In this document: one piece after another, positions 1 through 64,000 of the stretch
Numbering within the stretch: position 1 is the first letter of the stretch
Layout of the letters: each line of letters starts with the position of its first letter
Assembly: GCF_900683735.1 (NCBI RefSeq)
Contig: NZ_LR215979.1
Coordinates: 744,001-808,000, forward strand
Length of the DNA stretch: 64,000 nucleotides
Reading direction: 5' to 3'
DNA from: Fusobacterium ulcerans ATCC 49185
Lineage (GTDB): Bacteria; Fusobacteriota; Fusobacteriia; Fusobacteriales; Fusobacteriaceae
The notes under the pieces: generated by a model
Told to the model about the DNA's origin: nothing
Database searches by the model: none
Seen by the model: only the letters and a program-made list of their open reading frames with translations
Made by a program: the position numbers and the translations under genes

Positions 1-2
1 AG

Positions 3-101
3 TTTACTTATGCATTAAGAGATAAAGCTGGAGATATTCCATACACACTGGAAATAAAAGAATATGTTTTGCCAGTTCAAAGAAGTGATAACAATGTATA
101 A
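3..101 (+). CDS. Phage tail/baseplate protein, C-terminal fragment (XkdP/LysM-type candidate)
   Basis: An open frame enters from the left edge and ends at the TAA at 99-101, giving 32 residues of a protein cut by the window. The end contains a GDIPYTLEIKEY stretch, which resembles the strand-rich segment of XkdP-like tail proteins that sit just before XkdQ in PBSX-type phages. The stop overlaps the ATG of the next gene by 8 bases, which supports it being a real upstream gene of the same operon. The family name rests mainly on position and is tentative. Confidence 0.5.
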   Translation, partial: FTYALRDKAGDIPYTLEIKEYVLPVQRSDNNV

Positions 102-1071
102 AATTATTGTAAAAGATAAGGATATAACAGCTTACACAGCAAATCTAAATTGGCGTGATAGTGTTGATACATTAGGAGTAGAGTTAAATTTTGATGTGGC
201 AGTAAATAGACATGATGAAAACTTTTCTTTTCTCTGGGATATCACACTTGGGGATAATGTACAGCTCATAAATAGTAAAGGTGAAAGTTTGCTTCAAGCT
301 ATTATTGTATCAGAAAATTTAAATGAAAAAACAACAAACTTTGTGGCATATGATATGGCTTGGTATTTAAATAAATCTACAGTTATTAGACAATTTAAAA
401 AAATGATAGGAAATGAATGTGTAAAATCTTTATGTGAAGAAATTGGAATTAAAGTTGAAGTTTCTGGGTTAGATACTAAGATAGATAAAATATATAAAGA
501 TAAAGCTGTTTCAGAAGTGATTTATGACATTATTAATCAATGCTCACAACACAATTCCAAGAAATTTTTTATTGAAATGGATAAAGGGATATTGAAAGTA
601 GGGTCTTTTAAAAAAATAAAGGTAACAGGGCAGTATGAGCTACATAAAAATCACTTTGTTAATGTGGCTGATTTTGTAGGTAATGTTTCTTTAAATAAAT
701 CTATTATTGACATGAAAAACTCTGTCTTGGTAATAACAGCAGATAAAGAAGCTGTGAGAACAGTAGGAAAGGAACAGGATCAAGAAAGTATTAAAAAGTA
801 TGGAATGTTGCAAGAGGTTGTAATACTTGATGAAAAGGAATATAAAAAAGCAAAACTTGTGGCAAAGAATGAGTTAAAAAAATTAAATAGAATTACTGAA
901 AATTTTTCTATCACTATCTTAGGGGATGATAAAGTGAAAAGTGGCAGAGTAATTGATTTAGAAATACCTTTTTTCAATTTAAAAGGGGAATATTTAATAA
1001 AGGAAAGCAATCATATAGTACAAAATGGAATTCACAAATCAGAACTAAAGTTGGAGGTGTATCAGGAATGA
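94..1071 (+). CDS. Phage baseplate hub protein, XkdQ / late control gene D family
   Basis: A 325-residue protein whose N-terminus (MYKIIVKDKDIT, then NLNWRDSVDTLG) is typical of XkdQ-like hub proteins, which form the central baseplate hub below the tail tube of contractile phages. The frame extends upstream to an ATG at 64, but the ATG at 94 gives the family-like N-terminus, so I chose 94. The gene overlaps the upstream stop by 8 bases and the next start by 4 (ATGA), consistent with translational coupling in the late operon. Family assignment is by similarity recalled from the PBSX set and by gene order. Confidence 0.75.
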   Translation: MYKIIVKDKDITAYTANLNWRDSVDTLGVELNFDVAVNRHDENFSFLWDITLGDNVQLINSKGESLLQAIIVSENLNEKTTNFVAYDMAWYLNKSTVIRQFKKMIGNECVKSLCEEIGIKVEVSGLDTKIDKIYKDKAVSEVIYDIINQCSQHNSKKFFIEMDKGILKVGSFKKIKVTGQYELHKNHFVNVADFVGNVSLNKSIIDMKNSVLVITADKEAVRTVGKEQDQESIKKYGMLQEVVILDEKEYKKAKLVAKNELKKLNRITENFSITILGDDKVKSGRVIDLEIPFFNLKGEYLIKESNHIVQNGIHKSELKLEVYQE

Positions 1072-1604
1072 GTGATAATCAAAAAGCTTGGGATATAGCT
1101 ATGGCAGAGAAATTTAAAGAAAGAGATAACCCAAAGCCTATTGGAGCAGTCTTAGGAAAAATTTTAAGGCCACTTCCTGATATATCAATTGAATTATTAG
1201 GCGGTTATGGGATTTTAGATGCAGATAAGATTTATCTTTCTAATGCTATTACAAATAGATTAGCTATAGAATGCACAATAAAGGACTTTGAAAGTATGGG
1301 TAATAGTATTGAAAACATGAAAAGTTCCTTTATGGAGACTGGAACATGGACCCCATTCAAGCCTATTACTTTACCTTTACCATCAAATGATAAGACAGAA
1401 AGTGTTGATATAAAAATCCCAAAACAAACAAATGAAAAAGAAAATAAAACTAAAGGAAAATTTATACTGCAGACTGTATTTAATTTAATTCCTGGAATGT
1501 ATGTTTTAGTAATACCTAACTATGAGGAAGATAAATTTTTTGTAGTTGATGTATTTAATTATGCTCCGGAGGTGAGCCTTGAATGGGAATATTACCAGAA
1601 ATAA
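1068..1604 (+). CDS. Phage baseplate protein, XkdR-like (DUF2577)
   Basis: A 178-residue protein with the segment KILRPLPDISIELLGGYGIL followed by a LSNAI stretch, matching the pattern of DUF2577/XkdR proteins that lie between XkdQ and XkdS. It begins at the ATGA overlap with the hub gene and has a GGAGGTG ribosome site in front. Its last 22 bases overlap the next gene. The function is structural, in baseplate assembly; the precise role of the family is not well established. It is somewhat longer than the usual XkdR, with a low-complexity Lys/Asn/Glu linker near residues 120-135. Confidence 0.65.
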   Translation: MSDNQKAWDIAMAEKFKERDNPKPIGAVLGKILRPLPDISIELLGGYGILDADKIYLSNAITNRLAIECTIKDFESMGNSIENMKSSFMETGTWTPFKPITLPLPSNDKTESVDIKIPKQTNEKENKTKGKFILQTVFNLIPGMYVLVIPNYEEDKFFVVDVFNYAPEVSLEWEYYQK

Positions 1605-2035
1605 ATTTTATTGATTATTCAAAACAAGTAGCAGAGATTCAAAAAGAAACAAATGGAAAAACCTTTCTAATCGATTTCAAAAAAGGGAAGATGTTAAGAA
1701 AAAATGGAAAACTAATTAAAACAGATGATGAAAGAGCTGTAAGGATGTGGCTAGAAAAAGTACTTTTGACAGAGAAATATAAATGGAATATTTACAAAGG
1801 TAATGGAATTAATCAATATGGAATGACTTATAAAGCCAATTTACAAGGACAAAGATTTCCAACTCCTGTTTTATATAGTGAATTCATAAGAGAGCTGAAA
1901 GAAACAATATTAAAAAATAAACAAATTATTGAAATAAAAAACATAGACATACAACTAATAAAACATACATTGGAAACTAAATTTACAGTAGTGTTAAAGG
2001 ACTTCCAAGAATTTGAGTGGGAGGGTTATTTATGA
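1583..2035 (+). CDS. Phage baseplate wedge protein, XkdS-like (DUF2634, gp25-like)
   Basis: A 150-residue protein with the DUF2634 pattern: a short strand with DFKKGK, then TDDERAVRMWLEKVLLTEKY and a YGMTY segment. XkdS proteins are the gp25-like wedge component linking hub and BaseplateJ protein. The start at 1583 has a good GGAGGTGA site inside the upstream gene, and the gene ends in an ATGA overlap with the BaseplateJ gene. Position between XkdR and XkdT is exactly that of PBSX-like phages. Confidence 0.75.
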   Translation: MGILPEINFIDYSKQVAEIQKETNGKTFLIDFKKGKMLRKNGKLIKTDDERAVRMWLEKVLLTEKYKWNIYKGNGINQYGMTYKANLQGQRFPTPVLYSEFIRELKETILKNKQIIEIKNIDIQLIKHTLETKFTVVLKDFQEFEWEGYL

Positions 2036-3090
2036 TAATAAAAAAAGAACAAAAAGAGATATTAGATGGGATGCTCAGGAATGTAAATGAGGAATATGAT
2101 AGAACAGAAGGGGGACTGTTTTATGATAATTTAGCACCAGTAAGCATAGAATTAGAAGAACTCTATCAAAAATTAGATTATATATTTCTCAATTCTTTTG
2201 CAGAAACTGCTGAAGGGGAATATTTGGATAATATAGCTAAAGAGGTAGGAGTTTTCAGAAGACAACCTACAAAGAGTAAAGGTTTTGTAACAATAAAAGG
2301 AACAATAGGAACTGTGATTACAATAGGAACAAAAGTTGCTTCAGATACATATATTTACTTAACTACAGAAGAAAAAGAAATTCCAGAACAGGGAGAGATA
2401 TTAGTACCTATTGAAAGTGAAAATGCTGGATCAGAATATAACATACCAGCAGAAACTATAGTAAATTTTCCAGTTACAATTCCAGGGTTACAAAGAGTTA
2501 CAAATAAGCTAGCAACTACAGATGGGTATGATGGAGAGAAAGACAATGAACTGCGAGAAAGGTATTATTTTAAAGTCAGGGAGCCAGTTACATCAGGAAA
2601 TATTTACCATTATAAAAAATGGTGCTTAGAAGTAGAAGGAGTTGGAGGAGTTAAGGTTTTTCCACTTTGGGCAGGACCAGGAACAGTGAAAGTGGTTATA
2701 GTAAATGTAGATATCCAAGCAGCAGATGAGGAGTTGCAGCAAAGAGTAAGAGACTATTTAGAGGAAGTACGACCAATTGGGGCAACTGTAACAGTTAAAA
2801 GTGCTATAAATAAAGGAATAGCAATTACAGGAATTGTGAAAATTTCTAAAAATGTTGATTTTGAAGAAGTAAAAAAAGATTTTGAGGAAGAGGTTAGAGA
2901 ATACTTTAAAAAAATTGGGTTTAATCAAAATTATGTTAGTTATGCACAGGTAGGAAATACACTTTTAAATGTACAGGGAGTAGTAGATTATAGTGATTTG
3001 CAGTTAAATGATGGGGTATTAAATATCGATTTACAAGAAGAAGAGATACCAGAGCTTGCATCAATAACTTTACAGAAGGAAGTGATATAG
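2032..3090 (+). CDS. Phage BaseplateJ family protein (XkdT-like)
   Basis: A 352-residue protein with the BaseplateJ layout: an N-terminal helical part (YDRTEGGLFYDNLAP, then EGEYLDNIAKEVGVFR), a central strand-rich domain (GTKVASDTYIYLTTEE; SAGSEYNIPA-like SENAGSEYNIPAET), then the REPVTSGN and VKVFPLW segments. It forms the baseplate wedge periphery of the contractile tail. A GTG at 2017 is possible, but GGGAGGG at 2019-2025 is correctly spaced for the ATG at 2032, which also gives the usual ATGA overlap with the preceding gene. Confidence 0.88.
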   Translation: MIIKKEQKEILDGMLRNVNEEYDRTEGGLFYDNLAPVSIELEELYQKLDYIFLNSFAETAEGEYLDNIAKEVGVFRRQPTKSKGFVTIKGTIGTVITIGTKVASDTYIYLTTEEKEIPEQGEILVPIESENAGSEYNIPAETIVNFPVTIPGLQRVTNKLATTDGYDGEKDNELRERYYFKVREPVTSGNIYHYKKWCLEVEGVGGVKVFPLWAGPGTVKVVIVNVDIQAADEELQQRVRDYLEEVRPIGATVTVKSAINKGIAITGIVKISKNVDFEEVKKDFEEEVREYFKKIGFNQNYVSYAQVGNTLLNVQGVVDYSDLQLNDGVLNIDLQEEEIPELASITLQKEVI

Positions 3091-3642
3091 GTGGAGGCCA
3101 AAAGACTTATGCAGCATATGCCAAAATATTATAGAACTATAGCAGAAATAGTAGTATTGCAAAAAACTATTCAAAGTGAACTAGAAGTTATTGATTTTAC
3201 AAGTGAAGATGTACTAAAACAATTCTTTATTTATACTGCTACTTGGTCATTACCAATTTGGGAAAGGATTTTCGGATTACCTGTTGGGGATGAAACTACG
3301 AATATACAAGAACGAAGAGAAAATTTAATTTCTAAACTTAGAAGTTATGGAACTACAACAAAAGAAATGATTGTAAGAGTTGGAAATGCTTTTACAAATG
3401 GGGAAGTTCAAGTTGTGGAACATAATGAAAAATATTTATTTGAAATTATTTTTACAGGTATAATAGGGATTCCTCCTAATATGGATGATTTCAAAGAAAC
3501 AATAGAGATTATCAAGCCAGCACATCTTACATACACTGTTGTATTTAGGTATAGAACTTGGGGAGAATTATCTCCTTATAGATGGGGAGAATTAGAACCA
3601 TTTACTTGGGATGAGCTTTATCAAAGAGCAGAAATAGCATAA
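3091..3642 (+). CDS. Phage tail protein, XkdU/YmfQ-like (DUF2313)
   Basis: A 183-residue protein with the LMQHMPKYYRTIAEI start and a SLPIWERIFGLP segment, followed by NIQERRENLISKLRSYGTTTKEM, all features of YmfQ/XkdU baseplate proteins that join tail fibres to the wedge. The C-terminus is a Trp-rich repeat (TWGELSPYRWGELEPFTWDEL), probably the fibre-contact end. Two starts are possible: GTG at 3091 (GAAGG site 7 bases upstream) and ATG at 3109 (GGAGG site 11 bases upstream). I keep the GTG. Confidence 0.8.
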   Translation: MEAKRLMQHMPKYYRTIAEIVVLQKTIQSELEVIDFTSEDVLKQFFIYTATWSLPIWERIFGLPVGDETTNIQERRENLISKLRSYGTTTKEMIVRVGNAFTNGEVQVVEHNEKYLFEIIFTGIIGIPPNMDDFKETIEIIKPAHLTYTVVFRYRTWGELSPYRWGELEPFTWDELYQRAEIA

Positions 3643-3652
3643 AGGGGGGACA

Positions 3653-4597
3653 ATGATAACATCAAAAAATTTAAAAATGCAATTGCCAGAACCAAATGAT
3701 TATGTAAAAGTTAAAGAGCATATAACAGATAACTTGCTCTTAGTAGATGATGAAATATTTAAAACTGCATCCAGTACACAGTTTGGAAGAATTAAAGTAG
3801 GAACAAATTTAAAAATAGATGAAAATGGATTTTTACATGGAAATCCTGCTGTAGACATAAGTGGAAAAATAGATAAGTATCAAATGAGATATGATATAAG
3901 AGACTATGATGAACTAACAGAAGATGGATTTTATATACTAACAGGAAGTGTAAGCAGCTCTCCAGCAGCAAATGCACCATATGGAGATTCGGCATTAGTG
4001 AAGGTGTGGACTCATTCAAATTATGTATATCAAAGTGCAGTATCTTATTATAGTGTTGGAGAACAATATACAAGATGTTTTCAAAAAGGAGTAAAAAATA
4101 TTAAATGGGAAAGAATAATTAATACTAAAAATTATTCTTTTATGTGCCCTTATAGTATTGGGGATATTATGTTTACTACAAGTAGTCAAAATCCTGCAGT
4201 AAAATGGATAGGGACAACTTGGGAAAAAATAGAAGGAAGGTTTTTATTAGGATCTAGTAGTTCTTATGTTGTAGGGACTACTGCTGGAAGCACAACATCC
4301 GTTCTTACTGTAGCTAACCTTCCATCACATACACATAGTGCGACACAATCGGCTCATGCTCATACACAACCAGCTCATAGCCATGTTGTAACAAGTTATG
4401 AGGGAGGAAATAGAGCTGGAGTTTCTAACTATAATGCTGGATATAATGCAATAGGAACACAAGCAACTGGAGGAGCAGGAGGAGATAATACAGGAAGTGC
4501 TCAACCTGCAATAACAGTAGGATATACAGGTTCAGGAACAGCTTTTAATAATATGCCACCATATCTAGTAGTTAATATTTGGAGAAGAACAAGTTAA
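3653..4597 (+). CDS. Phage tail fibre protein with pyocin-knob-like and His-rich collar domains
   Basis: A 314-residue receptor-binding fibre. Residues ~1-70 look like the baseplate-anchoring part. Residues ~75-160 resemble the pyocin-knob domain (YDIRDYDELTEDGFYIL, then VKNIKWERI). Residues ~165-314 are a phage-collar/short-fibre tip: GDIMFTTSSQNPAVKWIGTTW, GRFLLGS, LPSHTHS, AHAHTQPAHSH and a final NNMPPYLVVNIWRRTS. The HxH motifs are the type that coordinate metal along the trimer axis in short tail fibres. A GGGGG site stands 5 bases before the ATG. It determines host range, so its tip is expected to vary among related prophages. Confidence 0.85.
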   Translation: MITSKNLKMQLPEPNDYVKVKEHITDNLLLVDDEIFKTASSTQFGRIKVGTNLKIDENGFLHGNPAVDISGKIDKYQMRYDIRDYDELTEDGFYILTGSVSSSPAANAPYGDSALVKVWTHSNYVYQSAVSYYSVGEQYTRCFQKGVKNIKWERIINTKNYSFMCPYSIGDIMFTTSSQNPAVKWIGTTWEKIEGRFLLGSSSSYVVGTTAGSTTSVLTVANLPSHTHSATQSAHAHTQPAHSHVVTSYEGGNRAGVSNYNAGYNAIGTQATGGAGGDNTGSAQPAITVGYTGSGTAFNNMPPYLVVNIWRRTS

Positions 4598-4616
4598 GAT
4601 TAGAGGAGTGATTGAA

Positions 4617-5240
4617 GTGAATAAAAAATATATTTATTTAAGTAAAGAAGAAGCAAAAAAAGGAATAGCACTGGTTTATGAAGTATCAGATAAGGCTTTA
4701 AGTGAAAATGAAACGAAAATTAAATATAGGGATAGATGTTGCTTGTACATTGGGGAAGATTTACCACACTATATAACTTATGTAGAAGAAGGTAACACAG
4801 TAAGAGAGGCAACAGAAGAAGAAAAACTAGAAAGAGGAGATAGAGATTTATATGTAGGAGAAGTATATATAAATGGAAGAATAGAACAGATAGAAATACC
4901 AGAAGGAATGATAAAGCCAATATGGGATAATGAAAAAGGGGAATGGGAAGAAATAGCAACTTTAAAAGAGATAGAAAAATATTTTATGGATAAATTGCAA
5001 GAATATATGGACAATAAGGCAAAAACATATGGATTTGATAGTGTATTTAATGCTGCAAGTTATATAGATTCTAAAGTAGAAAGATTTAAAAATGACAGTA
5101 GAACATTGCTAGATTGGAGAGATAGCACATGGGATAAAGCATATACAATACTTGAAGATGTATTAACAGAGAAAAGAGGAATACCTACACTAGAAGAATT
5201 ATTAAAAGAACTGCCACAGATAGCAGATGGAAGGAGATAA
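4617..5240 (+). CDS. Probable tail-fibre assembly/chaperone-like phage protein (DUF4376-like C-terminus)
   Basis: A 207-residue acidic, highly charged protein directly after the fibre gene, where phages usually place a fibre assembly protein. The C-terminal ~75 residues (YGFDSVFNAASYIDS, then LLDWRDSTWDKAYTIL) have the pattern seen at the end of many fibre-assembly and DUF4376-type proteins. The N-terminal part I do not recognise. The AGAGGAG site at 4602-4608 sits 8 bases before the GTG at 4617 and directly abuts the alternative GTG at 4608, so 4617 is the likelier start. Function is inferred from position and C-terminal pattern. Confidence 0.55.
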   Translation: MNKKYIYLSKEEAKKGIALVYEVSDKALSENETKIKYRDRCCLYIGEDLPHYITYVEEGNTVREATEEEKLERGDRDLYVGEVYINGRIEQIEIPEGMIKPIWDNEKGEWEEIATLKEIEKYFMDKLQEYMDNKAKTYGFDSVFNAASYIDSKVERFKNDSRTLLDWRDSTWDKAYTILEDVLTEKRGIPTLEELLKELPQIADGRR

Positions 5241-5241
5241 A

Positions 5242-5679
5242 ATGAAAATGAGTGAAGGAGGAATTAAATTTTTAATCCAGGAAGAAGGAGAAAGATTAAA
5301 AGCATATAAGTGTGCAGCAGGAGTATGGACAATAGGGGTAGGACACACAGGAGCAGATGTAAAAGAAGGAATGGTAATAACAAAAGAAAAATCAAGAGAG
5401 CTTTTAAAAGCTGATTTAAGCCGTTTTGAAAAAGCAGTCAACACTTATATCAAAGTTCCACTTGAACAACACCAATTTGACGCTTTAATAAGTCTGGCTT
5501 TTAATATAGGAGTTGGAAACTTTTCTAAAAGTACTCTAGTAAAAAAGATAAATGCAAATGCTACTATTGAGGAAATAGAATTTCAATTTAAGCAGTGGAG
5601 GCTAGCAGGAGGAAAACCTATATTACTACCTAGAAGAAAGAGAGAGGCTAGACTATACAAAGGAGGAAGATATGAATAA
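5242..5679 (+). CDS. Phage endolysin, GH24 lysozyme (Glu-Cys-Thr type)
   Basis: A 145-residue muramidase that cuts the peptidoglycan glycan chain during host lysis. The active site follows the E-8-D/C-5-T spacing of family 24: Glu15, Cys24 and Thr30, with the usual GVWTIGVGHT stretch around the threonine. Cys replaces the Asp of T4 lysozyme, as in the phage 21 and P1 group. A second core motif (DALISLAFNIGVGNF) and a C-terminal LLPRRKREARLY helix are present. AAGGAGAT 5 bases before 5242 fixes the start, not the ATG at 5227. There is no signal or anchor segment, so export must depend on the holins encoded next. Confidence 0.92.
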   Translation: MKMSEGGIKFLIQEEGERLKAYKCAAGVWTIGVGHTGADVKEGMVITKEKSRELLKADLSRFEKAVNTYIKVPLEQHQFDALISLAFNIGVGNFSKSTLVKKINANATIEEIEFQFKQWRLAGGKPILLPRRKREARLYKGGRYE

Positions 5680-6160
5680 AGAAACATTATTTTTAATAAT
5701 AACAATTATCCTAGTTATGATGGGGACATATTACTTATACAAGTATAAAAAAGAAACTTTATGGGTAATAGCCTGTTATGTGGTAACAAGAGCAGAGGAA
5801 GGATTTGCATCAGGTCAGGGGAAACAAAAACTTGAATATGCTATTATAGAATTTAAAAAGAGAATACCAGTATATATATCCTGGATTATATCTGAAAAAT
5901 TTATCATTTCTTTAATAGAAAAAGTTCTGAAAGCACTACAAGAGGAGTTTAAAAAGTCAAAGGATAAACAACTCACAATAGTAAATGAAATCCTTAAAAC
6001 AGCAACCACAGGAGCTACAAAAGATATATTAAAAGTAGCAAGAGAAATGCAAAAAGATATTAATAGTAAAGGATATGTAGAAGGATATATTGAAGGAAGA
6101 ACAGATTTTAGAGGAAACTCTAATTTAGTTGGAGGATTAAAAGCAGGAATCAAATTGTAA
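5672..6160 (+). CDS. Phage holin-like protein, LL-H family candidate
   Basis: A 162-residue protein with one N-terminal membrane segment (residues ~5-22) followed by a soluble, charged domain. The segment RAEEGFASGQGKQKLEYAI resembles the conserved region of LL-H type holins (paired helix after a single membrane span). It overlaps the endolysin by 8 bases, as expected for a lysis cassette. The Gly-rich tail (YVEGYIEGRTDFRGNSN) is unusual for the family. It could instead be a tail or membrane accessory protein; the assignment rests on topology, one motif and position. Confidence 0.6.
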   Translation: MNKETLFLIITIILVMMGTYYLYKYKKETLWVIACYVVTRAEEGFASGQGKQKLEYAIIEFKKRIPVYISWIISEKFIISLIEKVLKALQEEFKKSKDKQLTIVNEILKTATTGATKDILKVAREMQKDINSKGYVEGYIEGRTDFRGNSNLVGGLKAGIKL

Positions 6161-6173
6161 AGGAGAGTTGAGA

Positions 6174-6566
6174 ATGATAAATTTAATAAAAACATGGGGG
6201 TTATATCTAGGTAGTGGTTGTTTAAGTTTGACTATCTACTTAATGGGAGGTTATGACATATTGATAAAAACTCTTTTAGTAATGATGATTATAGATTTTA
6301 TAACTGGAATTATGAAGGGGTATAAAAATAAAAATATAAACTCCAATGTATCATATAGAGGCATAAAGAAAAAGGTAACAGTATTACTTATTGTGGTAGG
6401 TGCTTCTCAAATGGATTTGATACTTCATGATGTAGGTATTAGGTCGTTGGTATTGATGTTCTATGTAGCAACTGAATTTTTATCAATTCTTGAGAATGCA
6501 GCAATATTAGGAATACCCATTCCTACAAAATTAAAAGTAGCATTAGAGCAATATAGAAATAGATGA
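6174..6566 (+). CDS. Phage holin, toxin-secretion/lysis family (TcdE-like, Holin_4)
   Basis: A 130-residue protein with three to four hydrophobic segments and the family core: a first span, then LLVMMIIDFITGIMKGYKN, a basic SYRGIKKKV turn, and a last helix with ATEFLSILENAAILGIPIP. Members make membrane lesions that release endolysin, and some relatives export clostridial toxins. The AGGAGAG site at 6161-6167 is 6 bases before the ATG at 6174, so the upstream TTG at 6168 is rejected. It is the last gene of the late operon, followed by a terminator. Confidence 0.9.
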   Translation: MINLIKTWGLYLGSGCLSLTIYLMGGYDILIKTLLVMMIIDFITGIMKGYKNKNINSNVSYRGIKKKVTVLLIVVGASQMDLILHDVGIRSLVLMFYVATEFLSILENAAILGIPIPTKLKVALEQYRNR

Positions 6567-6597
6567 AGAAATAAAAAGTAAATATAGATAATAAAAG

Positions 6598-6618
6598 TGG
6601 GAAAAGTCCCATTTTTTT
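6598..6618 (+). terminator. Intrinsic terminator of the prophage late operon
   Basis: TGGGA and TCCCA pair across an AAAG loop, followed by seven T residues. It lies 32 bases after the holin stop and closes the tail-lysis operon before the kinase gene. Confidence 0.85.
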
Positions 6619-6644
6619 ATTTACTTGACTTTAAAAGCTAAATA

Positions 6645-6650
6645 TATAAT
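6645..6650 (+). promoter_or_regulatory. -10 element of the prophage kinase gene
   Basis: A TATAAT lies 36 bases before the kinase start. The best -35-like hexamers are TTGACT at 6625-6630 (only 14 bases away) and TTTACT at 6620-6625 (19 bases), so the -35 is uncertain. It lies just after the late-operon terminator, so the kinase can be expressed from the silent prophage. Confidence 0.45.
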
Positions 6651-6685
6651 AATTAAATAAAGAACAAATATGGGAGAGATAAAAT

Positions 6686-8191
6686 ATGAAACAAATATTA
6701 AGGAATTATTTAAAAGAAAAAAATAAGATTGAAACTTTATTCAGTGAAATTTCTGATTTAAGAATAATAGGAGAGGGAGCTAATGGGTTAGTATATTCTG
6801 GAAAAATTAATAACCAAGTTCCTGTTGCTATAAAGTTTTTAGTAACAAATGATAAAAAAAAATTGGATCGATTTAAAAGTGAATATATTAATATCAGTAT
6901 GGTAAAAGATGAATTAATAAATATAGTAAATAATCTTCACTATGAAACAATTGATATAGAAGAGGGATCAAAAAAATATACTTATAATTATATCTTGATG
7001 AAAAGGTATTGTAAATCATTAAAAATGAAAAGGAAAGAACTTTCAAAAATAGAGTTTAAAGATTTGAAAAAACTATTTTCTGATTTATCCAAATCACTAT
7101 CTTCTTTAGAGGAATTTGAAATAATTCATAGAGATTTAAAACCTGAAAATATTCTTATAGATGAAAATGAGAATTATAAAATAGCAGATTTTGGAATTGC
7201 ACATTTTGCTGATGAAAATACTTTTCCTATGGTTGGGTTAACAAAAGATGGAGAAAGATTAGCAAATTTTGAATTTTATGCTCCTGAACAAGTAAAACCG
7301 CCTTTTCATACCTCTTTAGCAACTGATATATATTCTTTTGGGTTAATATTATATTGGTTTGTTTTTGGAGAAATAACTAAAGGAACTGGAAGAAAAAGAT
7401 TAACAGAAGTATTTCCAGAAGGGGAAGCAGAATATTTTGATATAATTATTGATAAATGTTTAAGAGATGATCCAAAAGAGAGATATCAAACAATAGAAGA
7501 GTTGAATGATCATCTGGATGAAATTAGATCTTTAGATAGAGAAAAAGATCCTTTTGAAGAAATGACGAAATTTAATATGGTTTTGAGATCCGTTGTTCCC
7601 GAATTCTACATAGATGGACCATATTGTACAGAATCAGAAAAGGAAATTGAAACTATTATAGAAAAACTTGAAGAAATAAATAATAAAACTTTATATTTTA
7701 ATACAGGAATTTTAAATAATAGAATTGAATGGCTGAAAAAAATAGACACAGGAAATTTTTTATTAAATATGGGGGAAATAAAAATAATTAAAATATGGGG
7801 GAAACTAGGTGACAGTTTATATGATGATATCTTGATTATAGAAACAGACAAGATAGATCCATATATAATTGATGGAGAGCCACATACTCATGTTGCTAAA
7901 ATTAATGATGATGAGATAGTTCCTTTGCACAAAATAGAGGGAGGATATACAAGATATAATGGAAGTGTTGTTGATAATAGAGATTTAAAAATAGAAGAAA
8001 GAATTACTACCAATATGGCAAATCATAAGTACTATTTTATTGGGACTTTTTTCAATTCAATTACTATGCCTGAGAATGATAAGTATTTGGAAACTATTCA
8101 GAATCATAATCAATTAACTCCTGAAATAATTAAAGATTTTTTTATGAAGATAAGAAGAAATAAACGTTTACAAGTGAGTGAAAAATTATAA
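6686..8191 (+). CDS. Hanks-type Ser/Thr protein kinase with unknown C-terminal domain (prophage accessory gene)
   Basis: A 501-residue protein. Residues ~25-275 are a complete eukaryotic-like kinase: glycine loop GEGANG (29-34), VAIK lysine Lys50, HRD at 148-150 with DLKPEN, DFG at 168-170, APE at 199-201, and DIYSFG. All catalytic residues are present, so it should be active. Residues ~285-501 match no domain I can name and contain no membrane span, so this is not a PASTA-type cell-wall kinase. It sits between the lysis operon and the prophage end, the usual place for lysogen-expressed cargo. A role in superinfection exclusion or defence is plausible but only inferred. It has its own ribosome site (GGGAGAG) and -10 box. 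Confidence 0.88.
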   Translation: MKQILRNYLKEKNKIETLFSEISDLRIIGEGANGLVYSGKINNQVPVAIKFLVTNDKKKLDRFKSEYINISMVKDELINIVNNLHYETIDIEEGSKKYTYNYILMKRYCKSLKMKRKELSKIEFKDLKKLFSDLSKSLSSLEEFEIIHRDLKPENILIDENENYKIADFGIAHFADENTFPMVGLTKDGERLANFEFYAPEQVKPPFHTSLATDIYSFGLILYWFVFGEITKGTGRKRLTEVFPEGEAEYFDIIIDKCLRDDPKERYQTIEELNDHLDEIRSLDREKDPFEEMTKFNMVLRSVVPEFYIDGPYCTESEKEIETIIEKLEEINNKTLYFNTGILNNRIEWLKKIDTGNFLLNMGEIKIIKIWGKLGDSLYDDILIIETDKIDPYIIDGEPHTHVAKINDDEIVPLHKIEGGYTRYNGSVVDNRDLKIEERITTNMANHKYYFIGTFFNSITMPENDKYLETIQNHNQLTPEIIKDFFMKIRRNKRLQVSEKL

Positions 8192-8214
8192 GAAAATAAA
8201 CTATTGATTTAAAT

Positions 8215-8250
8215 TTAATTGAATGATATAAGTTAATTGAATGATATAAG
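8215..8250 (+). repeat. Two exact, abutting 18-bp direct repeats, with a third degenerate copy at 8318-8335
   Basis: The unit TTAATTGAATGATATAAG occurs at 8215-8232 and again at 8233-8250 with no gap. A third copy at 8318-8335 matches at 15 of 18 positions. They lie just after the kinase stop. They could be protein-binding iterons (for example integrase arm sites) or residue of a duplication. Confidence 0.85.
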
Positions 8251-8260
8251 CATGATAAAT

Positions 8261-8296
8261 AAAAAACCTCTAAGGACTAATCTAAGAGGTTTTTTT
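8261..8296. terminator. Bidirectional terminator after the kinase gene
   Basis: The arms at 8261-8271 and 8285-8295 (A6-CCTCT and AGAGG-T6) form a perfect 11-bp stem. The outer A and T runs give a T tract on each strand. A second weaker hairpin follows at 8336-8362 (9 pairs, one G-T). Confidence 0.75.
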
Positions 8297-8427
8297 ATTT
8301 TTAATTATTAGAAATTACCAATTGAATAATATAAGAGACTTCATAATATTTTCATGAGGTCTTTTATATTCTAACAGTTTTATAATCAAATTAATATTTT
8401 ATATTTTTTATCAATATACTGAAAAAA

Positions 8428-8489
8428 TGGTACACTAATATTCTAAAGAAAAAATATATGTACCAGGTGGTTGGTCACGCGTTGGTCAC
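8428..8489. repeat. Candidate prophage attachment-arm region: inverted repeat plus TTGGTCAC direct repeats
   Basis: TGGTACA at 8428-8434 is inverted at 8459-8465 (TGTACCA). Directly after it, TTGGTCAC occurs at 8471-8478 and 8482-8489, an 11-bp period, about one helical turn. The block is non-coding and lies at the expected end of the prophage. Helically phased direct repeats are typical of recombinase arm sites, but without the other prophage end this is only a candidate. Confidence 0.4.
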
Positions 8490-8530
8490 AAATAACAAAA
8501 ATGAAATAATATATTTCTCTCAAACATACA

Positions 8531-8562
8531 ACAAAAGCTCCCTTGAGAGTGAGAGCTTTTGT
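8531..8562. other. Strong hairpin in the gene-free stretch 8192-8740
   Basis: ACAAAAGCTC (8531-8540) and GAGCTTTTGT (8553-8562) form a perfect 10-bp stem with a 12-base loop. No T tract follows on either strand, so it is not a normal terminator. The rest of the 549-base gap holds the repeats, the terminator and the promoter described separately; I see no gene or tRNA in it. Confidence 0.6.
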
Positions 8563-8676
8563 TCGTAGAAATTAAAATGTAATTTAAGGAAATGTCCTAT
8601 GACAATATTATTATAACATATATGATTATTCTGTCAACAAATATTTTGAAAAACAAATAAAAAAATAAATTTCTAG

Positions 8677-8705
8677 TTGTCATAAAATAAATAAAAAGGT
8701 ATAAT
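8677..8705 (+). promoter_or_regulatory. Sigma-70 promoter of the racemase-like gene
   Basis: TTGTCA (8677-8682), a 17-base spacer and TATAAT (8700-8705) make a near-consensus promoter 36 bases before the start codon. It gives the gene its own transcript, separate from the prophage. Confidence 0.85.
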
Positions 8706-8740
8706 TTAATATAGTGTTTTGGGAAAGAGGTGCATAAATT

Positions 8741-9532
8741 ATGAATAAAGAGTCGTCTATAGGAATTTTTGATTCTGGAATAGGTGGGTTGACTATTTTA
8801 AAAAAAATAAGAGAATTACTTCCAAGGGAAAATATAATCTATTATGGAGATTGGAAAAACAATCCATATAGTGAAAAAAGCAAGGAAGATATACAGAACC
8901 TTAGTGCAAAAATAATGGATTTTCTTATTAGAAATAATTGTAAAGCTGTTGTTATAGGATGCAGCATATTTTCAGCTGCTTCTTTAGATTTTCTTAAATC
9001 TCAATATAATATTCCAATAATTGGAATGATAGAGGGAGGGGTAAAATCTGCTATACTTGAAAGTAAGCAGAAAAAAATAGCTGTTATGGGATCAGCCTTT
9101 ACAATAAAATCTAATGTATATGAAAAAAATATAAAAGAAATAGACCCAGATATAGTGGTGTATCAAATTTCATGTAAAGCATTGTGCACAATGTTGGAAA
9201 AAGGCTGGGAAAATTATCCTGATAGAATTGAAGTACTTGAAAGTTATTTATGCCAGATACCTGATACAGCAGATACATTAATTCTAGGAGGAACACATTA
9301 TCCCTTTATTTTAAATGATATAAAAAAATTCTTTAGTAAAAAAATTGTTGATTCTTCAGTTGAAAGTGCAATAGAATTATTTAGAGTTTTGGGACAGGAA
9401 GATTTATTGAGAGAGGGATACAAAAAGGGAAGAATAGAATTTTATATTAATGGAGATAAAGAAGTTTTCAAAGATGTAGCTGAACAATTATTTGAAAAAG
9501 AAGAAATAACAAACATGTTCTCTTTATATTAA
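8741..9532 (+). CDS. Glutamate racemase-like protein lacking the second catalytic cysteine
   Basis: A 263-residue Asp/Glu racemase superfamily member. The FDSGIGGLTIL motif near residue 10 and the YYGDWKNNPYSEKS loop align with MurI, and Cys74 stands where the first catalytic cysteine sits (GCS in place of ACNT). At the second site, normally GCTHYP, the protein has Gly184 in GGTHYP, encoded by GGA, so two base changes separate it from a Cys codon. The substrate loop also departs from the usual DTARxPYG. A two-base racemase mechanism therefore looks impossible. It may be a paralogue with another substrate, an isomerase or a regulator. It has its own promoter and terminator and lies just before a lysine riboswitch. 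Confidence 0.75.
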   Translation: MNKESSIGIFDSGIGGLTILKKIRELLPRENIIYYGDWKNNPYSEKSKEDIQNLSAKIMDFLIRNNCKAVVIGCSIFSAASLDFLKSQYNIPIIGMIEGGVKSAILESKQKKIAVMGSAFTIKSNVYEKNIKEIDPDIVVYQISCKALCTMLEKGWENYPDRIEVLESYLCQIPDTADTLILGGTHYPFILNDIKKFFSKKIVDSSVESAIELFRVLGQEDLLREGYKKGRIEFYINGDKEVFKDVAEQLFEKEEITNMFSLY

Positions 9533-9558
9533 AATTAAATATTAATAAAAAATTGGAA

Positions 9559-9607
9559 TAAAGATAGGTCAATGAAAAATTTCATGTTGGGCTATCTTTA
9601 TTTTTTT
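9559..9607 (+). terminator. Intrinsic terminator after the racemase-like gene
   Basis: AAAGATAG (9560-9567) pairs with CTATCTTT (9592-9599). An inner stem, CAATGAAA with TCATGTTG, lengthens it, and a T run follows to 9607. Confidence 0.85.
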
Positions 9608-9667
9608 ATTAGAAAATATATATAAAATATATTGTACAAAATTTGGAGTATAGAGTATACTCAATCC

Positions 9668-9673
9668 TATAAT
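9668..9673 (+). promoter_or_regulatory. -10 element of the lysine-riboswitch leader
   Basis: TATAAT lies 8 bases before the first base of riboswitch stem P1, so transcription would begin right at the aptamer. No good -35 is visible; TTTGGA at 9642-9647 is 20 bases upstream. Confidence 0.6.
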
Positions 9674-9681
9674 ATTGATTT

Positions 9682-9844
9682 AGATAGAGGTGCAGAAAAC
9701 AAAAGTATAACTATTTAGTCTGGCAGATGTTTTGAGATAGTTAGAAAGGGAATTTTGCCGAAATAGAAGAGAAGCCATGCTCTTTTGTTGGGAGTATAGA
9801 TAATATCTATATTACTGTCATTGATTATCAATGGAGTGCTATCT
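9682..9844 (+). ncRNA. Lysine riboswitch (L box)
   Basis: The conserved lysine aptamer elements occur in the right order: stem P1 (AGATAG at 9682-9687 with CTATCT at 9839-9844), AGAGGTGC (9686-9693), the AGTA loop, GAAAGGG (9744-9750), GCCGAAAT (9757-9764), a TTGGGAGTATA segment, ACTGTCA (9814-9820) and TGGAGTGCTATC (9832-9843). The class binds free L-lysine and usually turns off lysine synthesis or import genes. A terminator hairpin 66 bases downstream points to control by transcription attenuation. The genes it leads begin at 10190 and include lysA. Confidence 0.93.
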
Positions 9845-9909
9845 GTGGGAACGATAATTTTGATGATATTATTTTATTTATAAATAATATTATTTTTATG
9901 ATTGCATTT

Positions 9910-9941
9910 ATCACAGTTTAGCATTGACTGTGATTTTTTTT
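9910..9941 (+). terminator. Riboswitch-controlled attenuator
   Basis: ATCACAGT (9910-9917) and ACTGTGAT (9927-9934) form a perfect 8-bp stem with a 9-base loop and an eight-base T run. There is no gene between the aptamer and this hairpin, so it should be the off-switch of the leader. The rest of the gap, 9942-10189, is AT-rich leader in which I see no gene. Confidence 0.85.
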
Positions 9942-10189
9942 ATTTTAAATTAAAAATCATAAATCATATGAATGAATATATTTTATTTTATTTATATAGG
10001 TTTTTCACATAAATAATAGTATCTTATTTATATATATTCTGTAAATTTTTTTTAGAGTATATATAAGAATGATATTGGGAATATAGAAAACAGATATTTG
10101 TTTTTTATTTTATTGTGGAGTATATAAAGAAGTATAAAATATTTTATTGAAAATACAAAAATATTTTAAAACGGGAGGAAGGAAAGATT

Positions 10190-10786
10190 ATGATTAATGC
10201 AATTTGGTGTGGAATGATAATTATTGGAGTGGTTGTATCTATATTTACTGGAAAGATTCAGGCAGTGACAGACTCAGCAATATCGTCAGCAGGAACAGCA
10301 GTGGAGATATCAATAGGACTGGTAGGTGTAATGGCATTGTGGCTTGGACTTATGAAGATAGCTGAAGAAGCAGGATTAGTAAAGGCTATGGGAAAAGCAA
10401 TGAAGCCTCTTATGATAAGATTGTTTCCAGAAGTACCAGCAGATCATCCAGCTATGGGAAGTATGGTAGCAAATATGGCAGCGAACTTCTTTGGATTAGG
10501 AAATGCAGCAACACCATTAGGAATAAAAGCCATGCAGGAATTACAGGAACTGAATACAAATAAGGATGAGGCATCAAATGCAATGGTAATGTTTTTAGCA
10601 ATAAACACTTCATCTGTAACTCTTATATCTTCAAGTGTAATAGCATACAGAACAGCAGCAGGTTCAGCAAATGCAGCAGAGGTTATAGCACCAACAATAG
10701 TTGCAACAATAGCATCAACAGCAGTAGGAATAATAGCTTGCAAAATTCTGCAAAAGTTACCATCATTTAAAAGAGAAGAAATTTAA
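10190..10786 (+). CDS. spmA: SpmA-like membrane protein (nucleoside-recognition/Gate domain)
   Basis: A 198-residue integral membrane protein closely resembling Bacillus SpmA over its full length: a WLGLMKIAE stretch, PADHPAMG, ANFFGLGNAATPLGIKAM, and FLAINTSSVTLI. In Bacillus, SpmA and SpmB act with a peptidoglycan carboxypeptidase in spore maturation. The domain is related to the core of nucleoside transporters, so a small-molecule transport role is likely. It is the first gene after the lysine riboswitch, in an organism not expected to sporulate, so it may move lysine, DAP or a muropeptide (inference). A GGGAGGAAGG site precedes the ATG, and the partner spmB follows after 30 bases. Confidence 0.85.
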   Translation: MINAIWCGMIIIGVVVSIFTGKIQAVTDSAISSAGTAVEISIGLVGVMALWLGLMKIAEEAGLVKAMGKAMKPLMIRLFPEVPADHPAMGSMVANMAANFFGLGNAATPLGIKAMQELQELNTNKDEASNAMVMFLAINTSSVTLISSSVIAYRTAAGSANAAEVIAPTIVATIASTAVGIIACKILQKLPSFKREEI

Positions 10787-10816
10787 GAGATAAAACAGAA
10801 GAGGGAGGAATAGAAA

Positions 10817-11356
10817 ATGTTTGTAATGATAATGAATCAAATATCGCTTTATGCAATACCAATGATAATATTTATAATAGTAGGATATGCATTCTTTGTA
10901 AAGAAGGTAAGAGTATATGAAGTATTTTGTGAGGGAGCAAAGGAAGGATTTACAACAGCAATAAGAATAATACCATTTCTAGTGGCAATGCTGGTAGCAA
11001 TAGGAATATTCAGAAGTTCAGGATGTATAGATATAATGATGAAAGTATTGGATCCAATATTTTCAATGATAGGAATGCCAGGAGAAGTATTACCAATGGC
11101 AATAATGAGACCATTGTCAGGAGGAGGAGCAACAGGAATAATGAATGATCTTATGCTGACATATGGACCAGATTCATTAATAGGAAGAATAGCCTCAACA
11201 ATGATGGGATCAACAGAAACAACATTTTATGTACTGGCAGTATATTTTGGAGCAGTAAGTATAAGAAAGACAAGACATGCAGTAGCAGCAGGACTTTTAG
11301 CAGATTTAGCAGGACTGCTAACAGCAGTATGGATCTGCAATTTAATGTTTAGATAA
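10817..11356 (+). CDS. spmB: SpmB-like membrane protein (nucleoside-recognition/Gate domain)
   Basis: A 179-residue partner of SpmA, essentially the Bacillus SpmB length (178). Shared features are VYEVFCEGAKEG, a IRPLSGG-like RPLSGGGATGIMNDL stretch, YGPDSLIGRIAS, GSTETTFYVLAVYFGAV, and LLADLAG near the end. It has four to five hydrophobic segments. SpmA and SpmB probably form one heteromeric membrane unit. A GAGGGAGGAA site precedes the start. Just downstream is an LD-carboxypeptidase, echoing the link of Bacillus spmAB with the peptidoglycan carboxypeptidase gene dacB. Substrate unknown. Confidence 0.85.
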   Translation: MFVMIMNQISLYAIPMIIFIIVGYAFFVKKVRVYEVFCEGAKEGFTTAIRIIPFLVAMLVAIGIFRSSGCIDIMMKVLDPIFSMIGMPGEVLPMAIMRPLSGGGATGIMNDLMLTYGPDSLIGRIASTMMGSTETTFYVLAVYFGAVSIRKTRHAVAAGLLADLAGLLTAVWICNLMFR

Positions 11357-11374
11357 AAATTTTGAGGTGGTAGT

Positions 11375-12295
11375 GTGTTAGGAAATAAACTTAAAAAAGG
11401 TGATACCTTGGGTATTATTGCACCAGCAAGCTTTACTTCTATTGATAAAGTAGAAAGTGCAAAAAATAATCTTGAAAAAATGGGGTTTAAAGTTATTCTT
11501 GGAGAAAGTACTAAAAGCAGATGGTATTCATATGCTGGTCCAGAAGAGCTAAGAGTAAAGGATATAAATGATTTTTTTGCTGATTCTAATATAGATGGAA
11601 TAATATGTATGAGAGGAGGATATGGATGCAACAGACTTGTTGAAATGGTAGATTATTCAGTTATTAAAAAAAATCCTAAAGTTTTTATTGGATATAGTGA
11701 TATAACTACTCTGCATATGTCTATTTTTCAAAAGACAGGGCTTGTAACATTCCATGGGCCTATGGCTGTAAGTAATTTCTCTGGAGAATATAATCAAGAT
11801 ACTTACAGAAGTTTTGAAGAAGTACTTATGAATGATAATGATGAAATAGTATTAAAAAATTTCACTAAAGAATTAGGAGTGCTTTCTGAAGGAAGGGCAG
11901 AAGGAGGAATAGTAGGAGGAAACCTAGCTACAATGATAGCCAGTCTTGGAACTGAATATGATGTAGATTATAATGGGAAAATCCTTTTCTTAGAAGAAAT
12001 TGGTGAAAAGACATATAAAATTGACAGAATGCTGAACCAGTTGAAAAAATTTAAGGTTTTTGAAAAAATAAATGGAATTATTCTGGGAGATTTCAGAAAC
12101 TGCCCAACAGATTCTGAGAATGATATGTGTTTAATGGATGTATTCAAAGATTATCTTTCAGATTTAAAAATGCCAGTGGTATATAATTTTGAATCTGGTC
12201 ACAGTGAACCTATGATTACATTACCTATGGGAGCAAAGGTAAGAATAGATACAGCAGTTAAAGAGATAAAAATCTTAGAAAAGGTTGTAAGATAA
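11375..12295 (+). CDS. ldcA: LD-carboxypeptidase, peptidase family S66 (LdcA-like)
   Basis: A 306-residue cytoplasmic serine peptidase. Family S66 cuts the bond between the L-centre of DAP (or lysine) and the terminal D-Ala of murein tetrapeptides, a step in wall recycling. The features are MRGGYGCNRLVE, the nucleophile Ser108 in GYSDITTLH followed by FHGPM, the Glu-bearing LFLEEIGEKTYKIDRML, and the His in ESGHSEP. Ser, Glu and His are therefore all present. The start is a GTG (no in-frame ATG nearby) 4 bases after GAGGTGG. It lies between the spmAB pair and the exporter pair. Some relatives are microcin-immunity or cyanophycinase-like proteins, but the motif set favours LdcA. Confidence 0.88.
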   Translation: MLGNKLKKGDTLGIIAPASFTSIDKVESAKNNLEKMGFKVILGESTKSRWYSYAGPEELRVKDINDFFADSNIDGIICMRGGYGCNRLVEMVDYSVIKKNPKVFIGYSDITTLHMSIFQKTGLVTFHGPMAVSNFSGEYNQDTYRSFEEVLMNDNDEIVLKNFTKELGVLSEGRAEGGIVGGNLATMIASLGTEYDVDYNGKILFLEEIGEKTYKIDRMLNQLKKFKVFEKINGIILGDFRNCPTDSENDMCLMDVFKDYLSDLKMPVVYNFESGHSEPMITLPMGAKVRIDTAVKEIKILEKVVR

Positions 12296-12298
12296 TCT

Positions 12299-13072
12299 AT
12301 GAATAAAAAAAATAGTATTTTAAAAGAAAAGATAGAAGAAAATAGTGTTCTTTTTGTAGCATGTTATATGGGGAGATTGATACTACAAAATGGAGGAGAA
12401 ACTTATAGAACAGAAGAAACTATAAGGAGAACTTGTGAACACTATGGAATAAAAGCTAATAGCTTTGCTACTTTAAATACTATAATCACTTCAATAGATT
12501 CTTTTGATGGAAAGAGATATTCAAAGGTAGATAGGATAGATTCGAGAACTTTAAATTTAGATAAAGTAGATAGATTGAATCATATAGCAAGAAATCTTGA
12601 TGAATATAAGATAGCAGAAGTCAAAGAAAAAATAATGGAAATAGAAGCTGAAAATAAAATGGGCTTTAAGAAAAAAGTATTGGGGAATGTTCTTGTTGGA
12701 AGTGCATTTGCCATACTTTTCAGAGGAGGGATAAGAGATAGTGTTGTAGCTCTTATTTCTACCTTTGTTCTTGCATGTACAGATGAACTTATAAAAGATT
12801 TGAAATTAAATAATTTCTTTGTCAATTTTATTGGAGGAGTAATTGCAGCAATAATTTCATTGACATTTTTTAAGTTTAACTTTATAGAGGATATATCTAT
12901 TTCTATAATATCTGCCTTAATGCTCCTTGTTCCTGGAATATCTTTTACAAATTCAATAAGAGATATTATAGCTGGAGATTTTGTTTCAGGGATATCAAGA
13001 GGAGTGGAAGCTGTAACTACAGGAATAGCACTAGCTTCAGGGTCAGGGATGATACTTTCTATTTTTCTATGA
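12299..13072 (+). CDS. YjjP/ThrE N-terminal half, amino-acid/dicarboxylate exporter subunit (DUF1212)
   Basis: A 257-residue protein. Residues ~1-115 are the soluble DUF1212 part (ACYMGRLILQNGGETYRTEETI, then ATLNTIITSI), and residues ~125-257 carry about five membrane spans, ending in the GISFTNSIRDIIAGDFVSG motif of the ThrE family. In corynebacteria a single ThrE exports threonine and serine; in Escherichia coli the split YjjP-YjjB pair exports succinate. Only three bases separate it from ldcA and there is little ribosome site, so it is probably coupled. In the lysine regulon it could export a lysine- or DAP-like solute; the substrate is not determinable from sequence. Confidence 0.85.
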   Translation: MNKKNSILKEKIEENSVLFVACYMGRLILQNGGETYRTEETIRRTCEHYGIKANSFATLNTIITSIDSFDGKRYSKVDRIDSRTLNLDKVDRLNHIARNLDEYKIAEVKEKIMEIEAENKMGFKKKVLGNVLVGSAFAILFRGGIRDSVVALISTFVLACTDELIKDLKLNNFFVNFIGGVIAAIISLTFFKFNFIEDISISIISALMLLVPGISFTNSIRDIIAGDFVSGISRGVEAVTTGIALASGSGMILSIFL

Positions 13073-13087
13073 TTTATAGGGGGAAGG

Positions 13088-13522
13088 ATGATTATTCAAA
13101 TAGCTGCCGCGATAACTGCGACTTTGGGATTTGGAATACTTTTCGGCTTGAATAGAAGAAAACTGTTCTTTGCAGGAATAAGTGGAGGAATAGGGTGGTT
13201 TTTCTATTTAATCTCATTAAAAGTAAATCTATCAGAAGCAATAGCATTTTTAGCAGCTTCTTTATCGATGACAATATATTCAGAAGTAATGGCTAGAAAA
13301 TTAAAATCTCCTGCAATAACATTTCTTATAGGGGGGTTTATACCCTTAGTTCCAGGAAGTGGTGTTTATTATACCATGTATGGACTTATAAAAAATGATA
13401 TGCAAATGACAGTACAAAAAGGAATCCAAACCTTTATAGTAGCAGGGGCAATAGCTGTAGGCATACTTTTAGGTTCAACAATATGTCAGATATACTTTTC
13501 AAAAAAGAAAAGAACACAATAA
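13088..13522 (+). CDS. YjjB/ThrE C-terminal half, exporter subunit (DUF3815)
   Basis: A 144-residue membrane protein with four hydrophobic segments and the family signature LIGGFIPLVPGSGVYYTMYGL. It is the partner of the preceding DUF1212 protein; together they equal a full ThrE. The gene starts 15 bases after its partner with GGGGGAAGG in front, and lysA follows after 46 bases. Split ThrE pairs are common outside the actinobacteria, so the split is not damage. Confidence 0.85.
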   Translation: MIIQIAAAITATLGFGILFGLNRRKLFFAGISGGIGWFFYLISLKVNLSEAIAFLAASLSMTIYSEVMARKLKSPAITFLIGGFIPLVPGSGVYYTMYGLIKNDMQMTVQKGIQTFIVAGAIAVGILLGSTICQIYFSKKKRTQ

Positions 13523-13568
13523 ATAATTTAGGATACAACTTGGAAAAACTTAAATTCAGGAGGGAAAA

Positions 13569-14873
13569 ATGAAATTGTTTGGTACTATGAAAGTAGAAAA
13601 TAGGGTACTGATGATAGGGGGAGTAAAAGTTACTGAATTAGCAGCAAAATATGGAACACCTCTATACATTATGGATCAAGCTCTTATAGAAGAAAATATA
13701 ATAAAATATAAAAATAATTTTAAAAGCACTAAATTTGATACATCAATAGTTTATGCTTCCAAAGCATTTTTGTCAAAAGCTATATGTCAGTTGGTTGGAA
13801 AGTATGATATAGATATAGATGCTGTATCTGGAGGGGAACTATATGCTATAAAAGCAAGCGGACTTCCAATGAAAAAAGTACATATGCATGGAAATAATAA
13901 AACTAATGAGGAATTAGAAATGTGTCTGGACTATGAAATAGGAAGTATTGTAATAGATAATGAAGAAGAGATAGAAAGATTATCAAAAATTTGTAAAGAA
14001 AAAAATAAAAAAGTTAAAGTAATGATGAGAATAAATATTGGAATAGATGCTCATACACATGAATATATAAAAACTTCTAAACATTCATCAAAGTTTGGAG
14101 AATCAATATTTGATGAGAGAATAACTGAAATAGTAGAAAAGATAGTAAAAGATGAAAATATGGAATTTTTAGGGTTCCATTGTCATATAGGTTCTCAAAT
14201 ATTTGATACAAAAGCATTTCATGAAGGGATTGAATCAATGGTAAAAGAAACTAAGAAAATCTCTGAAGCTTTAGGTATATATATACCAGAAATAAATCTT
14301 GGAGGAGGATTTGGAGTATATTATACAGAAAAAGATACTGCGATAGATATAGAGCAATTTATGAGATCTATGATAGAACATTTAGAAAAAAGCATAGAAG
14401 CTGAAAAATTGAAAATTAAAAAAGTATCTATCGAACCTGGAAGAAGTATAGTAGCCAATGCTGGAAGTACTTTATATACAGTTGGAGGAACAAAAACTAC
14501 ATATGGTGGAGTAAAATATATATTCATAGATGGAGGAATGACTGATAACATAAGACCAGCATTATATCAGGCTGAATATGAAGCTATTGTAGCAAATAAA
14601 GCAGATGCTTCAGCAGAAGAAATAGTAACAGTAGCTGGAAAATGTTGTGAATCAGGAGATTTAATAATAAAAGATGGAAAACTTGCAAAAGCAGAAACTG
14701 GTGATTTAGTGTTAGTAGCTACTACAGGAGCTTATGGACACTCAATGTCAAATAATTATAATAAAGCTCCTAGACCAGCAGTAGTATTTGTAAAAGATGG
14801 AAAAAGTACTTTATCAATAAAAAGAGAAAGCTATGAAGATTTAATTAGAAATGATGTGTTGATAGAACTATAA
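13569..14873 (+). CDS. lysA: Diaminopimelate decarboxylase
   Basis: A 434-residue PLP enzyme that converts meso-DAP to L-lysine and CO2, the last step of lysine synthesis. Key features are Lys65 in VYASKAF (PLP Schiff base), HMHGNNKT, CHIGSQI, the GGGFGVYY phosphate-binding loop, EPGRSIVANAG, and the CCESGD motif whose Cys reaches the neighbouring active site in the dimer. An AGGAGGG site precedes the ATG. It is the gene that best explains the lysine riboswitch upstream. An ornithine or carboxynorspermidine decarboxylase is less likely given the intact EPGR and CESGD motifs. Confidence 0.95.
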   Translation: MKLFGTMKVENRVLMIGGVKVTELAAKYGTPLYIMDQALIEENIIKYKNNFKSTKFDTSIVYASKAFLSKAICQLVGKYDIDIDAVSGGELYAIKASGLPMKKVHMHGNNKTNEELEMCLDYEIGSIVIDNEEEIERLSKICKEKNKKVKVMMRINIGIDAHTHEYIKTSKHSSKFGESIFDERITEIVEKIVKDENMEFLGFHCHIGSQIFDTKAFHEGIESMVKETKKISEALGIYIPEINLGGGFGVYYTEKDTAIDIEQFMRSMIEHLEKSIEAEKLKIKKVSIEPGRSIVANAGSTLYTVGGTKTTYGGVKYIFIDGGMTDNIRPALYQAEYEAIVANKADASAEEIVTVAGKCCESGDLIIKDGKLAKAETGDLVLVATTGAYGHSMSNNYNKAPRPAVVFVKDGKSTLSIKRESYEDLIRNDVLIEL

Positions 14874-14980
14874 AATTTTTTTTACAAAATAGTATATTCT
14901 AAAAAAATGAATTATTTAGAAAAATATTTTATAAAAATTAAGTGATAATCTAAAAAATAGTGAACAAAAAATTATTTATT

Positions 14981-15009
14981 TTGATTGATAGAACAAAAGT
15001 GAATAAATT
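14981..15009 (+). promoter_or_regulatory. Possible internal promoter before the M20D amidohydrolase
   Basis: TTGATT, a 17-base spacer and TAAATT lie 47 bases before the start codon in the 182-base gap after lysA, the widest gap in the run. A weak TTCTAAA/TTTAGAA hairpin precedes it, without a convincing terminator. Confidence 0.4.
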
Positions 15010-15055
15010 GGTAAAATCATTAAGGAATAAATAGTTCCTAAAATTTGGAGGAATA

Positions 15056-16237
15056 ATGAATATCAATACAATGAAAGAAAATGTTGAAAAAGAAAAAGAA
15101 TGGCTTATAAATGTTAGAAGAGATTTTCATAAGCACCCTGAATTAGGGCAGGAAGAGTTCAGAACAATGGAAAAAATATGTGAATATTTACAAGAAATGG
15201 GAATATCATATAGAAATAAAGTATTTAAAACTGGGGTAATAGCTGAAATAAAAGGAGAAGACCAAGGTTATACAATAGCTTTGAGAGCTGATATTGATGC
15301 ATTGCCTATAATAGATAAAAAAAATACTTCTTATGCTTCAATTAATGAAGGAAAATGTCATGCTTGTGGGCATGATGCTCATACAACTATTGCATTAGGA
15401 GTTGCAAAATATTTTTCTGCTAATAAAATAGTTCCACCATGTAATATAAGATTTTTATTCCAGCCTGCTGAAGAAACAGTAGGAGGAGCAAAACCAATGA
15501 TACAGGAAGGGGCTCTTGAGAATGTTAATTGTGTGTTTGGACTTCATGTAGATGAATATCTTCCAACAGGGCACATTGGAATAAAGTATGGAGCAATGAA
15601 TGCTTCATCAGATACTCTTAAAATAAATATATATGGAAAATCTTGTCATGGGGCTTATCCAAGTGGAGGAGTAGATGCAATATTGGCTGCTTCTCATGTA
15701 ATGGTAGCACTTCAATCTATAGTGAGCAGAAATATAGATGCCAGAGAAAGTGGAGTTGTTACTATTGGAACAATTCATGGAGGAACACAGGGAAATATAA
15801 TAGCAGATAAGGTTCAATTAGTAGGAACTTTAAGAACATTAAACCCAGAAGTTAGAAAAACTATGTTAGGAAAGATAGAAGAAATAGTTATTAATGTACC
15901 AAAAGCTTTTGGAGGAAGTGGAGAGTTTGTAAGAGAAGAAGGATATACTGCTCTTATAAATCATGATAAGCAAGTAGATATAGTAAAAGAAAATGCTGTG
16001 GAACTTTTAGGAGAAGATAATATTTTTGAAAAGAAAACTGCAAATATGGGAGTAGAAGATTTTGCATATTTTATAGAAAATATTCCTGGAGCATTCTTTA
16101 CTTTAGGTGTAGCAAATAAAGAAAAAGGTATAGATGCTCCTGCACATAATGGACTATTTGATATTGATGAGGATGCACTTCTTGTAGGAGTAGAAATGCA
16201 GTTGTTAAATATTTATTCAGCTTTCAATAAAAAATAA
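15056..16237 (+). CDS. M20D family amidohydrolase (N-acyl-amino acid / N-acetyl-DAP deacylase-like)
   Basis: A 393-residue metal-dependent amidohydrolase of the aminoacylase-1-like M20D group, which includes hippurate hydrolases, N-acetyl-DAP deacetylases and IAA-amino acid hydrolases. Metal-site motifs are present: HKHPELGQEE, LRADIDALPI, the Cys-His pair in HACGHDAHT, PAEETVGGA, the His of FGLHVDEYL, and the final His in APAHNGLFDID. It starts after a GGAGGAATA site. Placed between lysA and dapF under a lysine leader, the attractive substrate is an N-acyl-DAP or a DAP-containing dipeptide, but this is inference; the motifs do not fix the acyl group. Confidence 0.85.
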   Translation: MNINTMKENVEKEKEWLINVRRDFHKHPELGQEEFRTMEKICEYLQEMGISYRNKVFKTGVIAEIKGEDQGYTIALRADIDALPIIDKKNTSYASINEGKCHACGHDAHTTIALGVAKYFSANKIVPPCNIRFLFQPAEETVGGAKPMIQEGALENVNCVFGLHVDEYLPTGHIGIKYGAMNASSDTLKINIYGKSCHGAYPSGGVDAILAASHVMVALQSIVSRNIDARESGVVTIGTIHGGTQGNIIADKVQLVGTLRTLNPEVRKTMLGKIEEIVINVPKAFGGSGEFVREEGYTALINHDKQVDIVKENAVELLGEDNIFEKKTANMGVEDFAYFIENIPGAFFTLGVANKEKGIDAPAHNGLFDIDEDALLVGVEMQLLNIYSAFNKK

Positions 16238-16256
16238 AATTCTTGGGAGGAAATAA

Positions 16257-17696
16257 ATGCCAGAAATGACAGGAATGTCTGAAGTAAAAAGAAGGAAATA
16301 TTTTGAAGGAATGAAAATACCACATACATATGTAATAATTTCATGTATAGTATTATTAGCTTTTATAGCTACTTATCTAGTGCCAGCAGGGGTATATCAA
16401 AGAGTTTTAGATCCAACATCAGGAAGAAACATTATAGATCCAACAACCTTTAAATATGTAGAAAACACTCCAGTAATGTTTTTTTCAATGACTCAACCTA
16501 ATCTTTTTACAGCATTTGTTAAAGGTTTGAAAAACTCAGCAGGAATAGTATTTTTTACTTTCTTAGTGTGTGGTTCATTTAATATGATGCAGAAAACAGG
16601 TGCTATAGAAGGTGGAATAGCAAGAATAGCTCTTCTTCTAAAAAATAAGAGTATGCTTCTTATACCAATAGCAGTATTTGTATTTTCTATTGGAGGAGTT
16701 ACAATAGGTATGAATACAGAAGCTATTGCTTTTGTTCCTTTAGGAATAGTAATGGCAAGAGCGTTGGGATTTGATGCTATGGTTGGAATGTCAATAGTAG
16801 CTCTTGGAGCAGGAGTTGGATTTGTTGGAGGATTTGTAAATCCTTTTACTGTTGGAGTAGCACAGCAGGTATCACAGCTTCCTATATATTCAGGGATGGG
16901 ATATAGAGTTGTAGTATATGTAATCTTATATGTTGTGACTTGTGCATATATTATAAGATATGCTCATAAAGTAAAAGCTAATCCAGAGAGTAGTGTAGTA
17001 AGAGATTTAGAAAAAAGTGATAATTTTAGTATCGACTTTGATGCTCTTCCACAGCTTACAAAAGCTCAAAGAATAGTTTTAGGAATATTTTTTCTAGGAT
17101 TTGGAACTATTATTTATGGAGTGTTGAAATATGAATGGGGAACAGATGAATTGATAAGTGTCTTTTTATTGATGGGACTAACTTCAAGTTTTGTATGTGG
17201 CATAGGACCAAGTAAGGCTGCTGAAAATTTCATAGAGGGAGCTAAGGGTGTTTTGTTTGGGGCTTTATCTATTGGAATAGCAAATGCAGTTTTAGTAGTT
17301 CTTCAGCAAGGTCAGGTAATAGATTCGATATTGCATTCATTATCACAAGCTATTTCTCATCTTCCAGGATATATATCAGTAGTATTGATGTATATAACTC
17401 AAATATTTACAAATGTATTTATTCCATCAGGTTCTGGACAAGCAGCAACAACAATGCCTATAATGGCTCCTTTAGGAGATTTATTAGGAATTTCAAGACA
17501 AACAACAGTACTGGCATTTCAATATGGAGATGGATTTACAAACTATATAAATCCAACAGCAAGTGGATTAATGAGTTACTTAGCTATAGCTAAAATACCA
17601 TATGAAAAATGGGTAAAATGGATGGGACCTTTGATGGGAATCTGGTTATCAATTGGGGCTATAGCAGTAATAATAGCTCATATAATAGGATATTAA
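16257..17696 (+). CDS. YfcC/ArcD-type membrane carrier (C4-dicarboxylate/basic amino acid family)
   Basis: A 479-residue secondary transporter of the YfcC (DcuC/AbgT-superfamily) type. Signs are PHTYVIISCIVLLAFIATYLVPAGVYQR at the N-terminus, an IGGVTIGMNTEAIAFVPLG segment, AGVGFVGGFVNPFTVGVAQ, and IPSGSGQAATTMPIMAPLGDL near residue 390, with about twelve spans. YfcC relatives carry dicarboxylates, arginine/ornithine or peptides. It follows the M20D gene by 19 bases, so it probably imports the substrate of that enzyme. The gene starts at the ATG after GGGAGGAAAT. No exact substrate can be read from the sequence. Confidence 0.82.
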   Translation: MPEMTGMSEVKRRKYFEGMKIPHTYVIISCIVLLAFIATYLVPAGVYQRVLDPTSGRNIIDPTTFKYVENTPVMFFSMTQPNLFTAFVKGLKNSAGIVFFTFLVCGSFNMMQKTGAIEGGIARIALLLKNKSMLLIPIAVFVFSIGGVTIGMNTEAIAFVPLGIVMARALGFDAMVGMSIVALGAGVGFVGGFVNPFTVGVAQQVSQLPIYSGMGYRVVVYVILYVVTCAYIIRYAHKVKANPESSVVRDLEKSDNFSIDFDALPQLTKAQRIVLGIFFLGFGTIIYGVLKYEWGTDELISVFLLMGLTSSFVCGIGPSKAAENFIEGAKGVLFGALSIGIANAVLVVLQQGQVIDSILHSLSQAISHLPGYISVVLMYITQIFTNVFIPSGSGQAATTMPIMAPLGDLLGISRQTTVLAFQYGDGFTNYINPTASGLMSYLAIAKIPYEKWVKWMGPLMGIWLSIGAIAVIIAHIIGY

Positions 17697-17717
17697 ATAT
17701 AAAAAATAAGTAAATTT

Positions 17718-17792
17718 AAATTGGTAATATAAGATGATGAAAGTTTGAGGAATAACAGAATAAAGATCATAAATTAGATTACCAATTTTTAC
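17718..17792 (+). other. Long-range inverted repeat between carrier gene and dapF
   Basis: AAATTGGTAAT (17718-17728) is inverted exactly at 17778-17788, followed by TT and further T-rich sequence; the loop is 49 bases. It could be a weak terminator, an RNA processing stem, or an operator with widely spaced halves. Confidence 0.4.
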
Positions 17793-17827
17793 ATTTTCAA
17801 AACTGTGGAAACTGAAAGGAGGAGAGA

Positions 17828-18664
17828 ATGAAATTTTCAAAAATGCAGGCAGCAGGAAATGATTTTATTCTTATGAATGGGATGATAGAAAAATCTTTAA
17901 ATTGGAATGAAACAGCTAAAAAAGTATGTGACAGACATTTTGGAATAGGTGCTGATGGACTTATGTTCTGTGAAGAAAGTATGAAAGCAGATATAAAAAT
18001 GAATTACTATAATTCAGATGGCTCTAGAGGAGAAATGTGTGGCAATGGAATAAGATGCTTTGCTAAATTTGTATATGATAATGAAATTGTAAAAAAGAAT
18101 GAATTTTCAGTGGAAACAGACGCAGGTATAAAATATATAAAGCTTGACATAGGGGCATTAGGAGCTATAGAATACCTTAAAGTAAATATGGAAAAAGTTG
18201 ATTTTAAAGGGAAAAATATTCCATGTACTATTGAAAAAGAAAATATTTTAGAAGAAGAAATAATGATAGGAAATAAGAAAGTAATATTTTCAAGTGTTCT
18301 TATGGGAGTTCCTCATGCAACTATCTTTGTAGAAAACTTTGATGAGTATGATGTAAATGAAACAGGAAGCCTTATGGAAAAAGCAGATATTTTTCCTGAA
18401 AAAACAAATGTAAATTTTGCTAAAGTGACAGCAGATGATACAATTATGATAAAAACATGGGAGCGAGGAGCTGGAAGAACGCTTGGATGTGGAACAGGCT
18501 GTTGTGCTACAGCAGCTCTTGCACATAAACTGGGGAAAATAAAAAAAGATAAAATAAAACTTCTGGCAGAAGGAGGAGAACTTTTCATAGAGATAGGAGA
18601 AGACTATGAAATAACTATGTCTGGAAAAGCTGAAACTATATGTCATGGGGAGTTTTTAAAATAA
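17828..18664 (+). CDS. dapF: Diaminopimelate epimerase
   Basis: A 278-residue PLP-independent epimerase that interconverts LL- and meso-DAP, giving the substrate of LysA and of wall synthesis. Both catalytic cysteines are present: Cys71 in GEMCGNGIRC and Cys221 in LGCGTGCC. The N-terminal FSKMQAAGNDF and the RHFGIGADGL motif (here DRHFGIGADGL) are canonical. AAGGAGGAGAG precedes the start. Location in the lysine-led run supports a DAP to lysine route. DapA and DapB are not in the window, so this may be a salvage branch or simply a dispersed pathway. Confidence 0.95.
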   Translation: MKFSKMQAAGNDFILMNGMIEKSLNWNETAKKVCDRHFGIGADGLMFCEESMKADIKMNYYNSDGSRGEMCGNGIRCFAKFVYDNEIVKKNEFSVETDAGIKYIKLDIGALGAIEYLKVNMEKVDFKGKNIPCTIEKENILEEEIMIGNKKVIFSSVLMGVPHATIFVENFDEYDVNETGSLMEKADIFPEKTNVNFAKVTADDTIMIKTWERGAGRTLGCGTGCCATAALAHKLGKIKKDKIKLLAEGGELFIEIGEDYEITMSGKAETICHGEFLK

Positions 18665-18686
18665 AAGGAAACTAGGAGGAATAAAA

Positions 18687-19673
18687 ATGTTAAAAATGCC
18701 AGCATTAATAAGTTTAGCTAATCTTCCTACAAGAATTGAAAAATTAGAAAGACTTTCCAAAGAACTTGGAAAAAACATCTACATCAAAAGAGATGATTTT
18801 ACAGGATGTGAAATTTCAGGAAATAAAGTTAGAAAGCTGGAATTTTCTACAAAAGAAGGGTTAGATCAAGGGTGTGACACTTTTATAACATGTGGAGGAA
18901 TACAGTCTAATCACGCAAGAGCTACAGCAGCTGTTGCTGCAAGATTAGGACTGAGAGCTATATTGGTGCTTAGATCAAATGAAGAACCAGCTATGGAAGG
19001 AAATTATTTTGTAGATAAACTGTTAGGAGCAGATGTGAGAATAATTACTTCAGAGGAATATAGTGAAAAAAGACAAGAAATAATGGAGAAGATAAAAGCT
19101 GAATCTGATGTTGCTGGACATAAGGCATATATAATTCCAGAAGGAGCATCAAATGGAATAGGAACATTTGGATATTTAAAATGTATGAAAGAGATAGAAG
19201 AACAGGAAAAAGGACTTGGAATAACTTTTGATACAATTCTTTCAGCTGTAGGTTCAGGAGGAACTTATGGAGGATTGTTCTTAGGAAATAAGCTACTTGG
19301 ACTAGGTAAAAAAGTTGTAGGAGTAAACGTCTGTGATGATGCAGAATTTTTTAAGAATAAGGTAAAGGATATAGTGAATGAAAGTCTAAAATATCTTGAA
19401 GAAAAATTAGAATTTTCTAAAGATGAAATGTGTATAATAGATGGTTATGTTGGAAGAGGATATGCTCTCAGCAGGCCAGAAGAACTGGAGTTTATAGTAA
19501 AGCTAGGAAGAGAAGAAGGAATAATATTAGACCCTGTATATACTGGAAAAACAATGTATGGGTTCTATAATGAAGTTAAAAAAGGTAATCTAAAAGATTG
19601 TAAAAATATTTTATTCATACATACAGGTGGATTTTTGGGATTATTCCCTAAACAGGAAGAATTTAAATTCTAA
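18687..19673 (+). CDS. dcyD: D-cysteine desulfhydrase-like PLP enzyme (DcyD / ACC deaminase family)
   Basis: A 328-residue fold-II PLP enzyme. Lys47 in SGNKVRKLEF is the PLP lysine and Ser74 in IQSNHAR the stacking serine; GSGGTYGG binds phosphate. In ACC deaminases the motif near the end is DPVYEGK, whereas here it is DPVYTGK, the form found in D-cysteine desulfhydrases, so breakdown of D-Cys (or a related beta-substituted D-amino acid) to pyruvate, ammonia and sulfide is more likely. It follows dapF by 22 bases after an AGGAGGAA site, and a neutral-type DAACS carrier follows by 22 bases. The D-centre specificity fits a cluster handling wall-derived amino acids. The exact substrate is uncertain. 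Confidence 0.82.
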   Translation: MLKMPALISLANLPTRIEKLERLSKELGKNIYIKRDDFTGCEISGNKVRKLEFSTKEGLDQGCDTFITCGGIQSNHARATAAVAARLGLRAILVLRSNEEPAMEGNYFVDKLLGADVRIITSEEYSEKRQEIMEKIKAESDVAGHKAYIIPEGASNGIGTFGYLKCMKEIEEQEKGLGITFDTILSAVGSGGTYGGLFLGNKLLGLGKKVVGVNVCDDAEFFKNKVKDIVNESLKYLEEKLEFSKDEMCIIDGYVGRGYALSRPEELEFIVKLGREEGIILDPVYTGKTMYGFYNEVKKGNLKDCKNILFIHTGGFLGLFPKQEEFKF

Positions 19674-19695
19674 ATAAAAACAGTGAGGTGTTAAA

Positions 19696-20937
19696 ATGGC
19701 AGAGTTGAACAAGAAAAAAAGTGTATGGGAAGCCTATCGTTTTTCTATTATTTTAATAGGAGCGATAATTTTAGGAAGTATCATTGGAACTGTAATGGGA
19801 GAAAGAGCAAAAGTATTTAAACCTTTTGGAGATTTATTTATCAATGGAATGTTTACAATAGTTGTCCCATTGGTAATGGTGACTATCAGTAGTTCGATTT
19901 CTAGTATGAGTGATATGACAAGATTGAAAAGTATTCTTAAGAACTTGATACTTGTATTCGTTTCAACAGGATTTGTAGCAGCAATAATAATATTGATTAT
20001 AGTAAATATTTTTCCTCCAGCTCAAGGAGTAAATCTTAACATTTCAGCAGCAGAGGCATTAAAACCTTTCCAAACTGGAGATCAGATAGTAAAAGCTATA
20101 ACTGTTACAGACTTTCCTGAACTTATTTCAAGAAAGAATATGCTTCCATTGATTCTTTTCTCAATAGTTTTTGGATTGTGCGTAAATATGGTTGGAGAAA
20201 AGGGAAGAAAAATAGCTGATGGACTAGATGCTTTAGCAGAAGTATTTCTAAAAATGATCAACTTATTGATGTACTATGCACCAATTGGATTAGGAGCTTA
20301 CTTTGCTTCACTTGTTGGAGAGTATGGAAAAGAACTTATAGGTTCATATACAAGAGCTATGATAATTTATTATCCTCTATGCTTTGCATATTTTATCTTT
20401 ATGTTTCCAGTTTATGGTTATATAGCAGGGGGAAAAGAGGGATTGAGATCACTTAAACATCTTCTTTCACCAGCTTTAACTTCTTTAGCTACACAAAGTA
20501 GTATAGCTACTCTTCCAGTTAACTTGGAAGCAGCTGGAAAAATTGGGGTTCCTAAAGATATAAGAGAGATAGTTCTTCCTATAGGAGCAACTGCTCACAT
20601 GGATGGAACTGTATTTAGTTCTATACTTAAAATTTCATTTCTTTTTGGTATATTTGGGGTTCCATTTACTGGAGCAGGAACATATGTCAGTGCCATTCTT
20701 CTGTCAATAGTAGGAGGAGTAGTAATGTCTGGAGTTCCAGGTGGAGGACTTATTGGAGAGATGCTTATAGTTACTATGTATGGATTCCCTCCAGAAGCAT
20801 TTCCTATTATAGCAACAATTGGATACCTTGTTGACCCTCCTGCTACAATGATAAATGCAACTGGAGATACAGTGGCAGCTATGCTTGTAACAAGAATGGT
20901 AGAAGGAAAAGACTGGATTAAGAAAAATCTTGGATAA
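19696..20937 (+). CDS. DAACS-family Na+/H+:amino acid symporter with altered side-chain pocket
   Basis: A 413-residue transporter of the GltP/GltPh family: GTVMGERAKVFKPFGDLFINGMF, serine-rich hairpin loop SSSISSM, and a C-terminal VDPPATMINATGD. The last aligns with the GltPh segment D-x-x-R-T-x-x-N. The arginine that binds the acidic side chain (Arg397 in GltPh) is Ala383 here, and the NMDGT motif is HMDGT. A neutral or small amino acid is therefore a better guess than glutamate or aspartate, as in the ASCT and SstT members. It comes after dcyD by 22 bases and before a strong terminator, so the two probably share one substrate. Confidence 0.85.
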   Translation: MAELNKKKSVWEAYRFSIILIGAIILGSIIGTVMGERAKVFKPFGDLFINGMFTIVVPLVMVTISSSISSMSDMTRLKSILKNLILVFVSTGFVAAIIILIIVNIFPPAQGVNLNISAAEALKPFQTGDQIVKAITVTDFPELISRKNMLPLILFSIVFGLCVNMVGEKGRKIADGLDALAEVFLKMINLLMYYAPIGLGAYFASLVGEYGKELIGSYTRAMIIYYPLCFAYFIFMFPVYGYIAGGKEGLRSLKHLLSPALTSLATQSSIATLPVNLEAAGKIGVPKDIREIVLPIGATAHMDGTVFSSILKISFLFGIFGVPFTGAGTYVSAILLSIVGGVVMSGVPGGGLIGEMLIVTMYGFPPEAFPIIATIGYLVDPPATMINATGDTVAAMLVTRMVEGKDWIKKNLG

Positions 20938-20953
20938 TAACAAAAGACTTCTT

Positions 20954-20993
20954 TGACCTTTAGATAATTTATTTTATCTGAAGGTCATTTTTT
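20954..20993 (+). terminator. Strong terminator ending the lysine-led gene run
   Basis: Arms at 20954-20967 and 20974-20987 form a 14-bp stem with a single G-T pair and a 6-base loop, followed by a T run. It closes the co-directional set that began at the riboswitch. Confidence 0.92.
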
Positions 20994-21014
20994 ATTTTTT
21001 GAAATTTTAAATAA

Positions 21015-21043
21015 TTTAAATATATATGTTTTAAAGATATAAT
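21015..21043 (+). promoter_or_regulatory. Promoter and ~290-base leader of the symporter-tpl unit
   Basis: TTTAAA (21015-21020), a 17-base spacer and TATAAT (21038-21043) form a plausible promoter. It leaves an untranslated leader of roughly 290 bases before the AGCS start at 21340. The leader holds a TAAGTTTA/TAAACTTA hairpin (21180-21205) and a CTAAAAA/TTTTTAG stem upstream, but no T-box, TyrR box or riboswitch class that I recognise. Confidence 0.5.
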
Positions 21044-21339
21044 ATAAAAAAATATAAAATTAGAAAAAATTTACATTATTTGCTGTCTAAAAAAGATTGA
21101 AAGGAAAAGTTTTTAGAAATTAAGAAAACAAATAGTTGAATGAGTTGTAATATAACAGTTTTGTTTTGCTTTAGTTGCTTAAGTTTAAAAATTGTACTAA
21201 ACTTATATCAAGAAGGAAACTTTAATGAAAGAATAATAAAAATATTGAGAATCAGAAATATCATCTTAATTTTAATGACTTTGAAAATAAATTTAAATTT
21301 TTTAAAAAAATATAAATATATGGTTCAGGAGGTGCGTTA

Positions 21340-24332
<2,993 letters not shown>

Positions 24333-24368
24333 GAATTATATTTTAAATAAAGTAAGATAAAATAAAAT

Positions 24369-24417
24369 CTAGTTCAAAAGAAAGGCTGAAATATGTATTT
24401 CTGATGAACTAGTTTTT
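24369..24417 (+). terminator. Terminator after tpl
   Basis: CTAGTTCA (24369-24376) pairs with TGAACTAG (24405-24412), with an inner AGAAA/TTTCT stem and five T residues after. Confidence 0.85.
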
Positions 24418-24560
24418 ATTTTATTTATAAAATTTTAATAATTGCAAATTAAAATTAATGGAAAATCATAGTTTTTCAAAAAATTTAAAAAGTTATTGTA
24501 TTATATTGGAAAAAGAGATAGAATAAAAAAGAAAATTAATATATTATGGAGGATTTCATT

Positions 24561-26135
24561 ATGAATTCTGAAAAGACTGCAGAAGATAATTTAAAATTAC
24601 TGCAAAAAGGAAGTGGAAAATTGTATATGCTCTGTTTGGGAGTAGGAGCACTGACAGGTCTTATTGTTTCTATTTACAGATGGGGATTAGGATATGCTAA
24701 TCATATAAGAGAAAGCATCTTTAGTCATGAGGATATGTCAAGTCCTATGTTTCTTATGATGGTATGGATAGGATTTATTGTTGTTGGACTATTTGTAGAT
24801 CTGATTGCAAAAAAATATCCCAAAACATCTGGAAGTGGAATTCCACAAGTAAAAGGGATAATATTAAGACAGCTTGATTATGTAAAATGGTTTCAGGAAT
24901 TAGTTGCAAAGTTTGTTGGGGGACTATTTGGAATAGGATGTGGACTTTCTTTAGGAAGAGAAGGACCATCTGTACAATTAGGTTCTTATATTGGATATGG
25001 GGCTACTAAAATATTTAAAAGAGACTCTGTTGAAAAAAAATATCTTGTAACAAGTGGAGCAAGTGCAGGATTGGCAGGAGCTTTTGGAGCACCTCTGGCA
25101 GGGGTTATGTTCAGTCTGGAAGAACTACATAAGTTCATATCATCAAAACTTCTAATATGTACATTCTTAGCAAGTATAGCTTCTGATTTTGTTGGAAGAA
25201 GAATGTTTGGTATGCAGACAGCTTTTAATTTAAGTGTAAATTATCCTAAAGATATAAATCCTTATTTCCAATTTGGATTATTTATTTTATTTGGTATAAT
25301 TATTGCCTGCTTTGGAAAAATATTTACAATGACATTAATAAAAGTTCAGGATATCTATAAAGGGGCTAAACTGCCAAGATGGACAAAAGTTTCTTTTGTT
25401 ATGACAACTTCATTTATTTTATGTTTCATTTTGCCAGAAGTAACTGGTGGTGGACATGAACTAGTAGAAGAGATGGCTGGAGGAAATAGAACTGTACAAT
25501 TACTTATGGTTATATTTGTTGTGAAATTATTATTTACAGCTTTATCATATGCAACAGGTTTTGCTGGAGGTATATTTCTTCCAATGCTTGTATTAGGAGC
25601 TATATTAGGAAAAATATATGGAATCCTATTGGTTAATATATTAGAAGTTGGACCAGAATTCATACCACATTATATGGTATTGGGTATGGCTGGATACTTT
25701 GTAGCAGTAGTAAGAGCACCTATTACTGGAGCAGTTCTTATATTGGAAATGACAGGAAATTTTGATCATTTACTTGCACTTGTAACTGTTTCTGTGGTAG
25801 CATATTATATAACAGATTTGATGGGATTAGAACCTATTTATGAGATTCTTTATGAAAGAATGGCAAAAGATGTTCCTCATGAAAAATTGGAAGACAGTAA
25901 GAAAACCATTATAGCTATTCCTGTTACAGGAGAATCAGAATTAGATGGAAAAAGAATATGTGAAATAAAGTGGGCAGAAGATGTTCTGGTAGTAGCTATT
26001 GTAAGAAATGAACATGAAATAATTCCTAAGGGAAATACCAGAATAGAAGCAGGAGATAGATTAACAATACTTCTTCCAGAAAAAAAAGTTCATATTATGA
26101 AAGAAAGTCTATATAAATTAGGTACTTGCAGTTAA
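24561..26135 (+). CDS. clcA: ClC-type chloride channel/antiporter with C-terminal RCK_C (TrkA-C) domain
   Basis: A 524-residue protein. The membrane part holds the three ClC anion-path motifs: GSGIPQV, GREGPSVQLG with the gating glutamate, and GGIFLPMLVLGA. Residues ~445-524 form a TrkA-C domain (IPVTGESELDGKRICEIKW, then AGDRLTILLP), a likely ligand-sensing regulator. GGAGGA at 24549-24554 points to the ATG at 24561, not 24546. ClC exchangers move chloride against protons and help in acid resistance. It has its own 200-base upstream gap after the tpl terminator. Confidence 0.92.
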   Translation: MNSEKTAEDNLKLLQKGSGKLYMLCLGVGALTGLIVSIYRWGLGYANHIRESIFSHEDMSSPMFLMMVWIGFIVVGLFVDLIAKKYPKTSGSGIPQVKGIILRQLDYVKWFQELVAKFVGGLFGIGCGLSLGREGPSVQLGSYIGYGATKIFKRDSVEKKYLVTSGASAGLAGAFGAPLAGVMFSLEELHKFISSKLLICTFLASIASDFVGRRMFGMQTAFNLSVNYPKDINPYFQFGLFILFGIIIACFGKIFTMTLIKVQDIYKGAKLPRWTKVSFVMTTSFILCFILPEVTGGGHELVEEMAGGNRTVQLLMVIFVVKLLFTALSYATGFAGGIFLPMLVLGAILGKIYGILLVNILEVGPEFIPHYMVLGMAGYFVAVVRAPITGAVLILEMTGNFDHLLALVTVSVVAYYITDLMGLEPIYEILYERMAKDVPHEKLEDSKKTIIAIPVTGESELDGKRICEIKWAEDVLVVAIVRNEHEIIPKGNTRIEAGDRLTILLPEKKVHIMKESLYKLGTCS

Positions 26136-26178
26136 GTAATAATTTTTACATAAAATATTTTATACAGGGGGAATAGAT

Positions 26179-26640
26179 ATGGAATTTAAAGTGAAACACC
26201 CACACTTTGTGGATAATGGAATCACTTGGGAAATATCTGGATTAAAGAGCACACTTAAATATAAAGGGAATCCAGTTAAATTAAAATGGGGAAAAACAAA
26301 GCTTCTTGATGATAATGGAATAGAAAGAGAAGTTAAAATATCAGATAATTTTTTTAATTCTCCAATGATAGTTGTTGATAAAACTGAAAAAATAAAAGTG
26401 ATGGAAAATTATTCTAAAATAGCTTATTTCTTTATAATTCCTTCTTTTTTCTTTTTAATAAAAGGAGGAGCTTTAGGAGCTGTATTTGCAGTGGCTAATA
26501 TTTATTTTATAAGAAATACTTTCCTTACAGATAAACCAATGGGAACAAAAATAGGATTGAGTCTCCTTTCTACAATTGGGGGAATATTACTTTTATTCGC
26601 AATAGCTATAATACTTACAATATTAATCAGAGGATTTTAA
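26179..26640 (+). CDS. Hypothetical membrane protein
   Basis: A 153-residue protein I do not recognise. Residues ~1-70 are soluble and strand-rich (HPHFVDNGITWEISGLKST); residues ~78-105 and ~120-150 are hydrophobic, giving two to three membrane spans, with a short loop FLTDKPMGTK. A GGGGGAA site precedes the ATG. It lies between clcA and a LysR gene and may share the clcA transcript (43-base gap). No catalytic motif or signal peptide is visible. Confidence 0.75.
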   Translation: MEFKVKHPHFVDNGITWEISGLKSTLKYKGNPVKLKWGKTKLLDDNGIEREVKISDNFFNSPMIVVDKTEKIKVMENYSKIAYFFIIPSFFFLIKGGALGAVFAVANIYFIRNTFLTDKPMGTKIGLSLLSTIGGILLLFAIAIILTILIRGF

Positions 26641-26694
26641 TTAACATATTATAAATATAAAGATATTCAAAAGAGGGAAGAAAGGAAGGGTAGA

Positions 26695-27576
26695 ATGCTT
26701 GATTTTAGAATTTATACATTTTTAGAATTGTGTAAAACATTAAGTTATACTAAAACTGCTGAAAATCTTCATATGACTCAGCCAGCTGTAACCCAGCATA
26801 TAAAATTTTTAGAGGAATTTTATAAGAATAAATTGTTTCTGTATTCAGGAAGAACTTTATCATTGACAGCATATGGAAAACTGCTGTATAGATATTTGAT
26901 TGCTATGAACTCTGATTCAGAAAAAATAAAGGAAAAAGTGTTGAATCTATCTTCAAATATTCATACTTTAAATTTTGGAGCAACTCTTACAATTGGTGAA
27001 TACCTAATTCCAAGAGTATTAAAAAAACTTTCTCGTGATTATCCAGAAATTAGTGTTTCTATTTCAGTAAAAGATACTAAATTACTTCTTGAAAAATTAG
27101 AAAATGGAGATATTGATTTTCTTTTAGTAGAAGGTTTTTTTGAGAAAACAAAATATGATTCATTTCTTTTTTCAAAGGAAGAATTTGTTGCTGTGTGTTC
27201 TAATAAAAGCAGATTTTCTCAAGGAGAATTTACATTTGAGGAACTTCTGGGAGAAAGAATAATAGTCAGAGAAAAAGGGTCAGGAAGCAGAGATATTTTT
27301 GAAAAGATACTTTATGATAATAATTTATCTATCAATGATTTCAATAAAAAATATGAAATAGAAAATATAAAAGTAATAAAAGAGATGGTAAAAGAAGAGA
27401 GAGGAATAACTTTTATATATAAAACAGCAGTTGAAAAGGAAGTTGAGAATAAAGAGCTTTCAATTATAAATTTAAAAAACTTCCATGCAGAAAGAGAATT
27501 TAATTTTGTCTTTTTAAAAGACAGTATTCACAAAGATGAATATAAAAACTGGTTTAAATTTATGAAAAAATGCTGA
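26695..27576 (+). CDS. LysR-type transcriptional regulator
   Basis: A 293-residue regulator. The N-terminal helix-turn-helix is TAENLHMTQPAVTQHIKFLEEFY followed by the LFLYSGRTLSLTAYG wing; a substrate-binding-like effector domain covers residues ~90-293. It converges on the chromate transporter genes, with a shared terminator between. Its target cannot be read here: the upstream hypothetical gene is co-directional and the second LysR gene is better placed to control the transporter. The start follows GAAGGAAGGG. Confidence 0.9.
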   Translation: MLDFRIYTFLELCKTLSYTKTAENLHMTQPAVTQHIKFLEEFYKNKLFLYSGRTLSLTAYGKLLYRYLIAMNSDSEKIKEKVLNLSSNIHTLNFGATLTIGEYLIPRVLKKLSRDYPEISVSISVKDTKLLLEKLENGDIDFLLVEGFFEKTKYDSFLFSKEEFVAVCSNKSRFSQGEFTFEELLGERIIVREKGSGSRDIFEKILYDNNLSINDFNKKYEIENIKVIKEMVKEERGITFIYKTAVEKEVENKELSIINLKNFHAEREFNFVFLKDSIHKDEYKNWFKFMKKC

Positions 27577-27599
27577 AAGTAATTTCTTTCAGCATTTTC
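27567..27599. terminator. Bidirectional terminator overlapping the LysR stop codon
   Basis: AAAATGCTGAAAG (27567-27579) and CTTTCAGCATTTT (27586-27598) form a perfect 13-bp stem with A and T runs at the ends. The TGA stop of the LysR gene (27574-27576) lies inside the 5' arm, and the opposing chromate transporter stops at 27602. Confidence 0.92.
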
Positions 27600-27601
27600 T
27601 C

Positions 27602-28165
27602 TTATACTAAGAATTCATATATTCCTATTCCACAAATTCCAGATGCAAGCATAACACAAATTGGATTTACTTTAAATTTTCTAAGTGCTATTATAGCACT
27701 TAGAAAAATTGCAACTGAAATATAATTTATATGATTTTCTTTTATATTTATTTTATCTCCAAAGAAAGCTATAAGAGCTATAGTAGTTCCAGCAGAAGCG
27801 ATAAGACCTACAACTGCAGGACGTAAACCTCTTAATATACCTTTAATGACTTTAAGGTCCCCATATTTAAAATAAAGATATGTAAATATCATAACTACAA
27901 TAAAAGATGGTGTAATACATCCAAGAGTAGCAACTAAAGCACCTTTTATTCCAGCTATTTGTATTCCTACAAACGTAGCGCAATTTAAAGATACAGATCC
28001 TGGAGTCATTTCAGCAATAGTTATAATATCAGTGAATTCTTTTAATGTAAGCCATTGGTGAAGGTCAACTACCTGAGATTTAATAAGTGGCATAGCTGCA
28101 TATCCTCCCCCAATACTAAATAATCCTATCTTGAAAAAACTTATAAATAAATTTAAATATAACAT
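27602..28165 (-). CDS. Chromate transporter, half-length CHR domain protein (second gene)
   Basis: A 187-residue membrane protein with the CHR motif: an FKIGLFSIGGGYAAMPLI start and EMTPGSVSLNCATFVG, the usual location of the conserved PGP-like turn. Half-length CHR proteins work as pairs, and its partner lies 17 bases upstream in the same operon. The pair exports chromate or imports/exports sulfate-like anions in characterised cases; in anaerobes the natural substrate is unclear. An AGAGGTGA site precedes the start. Confidence 0.88.
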   Translation of the reverse strand: MLYLNLFISFFKIGLFSIGGGYAAMPLIKSQVVDLHQWLTLKEFTDIITIAEMTPGSVSLNCATFVGIQIAGIKGALVATLGCITPSFIVVMIFTYLYFKYGDLKVIKGILRGLRPAVVGLIASAGTTIALIAFFGDKINIKENHINYISVAIFLSAIIALRKFKVNPICVMLASGICGIGIYEFLV

Positions 28166-28182
28166 AAATTATCACCTCTTTA

Positions 28183-28758
28183 TTAAATGTGTTGAGTTTT
28201 AAATTTGTAACTGCTAGAAACAGCACCAACGAATCCACAAACTAAAACTATAAAGATAATGTTTATTTCAAAGAAATAAACTGCTACAAATACTGCTATT
28301 GTCATTAAACTAAAAATTAGTTCTTTTCTTTTCACTACATCTTTAGCTAATGAGAAGGTAACATCAAAAATTATTGCTGCAATAGCAGCTTGCATACCTT
28401 TCATTAGAGCATTTACAGTTACATTATCTTTAAATGATATGTAAAAAAATGAAATTATTGACAATGTAATAAGAGGTGGAAGCGCTGTAGCTGTTACAGA
28501 GATCAATGCACCAGGGATACCTGCCAATTTATATCCAACCAAGATAGATATGTTAATAGATAGTGAACCAGGAGATGATTGAGCAATAGCTATGAGATTC
28601 AATATTTCCTTTTCTTCTATCCAGTGATATTCTTTCACAAATTTTTTTCTCATAAGAGAAACAATAACAAATCCGCCTCCAAATGTAAATGCACTAAGGT
28701 AAAGCATGGTTGTGAAAAGTTTCCAATAGCTCTTTTTTTCTAAATTTAAGTTTTCCAT
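28183..28758 (-). CDS. Chromate transporter, half-length CHR domain protein (first gene)
   Basis: A 191-residue CHR protein with SAFTFGGGFVIVSLMRKKFV, IAIAQSSPGSLSINISILVGYKLAG-like features and about six hydrophobic segments. It is the first gene of the two-gene unit, reading away from the second LysR gene. The GGAGGT site is 5 bases before the ATG. The paired halves probably have opposite membrane topology, as in other split CHR transporters. Confidence 0.88.
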   Translation of the reverse strand: MENLNLEKKSYWKLFTTMLYLSAFTFGGGFVIVSLMRKKFVKEYHWIEEKEILNLIAIAQSSPGSLSINISILVGYKLAGIPGALISVTATALPPLITLSIISFFYISFKDNVTVNALMKGMQAAIAAIIFDVTFSLAKDVVKRKELIFSLMTIAVFVAVYFFEINIIFIVLVCGFVGAVSSSYKFKTQHI

Positions 28759-28796
28759 AATTTACCTCCAGTTTTTTAGTAATTTTTTCTTTTTAT

Positions 28797-28846
28797 TTTA
28801 TATACTTATTATATAACTTGTTTAATTATAAAAAAAATAATATAAT
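28797..28846. promoter_or_regulatory. Divergent promoters with overlapping -35 boxes (chr operon and lysR)
   Basis: On the plus strand TTGTTT (28818-28823), 17 bases, TATAAT (28841-28846) serves lysR. On the minus strand TTAAAC (28820-28825), 17 bases, TATAAA (28797-28802) serves the chromate transporter genes. The two -35 boxes overlap by four bases, so the two polymerases exclude each other and one LysR site could control both. Confidence 0.7.
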
Positions 28847-28890
28847 ATTATAAAGTATATAATTTTTTTTATATGATAGGAGGATTATTT

Positions 28891-29769
28891 ATGACATTAA
28901 GACATATAAAAATATTTTTAGCAGTTTGTAAGTACAATAATGTAACTATGGCTGCAAAAGAACTTTTTATAGCTCAGCCAGCAGCAAGTCTTGCTATAAA
29001 AGAATTGGAAGAATATTATGGAATAAAACTTTTTGACAGAATATCTAAGAGACTTTATATTACTGAACCAGGAAAAAAATTTTTAAGTTATGCTTCTCAT
29101 ATAACATCTCTTTTTGATGAAATGGAGAAAGAGTTAAAGTGTTATGATTCAATGAGTAATTTAAAAATAGGAGCTACTATAGCAACAGGAACATATTTTA
29201 TGCCAAAATATGTAGAGAAATTTGCCGAAATATGTCCAGAGGTCAAAATCAATGTTTATATAGAAAACTCAAAAATTATAGAAAATAAATTGCTTACAAA
29301 TGAATTGGATCTTGCTATAATTGATGGAATAATTCATTCTGAAAATATTATAAGTGATCCGATTTTAGATGATAAACTTGTTATAATATGTAGTCCTAAA
29401 AATCCTTTAGCAGAAAAAGAAACAGTTTCACTGGAAGAAATAAAGAATCAGAATTTTCTTTTAAGAGAGAGAGGAAGTGGAACAAGAGAGTTGTTTGACA
29501 GTATACTTTTTTCTAGAGGAATAACGATAGAACCATTATGGGAAAGTATCAGTACAAGGGCTTTAGTAATTGCTGTTCAGCAAAATATAGGAATTGCAGT
29601 ATTACCATTCTATCTTGTAAAAGAAGAACTTGATAAAAAAATAGTTTCCAGAGTAAAAATAAATAATATTAAGTTTGTGAGAAAATTTAATATTATTTAT
29701 CACAAAAATAAATATTTGAGTTCTTCAGCTATGTCTTTTATTGAAATGTGCAGAAATATGGAAAAATAA
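28891..29769 (+). CDS. LysR-type transcriptional regulator, probable regulator of the divergent chr operon
   Basis: A 292-residue LysR protein: helix-turn-helix VTMAAKELFIAQPAASLAIKELEEYYG, wing LFDRISKRLYITEPG, and an effector domain over residues ~90-290 (NLKIGATIATGTYFMPKYVE, then IICSPKNPLAEKE). The AGGAGG at 28878-28883 fixes the start at the ATG at 28891 and not at 28873. It is divergent from the split chromate transporter, the standard layout for a LysR target, with interlocked promoters. The inducer is unknown. Confidence 0.9.
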   Translation: MTLRHIKIFLAVCKYNNVTMAAKELFIAQPAASLAIKELEEYYGIKLFDRISKRLYITEPGKKFLSYASHITSLFDEMEKELKCYDSMSNLKIGATIATGTYFMPKYVEKFAEICPEVKINVYIENSKIIENKLLTNELDLAIIDGIIHSENIISDPILDDKLVIICSPKNPLAEKETVSLEEIKNQNFLLRERGSGTRELFDSILFSRGITIEPLWESISTRALVIAVQQNIGIAVLPFYLVKEELDKKIVSRVKINNIKFVRKFNIIYHKNKYLSSSAMSFIEMCRNMEK

Positions 29770-29822
29770 AAAATGAGGGTAGATCATACTTATTATGATT
29801 ATCCTCATTTTTATTATTTAAA
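29768..29822. terminator. Bidirectional terminator between lysR and the M20 operon
   Basis: AAAATGAGG (29770-29778) pairs with CCTCATTTT (from 29813), and an inner ATCATA/TATGAT stem caps the structure. A and T runs at both ends serve the two convergent genes. Confidence 0.88.
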
Positions 29823-29825
29823 AAA

Positions 29826-31145
29826 TTATGCTTTTATAGTTTTATCATTAGATTCCATGAAAGCAAGGTATTCTTCTTTAGTCATAACTGGTTTAAAGTC
29901 TTTAAGAATTTCTTTTCCTGTTTCAGCTCCATTAAATAAAAGATCCACTACTGTAAGAGCCATAGATTTAGCAGGGGCAAGGTAAGCATATTCTTCATCT
30001 ACTATAGAATATCCTCTAGTATGAAGAGCACCCTGTACTCCACCAAACATTGGATGAAGTGTAGGAATAATATGAGATACATCTCCAAAATCAAATGATC
30101 CAGTGAAATCTCCACCATCTATAATATCTTCATCAGTAAGTCCAATATAATGAAGATTTTCTCTTAATACTTTTTCCATATTATCATGTTTTAAAATAGG
30201 AAGATATCCAGGAAGTTCAGTTATTTCTATTTCAGCTCCAACAGCCATAGCTCCAGCAATAAGTGCTCTGTTAACTTTTTTATTAGCATCTATCATACTA
30301 TCTATTGTTCTGGCCCTTACATATGACTCCATTCTTACATCAGCAGGAACTACATTTACAATATCTCCACCTTTTGTGATAATAGGATGGAATCTTACTC
30401 TGTCAGCTTCTTTGAAAGTTTCTCTTTGAGCATTTACATTATTGATTGCAAGCATAGCTGCATTCAAAGCATTTATACCTTCGTATGGAGCAGAACCTGC
30501 ATGAGATTCTTTACCAATAAATTTAATTTCTTTTCCTATAAATCCATTACTTTCAGGTCCTACAAGTACTTTTTTATCTCCAGTATCAAGAACATGGAAC
30601 ATTATACTCATATCTACATCATCAAAGGCACCTTTTCTAATAAGCTCCTGTTTTCCACCAAAATATTTGATATGTCCTTCAGCTTTTAATTTACTTCTAT
30701 AAGCAAGTTCTATAAACTCTTCAGCAGGAGTTGCTATAAAATCAATTTTACCATCAAGTTCTTTAAAAACCCCTGATTTAATAAGACCTACTGCTGCTCC
30801 AAGCATTCCAGCTATCTGTACATTGTGACCACAAGTATGAGAAGCACCAATACTGTTAGCATCTGGATGTTCTGAACAAGAGATTCCATCTAATTCTCCA
30901 AGAATAGCTACTTTAGGTCCATCTTTATCTTCATTTATTCTAGCTCTGCATCCTGTATAAGCTATTTTTTCTTCAACCTCTAATCCTAATTCATTTTTAA
31001 AAAAATCACTTACAGTTTTTGTTGTTTCAAATTCTTTATACCCAAATTCAGGATTTGAATATATTTTTCTACCTACTGCTATGATTGTATCTTTGTTTTC
31101 TTCAATTGCTGCAAGTACTCTTTCCTTCAATTCGTTTTTATTCAT
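29826..31145 (-). CDS. M20D amidohydrolase, AbgB/aminobenzoyl-glutamate hydrolase-like
   Basis: A 439-residue metal-dependent amidohydrolase. Motifs are IYSNPEFGYKEF, LGELDGI, SHTCGHNVQ (metal Cys/His pair), TPAEEF, FHVLDTGDKK, and a late LHTRGYSIVDEEYAY. Its length and the split GHNVQ signature match the AbgB/carboxypeptidase Ss1-like group, which hydrolyses p-aminobenzoyl-glutamate or dipeptides. It is the last gene of the unit that starts with an AbgT-family transporter, an independent link to the same substrate class. A GAGGAGA site precedes the start. The natural substrate could be a dipeptide and not the folate breakdown product. Confidence 0.85.
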   Translation of the reverse strand: MNKNELKERVLAAIEENKDTIIAVGRKIYSNPEFGYKEFETTKTVSDFFKNELGLEVEEKIAYTGCRARINEDKDGPKVAILGELDGISCSEHPDANSIGASHTCGHNVQIAGMLGAAVGLIKSGVFKELDGKIDFIATPAEEFIELAYRSKLKAEGHIKYFGGKQELIRKGAFDDVDMSIMFHVLDTGDKKVLVGPESNGFIGKEIKFIGKESHAGSAPYEGINALNAAMLAINNVNAQRETFKEADRVRFHPIITKGGDIVNVVPADVRMESYVRARTIDSMIDANKKVNRALIAGAMAVGAEIEITELPGYLPILKHDNMEKVLRENLHYIGLTDEDIIDGGDFTGSFDFGDVSHIIPTLHPMFGGVQGALHTRGYSIVDEEYAYLAPAKSMALTVVDLLFNGAETGKEILKDFKPVMTKEEYLAFMESNDKTIKA

Positions 31146-31170
31146 AATGACTCTCTTCTCCTCTGAGGCT

Positions 31171-32289
31171 TTATTTTGTGATATACTTTAAAATAGCCTC
31201 TGTAGTTTTAAATAAATCATCAGTAACAAGATATTCATTAACAGTATGAACATCATACATTCCAACACCAATGATTATAGAATTGAAACCTTCTTTTGCT
31301 AGAATATTGCTGTCAGATCCACCACCAATTATTTTTAGTTCTGAGTGAATACCAATCTCTTCATAAATTTTAGCAAATTCTTTAGCAAATTTCAAATCAT
31401 CTTTTGGTTTGAGAGCAGGATAATCATGACTTTTTTCCATAGTATACTTTCCACCAAATAAAATAGAGGCATTTTTACATGCTTCTTCATAATTATTTAA
31501 CATTTCAATAATCTTTTCTTCAGAATGGCCTCTTAATTCAGCAGTAAATATGCAGTAATCAGAAACTACATTAGTTGGAAAATTAGATTTGATACTTCCT
31601 ATATTAGAAGTAGTAAATTCATCAATACGTCCTATTTTCATATTAGATATAGCATGAGCAGCCATACATACAGCATTAATTCCTTTTTCAGGTTCTATTC
31701 CAGCATGAGCTTTTTTTCCAGTAAATGTAAAAGTGATTCCATATTTACTAGGGGCAGTATGAGCAATGAGTCCAGCCTTACCAGCATTATCTATAACAAG
31801 CATATTTGTAGCTGGTTTCATAGTGGCAGGGACAGAGGACCAATCAATATTTTTAGCACCAAGCATACCAGCTTCTTCACAAGGAGTTAATAATACAAAA
31901 ATATCTCTATGATTTAATTTATTTTCTTTAATGGTTCTTAGAACTTCAATAATGCTAGCTATTCCCGCCTTGTCATCTCCACCTAAAGTAGTAGTACCAT
32001 CAGTTTTTATTATATTATTTTCTATTCTAGGTTTTACATTTGAGGATGGTTCTATTACATCCATATGAGCAGCTAAAGTTACTCCTTTTTCAGGTAAGTT
32101 TCCTTGAAATTTTGCAAAAATAACAGGAGCATTTCCTCCATAATTTTTATATCCATTGTCTAAATAGATTTCTCCACCAAGTTCTTTTAAAAGTTTTATT
32201 AAATATTCAGCATATACTCTTTCATTATTAGAAGGAGAGTGTATTTTTATCATTTCTAAGAAATTTTCTATCATTCTTTTTTTATTCAT
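31171..32289 (-). CDS. M20 family peptidase, peptidase T-like
   Basis: A 372-residue aminopeptidase of the PepT-like group (COG2195). Metal motifs: AAHMDVIEPS (His, Asp), LGGDDKAGIASIIEV (bridging Asp), TPCEEAGMLGA (Glu pair), VIDNAG, and a late GGGSDSNIL. The lid domain begins near HAGIEPEKGINA. It should cut short peptides taken up by the transporters of the operon. A paralogue of similar length occurs at 56725. It starts with AAGGAGAA, 25 bases after its neighbour. Confidence 0.88.
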   Translation of the reverse strand: MNKKRMIENFLEMIKIHSPSNNERVYAEYLIKLLKELGGEIYLDNGYKNYGGNAPVIFAKFQGNLPEKGVTLAAHMDVIEPSSNVKPRIENNIIKTDGTTTLGGDDKAGIASIIEVLRTIKENKLNHRDIFVLLTPCEEAGMLGAKNIDWSSVPATMKPATNMLVIDNAGKAGLIAHTAPSKYGITFTFTGKKAHAGIEPEKGINAVCMAAHAISNMKIGRIDEFTTSNIGSIKSNFPTNVVSDYCIFTAELRGHSEEKIIEMLNNYEEACKNASILFGGKYTMEKSHDYPALKPKDDLKFAKEFAKIYEEIGIHSELKIIGGGSDSNILAKEGFNSIIIGVGMYDVHTVNEYLVTDDLFKTTEAILKYITK

Positions 32290-32299
32290 TTTATTCTCC

Positions 32300-32977
32300 T
32301 TATTTTACAGATTTTTTAGAAAGTTCTTTATCCATTAGTTTTTTAGCAAAAGTTATTGTTGAAAAAACAGATACCAATGTTACTATAAATGATGGATTTC
32401 CTGGAATAAGAGCTACTAATTTTGTCATGATAAAAGATACTATTAGAGCAAATATTGCAGTTTTGGGAGATTTTATAGCAAATTGTGCAAAAACTCCTCC
32501 AAATAATGCTGGAATAATTAGACTAAGCATAGTCATAAAAGAAACAGGTAATTTTGATAAAAGAGTTTGTCCAGCAAAAACAGAAAGAAGTAAAAATACT
32601 ATTCCTATCCAAATAGAAACTCCAATACCAATAGTTCCCATAATAGCTCCTTCTTCAGTACCTGATTCATATTCAGCAGCTTCTTGTGAAGCTATTGCAG
32701 CAGGGATTCTCATATTGACAAGATTTCCTGATAAAAATCCCATATAAAGTCCAGCTCTACCAACTATAGGATAGTAGCTGATTGGTTCACTGAAATAAAA
32801 AGCACCAGAAACAGATATTTGAGAAATAGCTCCAGCCATTATAGCCGCAATTCCAGGATTAAAACCAAAATAAAATGTCATTACTAAAGGTGGAAGTAAA
32901 GTTGCTACTAAACCTAAAACCATTGTTGATCTACCAATTTTTGTTATACTTTCAATATAGTTATCATAAATACTCAC
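32300..32977 (-). CDS. Integral membrane protein, partner of DUF5058 protein (transporter subunit candidate)
   Basis: A 225-residue membrane protein with about six hydrophobic segments and no family I can name. It has a FGFNPGIAAIMAGAISQISVSG stretch and the polar loop EYESGTEEGAIMG. It starts at a GTG after AGGAGG, a choice forced by the lack of a nearby in-frame ATG before TATGATAAC. It is encoded between a PepT-like peptidase and a DUF5058 protein and is probably one half of a two-protein transporter. The pairing resembles the YjiG/YjiH and SpmA/SpmB plan, which is only an analogy. Confidence 0.75.
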   Translation of the reverse strand: MSIYDNYIESITKIGRSTMVLGLVATLLPPLVMTFYFGFNPGIAAIMAGAISQISVSGAFYFSEPISYYPIVGRAGLYMGFLSGNLVNMRIPAAIASQEAAEYESGTEEGAIMGTIGIGVSIWIGIVFLLLSVFAGQTLLSKLPVSFMTMLSLIIPALFGGVFAQFAIKSPKTAIFALIVSFIMTKLVALIPGNPSFIVTLVSVFSTITFAKKLMDKELSKKSVK

Positions 32978-33005
32978 TTAAATTTCCTCCTAGTTACTTA
33001 TAGTT

Positions 33006-33713
33006 TTAAAATGCTATTGTAGCTATTATAGCTCCACCAAACATTGCAATAGTTAAAGCCCATTCTTTTAACCAATTAAATTTTTCTCCTGCTTTCAAAC
33101 AAATAATCATTATAATAAGCCCAGACACAGCAGATAAAGTAATATTTGGATTTGTAGTAACTTTTAGATAATTTCCTATGTTGAAATAAGCAAAAGAACC
33201 AAGCATAGCTCCAAGACCTACAGCAGGAAGAAGAGCTTTTCTTCCACTAGTAAGAAGTCCATTTACTCTATCCATCTTATGTGCAAAAAGAAAAACAAAT
33301 ATAATCCATCCCATAGATCCTAATGCCATTGCCCAAAGAGCATTTGTGAATACAAGAGGTGTCATATGAGTAGAGAGTTCTGAACCCATTGCTTGAGCAC
33401 CAAAATTAGCAGCCATAGCTTCAAAATTAGAACCTCCAATAACGCTAAGTCTAAGAGCTGAAACAGGAGATCCCATTGTGACAAGAAGGGCTAAAAGACT
33501 TCCAACAACACCAAGAGCAGGGCCAATACTTGCAATTGCAGCTGTTTTTATTCCTTTATTCATTCTTTCCTTAGGAATTCCCATATCTTTTCCAGCTTGA
33601 ATAGACTTTTTAATAATTAGGGCAGATTGGATTAAAACTATGATAATTCCAATTGAGCAAATTAACCAAAGTAAAGGATGGTTAGCATAAATCATGTGAT
33701 TTGAATTTTCCAT
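33006..33713 (-). CDS. DUF5058 family membrane protein (transporter subunit candidate)
   Basis: A 235-residue membrane protein with the DUF5058 pattern: an N-terminal span, KSIQAGKDMGIPKERMNKGIKTAAIASIGPALGVVGSL, GSPVSALRLSVIGGSNFEA, and three to four more spans. The function of the family is unknown to me; it is repeatedly found by peptidases. Here it sits in an operon with two M20 enzymes and an AbgT carrier, so peptide or acyl-amino acid uptake is the best guess. A good AAGGAGAT site precedes the ATG. Confidence 0.82.
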   Translation of the reverse strand: MENSNHMIYANHPLLWLICSIGIIIVLIQSALIIKKSIQAGKDMGIPKERMNKGIKTAAIASIGPALGVVGSLLALLVTMGSPVSALRLSVIGGSNFEAMAANFGAQAMGSELSTHMTPLVFTNALWAMALGSMGWIIFVFLFAHKMDRVNGLLTSGRKALLPAVGLGAMLGSFAYFNIGNYLKVTTNPNITLSAVSGLIIMIICLKAGEKFNWLKEWALTIAMFGGAIIATIAF

Positions 33714-33760
33714 TTTATCTCCTTTTTAATTATATAGTATTTTAAATTTTTTAGTAAGTA

Positions 33761-35332
33761 TTATATAAATGTAGAAACACCTAAACCAATAGGTAATCTT
33801 AAAACATACCAAATAACCATAAGAACAGTAAGAGTTACAAGAATAACTATAGAATAAGGAAGAGTTAAGGAGAAGATAGTTCCAAAACCAGCTTCTTCTA
33901 TTTTTCTTCCTGTTTTCTTTTCCTTTTCAGAATTATATTGAGCCATAAGACCAATGATAACAGTTATTGCTGGATGCAAAGGTGAGATTATGTTAGTTGC
34001 TGAATCTCCAATTCTATAAGCAAGCTGTGCATAAGCAGGGTTAACTCCAATCATTCCAAATACAGGAACTACCATTGGGGCTAATAATATCCATTTTGTA
34101 GATGCAGAAGTCATAAATGGATTCATCATAGCAGTAAGGATAATTACTAAAACAAGAAGAAATAAAGGACCTACATTCGCAGCTTTAATAAGTTCAGCCA
34201 TTTTTATAGCGATTATTCTTAAAATGTTACTTTTATTTAAAAGGTCCATAAATAAGGCACAAGTAAGAAAAGTAACCATCAATGGTGCAGATTTTTTTGC
34301 ACCAGCTTGAAGAAGCCTAGAAACATCCTTTCCACTAGCTATTTTTTTAATTCCTATTCCATAGCTCACACCTATGAAAAGGAATAGGAAGAATAATATA
34401 ACAACAATAGATGAAAGTAGTGGTGATTTAGGTAAAAATCCTCCAGCAGCATTTCTGAAAAATGCATTTGATGGAAGTGTTAAAATAAGCATAATAACTA
34501 CAAAAGAAATAAAACCATACATTCCAAATTTTAATCCTCTATTTTCTAAATCAGTAAGTTCATATTTCTTTAACATAGAATCATCTGCAGTTTCTTCTTC
34601 TGGAAAAAGTTTCATTATAAATTTCTCAGTAAATATTGTAAGAACTACAGTGAGAACTATTGTAGCAGCTGCCATAAAGTAATAGTTACATAAAGGATTG
34701 ATATCTAAATGAAAACCAGCATCTACAGCTACTTGTTCAGTGATACCAGCTACAAGTGCATCTGCTCCAGCTACTAAAAGACTAGCACAATATCCACCAT
34801 TACAAGCTGCATATCCAAGCATTATTCCAAGGATAGGGCTTCTTCCAATTGAAGCAAATACCACTCCTCCTAATGTAAGTGTAAGAATAACCCCAGCATC
34901 TGACATAACATTAGCATTAACACATGCAAAAATAAATACAGCTGTTACTACACCTTTAGGAGCTTTTAATAGATATTTTCTCATTACAGAGTCAAAGAAG
35001 CCAGTTTCTTCAACTACTCCAATAGCCATCATCATGATAAGAACAAGTTTTAAAGATGGAAAATTAACATAAGTAGTAGGAAAATCAGAAACAACTTGTC
35101 TTAACTTATTAAAAGTGAGTAAATTTTCAATTTTTACTATGGTAAGAGTTTTTGCACCTTTTTCCATAAAAGAGGCTTCTACTCCAATTTTTGATAAGAT
35201 AAGAGATATAATTAAAGTGAAAACAGCAAATATTCCAAATAAAATAAATGGGTCAGGTAATTTATTTCCAACTCTTTCTACAGTTTTAATAAAAGTTGTC
35301 ATTTTGGTGCTTTTAACATTTCCTTGTGTCAT
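33761..35332 (-). CDS. abgT: AbgT family transporter
   Basis: A 523-residue carrier of the AbgT family (p-aminobenzoyl-glutamate or related drug and peptide transport, cation-coupled). Features: the ERVGNKLPDPFILFG start, MSDAGVILTLTLGGVVF, NPFMTSASTKWILLAPMVVPVFG, and RIGDSATNIISPLHP near the C-terminus, with about twelve spans. It is the first gene of the operon, with GGGAGG before the start, a strong promoter and a palindromic operator. Import of N-acyl-glutamate or dipeptide substrates for the M20 enzymes encoded after it is likely. Confidence 0.9.
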   Translation of the reverse strand: MTQGNVKSTKMTTFIKTVERVGNKLPDPFILFGIFAVFTLIISLILSKIGVEASFMEKGAKTLTIVKIENLLTFNKLRQVVSDFPTTYVNFPSLKLVLIMMMAIGVVEETGFFDSVMRKYLLKAPKGVVTAVFIFACVNANVMSDAGVILTLTLGGVVFASIGRSPILGIMLGYAACNGGYCASLLVAGADALVAGITEQVAVDAGFHLDINPLCNYYFMAAATIVLTVVLTIFTEKFIMKLFPEEETADDSMLKKYELTDLENRGLKFGMYGFISFVVIMLILTLPSNAFFRNAAGGFLPKSPLLSSIVVILFFLFLFIGVSYGIGIKKIASGKDVSRLLQAGAKKSAPLMVTFLTCALFMDLLNKSNILRIIAIKMAELIKAANVGPLFLLVLVIILTAMMNPFMTSASTKWILLAPMVVPVFGMIGVNPAYAQLAYRIGDSATNIISPLHPAITVIIGLMAQYNSEKEKKTGRKIEEAGFGTIFSLTLPYSIVILVTLTVLMVIWYVLRLPIGLGVSTFI

Positions 35333-35350
35333 AAAATCCTCCCTTAGATA

Positions 35351-35379
35351 TTAAAGACTTGTCTTTAATATGTCTTTAA
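35351..35379 (-). promoter_or_regulatory. Palindromic operator of the abgT operon
   Basis: TTAAAGAC (35351-35358) and GTCTTTAA (35361-35368) form a perfect 8+8 inverted repeat with a 2-base centre, and a third half-site GTCTTTAA follows at 35372-35379. It lies between the -10 box and the ribosome site, so a bound protein would block elongation or initiation. The regulator gene next door is the obvious ligand-responsive candidate. Confidence 0.65.
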
Positions 35380-35395
35380 TTTTTTAGTTAAATAG

Positions 35396-35424
35396 TTTAT
35401 ACAATTTTTTTTAATATTTGTCAA
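35396..35424 (-). promoter_or_regulatory. Promoter of the abgT operon
   Basis: On the minus strand TTGACA (35419-35424), 17 bases, TATAAA (35396-35401). The -35 is a full consensus. Transcription would start near 35389 and run into the palindromic operator. Confidence 0.85.
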
Positions 35425-35433
35425 TGTATTTTT

Positions 35434-35476
35434 TTCAATAAAAAAAGTAATTGTTTTTATTAAGAACAATTACTTT
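35434..35476 (-). terminator. Terminator between the regulator gene and the abgT promoter
   Basis: AAAGTAATTGTT (35444-35455) and AACAATTACTTT (35465-35476) form a 12-bp stem; on the minus strand a long T run follows. It insulates the abgT promoter from read-through of the regulator gene. Confidence 0.85.
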
Positions 35477-35489
35477 CAAATTTATACTT

Positions 35490-36776
35490 TTAAAAATTAA
35501 ATTTTATTTTTCTCCGAGGTCTGCCAGCACCAGGAGTATTTTCAAATTCAGCCTCTTCTCCATAGCCATTTTCAATGATTTTTTTTAATAAACGATTGAC
35601 ACTTCTTTCACTAATTTCAAATATTTCAGCAAGTTCTTTACTGGAAAAAGTATTTTTACCATATTTCTTTATAATAGATTTTAATTTTTCTAAATAAGTA
35701 GAACTAATACCTATTTTTTTTGAAAGTTCAAAAATATCTTTATTGACAGAATCACTATATTGAAGCATATTTTCTGTCAATAAAGGGCCAGAAACATTTT
35801 TTCCATCGTAAAAGTATATTTCATTTTTATTTTTTGAAAGGCTTATTTTTAAGGCTTTTCTTCCATTAGCTTCAGCTTGTAAAATAGTTTGTCCTTCACC
35901 AATCCCAATTCCTGCATAAAAATCTTTTTTAGTAGTATTTTTGATAAGAGTAGTAATTATTTTTAAAGTGTCTTCATCTAATAAAAGACCTTTATTAGCT
36001 AAAATATAATATTCTTCATTTCCAAGAAATTGTATATTTCCTTGAATTTCTTTAGCATATTCTAATAGTTGAGTTTCAAAACTATTTTTATTTTGTAAAG
36101 TCTTTTGAGTAAGTTCAGAAATATTTTTTTTAATAAGTTTAATTATTTGAACCCCAATACCTGTTTTTTTAAGTTCTTCTATTTTTGCTATTAATTCAAG
36201 TTTTTTAAATTCTAATTTTATTTCGGTGTTGGTTGCTTGTAGCCTATAAACTGGAAGATTAAGTCTTTTTAAATAATAATAAATATATCCAAAAGCTGTA
36301 ATAACACAATCTATTTCTTTTGTTTTTAATTTTTCAAGATAATTTTTAAGGTATTCCTCTTCAGTTTTAGAATATTCATATTTTTGAAGATAGTAATTTT
36401 TTATTTGAATTTCATATTCTTCAAAGACATCTTTTAGCATTTTTTCTTCAATAAGATCTATACCTATTTTTAAATTATCTATGGATTCATAGTCTTTTTG
36501 GAGAGATAAAAAAGCTTTGATTATTCCCATTTCACCTCTTTTAGTATAAACAATAGCTTTGTTAGAAAGATCAGTTTTAAGATTAAGAGATGAATAAATT
36601 CCAATTCCTGTAAGATATATCCCATCTACATCATTTTCTAATTTTTGAATAAGAGGAATCATTTCTTCAATTTTTTCTTTTGGATATTTAAAAAAACTTA
36701 CTTCTTTATATTCAGAAGAAAGTATACTGTATATTTTTTCAACAGAGTCAGGAGCTCCAATAATAGCTATTTTCAT
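35490..36776 (-). CDS. Transcriptional regulator with nucleotide-cyclase-like middle domain and C-terminal HTH
   Basis: A 428-residue protein that I do not assign to a named family. Residues ~1-185 form a Rossmann-like sensor part (MKIAIIGAP, then IDCVITAFGYIYYYLKRL) that looks like a PrpR-N/periplasmic-binding-like fold. Residues ~240-335 include GIGIGEGQTILQAEANGRKALK, a pattern seen in degenerate GGDEF or GTP-cyclohydrolase-III-like domains. Residues ~370-428 end in a helix-turn-helix (SSKELAEIFEISERSVNRLLKKI) and a basic GAGRPRRK tail. It is co-directional with and just upstream of the abgT operon, which has a palindromic operator, so it probably controls it. AGAGGT precedes the ATG. Confidence 0.75.
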   Translation of the reverse strand: MKIAIIGAPDSVEKIYSILSSEYKEVSFFKYPKEKIEEMIPLIQKLENDVDGIYLTGIGIYSSLNLKTDLSNKAIVYTKRGEMGIIKAFLSLQKDYESIDNLKIGIDLIEEKMLKDVFEEYEIQIKNYYLQKYEYSKTEEEYLKNYLEKLKTKEIDCVITAFGYIYYYLKRLNLPVYRLQATNTEIKLEFKKLELIAKIEELKKTGIGVQIIKLIKKNISELTQKTLQNKNSFETQLLEYAKEIQGNIQFLGNEEYYILANKGLLLDEDTLKIITTLIKNTTKKDFYAGIGIGEGQTILQAEANGRKALKISLSKNKNEIYFYDGKNVSGPLLTENMLQYSDSVNKDIFELSKKIGISSTYLEKLKSIIKKYGKNTFSSKELAEIFEISERSVNRLLKKIIENGYGEEAEFENTPGAGRPRRKIKFNF

Positions 36777-36908
36777 TAAAATTACCTCTTTAAAAATTAA
36801 GTTATTCTATACAGTGGATTATATCATATTTTTTAATTAAAATATAATAAAAATGAATAATTATTATTTGTATTTTAGTAAGAAAATTATATCTGTATAT
36901 GCAAATAA

Positions 36909-36940
36909 TAGTTTGACATAAAACTAATTTCATGTTAAAT
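36909..36940 (+). promoter_or_regulatory. marR-MATE promoter with palindromic operator over the -35 box
   Basis: TTGACA (36913-36918), 16 bases, TTAAAT (36935-36940). A perfect palindrome TAGTTT-6-AAACTA spans 36909-36926 and covers the -35, the classic position for autorepression by a MarR dimer. Confidence 0.65.
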
Positions 36941-36960
36941 TAAAGGATAGGTGATGAAAT

Positions 36961-37395
36961 ATGAAAAATGAAGCTTTTGGAAATTCATTGTATAGCTATC
37001 TGTCTAGAGCCCATCATAGAAGCAGAATTTTTATGGATGAAGAACTGAGAAAAAAGGGAATAACAGATTTGGGATATTCTCATATAAGAATAATAATAGT
37101 ATTATATGTTTTTAAAACTCTTTCTATGAAAGAAATAACAGAAAAAATATCCAAAGATAAATCAACAGTAACCATCCTTGTAAATAAGCTAGAAAAAAAG
37201 GGATATGTAAGAAAAAGGGTTTGTTCTGAAGATAGAAGAGTTATGCATTTAGAACTAGGAGAAAAGGCAGAAGAGGTCATAGGAGTTATTTTTGATGTGT
37301 CACAAATCTTTCATAAAAAAGTAGAACAAATACTTGAAAAAGATGAAATAGATACTTTAAAGAGGATAATGTCAAAGCTTTTAGAAAAATGGTAG
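36961..37395 (+). CDS. MarR family transcriptional regulator
   Basis: A 144-residue winged-helix repressor. The recognition region is SMKEITEKISKDKSTVTILVNKLEKKGYV followed by the wing RKRVCSEDRRVMHLELG, canonical for MarR. It lies 38 bases before a MATE efflux gene, a common drug-responsive pairing. An AGGTGATGAA stretch forms the ribosome site, and a palindrome over the promoter suggests it represses its own operon. Confidence 0.9.
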   Translation: MKNEAFGNSLYSYLSRAHHRSRIFMDEELRKKGITDLGYSHIRIIIVLYVFKTLSMKEITEKISKDKSTVTILVNKLEKKGYVRKRVCSEDRRVMHLELGEKAEEVIGVIFDVSQIFHKKVEQILEKDEIDTLKRIMSKLLEKW

Positions 37396-37433
37396 AATTT
37401 AAAATGTAACAGGAAAGTTTTTAGGAGGAACAA

Positions 37434-38822
37434 ATGAAAAATAAACATCAATTTATGGGAACAGAAAAAATAACAAAGCTTTTAGTACAATTTTCACTTC
37501 CAGCTATAATTGGAATGCTTGTAAATGCTTTGTACAGTATAGTTGACAGAATATATATTGGAAATATAAAAGATGTAGGACACTTTGCAATAGCTGGAGT
37601 AGGACTTACTTTCCCAGTTACAATCTTTGTATTTGCTTTCGCTGTATTAATAGGGCTTGGTGGGGCAACAAATATATCTTTAAGTCTTGGAAGAAAGCAA
37701 AAAGATGAAGCTGAAAAATATTTGGGAAATGGAATAGGATATGGAATAATTATTTCACTAATAATAGCAGTATTTGTATTGTTGTATATGGATAAATTGG
37801 TTGCAGTGTTAGGAGGAAGCGAGAATACAAGCAGATATGCAAGAGAATACTTATGGATAGTAGCATATGGATTTCCAGCAACAATAGTTGGATATGTAGC
37901 AAATGCAGCTATCAGATCAGATGGAAACCCTAAAATGTCAATGGTTACTTTGCTGATAGGAGCCATAATAAACATAGTACTTGACCCTATTTTTATATTT
38001 GGAATGGATATGGGAGTATCAGGTGCAGCTTGGGCTACAATTATTTCACAATATATTTCAGCAGCATGGACTATATTTTATTTTAAATCAAGTTTTAGTG
38101 GACTTAAATTATATTTAAAAAATATGAAACTACAATGGGAAAAAATTAAGAATATAATGGCTTTAGGATCTTCACCATTTGCATTGCAAATGGGATCAAG
38201 TCTAGTAAATTATACTTTCAACAGTACACTAAAAGTGTATGGAGGAGATAATTCAATTGGAGCAATGGCAATTATTCAAGCAATAACAATATTTCTTGCT
38301 ATGCCTATATTTGGAATCAACCAAGGAGTTCAGCCAATATTGGGCTATAATTATGGAGCGAAACTTTATTCGAGAGTAAGAGAAGCACTTCGTAAAGCTA
38401 TACTTGGAGCTTCTATAATATGCATAGTAGATTTCTTGACTATTCAGTTTTTATCAAAATATTTTATATTCATATTTACAAGAGAAAAAGCTTTGTTGGA
38501 TATAGCTTCTCATGGACTTAGAATAAATACAATGATGTTTCCTATTATTGGATTCCAAATAATATCTTCTGTGTATTTTCAGGCAGTAGGAAAACCTAAA
38601 TTGAGTCTTTTTATAAGCCTTTCAAGACAGATAATAGTTTTAATTCCTTGTATAATAATAATGTCTAGAATGTTTGGATTAGCTGGAATATGGTTTGCTG
38701 CTCCAACAGCTGACTTCATTGCAACAGTATTAACATTTATTCTGATAAAAAGAGAAATGAAACAATTAAAGCAACTGCAAATAGCCAGAGAGGAAGAACT
38801 TATACTGGCAAGTGAAAAATAA
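37434..38822 (+). CDS. MATE family multidrug efflux transporter
   Basis: A 462-residue, twelve-span efflux protein with the MATE N-terminal signature (SLPAIIGMLVNALYSIVDRIYIG) and the mid-protein AMPIFGINQGVQPILGYNYGA motif. It uses a sodium or proton gradient to export cationic drugs. The gene is second in the unit with marR and has an AGGAGGAA ribosome site. No terminator is visible after it; a separate promoter drives pepT. Confidence 0.9.
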   Translation: MKNKHQFMGTEKITKLLVQFSLPAIIGMLVNALYSIVDRIYIGNIKDVGHFAIAGVGLTFPVTIFVFAFAVLIGLGGATNISLSLGRKQKDEAEKYLGNGIGYGIIISLIIAVFVLLYMDKLVAVLGGSENTSRYAREYLWIVAYGFPATIVGYVANAAIRSDGNPKMSMVTLLIGAIINIVLDPIFIFGMDMGVSGAAWATIISQYISAAWTIFYFKSSFSGLKLYLKNMKLQWEKIKNIMALGSSPFALQMGSSLVNYTFNSTLKVYGGDNSIGAMAIIQAITIFLAMPIFGINQGVQPILGYNYGAKLYSRVREALRKAILGASIICIVDFLTIQFLSKYFIFIFTREKALLDIASHGLRINTMMFPIIGFQIISSVYFQAVGKPKLSLFISLSRQIIVLIPCIIIMSRMFGLAGIWFAAPTADFIATVLTFILIKREMKQLKQLQIAREEELILASEK

Positions 38823-38835
38823 AAAGAAATAGAGA

Positions 38836-38864
38836 TTGAAATAATTTTGAAAAAGTACTAAAAT
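38836..38864 (+). promoter_or_regulatory. Promoter of pepT
   Basis: TTGAAA (38836-38841), 17 bases, TAAAAT (38859-38864), 35 bases before the chosen ATG. Confidence 0.6.
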
Positions 38865-38898
38865 ATAGATACTAAAATTATATAAGGAGTTGTTATTG

Positions 38899-40140
38899 AT
38901 GAATAATTTAGTTGAAAGATTTCTAAAGTATGTAAAAATTGATACAGATTCAGATCCTTCAAACAAAGCATGTCCAAGTAGTGATATACAATGGAATTTA
39001 GCAAAAGTAATAATAGAAGATTTGAAAGAATTAGGACTTGAAGAAATATCATTAGATGAGAATGGATATGTAATGGCTGCACTTCCAGCAAATTGTGATT
39101 TAGATATTCCAACTATTGGATTTATAGCACATATGGATACAGCACCTACTTACAATGGAAGAGGAGTTAATCCAAGAATTATAGAAAGTTATAATGGAGA
39201 AGATATTATTTTAAATAAAGAATTAGAAATAATCCTTTCTCCAAAAGATTTTGAACATTTAAAAAATTATATAGGACAGGATCTTATAGTAACAGATGGA
39301 AAAACTCTGTTGGGAGCAGATGATAAAGCTGGAATAGTTGAAATAATTGAAGCTGTAAAATATTTGAAAGAACATCCTGAAATTAAGCATGGAAAGATAA
39401 AAATAGGATTTACACCAGATGAAGAAATTGGAAGAGGAGCAAATCTTTTTGATGTAAAGAAGTTCGATTGTAAATTCGCCTATACAGTAGATGGTGGAGG
39501 GATAGGAGAGTTAGAATATGAAAATTTTAATGCAGCCTCTGCTGTAATTAAGATAAAAGGAAGAGATATTCATCCTGGAACAGCTAAAAACAGTATGATA
39601 AACTCAATTCTTATTGGAATGGAATTGAATTCTATGCTTCCTATAGAGCAAAGACCAGAGTATACTGAAAATTATGAAGGTTTCTTTCTGTTAAATGATA
39701 TGAAAGGAACTGTAGAAGATACTTCAATGAATTATATAATTAGAGATCATTCAATGAAAAAATTTAATGAGAAAAAAATCCTTATAAAAGATGCTGTGCA
39801 ATATTTATCTAAAAAATATAAAGATGCAGAAATAGAAATAGAAGTAAAAGATAGTTATTATAATATGAAAGAAAAAATAGAACCTGTAATGTATGTTATA
39901 GATCTTGCTCATAAGTCTATGGAAGAACTTAATATAAAACCTTGTATTAAACCTATAAGAGGCGGAACAGATGGAGCAAGACTTTCTTATAAAGGGCTTC
40001 CTTGTCCAAATCTTTTTACTGGAGGACATAATTTTCATGGAAAATATGAATATGTATGTATCCAATCTATGGAAAAGGCAAGAGATCTTATTGTAAAAAT
40101 AGTTGAAAATTTAGTAAAAATAAATTTTGAAGAGAAATAA
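38899..40140 (+). CDS. pepT: Peptidase T (tripeptide aminopeptidase)
   Basis: A 413-residue M20B tripeptidase, close to the usual 405-415. It removes N-terminal residues from tripeptides in the cytoplasm, using two zinc ions. Motifs: TIGFIAHMDTAPTYNG, LLGADDKAGIVEI, FTPDEEIGRGA, GRDIHPGTAKN, and the PepT-specific RGGTDGARLSYKGLPCPNLFTGG. GGAG at 38886-38889 selects the ATG at 38899 over the TTG at 38890. It completes a set of five M20 enzymes in this window. Confidence 0.95.
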   Translation: MNNLVERFLKYVKIDTDSDPSNKACPSSDIQWNLAKVIIEDLKELGLEEISLDENGYVMAALPANCDLDIPTIGFIAHMDTAPTYNGRGVNPRIIESYNGEDIILNKELEIILSPKDFEHLKNYIGQDLIVTDGKTLLGADDKAGIVEIIEAVKYLKEHPEIKHGKIKIGFTPDEEIGRGANLFDVKKFDCKFAYTVDGGGIGELEYENFNAASAVIKIKGRDIHPGTAKNSMINSILIGMELNSMLPIEQRPEYTENYEGFFLLNDMKGTVEDTSMNYIIRDHSMKKFNEKKILIKDAVQYLSKKYKDAEIEIEVKDSYYNMKEKIEPVMYVIDLAHKSMEELNIKPCIKPIRGGTDGARLSYKGLPCPNLFTGGHNFHGKYEYVCIQSMEKARDLIVKIVENLVKINFEEK

Positions 40141-40152
40141 AAAAGAAAGTGG

Positions 40153-40193
40153 GAACCTGAGTCTAATGTATAATTAGATACAGGTTCTTTTAA
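40153..40193 (+). terminator. Terminator after pepT
   Basis: GAACCTG pairs with CAGGTTC (40153-40159 and 40181-40187), with an inner TCTAAT/ATTAGA stem, then a short T run. Confidence 0.8.
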
Positions 40194-40228
40194 TTTTACA
40201 ATATTTTGTAAAGTAGTTTTTTTTAAGA

Positions 40229-40257
40229 TTGAAAGGGGAGATAAAATAATGTATAAT
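40229..40257 (+). promoter_or_regulatory. Promoter of the ktrB-ktrA unit
   Basis: TTGAAA (40229-40234), 17 bases, TATAAT (40252-40257), about 64 bases before the ktrB start. Confidence 0.75.
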
Positions 40258-40320
40258 TAATAAGATATGGGGAAAATTTTTATGGAAAATAAATATAGAA
40301 TGAAATTGTGAGGCGTGGTT

Positions 40321-41658
40321 ATGGATATAGATTACTTTAAAAAACTATCACCTTCAAGGAAGCTGATATTGGGATTTTTATTTGCAATACTTTTAGGAAC
40401 ATTTATTTTAATGATGCCTTTTTCACTTAGGGAAGGGGAAAAATTGAATTTTTTATCCTCTTTATTTACAATTGTATCAGCAGTGTGTGTAACAGGACTG
40501 ACAGTAGTAGATGTGAGTAAGGTATTCAGTCCAGCAGGAGACTTAGTAATAATATTTTTTATACAATTAGGTGGACTGGGAGTAATGACATTTTCATCAA
40601 TTCTGTTTCTGGTAATGGGGAAAAGAATGACCTTTTATGAAAGAGAACTTTTAAAAGAAGAAAGAAATGCAGACAGCAGTGGAGAAATATCAGGTTTTAT
40701 AAAAAAGCTTCTTCTTACAGTTTTTGTTATAGAAAGTATAGGAGCAATTATCCTTACATGGGAGTTTTCAAAGGAAATGCCATTGAATAAAGCTGTGTTT
40801 TATGGAATATTTCACTCAATATCAGCATTTTGTAATGCAGGATTTGCTCTTTTCTCTAATAATTTGGAGGCATATAAAGCTAATCCCGTTATAAATCTTA
40901 CTATTGGTTATTTAATAACTTTGGGAGGAATAGGATTTGCTGTAATTACATCAGTTATTATGGTTATAAGAAGAGGGATAGATAGATTCAATTTAACATC
41001 AAAAGTTGCGATTATAATATCTGTGATTTTAACTTTTGGTGGAATGATTTTATTTTTTGTTTTAGAATATTCAAATCCAGCAACTTTAGGGGATTTAAAC
41101 TTTGTACAAAAAGTGCTGGCTTCATATTTTCAAAGTGTCACATTGAGAACAGCAGGATTTAATACTATTCCACTTGGAGAACTTAGAAATTCAACTATTT
41201 TTATGTGTTGTATTTTGATGTTCATAGGAGCTTCTCCAGGATCAACAGGTGGAGGAATAAAAACTACAACTTTTGGAGTAATATTATTTTATGTTATTGG
41301 AATAGTAAAAAAGAAAGAAAATGTTGAAATATTTAACAGAAGACTTGATTGGGAAATAATGAACAGGGCATTAGCTATATTGGTTCTTGCAATAACTTAT
41401 GTAATTGTCATAATAATGCTGATGCTGATAGCAGAAAGTTTTAGTCCAGAAGAGATAATGTTTGAAGTTATTTCAGCTTTTGGAACAGTGGGATTGACTT
41501 TAGGAATAACTCCAGATCTTACTACTTTTTCAAAACTTCTTTTAATAATTACTATGTTTATAGGAAGATTAGGTCCAATGACATTTGCTTTAGCTATTGG
41601 AGAAACAAAGAAAAAAGCTTTATCTAAATATCCAAAAGAAAATATTCTGGTTGGGTAG
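40321..41658 (+). CDS. ktrB: Potassium uptake channel subunit KtrB/TrkH
   Basis: A 445-residue membrane protein of the Trk/Ktr superfamily. The four filter loops are visible as VCVTGLT, FCNAGF, TAGFN and GTVGLT, the last three ending in the Gly that lines the pore. A GASPGSTGGGIKTTT hinge precedes the last pore. It forms a dimer gated by the cytoplasmic ring encoded next. GAGG 7 bases upstream points to the ATG at 40321. A 27-base gap leads to ktrA. Confidence 0.93.
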   Translation: MDIDYFKKLSPSRKLILGFLFAILLGTFILMMPFSLREGEKLNFLSSLFTIVSAVCVTGLTVVDVSKVFSPAGDLVIIFFIQLGGLGVMTFSSILFLVMGKRMTFYERELLKEERNADSSGEISGFIKKLLLTVFVIESIGAIILTWEFSKEMPLNKAVFYGIFHSISAFCNAGFALFSNNLEAYKANPVINLTIGYLITLGGIGFAVITSVIMVIRRGIDRFNLTSKVAIIISVILTFGGMILFFVLEYSNPATLGDLNFVQKVLASYFQSVTLRTAGFNTIPLGELRNSTIFMCCILMFIGASPGSTGGGIKTTTFGVILFYVIGIVKKKENVEIFNRRLDWEIMNRALAILVLAITYVIVIIMLMLIAESFSPEEIMFEVISAFGTVGLTLGITPDLTTFSKLLLIITMFIGRLGPMTFALAIGETKKKALSKYPKENILVG

Positions 41659-41685
41659 ATTAATGGTAAATAAATGGAGGATAGA

Positions 41686-42342
41686 ATGAAACAATATTTA
41701 GTTATAGGTCTTGGAAGATTTGGAACAAGTGTAGCACAAACTTTATATGAATCTAATGAAGAAGTTTTAGCTTTGGACATAGATGAAGAACTTGTTCAGG
41801 AAGCTATAAACAGCAATATTGTAGATAATGCTGTTGTAATGGATGCAACTGATGTGAAAAATTTAAAAGAACTTGGAGTAAGCAATTATGATATAGCTTT
41901 TGTATGTACAGGAGATATAGAGCCAAGTATAATGATAACTCTTAATTTGAAAGAGCTTGGAATAGAAAAGATTATTGCTAAAGCTGTAAGTAAAAGTCAT
42001 GGAAAAGTTTTGGCTAAAATAGGTGCAACAAAAGTAATTTATCCAGAAGAATATATGGGAAGAAGAGTTGCTCAGTTAGCTATGGAACCTAATATGATAG
42101 AGCATTTGAGATTTTCTTCAGAATTTTTATTGCTGGAAGTAAAAGCTCCATCTGTTTTCTGGGGGAAAACTATGGTAGAATTAGATATTAGAAAAAAATA
42201 TAATGTAAACGTAGTTGGAATAAAAAAAGAAGATCAATCATTTAAACCAAATCTTTCAGCAGATACTCTAATAGAAAAGGGAGATGTATTATTAGTCATA
42301 ACAGATAATAAAACTGCTGATTATTTAGAAAACTTAAAGTAA
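41686..42342 (+). CDS. ktrA: Potassium uptake regulatory subunit KtrA (RCK domain)
   Basis: A 218-residue cytoplasmic protein: RCK_N with VIGLGRFGTS for ATP/NAD(H) and a C-terminal RCK_C domain. The length matches KtrA (about 220) and is half a TrkA, so the pair is Ktr type. An octameric ring binds KtrB and opens it with ATP. TGGAGGA and spacing select the ATG at 41686, not 41674. mnmG follows after 28 bases, possibly on the same transcript. Confidence 0.92.
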   Translation: MKQYLVIGLGRFGTSVAQTLYESNEEVLALDIDEELVQEAINSNIVDNAVVMDATDVKNLKELGVSNYDIAFVCTGDIEPSIMITLNLKELGIEKIIAKAVSKSHGKVLAKIGATKVIYPEEYMGRRVAQLAMEPNMIEHLRFSSEFLLLEVKAPSVFWGKTMVELDIRKKYNVNVVGIKKEDQSFKPNLSADTLIEKGDVLLVITDNKTADYLENLK

Positions 42343-42370
42343 TTTAATTTATATATTGTAGGAGGAACAA

Positions 42371-44257
42371 ATGCAAAATTTTGATGTCATTGTGGTAGGA
42401 GCAGGACATGCTGGATGTGAAGCTGCTTTAGCTGCTGCCAGAATGGGAGCTCAAACAGCTATTTTTACTATAACTTTAGATAATATAGGAGTGATGTCAT
42501 GTAATCCTTCTCTTGGAGGACCAGCAAAATCTCATCTTATTAGAGAAATAGATGCTCTAGGTGGAGAGATGGGAAGAAACATTGATAAAACATATATACA
42601 GATAAGAATACTTAATACTAAAAAAGGACCTGCTGTGAGATCTTTAAGAGCTCAAGCAGATAAAGTAAGATACAGTAAAGAAATGAAAAAAACTATTGAA
42701 AATTGTGATAATTTAAGTGCTATTCAAGGAATGGTAACAGAGATTATAGTTGAAAATGGAAAAGTTATTGGAATAAAAACCAGAGAAGGAGTAGAATATA
42801 GAGCAAAGTTTGTAATAATAGCTACTGGAACTTTCTTGAGAGGACTTATTCACATTGGAGATAAGCATTTTAGTGGTGGAAGAATGGGAGAACTTTCTTC
42901 AGATGATTTACCATTATCTTTAGAAAAGGCAGGATTAAAATTAGCTAGGTTTAAAACAGGAACACCATCAAGAATAGATGCAAGAACAGTAGATTTCTCA
43001 AAAGTTGAAGAACAGCCAGGAGAAACAGAAGATATATTAAAATTTTCCACAAGAACACCTGATGAAGAATTAAAAGGAAGAAAGCAGATTTCATGCTATA
43101 TAGCTCACACAAATGAAACTGTACATGAAATAATAAAAAATAATAGGGAAAGATCTCCATTATTTAATGGAACTATACATGGAACTGGACCAAGATATTG
43201 TCCTTCTATTGAAGATAAAGTCTTTAGATATGGTGATAAAAATCAACATCATCTTTTTCTTGAAAGAGAAGGATATGATACTACAGAGATATATTTAGGA
43301 GGACTTTCATCTTCACTTCCAACAGATGTGCAGGATGGAATGGTAAAAAATATATCTGGACTTGAAAATGCTCATATTATGAGATATGCATATGCTATAG
43401 AATATGATTATGTTCCACCTCAAGAAATAAAATATACACTTGAAAGCAAAACTGTAGAAAATCTATTTTTGGCAGGACAGATAAATGGAACTTCTGGTTA
43501 TGAAGAAGCTGGAGCACAAGGACTTTTAGCTGGAATAAATGCAGTAAGAAAGTTACAAGGAAAAGAGCCTGTAATACTTGATAGAGCAGATTCATATATG
43601 GGAACACTTGTAGATGATTTAGTATCTAAAGGGACTAATGAACCATACAGAATGTTTACTGCAAGAAGTGAATACAGATTGGCTTTAAGAGAAGACAATG
43701 CAGACTTAAGACTTTCAAAAATTGGATATGAAGTAGGGCTTCTTCCAAAAAAGGAATATCTAAGAGTGGTACAAAAGGGTAAGGATGTAGAAATAATAAA
43801 AGAAAAATTAAAGGAAAATTATGTTGGACCAAGTAATCCCAGAGTAAATGAAGTATTAAGAAGATGTGGAGAAGCTGAATTAAAAGATGGAACTACATAT
43901 TTTGAACTTTTAAGAAGACCAGATGTAAAATATTCTGATATAAAATATATAGCTGAACTCTCTGATTTAGAGTTAGGAGATTATTCTAAAGATACAGAAT
44001 ATCAAGTAGAAGTACAGGTAAAATATTCAGGTTATATAGAAAGATCAATGAAAATGATAGAAAAACATAAGAGTTTAGAAAATAAAAAACTTCCTGAAGA
44101 TTTAGATTATGATTCTCTGGAAAATATACCAAAAGAAGCAAAAGATAAACTTAAAGCTGTAAGACCATATAATATAGGTCAAGCTTCAAGAATATCAGGA
44201 GTTTCACCAGCAGATATTCAAGTATTATTAATATATTTAAAAGCGAGAGGTAATTAA
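42371..44257 (+). CDS. mnmG: tRNA uridine 5-carboxymethylaminomethyl modification enzyme MnmG (GidA)
   Basis: A 628-residue FAD protein that, with MnmE, installs the cmnm group on U34 of several tRNAs. The FAD-binding motif [19 protein letters not shown] starts at residue ~6, then [35 protein letters not shown] and the [18 protein letters not shown] segment. A C-terminal helical domain ends with [20 protein letters not shown]. Full length, AGGAGGAA site. rsmG follows 2 bases later, an ancient pairing. Confidence 0.97.
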
Positions 44258-44259
44258 TC

Positions 44260-44961
44260 ATGAGAGAATTCCTAGTGGAAGGAATAAAAAAATTAAATAT
44301 TGAATATACAGATAAAAAAGTAGATGATCTTGTAAAGTATTTAGGATTATTAATTGAATATAACTCACATACTAATCTTACTGCTTTAAGAGATGAGAAA
44401 AGTATAATAGAGAAACATTTTCTGGATTCTCTTTTACTTCAGAACCTTATTAAAAATAGAAGTAAAAAAGCTATAGATATTGGAACAGGAGCAGGATTTC
44501 CTGGAATGGTATTGGCAATATTCAATCCAGATATAGAATTTACCTTAATGGATTCTATTGGAAAGAAGACTAAATTTCTTGAATTAGTAAAAGAAGATCT
44601 TGAACTGAATAATGTCAATGTAGTAACTTCCAGAGCAGAAGATTATATAAATGATGAAAATAGAGAAACATATGATCTAGGATTATGCAGAGGAGTGTCA
44701 AAACTTGGAACTATTCTTGAATATATAATCCCTTTTCTAAAGATAAATGGTGAGTTTTTGTCACAAAAAATGGAAGGAACTGGAGAAGAGGCTGAAGCTG
44801 AAAATGCTTTAAATATACTGCAAAGTAAAATAATTGAAATATATAATTTACAATTGCCTTATTCTAAAGATTCCAGAGTAATTATAAAGATAGAAAAAAC
44901 TGCTTCAAATGACAAAAAGTATCCAAGAAGAGCAGGGATACCTTTGAAGAGACCTCTATAA
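44260..44961 (+). CDS. rsmG: 16S rRNA (guanine527-N7)-methyltransferase RsmG (GidB)
   Basis: A 233-residue SAM-dependent methyltransferase that modifies G527 of 16S rRNA. The SAM site AIDIGTGAGFPGMVLAI is at residues ~68-84, preceded by NLTALRDEKSIIEKHFLDSLL; a late RRAGIPLKRPL is the usual RsmG tail. It follows mnmG by 2 bases and precedes tamB by 17. Confidence 0.96.
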   Translation: MREFLVEGIKKLNIEYTDKKVDDLVKYLGLLIEYNSHTNLTALRDEKSIIEKHFLDSLLLQNLIKNRSKKAIDIGTGAGFPGMVLAIFNPDIEFTLMDSIGKKTKFLELVKEDLELNNVNVVTSRAEDYINDENRETYDLGLCRGVSKLGTILEYIIPFLKINGEFLSQKMEGTGEEAEAENALNILQSKIIEIYNLQLPYSKDSRVIIKIEKTASNDKKYPRRAGIPLKRPL

Positions 44962-44978
44962 AACCGCAGGAGGAGGAA

Positions 44979-47900
44979 ATGAAAGAATTTTACAAGAATA
45001 ATAAGAAAAAAATCATAACTGGACTTTCCCTCCTTTTAATTTTGGCAGGAGGATATTGGTCTGTGAGATATCATCTGTCAAAAACAGTTGAGATAATACT
45101 TCAGATAGCTTTAGGACCTAAAATTTCAAGCAGTTCTATTGAATTTAAAAGATATGGGTTAATAGAAATAAAAAATCTTAAACTGGTAAATAATAAAAAA
45201 ACTATTATTGAGGCTCCTAAGGTGGAACTTCTTTATTCTAAAGAATCACTTAAAAAGCTAAGAATAGAAGATATCATAATATATGATGGGACAGCAAACA
45301 TAACTAGAGAGAAAAATGGAGATATAAATATAGTTGCTGCATTTACTGTAGGAAGTAAGGAAGAAAGTGTTGATATAGAAACAAAAGAAAAAGAATACAA
45401 ACCTGGTATAGGAGTACCTATAAACAGGATAACTGCTATAAATGCTACAACTAATTATACAGATCTTTCATATACGAATCCTATACAGGAAACTGCTTAT
45501 GGAACAAATGGATTTCTTACTTTCAGTAAAGAAAAAGGAATTAATCTAATATTTAAAGGCAAAAATGAACAGCAGTTATATACTTTTGCTTTAAATACAA
45601 GTAAAGAGCCATATGATATAAATATAAAACTTGAAAATATAGCTGTAAAAACAGAGCTGCTTCAATATGCTTATGATGGAGATGAGATATCATACAAAGG
45701 TGGAATGCTAAATTTAGATCTTTCAATTTCACCTAAAGGTTTATTTGGAAATGCTGATTTTAAAGACGTTACAGTAAAATATAAAGAATTGGATACAGAT
45801 ATAAAAGTATCTGAAGGAACAGTGGATTTTCAAGGTAAAACTGTAATAGTTAAAGCTGATTATGAAGTATTTGATACAAAAGAAAAATTTCTTTTGGTAT
45901 ATGCTGATGATGAACTGAATATAGATTTTGCTGCTAAAAATGTAACATATCCTCAAATACAGAAGTATTCTTTAGCTAAAGATATTAATCTGCCCATAGA
46001 GAATTTAGTTATAAATGATGTAAAATTTAATCTTAATCTTAATTCAGAAAGAGAGTTTAAAGTTACAATAGATTTTTTAAGTAAGGATTTTGTTCTAAAT
46101 AATTTAGAACTTAGAAATACTATTGGAAAATTTGTTTATGATAGTAAAGGGATACATATAAAGGATTTAAGTACAGATTTTTCATTCTGGAACAAAGAAA
46201 GAAAAGAAGAACTTTTTAAAAAGAAAATAGCATTATCACTTGATTACTTTGAAGACGAAGGGGCTTTAACCTTTGATATAAAAGGGAATGAATCTATAAA
46301 TAATTATATTCCTAATATTAATGGAGTATTTAATTTTGAAACAAAAAACAAAAATTTTAATTTTAATTTTCTATCAAATATTATTAAGTTAAGAGGAAGG
46401 TATTATTCAAATATTGAAAAAATAAATCTTTACAGAGCAGGGAAATTTTCGCTTGATTATGATTTAAAAAATAAAAATCTCGAAAGAGGGAGTGGAGTAA
46501 TAGATTTTAATCTATATAATCTTAGATTTGCTCTCGATTTTATAGCAGAAAATAACAAAATAATGATAGATAGTCTTACTGCTCATGATAAAAACGAGGA
46601 TAAAATAACTTTTAATCTTACTGGAGAAACTGATATAAGTAAAATGTCTTATGATTTAAAATTTGATGCTGAAGAATTGAATGTAGAACGAAATATTTTG
46701 AACGAAGATGCTCTTTTAAATGCTTCTCTTAATGGAGAGATATCAGGAGAAAATGGAAACATAAATGCTTCAGTAGATGTTAAATCTCTGACTTTTAAAT
46801 ATCTAGCTGAAATTAAAGATATTGCTGGGAAGTTTGAATTTAAAAAAGATGAAAAAATTTTTGGAGACTTTAAAGGCAGCATAGGCCAAGTAAGATATAA
46901 TGATTATGATCTTAATGGATTTATTTTTGCAATGAGAATAAAAGATGACAAATTTGAAATAAGAGATTTTAGAAATGGGATAATAGATATAAATGGAAAT
47001 ATAAACCTGAAAAATTTAGCTTCAAATATCAATTTTTCTGTAAAAGATTTAGACTTTGAAAAATTTAATATAGAATATCCTAAATTCTATATTAATGATG
47101 TAAAAGGGAAAATAACTGGAAAGATAAATGATCCAAAAATAGATGTAAAAATAAATGACATAAAACTGGATATTGGAGATGAAAAAAAAGATATCCTTGT
47201 TCATGGAGATATAAATTATTCTAAATCACTTGTAAAGGCAAATAAAATTTATCTTAACAGCAATATTTTTAATGGAAAATATAATTTGAAAAATAAAAAA
47301 TATAATGCTGTTTTAAACATAATAGAGGATGATCCATCTGAATATTATTTGGATACAAATTTAAAATATAGAGTAATTGGAACTTTGAAAGTAGATGGTG
47401 AAGATAAAAAAATAAATGCTAGATTAAATTCTACAATAGATAAGATATATATGAGAGGAACAAAACTTCCAAATGTATATGTAGAGGGAAGATATAAAAC
47501 TGATAATATTCCTGATGGAACTATTGAATTAAATAAAATAGTTCTTTCGAATGGAGATATGAAAGATATTCTTCAATTGACAGCAGGCTATAATTTACAG
47601 ACAAAAGAAATAAGTGCTGACATAGATAATCAGGTGGTCAAACTGGATACATTAAAAGAGTATACAAAAGAAGAAACTGTAAATGGAAATCTTATTTTTA
47701 ATGGAAAACTTTCTGGAAAAGTAGAAGACCTGAAATATGATTTAAAAATAAATAGTAATCTTATTTCAATGAAAGAAATAAATTTTAAAAATTTTTTAAT
47801 AAAAATAAATGGAAATCTTGATAAAGTATTCTTAGATGAATTTTCGTTTAAGTACCTTGAGAACTCCTTTTATTCTAAAGGAGATGTAACATTAGAAAAT

Positions 47901-49418
47901 AAAAAATACAACTTTTTAGTAAACTCTTCTAAAATAAATTTAGATTTTTTAAACATTTTTTTAGAAAAATATGGTATAACTAATATAGAAGGAATTGCAG
48001 CCTTCAATTTAGATTTGAAAGATGATGGAAACAGCGGGTATTTCAATTTGATGAATTTTGGAATGAAATCTAAAGAATTTTTTATTAATATGGATAACTT
48101 TAATAGTACAATTAAACTTGATAAAAAACGTCTTTATATAGAAAATTTCCAAGGAAAACTGAATGATGGGGATACTACTTTAAAAGGATATCTGGAATTA
48201 CCAAGCATAACAGATATAGCTGAAAATCCTTATTATATGGAAGATTTAGACTATGATATATCACTTGATACTAAAGGAGTAAACTATAAATACAGCGATT
48301 ACTTTAGAGTTATGTTTGATACAAAATTTAATATGAAAAATAATAAATTAGCAGGAAATATTAATATCATAGATGGAGAAGTTGAAAATATTCCAAGTAA
48401 CTCAAAATCATTATTTCAGATAATCAAAAACTTTTTATTTAAATCATCATCCTCAATAGTAAATAAAAGTGAAGATCTTGGAAAAGATTTTCAGATTAAC
48501 ACTATTTTTGAAAAATCATTAGAATTAGATGTAACGCTGAAAATAGATAAAGGAATCAAACTTGATATACAGGATGTCAATATATTTGTTGGTGATGTAG
48601 AAGGAATTGTTGTAGGAGGAGGAAGACTTTCAGGTAAAAATGGAAAATTTGTTTTCTTAGGAGATGCAGAAATAAAAAATGGTTCATTAGCAATAAATGG
48701 AAATACGTTTGAATTAGATAAAGCACTTGTAATATTTAATGACAGAAAAGATTATTTTCCTAATGTAAATCCAACTTTAGTTATAGACTCTAGAGTAAAA
48801 GTACAGAATGATGAATTAGGAATGAGCATAAATGGGGAACTGGATGCCCTTAGATTTACAATAACATCTAAAAATGGAAGTGCCAGTGGTAATTTATCAT
48901 CTTTGTTAATAGGGGATGAAGAATTTTCTGACAGTGCCTCAGCAACATTATTTAAAACTGTAATAGGAAGTCAATTATCGCAAACAATATTCAGACCAGT
49001 TTCAAATCTTATAAAAAATACTTTGAATATATCAAAATTTAGGATAAAGTCAAATATTTTGACAAGTGAAAATCAGAATCCAAATGCAGAGGATAACAGG
49101 CTGCGTTTAGGTGCTGTCATAGAAGCAGAAGATAATATTTACAAAGATAAATTATACTGGGTAGCAAGAGGTACCTTATTGGGGGATGATAACGCAGAAA
49201 ATAATAACGAGAGAAACAGTGGAGCATTTGAAGAATATGACTTTTCAGTAGAATACAGATTTAAACCTGGACAATCTATTGGAATAGGAGCAGGAAAGCT
49301 TCCTAGAAAGGCTAAAACTAAGGCCGATGAAAATTCAAAAAATTCTATAAATTATCATATTGACTTCAAATTTGAGAAAAAATATGATACTCTATTAGAT
49401 ATCTTCAGAAAGCAATAA
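44979..49418 (+). CDS. tamB: TamB-like translocation and assembly module protein (DUF490)
   Basis: A 1479-residue protein with one N-terminal membrane anchor (residues ~12-30) and a long beta-strand-repetitive body that would span the periplasm, ending with the conserved DUF490 region (the GGGRLSGKNGKFVFLGDAEIKNGSLAING stretch and the SLLIGDEEFSDSAS loop) around residues 1200-1360. TamB-like proteins form a groove that moves lipids or helps outer-membrane proteins assemble. No tamA is present, and bamA follows directly after 15 bases, so it may work with BamA. AGGAGGAGG site precedes the start. Confidence 0.88.
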   Translation: MKEFYKNNKKKIITGLSLLLILAGGYWSVRYHLSKTVEIILQIALGPKISSSSIEFKRYGLIEIKNLKLVNNKKTIIEAPKVELLYSKESLKKLRIEDIIIYDGTANITREKNGDINIVAAFTVGSKEESVDIETKEKEYKPGIGVPINRITAINATTNYTDLSYTNPIQETAYGTNGFLTFSKEKGINLIFKGKNEQQLYTFALNTSKEPYDINIKLENIAVKTELLQYAYDGDEISYKGGMLNLDLSISPKGLFGNADFKDVTVKYKELDTDIKVSEGTVDFQGKTVIVKADYEVFDTKEKFLLVYADDELNIDFAAKNVTYPQIQKYSLAKDINLPIENLVINDVKFNLNLNSEREFKVTIDFLSKDFVLNNLELRNTIGKFVYDSKGIHIKDLSTDFSFWNKERKEELFKKKIALSLDYFEDEGALTFDIKGNESINNYIPNINGVFNFETKNKNFNFNFLSNIIKLRGRYYSNIEKINLYRAGKFSLDYDLKNKNLERGSGVIDFNLYNLRFALDFIAENNKIMIDSLTAHDKNEDKITFNLTGETDISKMSYDLKFDAEELNVERNILNEDALLNASLNGEISGENGNINASVDVKSLTFKYLAEIKDIAGKFEFKKDEKIFGDFKGSIGQVRYNDYDLNGFIFAMRIKDDKFEIRDFRNGIIDINGNINLKNLASNINFSVKDLDFEKFNIEYPKFYINDVKGKITGKINDPKIDVKINDIKLDIGDEKKDILVHGDINYSKSLVKANKIYLNSNIFNGKYNLKNKKYNAVLNIIEDDPSEYYLDTNLKYRVIGTLKVDGEDKKINARLNSTIDKIYMRGTKLPNVYVEGRYKTDNIPDGTIELNKIVLSNGDMKDILQLTAGYNLQTKEISADIDNQVVKLDTLKEYTKEETVNGNLIFNGKLSGKVEDLKYDLKINSNLISMKEINFKNFLIKINGNLDKVFLDEFSFKYLENSFYSKGDVTLENKKYNFLVNSSKINLDFLNIFLEKYGITNIEGIAAFNLDLKDDGNSGYFNLMNFGMKSKEFFINMDNFNSTIKLDKKRLYIENFQGKLNDGDTTLKGYLELPSITDIAENPYYMEDLDYDISLDTKGVNYKYSDYFRVMFDTKFNMKNNKLAGNINIIDGEVENIPSNSKSLFQIIKNFLFKSSSSIVNKSEDLGKDFQINTIFEKSLELDVTLKIDKGIKLDIQDVNIFVGDVEGIVVGGGRLSGKNGKFVFLGDAEIKNGSLAINGNTFELDKALVIFNDRKDYFPNVNPTLVIDSRVKVQNDELGMSINGELDALRFTITSKNGSASGNLSSLLIGDEEFSDSASATLFKTVIGSQLSQTIFRPVSNLIKNTLNISKFRIKSNILTSENQNPNAEDNRLRLGAVIEAEDNIYKDKLYWVARGTLLGDDNAENNNERNSGAFEEYDFSVEYRFKPGQSIGIGAGKLPRKAKTKADENSKNSINYHIDFKFEKKYDTLLDIFRKQ

Positions 49419-49433
49419 AAAACGGAGGTAAGG

Positions 49434-51515
49434 ATGAGAAAACAATTAATAGTACTAATGGTTTTTCTATTGGGACTTTTCAGTTTTGGTGCTGAATCTA
49501 ATTACAGCATTAAAAAAGTGGAGGTTATAAACAATAGAGAGATTCCTTTTGAAATCATTTTGGAGAACATGAGGTCAAAAGAGGGAGAGAAGTTTGTAAC
49601 AGATAATATGATTGAAGATTACAAAAGTATCAAAGGGTTAGAATATGTAAATGATGTTTCTATTCAACCAACAGTTTATGATGGTGGAATAAAGCTGACT
49701 GTTGATATAACAGAAAACAGGGATGCAAAATCTATGCTTGAGAAAAAAGGGATTATCCCTTTATCAGAAAGAGGAAAAGTTGATACATCTTTACTAGTAA
49801 ACTCAATTGAATTTATTGGAAATCATTATGTAAGTACTAAAGAACTTATGGATAAAGTTCCAGTAAAGGTTGGAAGTTATTTTTCTAAAAATAAGGTTAT
49901 AGAAGGACATAAAAATCTTATTGAAAGTGGATATTTCAGAGATGTTATTCCTGATGCTGTTAAAAGTGGAAAAGGGGTAAAAGTAATATATGAAGTTATG
50001 GAAAACCCAATTCTTAATGGGGTAAATATTATAGGAAACACTGTTTATTCAACAGAAGATTTAATGAAAGTTATACAAACTGAGCCTGGAAAGATATTTA
50101 ATATTAATACTATCAGAGAAGATAGAGATAGAATTTTAAAAAAATATCAAGATGATGGGTATACACTTACTGATGTTACAGATATAGGAATCAATGGAAA
50201 TCTAGAACTTGAAATTTATTTGAGTGAAGGAACAGTAAGAGATATTCAATTCAAAAAGATGGTAACAAAACAAAAAGGTGCTAGAAGAAAACCTACTGAT
50301 GATGTTTTAAAAACTAAAACATATGTAATAGAGAGAGAACTTGAATTTTCTAAAGATGAAATATTTAATTCAAATAAATACGATGAAACTGTAAAAAATC
50401 TAATGAGATTAGGACATTTCAAAAATGTTAAATATGAATCAAGAGATATTCCTGGAGATCCAGATGGAAAAACTATAATACTTCTTCTTGATGAAGAAAG
50501 AACTGCTATACTTCAGGGAGCAATATCTTATGGTTCTGAAATAGGTCTATTAGGAACTATCTCAATAAAAGATACTAACTGGAAAGGTAAAGGTCAGGAA
50601 CTTGGATTTACATTTGAGAAATCTGATGAAGATTATACAAGCTTTTCAATTAATTTCTATGATCCTTGGATCAAAGATACAGATAGAATTTCATGGGGAT
50701 GGAGCTTATACAAAAATAGCTATGAAGACGATGACAGTAAATTATTCCATGAAATAGATACTATTGGAGCTAAATTCAATATAGGTAAAGGACTTACTAA
50801 AAATGTAAGATTAAGTCTTGGAACTAAATTTGAATATGTAGAAGAAAAAGCTCAAAAGAATAAATTCTATAAAAATGGTGGAAAATATTATTGGTTTAAT
50901 GGTGGAGAAGAAGTTCAAGGTATTGATGATGACTACTTTATTTGGAGTTTATTTCCATCTTTAACTTATGACACAAGAAACCATTTCTGGAATCCTACAG
51001 CAGGAGAATATGCTAAACTTCAACTAGAAGGAGGATATGCTGGTGGTTATGATGGTGATATTTTTGGAAATATTACATTAGAACTTAGAAAATATCATAG
51101 AGGATTCTTTAAAAATAATACATTTGCTTATAAAGTTGTTGGAGGAATCATGACAGATTCTACAAAAGAAACTCAAAGATTCTGGGTAGGTGGAGGAAGT
51201 ACACTTAGAGGATACGATGGTGGTTTCTTTAAAGGTACTCAAAAGATTGTTGGTACTGTTGAAAACAGAACTCAAATCAATGAACTTCTTGGATTTGTTG
51301 TATTCTTTGATGCTGGTAGAGCATGGAATTATAAAGGAAGAGATAGAGATTATGGTCAAGATGCAGATATTCCAGATAAAATTGCAACAACAGCAGGGGT
51401 AGGATTAAGACTTAATACACCTATTGGTCCATTAAGATTTGACTTTGGATGGCCAGTTGGAGATAAAATGGATAGTGGAATGGAGTTCTATTTCAATATG
51501 GGACAATCATTTTAA
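49434..51515 (+). CDS. bamA: Outer membrane protein assembly factor BamA (Omp85)
   Basis: A 693-residue Omp85 protein: signal peptide (residues 1-20, MRKQLIVLMVFLLGLFSFGA), a run of POTRA domains to about residue 355 (for example VNSIEFIGNHYVSTKELMDKVP, VNIIGNTVYSTEDLMKVI), and a C-terminal 16-strand barrel. The loop-6 signature is present as LRGY near residue 592 (GGGSTLRGYDGG), and the last residue is Phe, as needed for barrel targeting. It inserts beta-barrel proteins in the outer membrane. It is followed by skp and lpxD, as in many diderms. GGAGGT site. Confidence 0.95.
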   Translation: MRKQLIVLMVFLLGLFSFGAESNYSIKKVEVINNREIPFEIILENMRSKEGEKFVTDNMIEDYKSIKGLEYVNDVSIQPTVYDGGIKLTVDITENRDAKSMLEKKGIIPLSERGKVDTSLLVNSIEFIGNHYVSTKELMDKVPVKVGSYFSKNKVIEGHKNLIESGYFRDVIPDAVKSGKGVKVIYEVMENPILNGVNIIGNTVYSTEDLMKVIQTEPGKIFNINTIREDRDRILKKYQDDGYTLTDVTDIGINGNLELEIYLSEGTVRDIQFKKMVTKQKGARRKPTDDVLKTKTYVIERELEFSKDEIFNSNKYDETVKNLMRLGHFKNVKYESRDIPGDPDGKTIILLLDEERTAILQGAISYGSEIGLLGTISIKDTNWKGKGQELGFTFEKSDEDYTSFSINFYDPWIKDTDRISWGWSLYKNSYEDDDSKLFHEIDTIGAKFNIGKGLTKNVRLSLGTKFEYVEEKAQKNKFYKNGGKYYWFNGGEEVQGIDDDYFIWSLFPSLTYDTRNHFWNPTAGEYAKLQLEGGYAGGYDGDIFGNITLELRKYHRGFFKNNTFAYKVVGGIMTDSTKETQRFWVGGGSTLRGYDGGFFKGTQKIVGTVENRTQINELLGFVVFFDAGRAWNYKGRDRDYGQDADIPDKIATTAGVGLRLNTPIGPLRFDFGWPVGDKMDSGMEFYFNMGQSF

Positions 51516-51544
51516 CATAATATAAAGTAACGGAGGTATCACAC

Positions 51545-52024
51545 ATGAAAAAAATATTAATACCAGCAATGGCATTAATGCTGTCAGTATCAGCATTTGC
51601 TATGAAAGTTGGGTATGTTAACTCACAAGAGGCTTTTGCTAAATTTTCCCAAACTAAAACAGTTCAAGAAAATTTAAATAAAGAAAAAACTAGACTTGAA
51701 AATGAAATCAAACAAAAAGAAGTAGCGCTTCAGAAAGCACAACTTGAACTTCAAGCAAAAGGAGCAAAGGTTACTGATAAAGAAAAAACAGCTTTTGAAG
51801 GACAAGTAAAAGCTTTCCAAAAATTTATACAAGATTCTCAAACTAAATTGAGCAAAGAGGAATTTACAAGATTCCAAGCTATTGAAACTACAATGAATAA
51901 TGCAATTTCAGAAGTGGCTAAAGCTGGAAAATATGATTATGTATTTGAAGCTGGAGCAGTAAAATTTGGTGGAGAAAATATAACTGATAAAGTAATAAGC
52001 ACTATGGAAAAAAACAAAAAATAG
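51545..52024 (+). CDS. skp: Periplasmic chaperone Skp/OmpH
   Basis: A 159-residue periplasmic protein with a signal peptide ending at ALA-type VSAFA (residues 1-19), then KVGYVNSQEAFAKFSQTKTVQENL, the OmpH start, and a long coiled-coil of Lys/Glu/Gln (residues ~35-110) that forms the tentacles of the trimer. It carries unfolded barrel proteins to BamA, encoded just upstream. GGAGGTAT site. The size fits the family (about 160). Confidence 0.93.
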   Translation: MKKILIPAMALMLSVSAFAMKVGYVNSQEAFAKFSQTKTVQENLNKEKTRLENEIKQKEVALQKAQLELQAKGAKVTDKEKTAFEGQVKAFQKFIQDSQTKLSKEEFTRFQAIETTMNNAISEVAKAGKYDYVFEAGAVKFGGENITDKVISTMEKNKK

Positions 52025-52044
52025 AAATATTTTAAGGAGGTAAC

Positions 52045-53055
52045 ATGAACTACAAGTTAGTTGATTTGATTGCCCTCCTTGGTTGTGAAGTAAAGGGAGA
52101 TTTAAGTCTGGAAAATATTTCTGGGCTTGCTCCCTTTTTTCAAGCACAAGAGGACAGTCTGACATTTGCATCAGATGAAAAATTTTTAAAAAAGCTGCAT
52201 GAAACTAGAGCAAAAGTAATAATAGTACCAGATATTCCTTTACCAGAAAATATTGGAAAGACATATTTGAAAGTTAAAGAAAATCCAAGAACGCTTATGC
52301 CAAAACTTTTGAATTTTTTTAAGAGGAAAACTAGACCTTTTGAAAAAATGATAGAAGATTCCAGCAAAATAGGAAATAATGTCAGACTAGCACCAAATGT
52401 TTACATAGGGCATGATACTGTAATAGGAGATAATGTAGTTATTCATCCTAATGTAACAATAGGAGAAGGAGTAACAATAGGAGAGGGAACAGTTATTTAT
52501 TCCAATGCAACTATTAGAGAATTTTGTGTTATTGGAAAAAAATGTGTGATTCAGCCAGGAGCGGTAATAGGGTCAGATGGATTTGGATTTATAAAAATTG
52601 CTGGAAATAACACTAAGATAGAGCAGATAGGGCATGTAGTATTGGAAGATGAAGTAGAAATAGGGGCTAATACCACAATAGATAGAGGAACTATAGGAAA
52701 TACAGTAATTAAAAAATTTACTAAAATAGATAATCTAGTACAAATAGCTCATAATGATATAATTGGAGAAAATTGCCTTCTTATATCCCAAGTAGGGATA
52801 GCTGGAAGTGTTGAAGTGGGAGATAATACTACTCTTGCTGGGCAGGTAGGAGTAGCTGGACACTTAAAGATAGGAAGCAATGTAGTCATAGCAGCTAAAT
52901 CTGGAGTAAGTGGAAATGTGGCAGATAATCAAATGTTATCAGGATATCCTTTAATGGATCATAAAGAAGATTTAAAAGTAAGGGTTTCATGGAAAAAACT
53001 TCCTGAATTATTAAAAAGAGTTAGAGCTATAGAAAAAAAATTAGAAGAAAAATAG
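52045..53055 (+). CDS. lpxD: UDP-3-O-acyl-glucosamine N-acyltransferase LpxD
   Basis: A 336-residue acyltransferase of lipid A synthesis that adds the second acyl chain to UDP-3-O-acyl-glucosamine. It has an N-terminal uridine-binding domain and a left-handed beta-helix of hexapeptide repeats ([24 protein letters not shown] and following). His236 in QIAHNDIIG matches the catalytic His of E. coli LpxD. It confirms a lipopolysaccharide-bearing outer membrane. AAGGAGGT site; preceded by skp by 20 bases. fabZ and lpxA do not follow here, unlike in proteobacteria. Confidence 0.96.
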
Positions 53056-53074
53056 AAAGAAATTAAAAACATAT

Positions 53075-53103
53075 TTGAACTATCTGGAATAAAGTGGTAA
53101 AAT
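53075..53103 (+). promoter_or_regulatory. Promoter before the DUF2344 gene
   Basis: TTGAAC (53075-53080), 17 bases, TAAAAT (53098-53103), 35 bases before the start codon. Confidence 0.75.
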
Positions 53104-53138
53104 GGCAGAATACAAAATAAATATTATCAGAGGTAAAA

Positions 53139-53732
53139 ATGAAAAAAAGAGTGTATTTTGATAAGTTTGGAGAAATGAAATTCATTTCCCACCTAGACTT
53201 GCTCAGATTTTTTGACAGACTTTTAAAAAAATCTCAGATTCCTGTAAAATACAGTCAAGGATTCCATCCAAGACCTAAAATGTCTTTTGGAAGTCCTGTG
53301 TCCTTGGGAACAGAAGCATATGATGAAATGATGGATTTTGAATTGGAAACTCCAATGTCAAATGAAGAGGTATTTAAAAGGCTTAATAGTAGCAATGTTG
53401 TAGGTTTCAAAGTAAATAAAGTTGAGGAAGTACCTAAAAAATCCTCCATAATGGAAGAATATACTGTCATGATATATGAGATTGAAGGCAGTGAAGAAGA
53501 TATCTCAAAATTAGAAGAACTTTTGAACAGAGATGAAATAGTAGAAATAAAAGAGAAGAAGGGGAAAATTGCCACAAGAGATCTTAAAGTAAGAATAAAA
53601 TCTTTTAAAAGAGAGAATAATAAGATTGCTATGGAAATAATAAATACTTCACCTAATTCTTATCTTGAGCTTGTAGGTATAGAGCAGCAAGATGTAAAAA
53701 TAAAAAGATGTGGATATAAAATAAATTCTTAA
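53139..53732 (+). CDS. TIGR03936/DUF2344 family radical SAM-linked protein
   Basis: A 197-residue protein with the DUF2344 start: RVYFDKFGEMKFISHLDLLRFFDRLLKK, then YSQGFHPRPKMSFGSPVSLG. In many anaerobes the domain is fused to or adjacent to a radical SAM protein; here it stands alone and the radical SAM partner is not visible in the window. Function of the family is not settled, but links to RNA or ribosome modification have been suggested by context. The start has GAGG and its own promoter; serS follows after 30 bases. Confidence 0.85.
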   Translation: MKKRVYFDKFGEMKFISHLDLLRFFDRLLKKSQIPVKYSQGFHPRPKMSFGSPVSLGTEAYDEMMDFELETPMSNEEVFKRLNSSNVVGFKVNKVEEVPKKSSIMEEYTVMIYEIEGSEEDISKLEELLNRDEIVEIKEKKGKIATRDLKVRIKSFKRENNKIAMEIINTSPNSYLELVGIEQQDVKIKRCGYKINS

Positions 53733-53762
53733 AATAACAAATAATTTAGAGAGGGGATAAAT

Positions 53763-55034
53763 ATGTTAGAATTAAAATTTATTCGTGAGAACAGAGAACT
53801 TGTGAGAGAGATGCTTGCTAATAGAAACAGTAACATTGATCTTGCAGAATTTGACAAACTTGATGAAGAGAGAAGAACTATACTAGGTGAAGTAGAACTT
53901 TTAAAACAAAAAAGAAATACTGAATCTGCTGAAATCGCAAGATTAAAAAAGGAAAAACAAGACGCTTCTCAAATAATAGAAGAGATGGGAAAAGTTTCTG
54001 CTCAAATAAAAGAGCTTGATGCAAAATTAGCAGAAGTAGATGAGAAACTTACTTATTTCCAAATGGTAATTCCGAATATGTATCAAGAAGGAACTCCAGT
54101 AGGAAAAGATGAAGAATCAAATGTTGAAGTAAGAAGATGGGGAACACCAAGAGAATTTACATTTGAACCAAAAGCTCACTGGGAAATAGGAGAAAATCTT
54201 GGAATACTTGATTTTGAAAGAGGATCAAAATTAGGAGGATCAAGATTTGTATTGTATAGAGGAATGGGAGCAAGAGTAGAAAGAGCTCTTATCAACTTTA
54301 TGCTTGATATGCATACTACAGAACATGGATATACTGAGCATATAACTCCATTTTTAGTAAAAAGAGAAATATGTGAAGGAACTGGACAGCTTCCTAAATT
54401 TGAAGAAGATATGTATAGAACTACTGATGATATGTTCCTTATTTCAACTTCTGAAATTACAATGACTAATATCCATAGAAAAGAGATATTAGATGAAAAA
54501 GAATTACCAAAATATTATACAGCTTACTCTCCATGTTTCAGAAGAGAAGCAGGATCATATGGTAAAGATGTTAAAGGAATAATCAGAGTACACCAATTCA
54601 ATAAAGTGGAAATGGTAAAAATAGCAACTCAGGAATCTTCTTATGAAGAATTAGAAAAAATGGTAGTTAATGCTGAAGAGGTTCTTCAAAGACTTGAGCT
54701 TCCATACAGAGTTATTCAACTATGCACTGGAGACTTAGGATTCTCAGCTGCTAAGACTTATGACTTAGAAGTATGGCTTCCATCTCAAAATAAATACAGA
54801 GAAATTTCTTCTTGCTCTAACTGTACAGATTTCCAAGCTAGAAGAATGGGACTTAAATACAGACCTAATGGAAGTTCAAAAAGTGAGTTCTGCCATACAT
54901 TAAATGGATCAGGACTTGCAGTAGGAAGAACTTTTGTAGCTATTATGGAGAATTATCAACAGGAAGATGGATCATTCCTTATTCCAAAAGCTCTAGTTCC
55001 ATATATGGGTGGAATAGATGTTATTAAAAAGTAG
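53763..55034 (+). CDS. serS: Serine-tRNA ligase
   Basis: A 423-residue class II synthetase that charges tRNA-Ser. Residues ~25-105 form the antiparallel coiled-coil that reads the tRNA variable arm. The catalytic core contains motif 2 ([26 protein letters not shown]) and motif 3 ([20 protein letters not shown]), with [10 protein letters not shown] for serine binding. GAGGGGAT site. The last 17 bases overlap the next gene. Confidence 0.97.
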
Positions 55035-55491
55035 TTTATTTATACTGCTTCTAAGTAATATATTCATTGGAAATATAAAAATAATGTTTGGAATAACTAT
55101 CATTCTTTTTGTGATGAACCTTATTTTGAACAAAGATTTAAAAAAGAATATTGGAAAAATGAAATTTTTATTTTTTCTGTATTTTAGTACATGTCTTGTC
55201 CAGCTTTTTTATACACAGGAAGGAAGAGTTTTATTTAAAATAGGAAGTTTTTATGTAACTGAAGAGGGTGCGTTTAATTTCTTATTAAATTTTTTAAGAA
55301 TATTTAACTTGCTACTCATATCTTGGATAGTGAGTGCAAAGAAAATAATCAGTGGAAAATTCAACAGATATCAGCATGTCATAGAGAATGTCATAGATCT
55401 GGTACCTCAAGCACTTCTCCTTATAAAAAAGAGAATGAAGATAAAATGGTTTTTTAGGCATATTTTAAAACAAATAAGAGTAAAAATATGA
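55018..55491 (+). CDS. Small membrane protein, EcfT/CbiQ-like (orphan ECF T component candidate)
   Basis: A 157-residue hydrophobic protein starting inside serS. Its middle ([27 protein letters not shown]) resembles the T-E-G-x6-L-R-x3-L pattern of EcfT, the coupling membrane subunit of vitamin and metal importers, and the basic end ([24 protein letters not shown]) resembles the helices that contact the ATPases. It is shorter than typical EcfT (about 250) and no ATPase or S component is near. Overlap with serS implies coupled translation. It could be an unrelated membrane protein. Confidence 0.55.
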
Positions 55492-55503
55492 TCTATTATA
55501 GAA

Positions 55504-55532
55504 TTGATTTTATTTTAAATATCTGGTAGAAT
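55504..55532 (+). promoter_or_regulatory. Promoter of fba
   Basis: TTGATT (55504-55509), 17 bases, TAGAAT (55527-55532), 32 bases before the start codon. Confidence 0.65.
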
Positions 55533-55564
55533 TAAGTATATACAAAATTTCAAGGAGGCTATAA

Positions 55565-56542
55565 ATGTACAATTATAAAGATTTAGGACTTTCTAATACT
55601 AAAGAAATGTTTGCTAAAGCTAATAAAGAAGGGTATGCAGTTCCTGCATTTAACTTCAATAATATGGAAATGGCTCTTGCTATAGTAGAAGCATGTGCTG
55701 AAATGGGTTCACCAGTAATCCTTCAATGTTCAAAAGGAGCTCTTAGCTACATGGGAGCTGATGTAGTGCCTTTATTAGGTAAAGCAGCTGTAGACAGAGC
55801 AAGAAATATGGGATCAGATATTCCAGTAGCTCTTCATTTAGATCATGGACCTGATATTGCAACTGTAAAAACTTGTATTGAATCTGGTTTCTCATCAGTA
55901 ATGATTGATGGATCTCACTATGATTTTTCAAAAAATATAGAAGTATCAAAAGAAGTAGTAGAATATGCTCATAAATTTGATGTAACAGTAGAAGCTGAGT
56001 TAGGAGTTCTAGCTGGTATCGAAGATGATGTTAAAGCTGAAAGCCATACTTATACAAATCCTGATGAAGTAGAAGAGTTTGTAAATAAAACAGGAGTTGA
56101 TTCTTTAGCAATAGCTATAGGAACTTCTCATGGAGCTCATAAATTTAAACCAGGTGAAGATCCTAAATTAAGACTTGATATATTAGAAGAAATCGAAAGA
56201 AGAATCCCAGGATTCCCTATTGTACTTCACGGATCATCAGCTGTACCTAAGCAATATACAGATATGATAAAAGAATTTGGTGGAGAAGTTAAAGATGCAA
56301 TAGGAATTCCTAATGCTGAATTAAGAAAAGCTTCTAAATCAGCAGTTGCAAAAATTAATGTTGATACTGATGGAAGACTTGCATTCACAGCTGCTATCAG
56401 GAGAGTTCTTGGAACTAATCCAAAAGAATTTGACCCAAGAAAATATCTTGGAGCTGCAAAAGATGAAATGAAAGCTTATTACAAAACTAAAATAGTAGAT
56501 GTGTTTGGTTCTGAAGGGGCTTATAAAAAAGGAACAAAATAA
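55565..56542 (+). CDS. fba: Fructose-1,6-bisphosphate aldolase, class II
   Basis: A 325-residue zinc aldolase that splits fructose bisphosphate in glycolysis and reverses it in gluconeogenesis. Class II motifs: AFNFNNMEMALAIVEAC, the zinc ligands and active-site Asp in ALHLDHGPD, SVMIDGSHYDF, EAELGVLAG, IAIGTSHGAHKF and VLHGSSAVP. AAGGAGGC site, its own promoter and a strong terminator mark a single-gene transcript, expected for a heavily used enzyme. Confidence 0.97.
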   Translation: MYNYKDLGLSNTKEMFAKANKEGYAVPAFNFNNMEMALAIVEACAEMGSPVILQCSKGALSYMGADVVPLLGKAAVDRARNMGSDIPVALHLDHGPDIATVKTCIESGFSSVMIDGSHYDFSKNIEVSKEVVEYAHKFDVTVEAELGVLAGIEDDVKAESHTYTNPDEVEEFVNKTGVDSLAIAIGTSHGAHKFKPGEDPKLRLDILEEIERRIPGFPIVLHGSSAVPKQYTDMIKEFGGEVKDAIGIPNAELRKASKSAVAKINVDTDGRLAFTAAIRRVLGTNPKEFDPRKYLGAAKDEMKAYYKTKIVDVFGSEGAYKKGTK

Positions 56543-56569
56543 GAAAAGAGCCTAAAAATAGGCTGAATG

Positions 56570-56596
56570 AAAGGACAGCAAAGGTGCTGTCCTTTT
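56570..56596 (+). terminator. Strong terminator after fba
   Basis: AAAGGACAGC (56570-56579) pairs with GCTGTCCTTT (from 56586) and runs into five T. A smaller AGCCT/AGGCT hairpin (56549-56564) precedes it. Confidence 0.93.
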
Positions 56597-56654
56597 TGTA
56601 TAATAAAAAAATGGCATTTTTTTTATTATTTTTTAAGATTTATACTACTTATGC

Positions 56655-56683
56655 TTTACAAAGAAAGACCAATGTATTATAAT
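56655..56683 (+). promoter_or_regulatory. Promoter of the peptidase-mreC unit
   Basis: TTTACA (56655-56660), 17 bases, TATAAT (56678-56683), 42 bases before the start codon. It would drive the tightly overlapping genes that follow. Confidence 0.8.
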
Positions 56684-56724
56684 TATATGAAAGAAAGTAT
56701 TAAAAAACGAAAATAGGAGGAATC

Positions 56725-57837
56725 ATGGTAAAGGAAAACAGATTGGTACAAACTTTTATTGATATGGCAAGTATTTCATCACCATCATTAAAAGAAAGAG
56801 AAGTTGGAGATTACTTACTAAAAGTATTAAAAGAACTTGGAATGGAAGCTTATGAAGACAATGCTGGACAGGTTCATAGTGGAAACTGTGGAAATATTAT
56901 AGGAGTATTGAAAGCACCAGGAAAGAAAAAAGTTCTATTTAGTGCTCATATGGATACTGTGCTTCCTTGCGATAAAGTTACACCAATCATTAAAGACGGA
57001 GTCATCACAAGTGATGGGACATCTGTTCTTGGCGGAGATGATAAAGGTGGAATAGCTGCAATCCTTGAAATGATCAATGTAATAAAAGAAAATAATCTGG
57101 ATCATCCAGAAATCATAGTTGTATTTTCAATAGCAGAAGAAATAGGATTACGTGGAGCGAGAGTTTTTGATATAGAAAAGTATTCACCAGATTATTCATT
57201 TATTCTTGATTCAAGTGGAAAACCAGGAGTAGCAATTATACAGGCTCCATATTCAGCAAAAGGTGAAATGAAAATAATTGGAAAACCAGCACATGCAGGA
57301 ATATCTCCTGAAAATGGAATAAATGCATTAACTGTAGCTTCTCATGCTATAACTAAAATAAGACTTGGAAGAATAGATAGTGAAACAACTTCTAACATAG
57401 GTATAGTGAGAGGAGGAGAAGCCGTTAATATAGTAATGCCTGAGCTTTCTATAATGTATGAGGCAAGAAGTTTCCAAGGAGAAAAATTAGATAACCTTTT
57501 AAAAGAAACTAATGATATATTTGAAGCAACAGCTAAAGAATTTGGAGCAGAATTTATTAATGATGTTAAAAAAGGGTATGATGGATTCACATTAGATTCT
57601 GAGTCAGAAATATTAAAATATTTTGCTAAGGCCTGTGCAAATGTTGGATTAGAATGTACACAAAAATCTTCTGGGGGAGGAAGTGATGCTAATGTCTATA
57701 ATGCTAAAGGATTTACAGCTGTAAATCTTGCAGTAGGAATGAGCAAAGTTCATACTAAAGAAGAGTTTATTGAAATCAAAGATATGGTAGATACAGCAAA
57801 ATTAATTCTTGAAGTTTCAAAGGAATTGTCTAAATGA
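56725..57837 (+). CDS. M20 family peptidase, peptidase T-like
   Basis: A 370-residue PepT-like aminopeptidase (COG2195), parallel to the gene at 31171-32289. Metal motifs: FSAHMDTVLPCD, LGGDDKGGIAAILEM, FSIAEEIGLRGA, FILDSSGKPG and a late GGGSDANVYNAKG. The lid begins near HAGISPENGINAL. It begins a run of overlapping genes for the cell wall and DNA repair; the ATGA overlap with mreC links it to that transcript. AGGAGGAA site. Confidence 0.9.
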   Translation: MVKENRLVQTFIDMASISSPSLKEREVGDYLLKVLKELGMEAYEDNAGQVHSGNCGNIIGVLKAPGKKKVLFSAHMDTVLPCDKVTPIIKDGVITSDGTSVLGGDDKGGIAAILEMINVIKENNLDHPEIIVVFSIAEEIGLRGARVFDIEKYSPDYSFILDSSGKPGVAIIQAPYSAKGEMKIIGKPAHAGISPENGINALTVASHAITKIRLGRIDSETTSNIGIVRGGEAVNIVMPELSIMYEARSFQGEKLDNLLKETNDIFEATAKEFGAEFINDVKKGYDGFTLDSESEILKYFAKACANVGLECTQKSSGGGSDANVYNAKGFTAVNLAVGMSKVHTKEEFIEIKDMVDTAKLILEVSKELSK

Positions 57838-58652
57838 TAAGAAAAGATAAGTCCTCTAACAAGAAGAATAAAATATTGTTTTTGTTTATAGGGATTATAC
57901 TGCTCCTCTTTTTCTTTAGAGGAGCTCTTAATCATATTATAGATGGAGTAGGATATCTTTTTTTTCCAGTTCAGAAATCCATCTATAATACTGGAAATTA
58001 CTTAAAAGAAACTTCCTATGCTGTTACAGAATATAAACATATTTTAGAAGAAAATAAGAGGCTGAAAACTGAAAATGTAAAATTGGATATGGTTATGGAA
58101 TTTAACGTTACTCTTGTAGAAGAAAATGATAGACTGAAAAAACTTTTAGAAATGAAAGAAGAAAGTCAAAAAGATTTAAGAGTAGCAAGAGTTAACTTCA
58201 GAACACCAAGTAATCTTTATGAAAGATTCTATATAGATTTAGGAAAAAATGATGGAATGGTAAAAGATATGATTGTACTTTCTGGTAAAAATCTAATAGG
58301 AAAAATAGGAAAAGTTTATGATGATTACTCAATGGTAGATATGGTGACTGGAGAGAATTTTAATATAAGTGCTTTAACTGAAAATAATATGCTTGGAATA
58401 GCTAAAGGTAGTAACGAAGGCAATGGTGAGCTTTATTTTGAACCAAATACTTTTGAAAACACTATAAAATCAGGAGAAAAAGTATATACTTCTGGGATCA
58501 GTGATATATATCCAAAAGGATTATATATTGGTTATATCTCAGATATAAATGAGGATGAAAGTGAGATATTCAGAAGTATTAAAATAAAAACTGATATAGA
58601 TGTATTGAATCTTAATGAGGTTTTGGTCATTATACCAAAGGAGAAAGAATGA
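57834..58652 (+). CDS. mreC: Rod shape-determining protein MreC
   Basis: A 272-residue bitopic protein: one N-terminal span (residues ~14-32), a periplasmic coiled-coil (residues ~65-110, ILEENKRLKTENVKL) and a C-terminal beta domain (FRTPSNLYERFYIDLGKNDGMVKDMIVL, then VYTSGISDIYPKGLYIGYI). It links MreB filaments to the elongation machinery, consistent with a rod or spindle shape. mreB is not in this window. ATGA overlaps on both sides indicate coupling. Confidence 0.93.
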   Translation: MIRKDKSSNKKNKILFLFIGIILLLFFFRGALNHIIDGVGYLFFPVQKSIYNTGNYLKETSYAVTEYKHILEENKRLKTENVKLDMVMEFNVTLVEENDRLKKLLEMKEESQKDLRVARVNFRTPSNLYERFYIDLGKNDGMVKDMIVLSGKNLIGKIGKVYDDYSMVDMVTGENFNISALTENNMLGIAKGSNEGNGELYFEPNTFENTIKSGEKVYTSGISDIYPKGLYIGYISDINEDESEIFRSIKIKTDIDVLNLNEVLVIIPKEKE

Positions 58653-59212
58653 AAAAATGGATATTAACATGTTTTCTTTTGATATTTTTTACAGCTTTTT
58701 CTTCAGAGAAAAGAATTTTAGATATTAAAAAATTAGCCTTTTTTACTAAGGAAACTTTGGTAGTGAATGGGAAAGAGAGAGAAACTAGATATAATGTAAA
58801 ATTTCAAGTTCCAGATAAAATAAGGAAAGAAATAACATTTCCTGAAATGAATAAAGGAGAACTTTATATTTATAATGGAAATGAAAAAACAATATATCTT
58901 CCTATTTTCCAACAAATTACTCATGAAAAAATAAGTAGTGATGAAAATAGAATAATAGAAGTAATAAATTATATTTTTGAAAAAGAAAAAAAAGATATCA
59001 ATTTTAGAAAAAAGTATTATAATAGTGAGATAAAGGAAATCTCTCTTGAAGATGGAGTGACAATAAAATTTAATAAATTTACAAAAATAGATGGGTATCT
59101 TCTTCCAATATCTTTTGAACTCTTTGATAATGAAATTAAAATTGGAGTTATCAATATAGAAAATTATCAAATTAATCCTGAATTTGATGGGAAGGAATTT
59201 GTGCTGGAATAA
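58649..59212 (+). CDS. Outer-membrane lipoprotein-sorting-like periplasmic protein (LolA-like)
   Basis: A 187-residue protein with a signal peptide (residues 1-18, MKKWILTCFLLIFFTAFS) and a strand-rich body. The pattern of KIRKEITFPEMNKGELYIYNGNEKTIYLP followed by a long strand region resembles LolA/LolB and DUF4292-like carriers, which shuttle lipoproteins to the outer membrane. The assignment rests on fold-type pattern and signal peptide; no diagnostic residue is fixed. It overlaps mreC by ATGA and recO by one base. Confidence 0.6.
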   Translation: MKKWILTCFLLIFFTAFSSEKRILDIKKLAFFTKETLVVNGKERETRYNVKFQVPDKIRKEITFPEMNKGELYIYNGNEKTIYLPIFQQITHEKISSDENRIIEVINYIFEKEKKDINFRKKYYNSEIKEISLEDGVTIKFNKFTKIDGYLLPISFELFDNEIKIGVINIENYQINPEFDGKEFVLE

Positions 59213-59925
59213 TGAAATTCTTTGATAGTAATGGAATAGTCATAAATAAAAAGGATTTTGGAGAAGCAGATAGATATATAACTATTTTTACAGAAACTTT
59301 TGGAAAGGTAAATGTCCTTGTGAAAGGAATAAGAAAAAGCAAGAAAAGAGAACAAAGTTCAACTGATATACTTGCTTTGACTAAATTTACTTTTTATAAA
59401 AAAGGAGAGAATTTTATACTTTCTAATTTAACTACAATTGATTCATTTAGTGAAATAAAAGAAAATATAGATGTATTGGGGATCGGATTATATATAACAT
59501 CTATACTGAATTCTATTCTTGTAGATAATAATAGAAAAAAAGAGTTGTTTTCACTTACTTTAAAAAGTTTGAACTTTTTAAAAAGCAGTAATGATGAAAG
59601 AAAAAACTATATATTAACAGCTTTTTATCTTTTCAAAGTGATCAAAGATGAAGGACTGGGATTTTCAGCTGGGGAAGGATGCTGTTTTTCTTTTGAAAGA
59701 AGTACTTTTTTATTAGAGGGAACAGAAGTTTTTTTTAAAGTATCTCTTAAAGAAAAAGAGATAGTAGAAAAATTTTTAAATGAAAAAGTAAAAAGTATAA
59801 TTGAAGAAGAATACAGTATTAAGGAAATAAAAAATATAATTTTCCTTTTTGAAAGATACCTAAACTTTCATTTAGGAATAGAGCTAAAATTAAAAAATTA
59901 TTTAATGGGGGTAGAGAATGATTAA
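59212..59925 (+). CDS. recO: DNA repair protein RecO
   Basis: A 237-residue protein with the RecO N-terminal OB fold (IVINKKDFGEADRYITIFTETFGKVNVLVKGIRKSK) and a C-terminal helical part. A DEGLGFSAGEGCCFSF segment contains a CC pair; many RecO proteins carry a CX2C zinc site here, but only part of it is evident. RecO loads RecA at gaps with RecR. Start codon overlaps the upstream stop (TAATG). Confidence 0.9.
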   Translation: MKFFDSNGIVINKKDFGEADRYITIFTETFGKVNVLVKGIRKSKKREQSSTDILALTKFTFYKKGENFILSNLTTIDSFSEIKENIDVLGIGLYITSILNSILVDNNRKKELFSLTLKSLNFLKSSNDERKNYILTAFYLFKVIKDEGLGFSAGEGCCFSFERSTFLLEGTEVFFKVSLKEKEIVEKFLNEKVKSIIEEEYSIKEIKNIIFLFERYLNFHLGIELKLKNYLMGVEND

Positions 59926-60391
59926 TATAGTAAAGATCACTGATTATATGTCAGAAGATTTAATATCTCTTAATCTAAAATCAAAAAACAAAGAGGATGT
60001 TTTAATGGAACTTGCAGAGCTTATTGGAGCATGCCCTAATGTGAATAATACAGGAAATGCTATATACAAAGCATTAGTAGAGAGAGAAAAATTAGGTAGT
60101 ACAGGAATTGGAAAAGGAGTAGCTATTCCCCATGCTAAAACTGATGCAGCTGAGAGATTAACAATAGCATTTGGTATAAGTAATGAAAAAATAGATTTTA
60201 AAGCTTTAGATAATGAAAATGTAAACCTGTTTTTTGTGTTTGCTTCACCTATCAAAGACAGCCAAGTATATTTAAAAGTCTTAGCAAGAATATCAAGGTT
60301 AATAAGAGAAGAAAGCTTTAGGAATGAACTACTTGCATGCAAAACTCCTAAAGAGGTTTTAGAGTGTATAAACAATAAAGAATCAATATAG
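59918..60391 (+). CDS. PTS EIIA-2 domain protein (PtsN-like)
   Basis: A 157-residue EIIA of the fructose/mannitol family. The phosphoryl-accepting His is in GVAIPHAKTDA (residue ~71), with EREKLGSTGIGKG before it. It is a stand-alone domain with no sugar EIIBC near, so a regulatory PtsN-like role is more likely than transport. It overlaps recO by 8 bases and precedes nrdR by 9. Confidence 0.85.
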   Translation: MINIVKITDYMSEDLISLNLKSKNKEDVLMELAELIGACPNVNNTGNAIYKALVEREKLGSTGIGKGVAIPHAKTDAAERLTIAFGISNEKIDFKALDNENVNLFFVFASPIKDSQVYLKVLARISRLIREESFRNELLACKTPKEVLECINNKESI

Positions 60392-60400
60392 GTGATAAAA

Positions 60401-60868
60401 ATGAAATGTCCATTTTGTAATTCTGAAGATACAAAGGTAGTAGATAGCCGTTCTTTTATGGATGGATATTCAATTAAAAGACGTCGTGAGTGTATAAAAT
60501 GTGAAAAGAGATTCACTACTTTTGAAAAAGTAGAAGAAACTCCTTTATACATAGTGAAAAAGGATAAAAGAAGAGATAGATATGATAGAAATAAGCTTAT
60601 GAGAGGACTTGTAGCAGCTACTGTCAAAAGAAATATAAGCAGAGAGAGTCTTGAAACTTTTGTTCTTGAAATAGAAAAAACTATCCAAAATTCACTGAGA
60701 GGAGAGATTACAACTCAAGAATTAGGAGAAATGGTAATGGAAAGATTGAAAAGTATAGATCAAGTAGCATATGTAAGGTTTGCTTCAGTTTATAAAGAAT
60801 TTAATGATATAAAATCTTTCATAGAAATAGTAGAAGATATAAATAAAGATAATAATAAAAAAGATTAG
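60401..60868 (+). CDS. nrdR: Transcriptional repressor NrdR
   Basis: A 155-residue repressor of ribonucleotide reductase genes. A zinc ribbon (CPFCNSED, then CIKC) occupies residues ~3-34 and an ATP-cone follows (residues ~49-139), which senses dATP. The natural start is the ATG at 60401, giving MKCPFC as in orthologues; the GTG at 60392 is rejected. NrdR boxes are not visible near this gene, so targets lie elsewhere. Confidence 0.95.
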   Translation: MKCPFCNSEDTKVVDSRSFMDGYSIKRRRECIKCEKRFTTFEKVEETPLYIVKKDKRRDRYDRNKLMRGLVAATVKRNISRESLETFVLEIEKTIQNSLRGEITTQELGEMVMERLKSIDQVAYVRFASVYKEFNDIKSFIEIVEDINKDNNKKD

Positions 60869-60882
60869 AAGCAGGTGAAATG

Positions 60883-61815
60883 ATGAGAATACTTTTTATG
60901 GGAACTCCTGAATTTGCAGTTCCTTGTTTTGATGTATTAAACTCAGAATATGAGATAATAGGTGCTTTTACAAAAGTAGATAAACCAAATATGAGAGGGA
61001 AGAAAATAAAATTTACTCCAGTAAAAGAATATGCTTTAGAGCATAATATACCTGTGTATCAGCCAAATAGCTTAAAAATTGAGGAAACTCAAAATGTCAT
61101 AAAAGAATTGAATCCAGATTTAATTGTGGTAGTAGCTTATGGAAAGATACTTCCTAAAGAGATAATAGATATGCCAAAATATGGAGTAATAAATGTTCAT
61201 TCATCTCTTCTTCCAAAATATAGAGGAGCAGCACCTATAAATGCAGCTTTAATACATGGAGAAAAGGAATCAGGAGTAACTATAATGTATATTGCTGAAG
61301 AACTTGATGCAGGAGATATGATACTTAGTGTTTCAACTGAAATAAAAGATGAAGATAATTTTCTAACTCTCCATGACAGATTGAAAGACTTGGGAGCAAA
61401 AGCTCTTTTAAAAGCAGTAAAACTTATAGAAAAAGAAGAAGCACCAAGAATATCCCAAAATCATTCTGAGGCAACTTTTGTAAAACCTTTCAAAAAAGAA
61501 GATTGTAAAATAGATTGGAATAAAAGTGAAAGAGAGATATTTAACTTTGTGAGAGGAATGAATCCTTTTCCAAGTGCTTATACAACTTTAGATGATAAAA
61601 TATTTAAAATATATGGTGTGAAAGAAAATTTTAGAAATTATGAAGAAGGAACAGTTGGAGAGATAGTAGACATAAAAAAAGGGGCAGGTGTCATTGTGAA
61701 AACTGGTAATGGAAGTGTTATATTGACAGAAGTAAAACCTGAAAATAAAAAACTTCTGAATGGAACAGATATCATAAATGGGAATGTACTAAAAAAAGGT
61801 GATAAACTAAATTAA
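60883..61815 (+). CDS. fmt: Methionyl-tRNA formyltransferase
   Basis: A 310-residue enzyme that formylates initiator Met-tRNA using 10-formyl-THF. Motifs: MRILFMGTPEFAVP, PKYGVINVHSSLLPKYRGAAP with the catalytic His and the SLLP loop, and LDAGDMI. The C-terminal OB domain binds tRNA. AGGTG 5 bases upstream favours the second ATG at 60883, which matches orthologues. folD, which supplies the cofactor, follows. Confidence 0.95.
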   Translation: MRILFMGTPEFAVPCFDVLNSEYEIIGAFTKVDKPNMRGKKIKFTPVKEYALEHNIPVYQPNSLKIEETQNVIKELNPDLIVVVAYGKILPKEIIDMPKYGVINVHSSLLPKYRGAAPINAALIHGEKESGVTIMYIAEELDAGDMILSVSTEIKDEDNFLTLHDRLKDLGAKALLKAVKLIEKEEAPRISQNHSEATFVKPFKKEDCKIDWNKSEREIFNFVRGMNPFPSAYTTLDDKIFKIYGVKENFRNYEEGTVGEIVDIKKGAGVIVKTGNGSVILTEVKPENKKLLNGTDIINGNVLKKGDKLN

Positions 61816-61838
61816 CTGTGCAGCTGGAAGGAGAAACT

Positions 61839-62687
61839 ATGATATTAGATGGAAAAAATATGTCTTCTCAGGTAAAAGAAGAGCTTAAAAAAGAACTATT
61901 AGAAATAAAAAATAAAACTGGACTTGTACCAGGATTTGCAATAGTTATGGTTGGAGAAAATCCGGCATCAAAAATATATGTAAATTCTAAAATAAAGGGT
62001 TGTAAAGAAATAGGGATAGAATGTTTTCCACATTTTCTTCCAGAAGATGTCAGTGAAGAAAAACTATTGGAAACAATAGATGAACTAAATAAAGATGACA
62101 AGGTAGATGGGATGCTTGTACAGCTTCCTCTTCCAAAACATATAGATGAAAATAAAGTTATACAAAAAATTGCTTTAAAAAAAGATGTAGATGGGTTTAA
62201 ACCTGAAAATCTAGGATTACTTTTTTTAGGAAATAAAACTTCATTAAAACCTTGTACCCCATTAGGAATAATGGAATTATTGAAAAAGTATTCAATAGAA
62301 CTTCAAGGAAAAGATGTTACAATTATTGGAAGAAGCAATATAGTAGGGAAACCTATGGCAGGGTTCTTTATAAATGCAGGAGCAACAGTTACAGTATGTA
62401 ATAGTAAAACTAAGAATTTAAAAGAAAAAACCAAAAATGCAGATATATTAGTAGTAGCTATTGGTGTTGCAAAATATATTACTGAAGATATGGTGAAAGA
62501 TGGAGCAGTGATTATAGATGTAGGAATAAATAGAACAGAAGAAGGACTTTTTGGAGATATAGATTTTGAAGGAGTTTCAAAAAAAGCTTCCTATATAACT
62601 CCAGTTCCAGGTGGAGTAGGACCAATGACTGTTGCTATGCTTTTTCATAATACTGTGCAGGCTTTTAAAAATAATAGAAAAATATAA
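61839..62687 (+). CDS. folD: Methylenetetrahydrofolate dehydrogenase/cyclohydrolase FolD
   Basis: A 282-residue bifunctional enzyme making 10-formyl-THF. Motifs: VGENPASKIYVNSKIKGC with the catalytic Lys, DGMLVQLPLPKHID, KDVDGFKPENLG, GRSNIVGKPMAGFF and TPVPGGVGPMTVAMLFHNT. GGAAGGAG selects the ATG at 61839; the upstream GTG at 61818 has no site. It lies directly after fmt, and its product formyl-THF is the fmt substrate. Confidence 0.97.
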   Translation: MILDGKNMSSQVKEELKKELLEIKNKTGLVPGFAIVMVGENPASKIYVNSKIKGCKEIGIECFPHFLPEDVSEEKLLETIDELNKDDKVDGMLVQLPLPKHIDENKVIQKIALKKDVDGFKPENLGLLFLGNKTSLKPCTPLGIMELLKKYSIELQGKDVTIIGRSNIVGKPMAGFFINAGATVTVCNSKTKNLKEKTKNADILVVAIGVAKYITEDMVKDGAVIIDVGINRTEEGLFGDIDFEGVSKKASYITPVPGGVGPMTVAMLFHNTVQAFKNNRKI

Positions 62688-62718
62688 ATATATTTAAGGA
62701 TATGGAGGGAAAAGATAG

Positions 62719-63168
62719 ATGAACGAAAAAGAAAAAAGAGAATATTACATAGTTGATAAAAGAATACTGCCAAACTCTATTCAAAGTGTAATCAAAGTTA
62801 ATGATTTAGTACAACACAGTAAAATCTCAAAATATGAAGCAATAAAAAAAGTAGGAATAAGCAGAAGTACATATTATAAATACAAAGATTTTATTAAACC
62901 TTTTTTTGAAAGTGGAAAAGATAAAGTATTTAGTATCCATATGTCACTTGTGGATAAACCAGGAATTCTTGCAAAGGTTTTAGAAATAATAGCTACAGAA
63001 GATATGAATATACTTACAATAATACAAAATATTGCAATTGATGGAATAGCTAAATCAACTATTTCACTTCAAACAACTGAAAATGTACTTAGAAAAATAG
63101 AAGGTATGTTAGAAAGAATATCAGAAGTTGATGGAGTGAAAGATTTAAGAATAATAGGAAGCAACTAA
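62719..63168 (+). CDS. ACT domain protein, UPF0735/PheB-like
   Basis: A 149-residue protein: an N-terminal helix-turn-helix-like part (KYEAIKKVGISRSTYYKYKDFIKPFFE) and a C-terminal ACT domain (FSIHMSLVDKPGILAKVLEIIATEDMNIL). UPF0735/PheB members bind amino acids and are linked to phenylalanine and threonine pathway control. GGAGGG site. It lies between folD and accB with short gaps. Confidence 0.85.
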   Translation: MNEKEKREYYIVDKRILPNSIQSVIKVNDLVQHSKISKYEAIKKVGISRSTYYKYKDFIKPFFESGKDKVFSIHMSLVDKPGILAKVLEIIATEDMNILTIIQNIAIDGIAKSTISLQTTENVLRKIEGMLERISEVDGVKDLRIIGSN

Positions 63169-63181
63169 TTTGGAGGAAAAA

Positions 63182-63637
63182 ATGAAAATTGATTTAAAAA
63201 CTATAAAGGATTTAGCAGAAAATATTGATAAGTATAACTTAAATGAAGTAGTTATAGAGAGTGAAGGAGCAAAAGTAACTCTAAAAAAAGAAATTCCAGC
63301 AGCAGTAGAAACAGTTACAGCAGTACAAAGGGCAGCTGTAGTACAAAATGTGGAAACAGCTGCAGTAGAAGAAATTGTAGAAACAACAGTAGAAACAGAA
63401 GAAATGGAAACAATAAATTCTCCAATGGTAGGAACTTTCTATAAATCTTCAGCTCCAGGAAATCCTGCTTTTATAGCAGAAGGACAAACAGTTTCAGCAG
63501 GAGATACATTATGTATAATAGAAGCTATGAAACTTATGAATGAGGTTAAATCACATAAAAATTGTACAATAGTAAAAATTTTAGTGGAAGATGGCCAGCT
63601 TGTTAAGAAAGGTGACAAATTATTTTCTGTAAAATAA
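63182..63637 (+). CDS. accB: Biotin carboxyl carrier protein of acetyl-CoA carboxylase
   Basis: A 151-residue carrier. The biotin lysine lies in EAMKLMNEV near the C-terminus, with INSPMVGTFYKSS opening the barrel and a typical AccB N-terminal helix (LKTIKDLAENIDKY). An Ala/Val/Glu/Thr-rich linker at residues ~42-75 is the flexible swing arm. accC is not in the visible window. A biotin-dependent decarboxylase carrier is an alternative, but the AccB N-terminus argues against it. GGAGGA site. Confidence 0.9.
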   Translation: MKIDLKTIKDLAENIDKYNLNEVVIESEGAKVTLKKEIPAAVETVTAVQRAAVVQNVETAAVEEIVETTVETEEMETINSPMVGTFYKSSAPGNPAFIAEGQTVSAGDTLCIIEAMKLMNEVKSHKNCTIVKILVEDGQLVKKGDKLFSVK

Positions 63638-63666
63638 AGCCAGATTCTTTCTGGTTTTTATTTTTT
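63637..63666 (+). terminator. Terminator after accB
   Basis: AGCCAGA (63638-63644) pairs with TCTGGTT (63650-63656) across a short loop, followed by a T-rich run. One pair is G-T. Confidence 0.8.
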
Positions 63667-63844
63667 TTAAATGAAATTTGACTTTTTTGTGGTATACATA
63701 TATAGTAAAAGGTATTATTTGCAAATCTTCTATAAAATTTATAAAATTCAAATATAAAAAAAGAACTGTATCAGGTGGATATACTGAAGTTATGTTGTTT
63801 TTTGATAAATTATATGGTAAGATTATATCACATGGAGGTGTTCT

Positions 63845-64000
63845 ATGAAAAAAGTTAAAGATGTATATAATAAAAATATAGTTACAATAGGAAAAGATAC
63901 TCACCTTGGAGATATCATTTTTATAATGAAGAATCAAGGGTTTGGAAAGCTCCCAGTAGTAGATGGAGATAAAGTAATTGGAGTAGTAACAAGAGAGGAT
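63845..64000 (+). CDS. CBS domain protein (5' end, cut by window)
   Basis: A start at ATG 63845 with GGAGG 6 bases upstream opens a frame running off the window end. The 52 visible residues (MKKVKDVYNKNIVTIGKD, then GFGKLPVVDGDKVIGVVTRED) are a canonical CBS domain. What follows it is not visible, so the whole protein may be a plain CBS pair protein or a larger fusion. The 207 bases before it hold the accB terminator and AT-rich sequence. Confidence 0.85.
   Translation, partial: MKKVKDVYNKNIVTIGKDTHLGDIIFIMKNQGFGKLPVVDGDKVIGVVTRED

Follow-up and report, generated by a model that had tools for sequence, protein, structure and literature searches.

A prophage cargo kinase of Fusobacterium ulcerans with a distinctive activation segment and a family-specific C-terminal domain: a candidate anti-phage factor

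The abortive-infection kinases of bacteria are known from few cases, and how such kinases sense a phage is largely open. PD-T4-6 is an anti-phage Ser/Thr kinase of Escherichia coli (Vassallo et al. 2022, PMC9519451), while the Stk of phage 933W, a single prophage kinase, is described in PMC8008677 (with reference to Friedman 2011) as being made in the lysogen, activated by another phage and responsible for the abortive infection of HK97. Stk2, a Staphylococcus kinase, is described in PMC12926258 as being triggered by phage PacK. The KKP system, in which prophage kinases are tied to both lysogeny and defense, combines a PP2C phosphatase with two kinases, whose C-termini are of cold-shock and FHA type (PMC11341870). 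To these may be added a one-gene family, seen here in a Fusobacterium prophage and in P2 prophages of E. coli, whose conserved core, single diagnostic motif and dedicated C-terminal domain (CTD) could make it a compact test case.

The gene in question occupies positions 6686–8191 (forward strand) of the window, i.e., the 64,000-nucleotide stretch of the Fusobacterium ulcerans ATCC 49185 genome that was analyzed. It is a genuine ORF of 501 aa with an ATG start and an upstream GGAGAG, and its soluble product comprises a Hanks-type kinase domain (residues ~21–285; 6746–7540) and a CTD of ~215 residues (286–501; 7541–8188). Pfam Pkinase (PF00069) matches residues 24–275 above its cut-off (E 2.3e-29), and the kinase part of an AF2 model built from 7 sequences (pLDDT 73) superposes on solved kinases over 230–250 residues with Z about 25 and rmsd 2.4–3; by modeled fold and by motifs the protein is a Hanks-type kinase. 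The catalytic set is complete (G-loop, K50, E66, H148-R149-D150, K152, N155, D168, E201, D214 and R266) and is kept in all eight diverged relatives (nine members compared), so that the kinase is apparently active. The sequence-only reading of this DNA had already stated that all catalytic residues are present, and the alignment with the relatives confirms its choice of D150 (7133–7135, within the HRD motif at 7127–7135) as the catalytic Asp.

What that reading missed is a departure from the standard pattern in the activation segment. The Thr of the GTxxYxAPE motif belongs to the P+1 loop of Hanks-type Ser/Thr kinases and, as established for PKA, makes contact with the catalytic Asp and Lys. 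This Thr is replaced in the window kinase by Asn194 (ERLANFEFYAPE; RLANFEFYAPE), within the sequence ERLANF (residues 190–195; 7253–7270), and the replacement is conserved in the relatives. An Asn in the P+1 loop would likely alter the choice of substrate or the mode of activation.

Set beside the described systems, the cargo kinase may be viewed as a variant of the mobile-element anti-phage kinases, presumably with a comparable function. The best PADLOC matches of its kinase domain are the defense kinases mad6 (7.4e-39) and PD-T4-6 (many models, best 6e-34), matches to which nothing but the promiscuous kinase domain contributes. It shares with PD-T4-6 the form of a soluble single-gene Hanks kinase; however, the PADLOC models for the latter cover essentially the kinase domain (one runs to residue 341), the window CTD alone matches none of them, and the RLAN signature sets the window family apart among the kinases compared. 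Membership in PD-T4-6 over the full length was accordingly rejected. Assignment to MAD6 of the methylation-associated defense system also fails, with an NCBIfam score of 84 bits against an equivalog cut-off of 460 and with the MADS partner genes absent here; ten mad6-profile matches examined in Fusobacteriota have neither the RLAN signature nor the CTD. The PASTA kinases (PknB/Stk1) can be set aside as well (96 bits against an NCBIfam cut-off of 450): as the sequence-only reading held, a Pfam search finds no PASTA repeats in the 501-aa protein and there is no transmembrane segment, the top 19-residue Kyte-Doolittle mean being 1.3.

The likeness to the 933W Stk is one of functional precedent (PMC8008677) and not of established homology, as the 933W record is absent among the 20 phage records matched by the window protein at 1e-5, which is a comparison of records only. 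Stk2, which offers a parallel in kinase-driven abortive infection, matches the window kinase domain at 1.1e-16, but the match is limited to that domain and the flanking regions differ. The phage Ser/Thr kinases of phrog_2361 match the full kinase domain up to residue 332 (6.4e-37), with the remainder of the CTD outside the match. Membership in KKP was rejected, there being no other ORF beside the gene in its slot, no second kinase in the prophage and no adjacent PP2C phosphatase. Elsewhere in the genome there is a second, short (248 aa) kinase-like ORF (G000:C1:1370398-1370955) that has neither the RLAN motif nor the CTD; similar ORFs occur in other genomes of the genus.

The activation-segment signature [DE]R[LM]AN[FY], which takes the place of the GTxxY of other kinases immediately ahead of the APE motif, co-occurs with the C-terminal profile in nine of nine family members and in none of the 83 other kinases among those compared. 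All nine have Asn at the P+1 position, and the window kinase conforms to the longer pattern [DE]R[LM]AN[FY]x[FY]. A maximum-likelihood tree built from 45 kinase domains separates the nine from all others by a branch supported at 99/97. On these sequence criteria we define a small, apparently previously undescribed family of mobile-element kinases with an RLAN activation segment and a dedicated CTD (RLAN-CTD). Its members were gathered along several routes: Moraxella, Leclercia and Pantoea yielded full-length relatives in plasmid searches; the alignment of these plasmid relatives, used to scan IMG/VR, added L013/L014; and when IMG/VR was scanned for the motif itself, written as a degenerate DNA pattern, six contigs came back, every one of which encodes a full-length member of about 510–540 residues. 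Exact-peptide scans with the window protein gave no near relatives in IMG/VR and a single distant kinase in the GTDB contigs. Among 5,426 E. coli genomes, three hold a copy identical to the L093 gene, the protein record of which is WP_001276027.1, whereas DNA relatives of the Leclercia copy are absent from the E. coli genomes.

Searches of Pfam, NCBIfam and PADLOC with the CTD found no match, and PHROGs gave a weak hit only; tblastn with the CTD alone against phages and plasmids was empty. To this extent the earlier statement that it matches nothing stands; yet at least eight diverged relatives, of the same length and architecture and carried by phages, a phage-plasmid and plasmids, share it, and the domain, while new in the sense of being uncharacterized, is thus common to a mobile-element kinase family and not unique to this gene. 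Compared singly with the CTD of L088, the window CTD gives a BLAST E of 6e-10 and a HMMER score of 34 bits (shuffle maximum 4.6), whereas against a profile built from the other eight CTDs it reaches only 10 bits (shuffle maximum 8). The link of the window CTD to the family therefore derives mainly from L088 and from the shared architecture, length and kinase clade, and the window protein appears to carry a homologous CTD whose similarity is clear to L088 and weak to the eight-member profile. Judged on these sequences, the CTD is a fast-diverging domain. Its model (pLDDT 73, pTM 0.72, 7 sequences) is mixed alpha/beta; Foldseek with this model gave no match below E 0.1 in the PDB or 0.02 in BFVD, and the best VIA-align Z was 4.8, for the heme-binding protein ChuX, while PilZ and GAF domains scored near 3. 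Since the best structural scores sit below the stated noise level of the tool, we assign no fold, and the domain may yet have a known one. Structure prediction and profile searches of residues 285–501, which the sequence-only reading had proposed as a check, thus yielded relatives and not a confident known fold.

That reading had also taken the gene to be late-end prophage cargo, and here the borders bear it out. The prophage spans G000:C1:714917-752583 (about 37.7 kb) between 71-bp att repeats of 97% identity, attL at G000:C1:714917-714988 and attR at window positions 8513–8583, such that the right-hand part of the element (tail, baseplate, lysis genes, cargo and attR) lies at 1–8583 of the window. 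From attL the gene order is integrase, regulators, replication, terminase, portal, capsid, tail and lysis genes, with the kinase as the last gene, between the holin and attR and 0.3 kb inside the latter. An uninterrupted site with both host flanks together in one 4-kb locus (an empty attB) is found in another genome, G025. Fusobacterium phage phiHugo has a large terminase subunit 89.6% identical to the one encoded here, and the window can on this basis be assigned to a lineage of Fusobacterium phages. At 8530–8563 the att core itself has the form of a strong terminator-like hairpin; an Asp/Glu racemase-like gene lies downstream of it, and the phage appears to integrate into a terminator.

The lysis module (5227–6566, forward strand) consists of a lysozyme-type endolysin (5227–5679; Pfam Phage_lysozyme, 1.6e-43), a phage protein of 162 aa that weakly hits a holin-like PHROG (5672–6160) and a holin (6174–6566; Phage_holin_4_1, 4.7e-34). 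A predicted intrinsic terminator closes it at 6593–6616 (fold z -3.3), a promoter-like site (TTGACT-17-AATAAT, 10/12; 6625–6653) follows as the predicted promoter of the cargo gene itself, and a hairpin with a T-run downstream of the kinase (8257–8300; -12.8 kcal/mol, z -3.1) is its probable terminator, all on the forward strand. Taken together, these signals make the kinase look like a separate moron transcription unit. Terminator-like sites exceed the shuffled expectation (4 against 0.7), whereas promoter-like sites are near chance in this AT-rich DNA (29 seen, 24 expected), and hence the predicted promoter is weak evidence alone.

The same position is filled differently in related phages. 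In a sister prophage of genome G027, which uses the same att site, the stretch from holin to attR holds two genes: one, on the opposite strand, for a membrane protein of 229 aa and one for a PD-T4-7 homologue of 292 aa (E 4.8e-23). PD-T4-7 is an abortive-infection gene found by experiment (PMC9519451). In phiHugo the integrase comes immediately after the holin. The holin-attR interval thus serves as an optional site for cargo; among its other occupants, the only one whose function can be recognized is a homologue of a defense gene. The two occupants, the PD-T4-7 homologue and the unrelated membrane protein, lie at 3026–4723 of L078 (G027:C1:2595001-2603000).

The relatives of the kinase occur in settings of a similar kind. 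Three of them (L091, L092 and L093) adjoin the P2 gpA gene: in the P2-like prophages L091 and L093 the kinase has gpA (Phage_GPA, E 7e-130) on one side and portal on the other, and in L092, where gpA is next to the kinase, the contig stops before any portal gene. Two annotated E. coli prophages with a kinase identical to that of L093 likewise have it between the replication endonuclease and portal. The gpA-portal interval of P2 is a known hotspot of anti-phage defense (PMC9122126, PMC9519451). Elsewhere, the Moraxella plasmid copy adjoins qatD, the Pantoea copy has a restriction endonuclease nearby, the Leclercia phage-plasmid carries terminase, amidase and plasmid replication genes, and in L013 the portal and protease genes flank the kinase, which sits, moron-like, on the other strand; L088 shows no clear phage or defense neighbors. 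As IMG/VR holds viral contigs, the phage setting of the relatives drawn from it is partly built in, but their position in the P2 hotspot is not so explained. In L013 a gene for a DUF6216 membrane protein (4168–5061; 1e-33) adjoins the kinase as a possible moron partner. In the P2-like E. coli prophages a PtuB-like protein (5e-5, in L093) and two uncharacterized genes, one of them apparently membrane-anchored, flank the kinase ahead of portal; these neighbors (L093:7078-7902 and 10043-11589; neighboring genes also in L174) might be further defense candidates.

In light of these patterns, we put at roughly 60% the probability that the gene is a moron-type cargo kinase acting as an anti-phage factor, by which superinfection by other phages is aborted and in which the CTD is the sensor or targeting part. 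A defense role had been proposed from the sequence alone; to it can now be added the P2 gpA-portal hotspot, the qatD neighbor in Moraxella and the PD-T4-7 homologue in the sister slot, while the role itself is still one that we infer. Under such a mechanism, the gene, read from the prophage as its own unit between the lysis genes and attR, would supply a cytosolic Ser/Thr-type kinase that is silent or low in the lysogen; a product of a superinfecting phage would meet the CTD and switch the kinase on, and the activated enzyme would abort the infection by phosphorylating proteins of the host or the phage. A bolder version, which we hold only tentatively and think rather doubtful, would make the RLAN-CTD family a distinct anti-phage kinase system spread across phyla (Fusobacteriota, Gammaproteobacteria and others), with a CTD of new fold recognizing a conserved phage product, an Asn P+1 loop of unusual specificity, and detection and killing united in one protein.

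Alternatively, the kinase might chiefly regulate lysogeny or host physiology, phosphorylating host regulators such that the prophage is stabilized or the host altered (lysogenic conversion), with defense secondary. There is precedent in KKP, which controls Pf lysogeny via phosphorylation of MvaU and also defends (PMC11341870), and a single gene with its own predicted promoter would suit a conversion gene; however, KKP requires two kinases and a phosphatase whereas a single kinase stands here with no partner in the slot, and both the sister-slot PD-T4-7 homologue and the P2-hotspot relatives point to defense, which makes this alternative unlikely. Improbable to a greater degree is that the gene is a mere passenger, acquired and intact, but unselected in this lineage and with no current function. 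Such a status would fit its presence in only one of 98 Fusobacteriota genomes (the other 97 hold neither a copy of the gene nor a sister prophage carrying it) and the interruption of one of the three E. coli copies of L093 type by an IS3 element; it fits poorly with a full-length ORF that keeps all catalytic motifs and has its own predicted transcription signals, and with the strong purifying selection on the P2-borne relatives (dN/dS 0.06–0.08 in the kinase, 0.09–0.21 in the CTD). T7 gp0.7 is a phage kinase that modifies the host in lytic growth, acting early. That the window kinase is a late gene modifying host or virion in the lytic program, as its place after the holin on the same strand might suggest, is very unlikely, and its candidacy as a lysis gene was dropped, given the intervening predicted terminator and promoter-like site, a slot that is otherwise filled or empty in related phages, and relatives that lie away from lysis genes and on the strand opposite to structural genes.

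If the anti-phage reading is right, Fusobacterium would gain a candidate anti-phage kinase, and the small prophage cargo slot would be worth mining. The same prophage carries, beside its integrase (G000:C1:716833-719389; L075:12833-15389), a two-gene unit with an LmuB-like ATPase that matches the PADLOC candidate PDC-M46A/B (5.9e-16 and 1.6e-81) and is probably a second defense cargo. At G000:C1:719696-721343 (L075:15696-17343), a sce7726-family protein (PADLOC cll, 1.6e-33) faces a Beta_protein/PD-Lambda-2_C homologue (3.3e-40), forming another defense-like pair.

Follow-up and report, generated by a model that had tools for sequence, protein, structure and literature searches.

The window, the whole 64,000-nucleotide stretch of DNA analysed here, contains a MurI-like gene with an intact frame (Table 1). 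Its 263-residue product matched the Pfam family Asp_Glu_race, scored 193.9 bits against the TIGR00067 glutamate racemase model (cut-off 146.65) and retrieved glutamate racemases from the PDB by sequence. An AlphaFold2 model, built with six sequences (mean pLDDT 89.8), most closely resembled MurI (2dwu_B; Z 37.6, rmsd 1.5, 259 aligned), and MurI proteins were likewise the best structural matches in a Foldseek search. The structural comparison with MurI proposed in an earlier, sequence-only reading of this DNA thus placed the protein within the glutamate racemase fold. The same reading had given the gene a promoter and a terminator of its own, and candidates for both were predicted. The sigma-70-like promoter, identified by consensus match only, was kept in four of four close genomes (the window counted) and was absent from genome G011. 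The hairpin and T-run behind the gene are plausibly its terminator.

Downstream of the gene lay a lysine riboswitch (RF00168, 119.4 bits), followed in order by two membrane proteins, an LD-carboxypeptidase-like protein, a ThrE-like exporter pair, lysA, an amidohydrolase, a YfcC-like transporter and dapF. Three other genomes (L051, L052 and L053) had the riboswitch in the same position; it was not found in G011 or in the corresponding loci searched in g14, a second genus of the same family. It is unlikely to control the MurI-like gene, since it lies beyond the gene's own hairpin. In genome G009, lysA was split into two frames (L052, 13147-14450). On the other side of the MurI-like gene, a protein kinase resembling the PADLOC mad6 and PD-T4-6 kinases marked the edge of a prophage-like region; a near-match search of window positions 1-8500 against phages gave no match.

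Table 1. Features at the locus, in window coordinates. Variants are the 11 orthologues with Gly184; counts for two-Cys homologues refer to the 65 compared.
Feature	Position	Strand	Detail
Protein kinase	6686-8191		Edge of prophage-like region
Sigma-70-like promoter	8677-8705	+	TTGTCA-17-TATAAT; 11/12 consensus
MurI-like paralogue (P0001)	8741-9532	+	ATG start; 263 aa; second catalytic Cys replaced by Gly
Trp38, substrate loop	8852-8854	+	Trp/Phe in 11/11 variants; Ser/Asn/Thr in 64/65 two-Cys homologues
Cys74, first catalytic Cys, D-glutamate face	8960-8962	+	Motif GCSIFSA; kept in 11/11 variants; role as in PMC8142540
Ser75-Ile76	8963-8968	+	Asn75 to Ser and Thr76 to Ile/Leu in 11/11 variants; Asn-Thr in 65/65 two-Cys homologues
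Ser118	9092-9094	+	Ser/Asn in 11/11 variants; Thr in 65/65 two-Cys homologues
Gly184, second catalytic Cys position	9290-9292	+	Motif LGGTHYP; Gly in 11/11 variants; Cys in 65/65 two-Cys homologues
Thr185-His186, neighbours of lost Cys	9293-9298	+	Kept in 11/11 variants and 65/65 two-Cys homologues
Intrinsic-terminator-like hairpin and T-run	9556-9603	+	-17.6 kcal/mol
Lysine riboswitch	9677-9849		RF00168

The sequence-only reading had noted that the first catalytic cysteine was kept (Cys74, in GCS) and the second replaced by glycine (Gly184, in GGTHYP); both observations held in all 11 orthologues. Residues were read in 79 of the 138 MurI matches from Fusobacteriota and in L080 and L139, and the 11 variants were compared with 65 two-Cys homologues, with L124, L111, L113, L080 and L139 set aside as odd. 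Asp11, Ser12, Pro42, Tyr43, Cys74, Glu153, Thr185 and His186 were unchanged in all 76 sequences. Asn75, Thr76, Thr118 and Cys184 were the same in every two-Cys homologue and replaced in every variant. The variants therefore had the first cysteine of MurI, together with Asp11 and Ser12, and Glu153, Thr185 and His186 of the L-glutamate half-site, and lacked the second cysteine (184/185), the Asn75-Thr76 pair and Thr118. We take Asn75, Thr76 and Thr118 to be α-carboxylate binders. The substrate loop had been described as unlike DTARxPYG. This was so for the window protein, which reads GDWKNNPYS, but the departure is partly lineage-wide, the two-Cys MurI loops of Fusobacteriaceae reading DSGNAPYG and similar. 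Specific to the variants were Trp/Phe38 and Asn/Thr41 in the loop, and Ser75, Ile/Leu76 and Ser/Asn118 outside it. According to a review, Cys74 of glutamate racemase deprotonates D-glutamate and Cys185 deprotonates L-glutamate (PMC8142540; published sources are cited here from excerpts). For Helicobacter pylori MurI, D7, S8, C70 and T72 are listed for D-glutamate and E150, C181, T182 and H183 for L-glutamate (PMC6927343); mapped by eye on the variants, the D-side lacked only the Thr and the L-side only the Cys.

The gene had been called a paralogue, a claim that would fall if it were the only murI copy. It is not: two more copies lay elsewhere in genome G000 (3.84 Mb, one contig), at 72249-73001 and 2360451-2361206, with 49% and 46% identity to the window protein, respectively. 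Both read CNTATA and GCTHYP, and the second directly followed a gene that reads as gltS-like. Of 98 Fusobacteriota genomes, 93 had a MurI match to the window protein. A DNA pattern encoding GGTH[YF]P in context occurred in 11 of the 98, with no control hits, and the 11 genes bearing it were the same 11 that best matched the window protein (53–100% identity with the window included, 53–96% for the ten others). They came from five of 12 genomes of the window's genus and six of eight genomes of g14, and all 11 genomes also held at least one two-Cys MurI. In a wider genome collection, described as covering 84,980 species and possibly omitting near relatives of the window, the protein query found no match. 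A scan of this collection for the GGTH[YF]P DNA motif, which used one degenerate nucleotide context that other losses of the second cysteine would escape, gave 38 stretches; all were read, and only four lay within a racemase frame. Three of these (L078, L090 and L098) belonged to the variant clade. The fourth was a murI gene of a Friedmanniella MAG (L080, 56-850), with GGTHYP among otherwise near-usual residues, including Asn75 and Thr118, and with neighbours that read as those of a normal actinobacterial murI; either an error or one independent event may account for it. The 66 plasmid records of relatives were all below 60% identity, and the one relative on viral contigs had both cysteines. 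The Gly184 variant is rare in the collections scanned.

Phylogenetic analysis placed the variants together. They formed a group with FastTree (81 sequences, support 0.983), with L124 beside them (0.898), and with IQ-TREE (79 sequences) their bootstrap value was 98, rising to 100 once L124 was included. When columns around the active site were masked, leaving 188 of 254, the two values were 65 and 99. Shared active-site changes therefore do not explain the kinship with L124, whereas under masking the variants are only weakly monophyletic relative to it. L124, a single sequence from a third genus (G013), had Ser at both Cys positions and Tyr at 186. Its gene was intact (L140, 8663-9451, minus strand), adjoined a gltS-like gene and still scored 160.6 bits with TIGR00067, above the cut-off. 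Elsewhere in the tree, Ser75-Val76 had arisen independently in L111 (G043) and L113 (G041), with both cysteines kept. A MurI paralogue with Ser75-Val76, both cysteines and the loop NKNFHYE lay at L141 (8145-8930), downstream of a gltS-like gene.

Within-genus pairs gave dN/dS values (NG86) of 0.03–0.13 for variants of the window's genus (10 pairs) and 0.04–0.10 for those of g14 (15 pairs), compared with 0.04–0.23 for two-Cys copies (16 pairs); values from the several pairs with dS above 1 are rough. The variants are under strong purifying selection, with constraint no weaker than that on the two-Cys copies. The low dN/dS and the orthologues in two genera bear out the earlier view of an intact, non-decaying gene, and sequencing error or decay is refuted, Gly184 being present in 11 of 11 genomes. 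An ordinary D-glutamate racemase, or an artefact, is accordingly a highly improbable account. The TIGR00067 score speaks for a racemase, but the same model passes Cys-less L124, so its score is no test of catalysis, and the second cysteine is reported to be essential in MurI (PMC5038272). As judged from sequence, the Gly184 variant is real, conserved and not an ordinary glutamate racemase. With Cys184 replaced by Gly and Asn75, Thr76 and Thr118 changed, the usual two-base glutamate racemisation appears very unlikely, and the paralogue would not be expected to make D-glutamate for the cell wall.

We tentatively favour, with somewhat less than even confidence, the reading that this MurI paralogue, once a two-base racemase, has become an enzyme with a single base, Cys74, which acts on the D-glutamate face. 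The enzyme would bind a D-configured, glutamate-like acid, and the Cys74 thiolate would remove, or its thiol deliver, the α proton on the D-glutamate face only. With no acid on the opposite face, the carbanion would leave by β-elimination rather than be re-protonated to the mirror image; alternatively, it could be formed by loss of the carboxylate. The half-site around Cys74 is frozen in all 11 variants while position 184 is Gly in all 11, a pattern that would suit one-base chemistry, as would the strong purifying selection on the variants. That L124 lost Cys74, Cys184 and His186 together gives meaning to their partial survival in the variants, which keep Cys74 and His186. Against it, Thr76 is lost, whose counterpart in H. 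pylori belongs to the residues listed for D-glutamate (PMC6927343). One-sided deprotonation had earlier been linked to a stereospecific isomerase, a decarboxylase or a ligand sensor. The first of these is awkward, since a MurI-fold isomerase must also have a group that donates a proton from the other side; any of one-base elimination, exchange, decarboxylation or ligand binding would fit better.

The main evidence against a one-base enzyme is L124 itself, which has no catalytic Cys and indicates that the lineage can dispense with Cys chemistry. A close second, quite possible if somewhat doubtful, is that the variants are non-catalytic pseudo-racemases, binding glutamate, D-glutamate or a muropeptide-like ligand as a sensor, or tuning a two-Cys MurI partner in the manner of a prozyme, with Cys74 kept for structure or binding. 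The intact frame of L124, its firm grouping with the variants even under masking, the loss of four otherwise invariant active-site residues and the two-Cys MurI in every variant genome all agree with such a role. The invariance of Cys74, Asp11, Ser12, Thr185, His186 and Glu153, however, seems to exceed what binding would need, and no partner or regulatory domain was visible in the variants. One-base chemistry is favoured over a binding role because of the precedents described below, namely the Cys mutants of glutamate racemase, the dehydratase, arylmalonate decarboxylase (AMDase) and OpaE.

A third alternative retains two bases: the protein would racemise or epimerise another substrate, the L-face proton coming from His186 or from an ordered water occupying the room that Gly184 leaves. 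The invariance of His186, Thr185 and Glu153, the partners of Cys184, is in keeping with this, and unequal Cys/Thr base pairs are known in EcL-DER and MMP0739 (PMC8142540). But no Cys/His pair occurred among the family members described in the excerpts covered, and Asn75, Thr76 and Thr118 are also gone; we regard this alternative as unlikely.

The gene neighbourhood hints at a diaminopimelate (DAP) or muropeptide setting, and the proposed one-base enzyme might metabolise D-amino-acid or muropeptide products, with DAP/lysine genes close by. The variant was near lysA in eight of 11 genomes: within about 5 kb in four of five genomes of the window's genus and directly divergent from it in four of six of g14. 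In three Cetobacterium-type genomes (L142, L143 and L144), a MurI paralogue with both cysteines stood in divergent orientation to a second lysA; in the one such locus with frames listed, and with names read from sequence, a YfcC-like transporter followed the paralogue, and lysA was followed by genes for an amidohydrolase and a D-aminoacylase-like protein. These associations may count in favour of one-base chemistry. Against this, G011 and G061 had no lysA association (the G057 contig ends nearby), and no neighbour common to all variant genomes pointed to a natural substrate. A conserved operon was rejected, as neighbours differ between genomes, and co-occurrence with lysA or dapF was uninformative, with matches in 81 and 95 of the 98 genomes, respectively.

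Literature searches gave no match for 'glutamate racemase' together with the phrase GGTHYP, for MurI Asn75/Thr76, or for glutamate racemase with gltS and Fusobacteri. Among the matches listed, the pseudoenzyme literature held no glutamate-racemase pseudoenzyme by title; by titles and abstract starts, that on MurI Cys mutants held no natural MurI lacking the second cysteine, and that on glutamate racemase and Fusobacterium no such copy. In the variant, nature offers a clean instance of a two-base racemase that has lost a base yet stayed under selection, so that the routes from racemase to lyase, decarboxylase or sensor can be put to the test. Because the curated TIGR00067 model accepts proteins without one or both catalytic cysteines, annotation in the MurI group cannot be trusted unless the cysteines are checked, and databases would mislabel the variant. 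MurI is also a target for antibacterials, and work on inhibitors has to reckon with a look-alike copy.

With MurI/RacE (TIGR00067), the window protein shares the full-length fold, DSGxGG, the PY of the loop, Cys74, Glu153 and THYP; the variants differ in Gly184, Ser75, Ile/Leu76, Ser/Asn118 and Trp/Phe38. L124, the sister of the variant clade, differs from it in having lost both cysteines and His186 and in adjoining a gltS-like gene. Racemase relatives turned lyase are known from the proline-racemase family, which has a different fold from MurI. There, Thr replaces one Cys, whereas in the variants the replacement is Gly; the Cys-to-Thr change is reported to produce a dehydratase (PMC8142540, PMC9309405). 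EcL-DER and MMP0739, Asp/Glu racemases, have likewise naturally lost one of two cysteines, but to Thr, and Gly in the window protein cannot carry a proton. Glutamate racemase mutants left with a single Cys eliminate HCl from one stereoisomer of 3-chloroglutamate, the remaining Cys deciding which, although nearly all eliminations known for such enzymes are on unnatural substrates, which counts against a one-base enzyme here (PMC8142540). OpaE is nearly one-directional despite both cysteines (PMC12661438). AMDase, a natural single-Cys decarboxylase of the same superfamily, also has Gly opposite Cys (PMC4996985), but as Gly74 and Cys188, the mirror of Cys74 and Gly184 in the window protein. Its motifs LMGTSLSF and ILLSCGGL, around positions 72-79 and 184-191, were absent, the window protein having GCSIFSA and LILGGTHYP, and membership of AMDase was rejected on residue layout; AMDase structures were not among the best 50 structural matches listed, which says nothing either way. 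Engineered AMDase G74C/C188G, with the same Cys/Gly layout as the window protein, yields the (S)-product (PMC12576825). It is possible, though rather doubtful, that the variants are a naturally occurring MurI-fold enzyme with a single base and this mirror AMDase layout. In Fusobacteriaceae, such an enzyme would act on a D-amino acid, perhaps one of the D-glutamate type or one derived from muropeptides, by a stereospecific elimination or decarboxylation not described before, and a sister lineage would later have lost all catalytic Cys.
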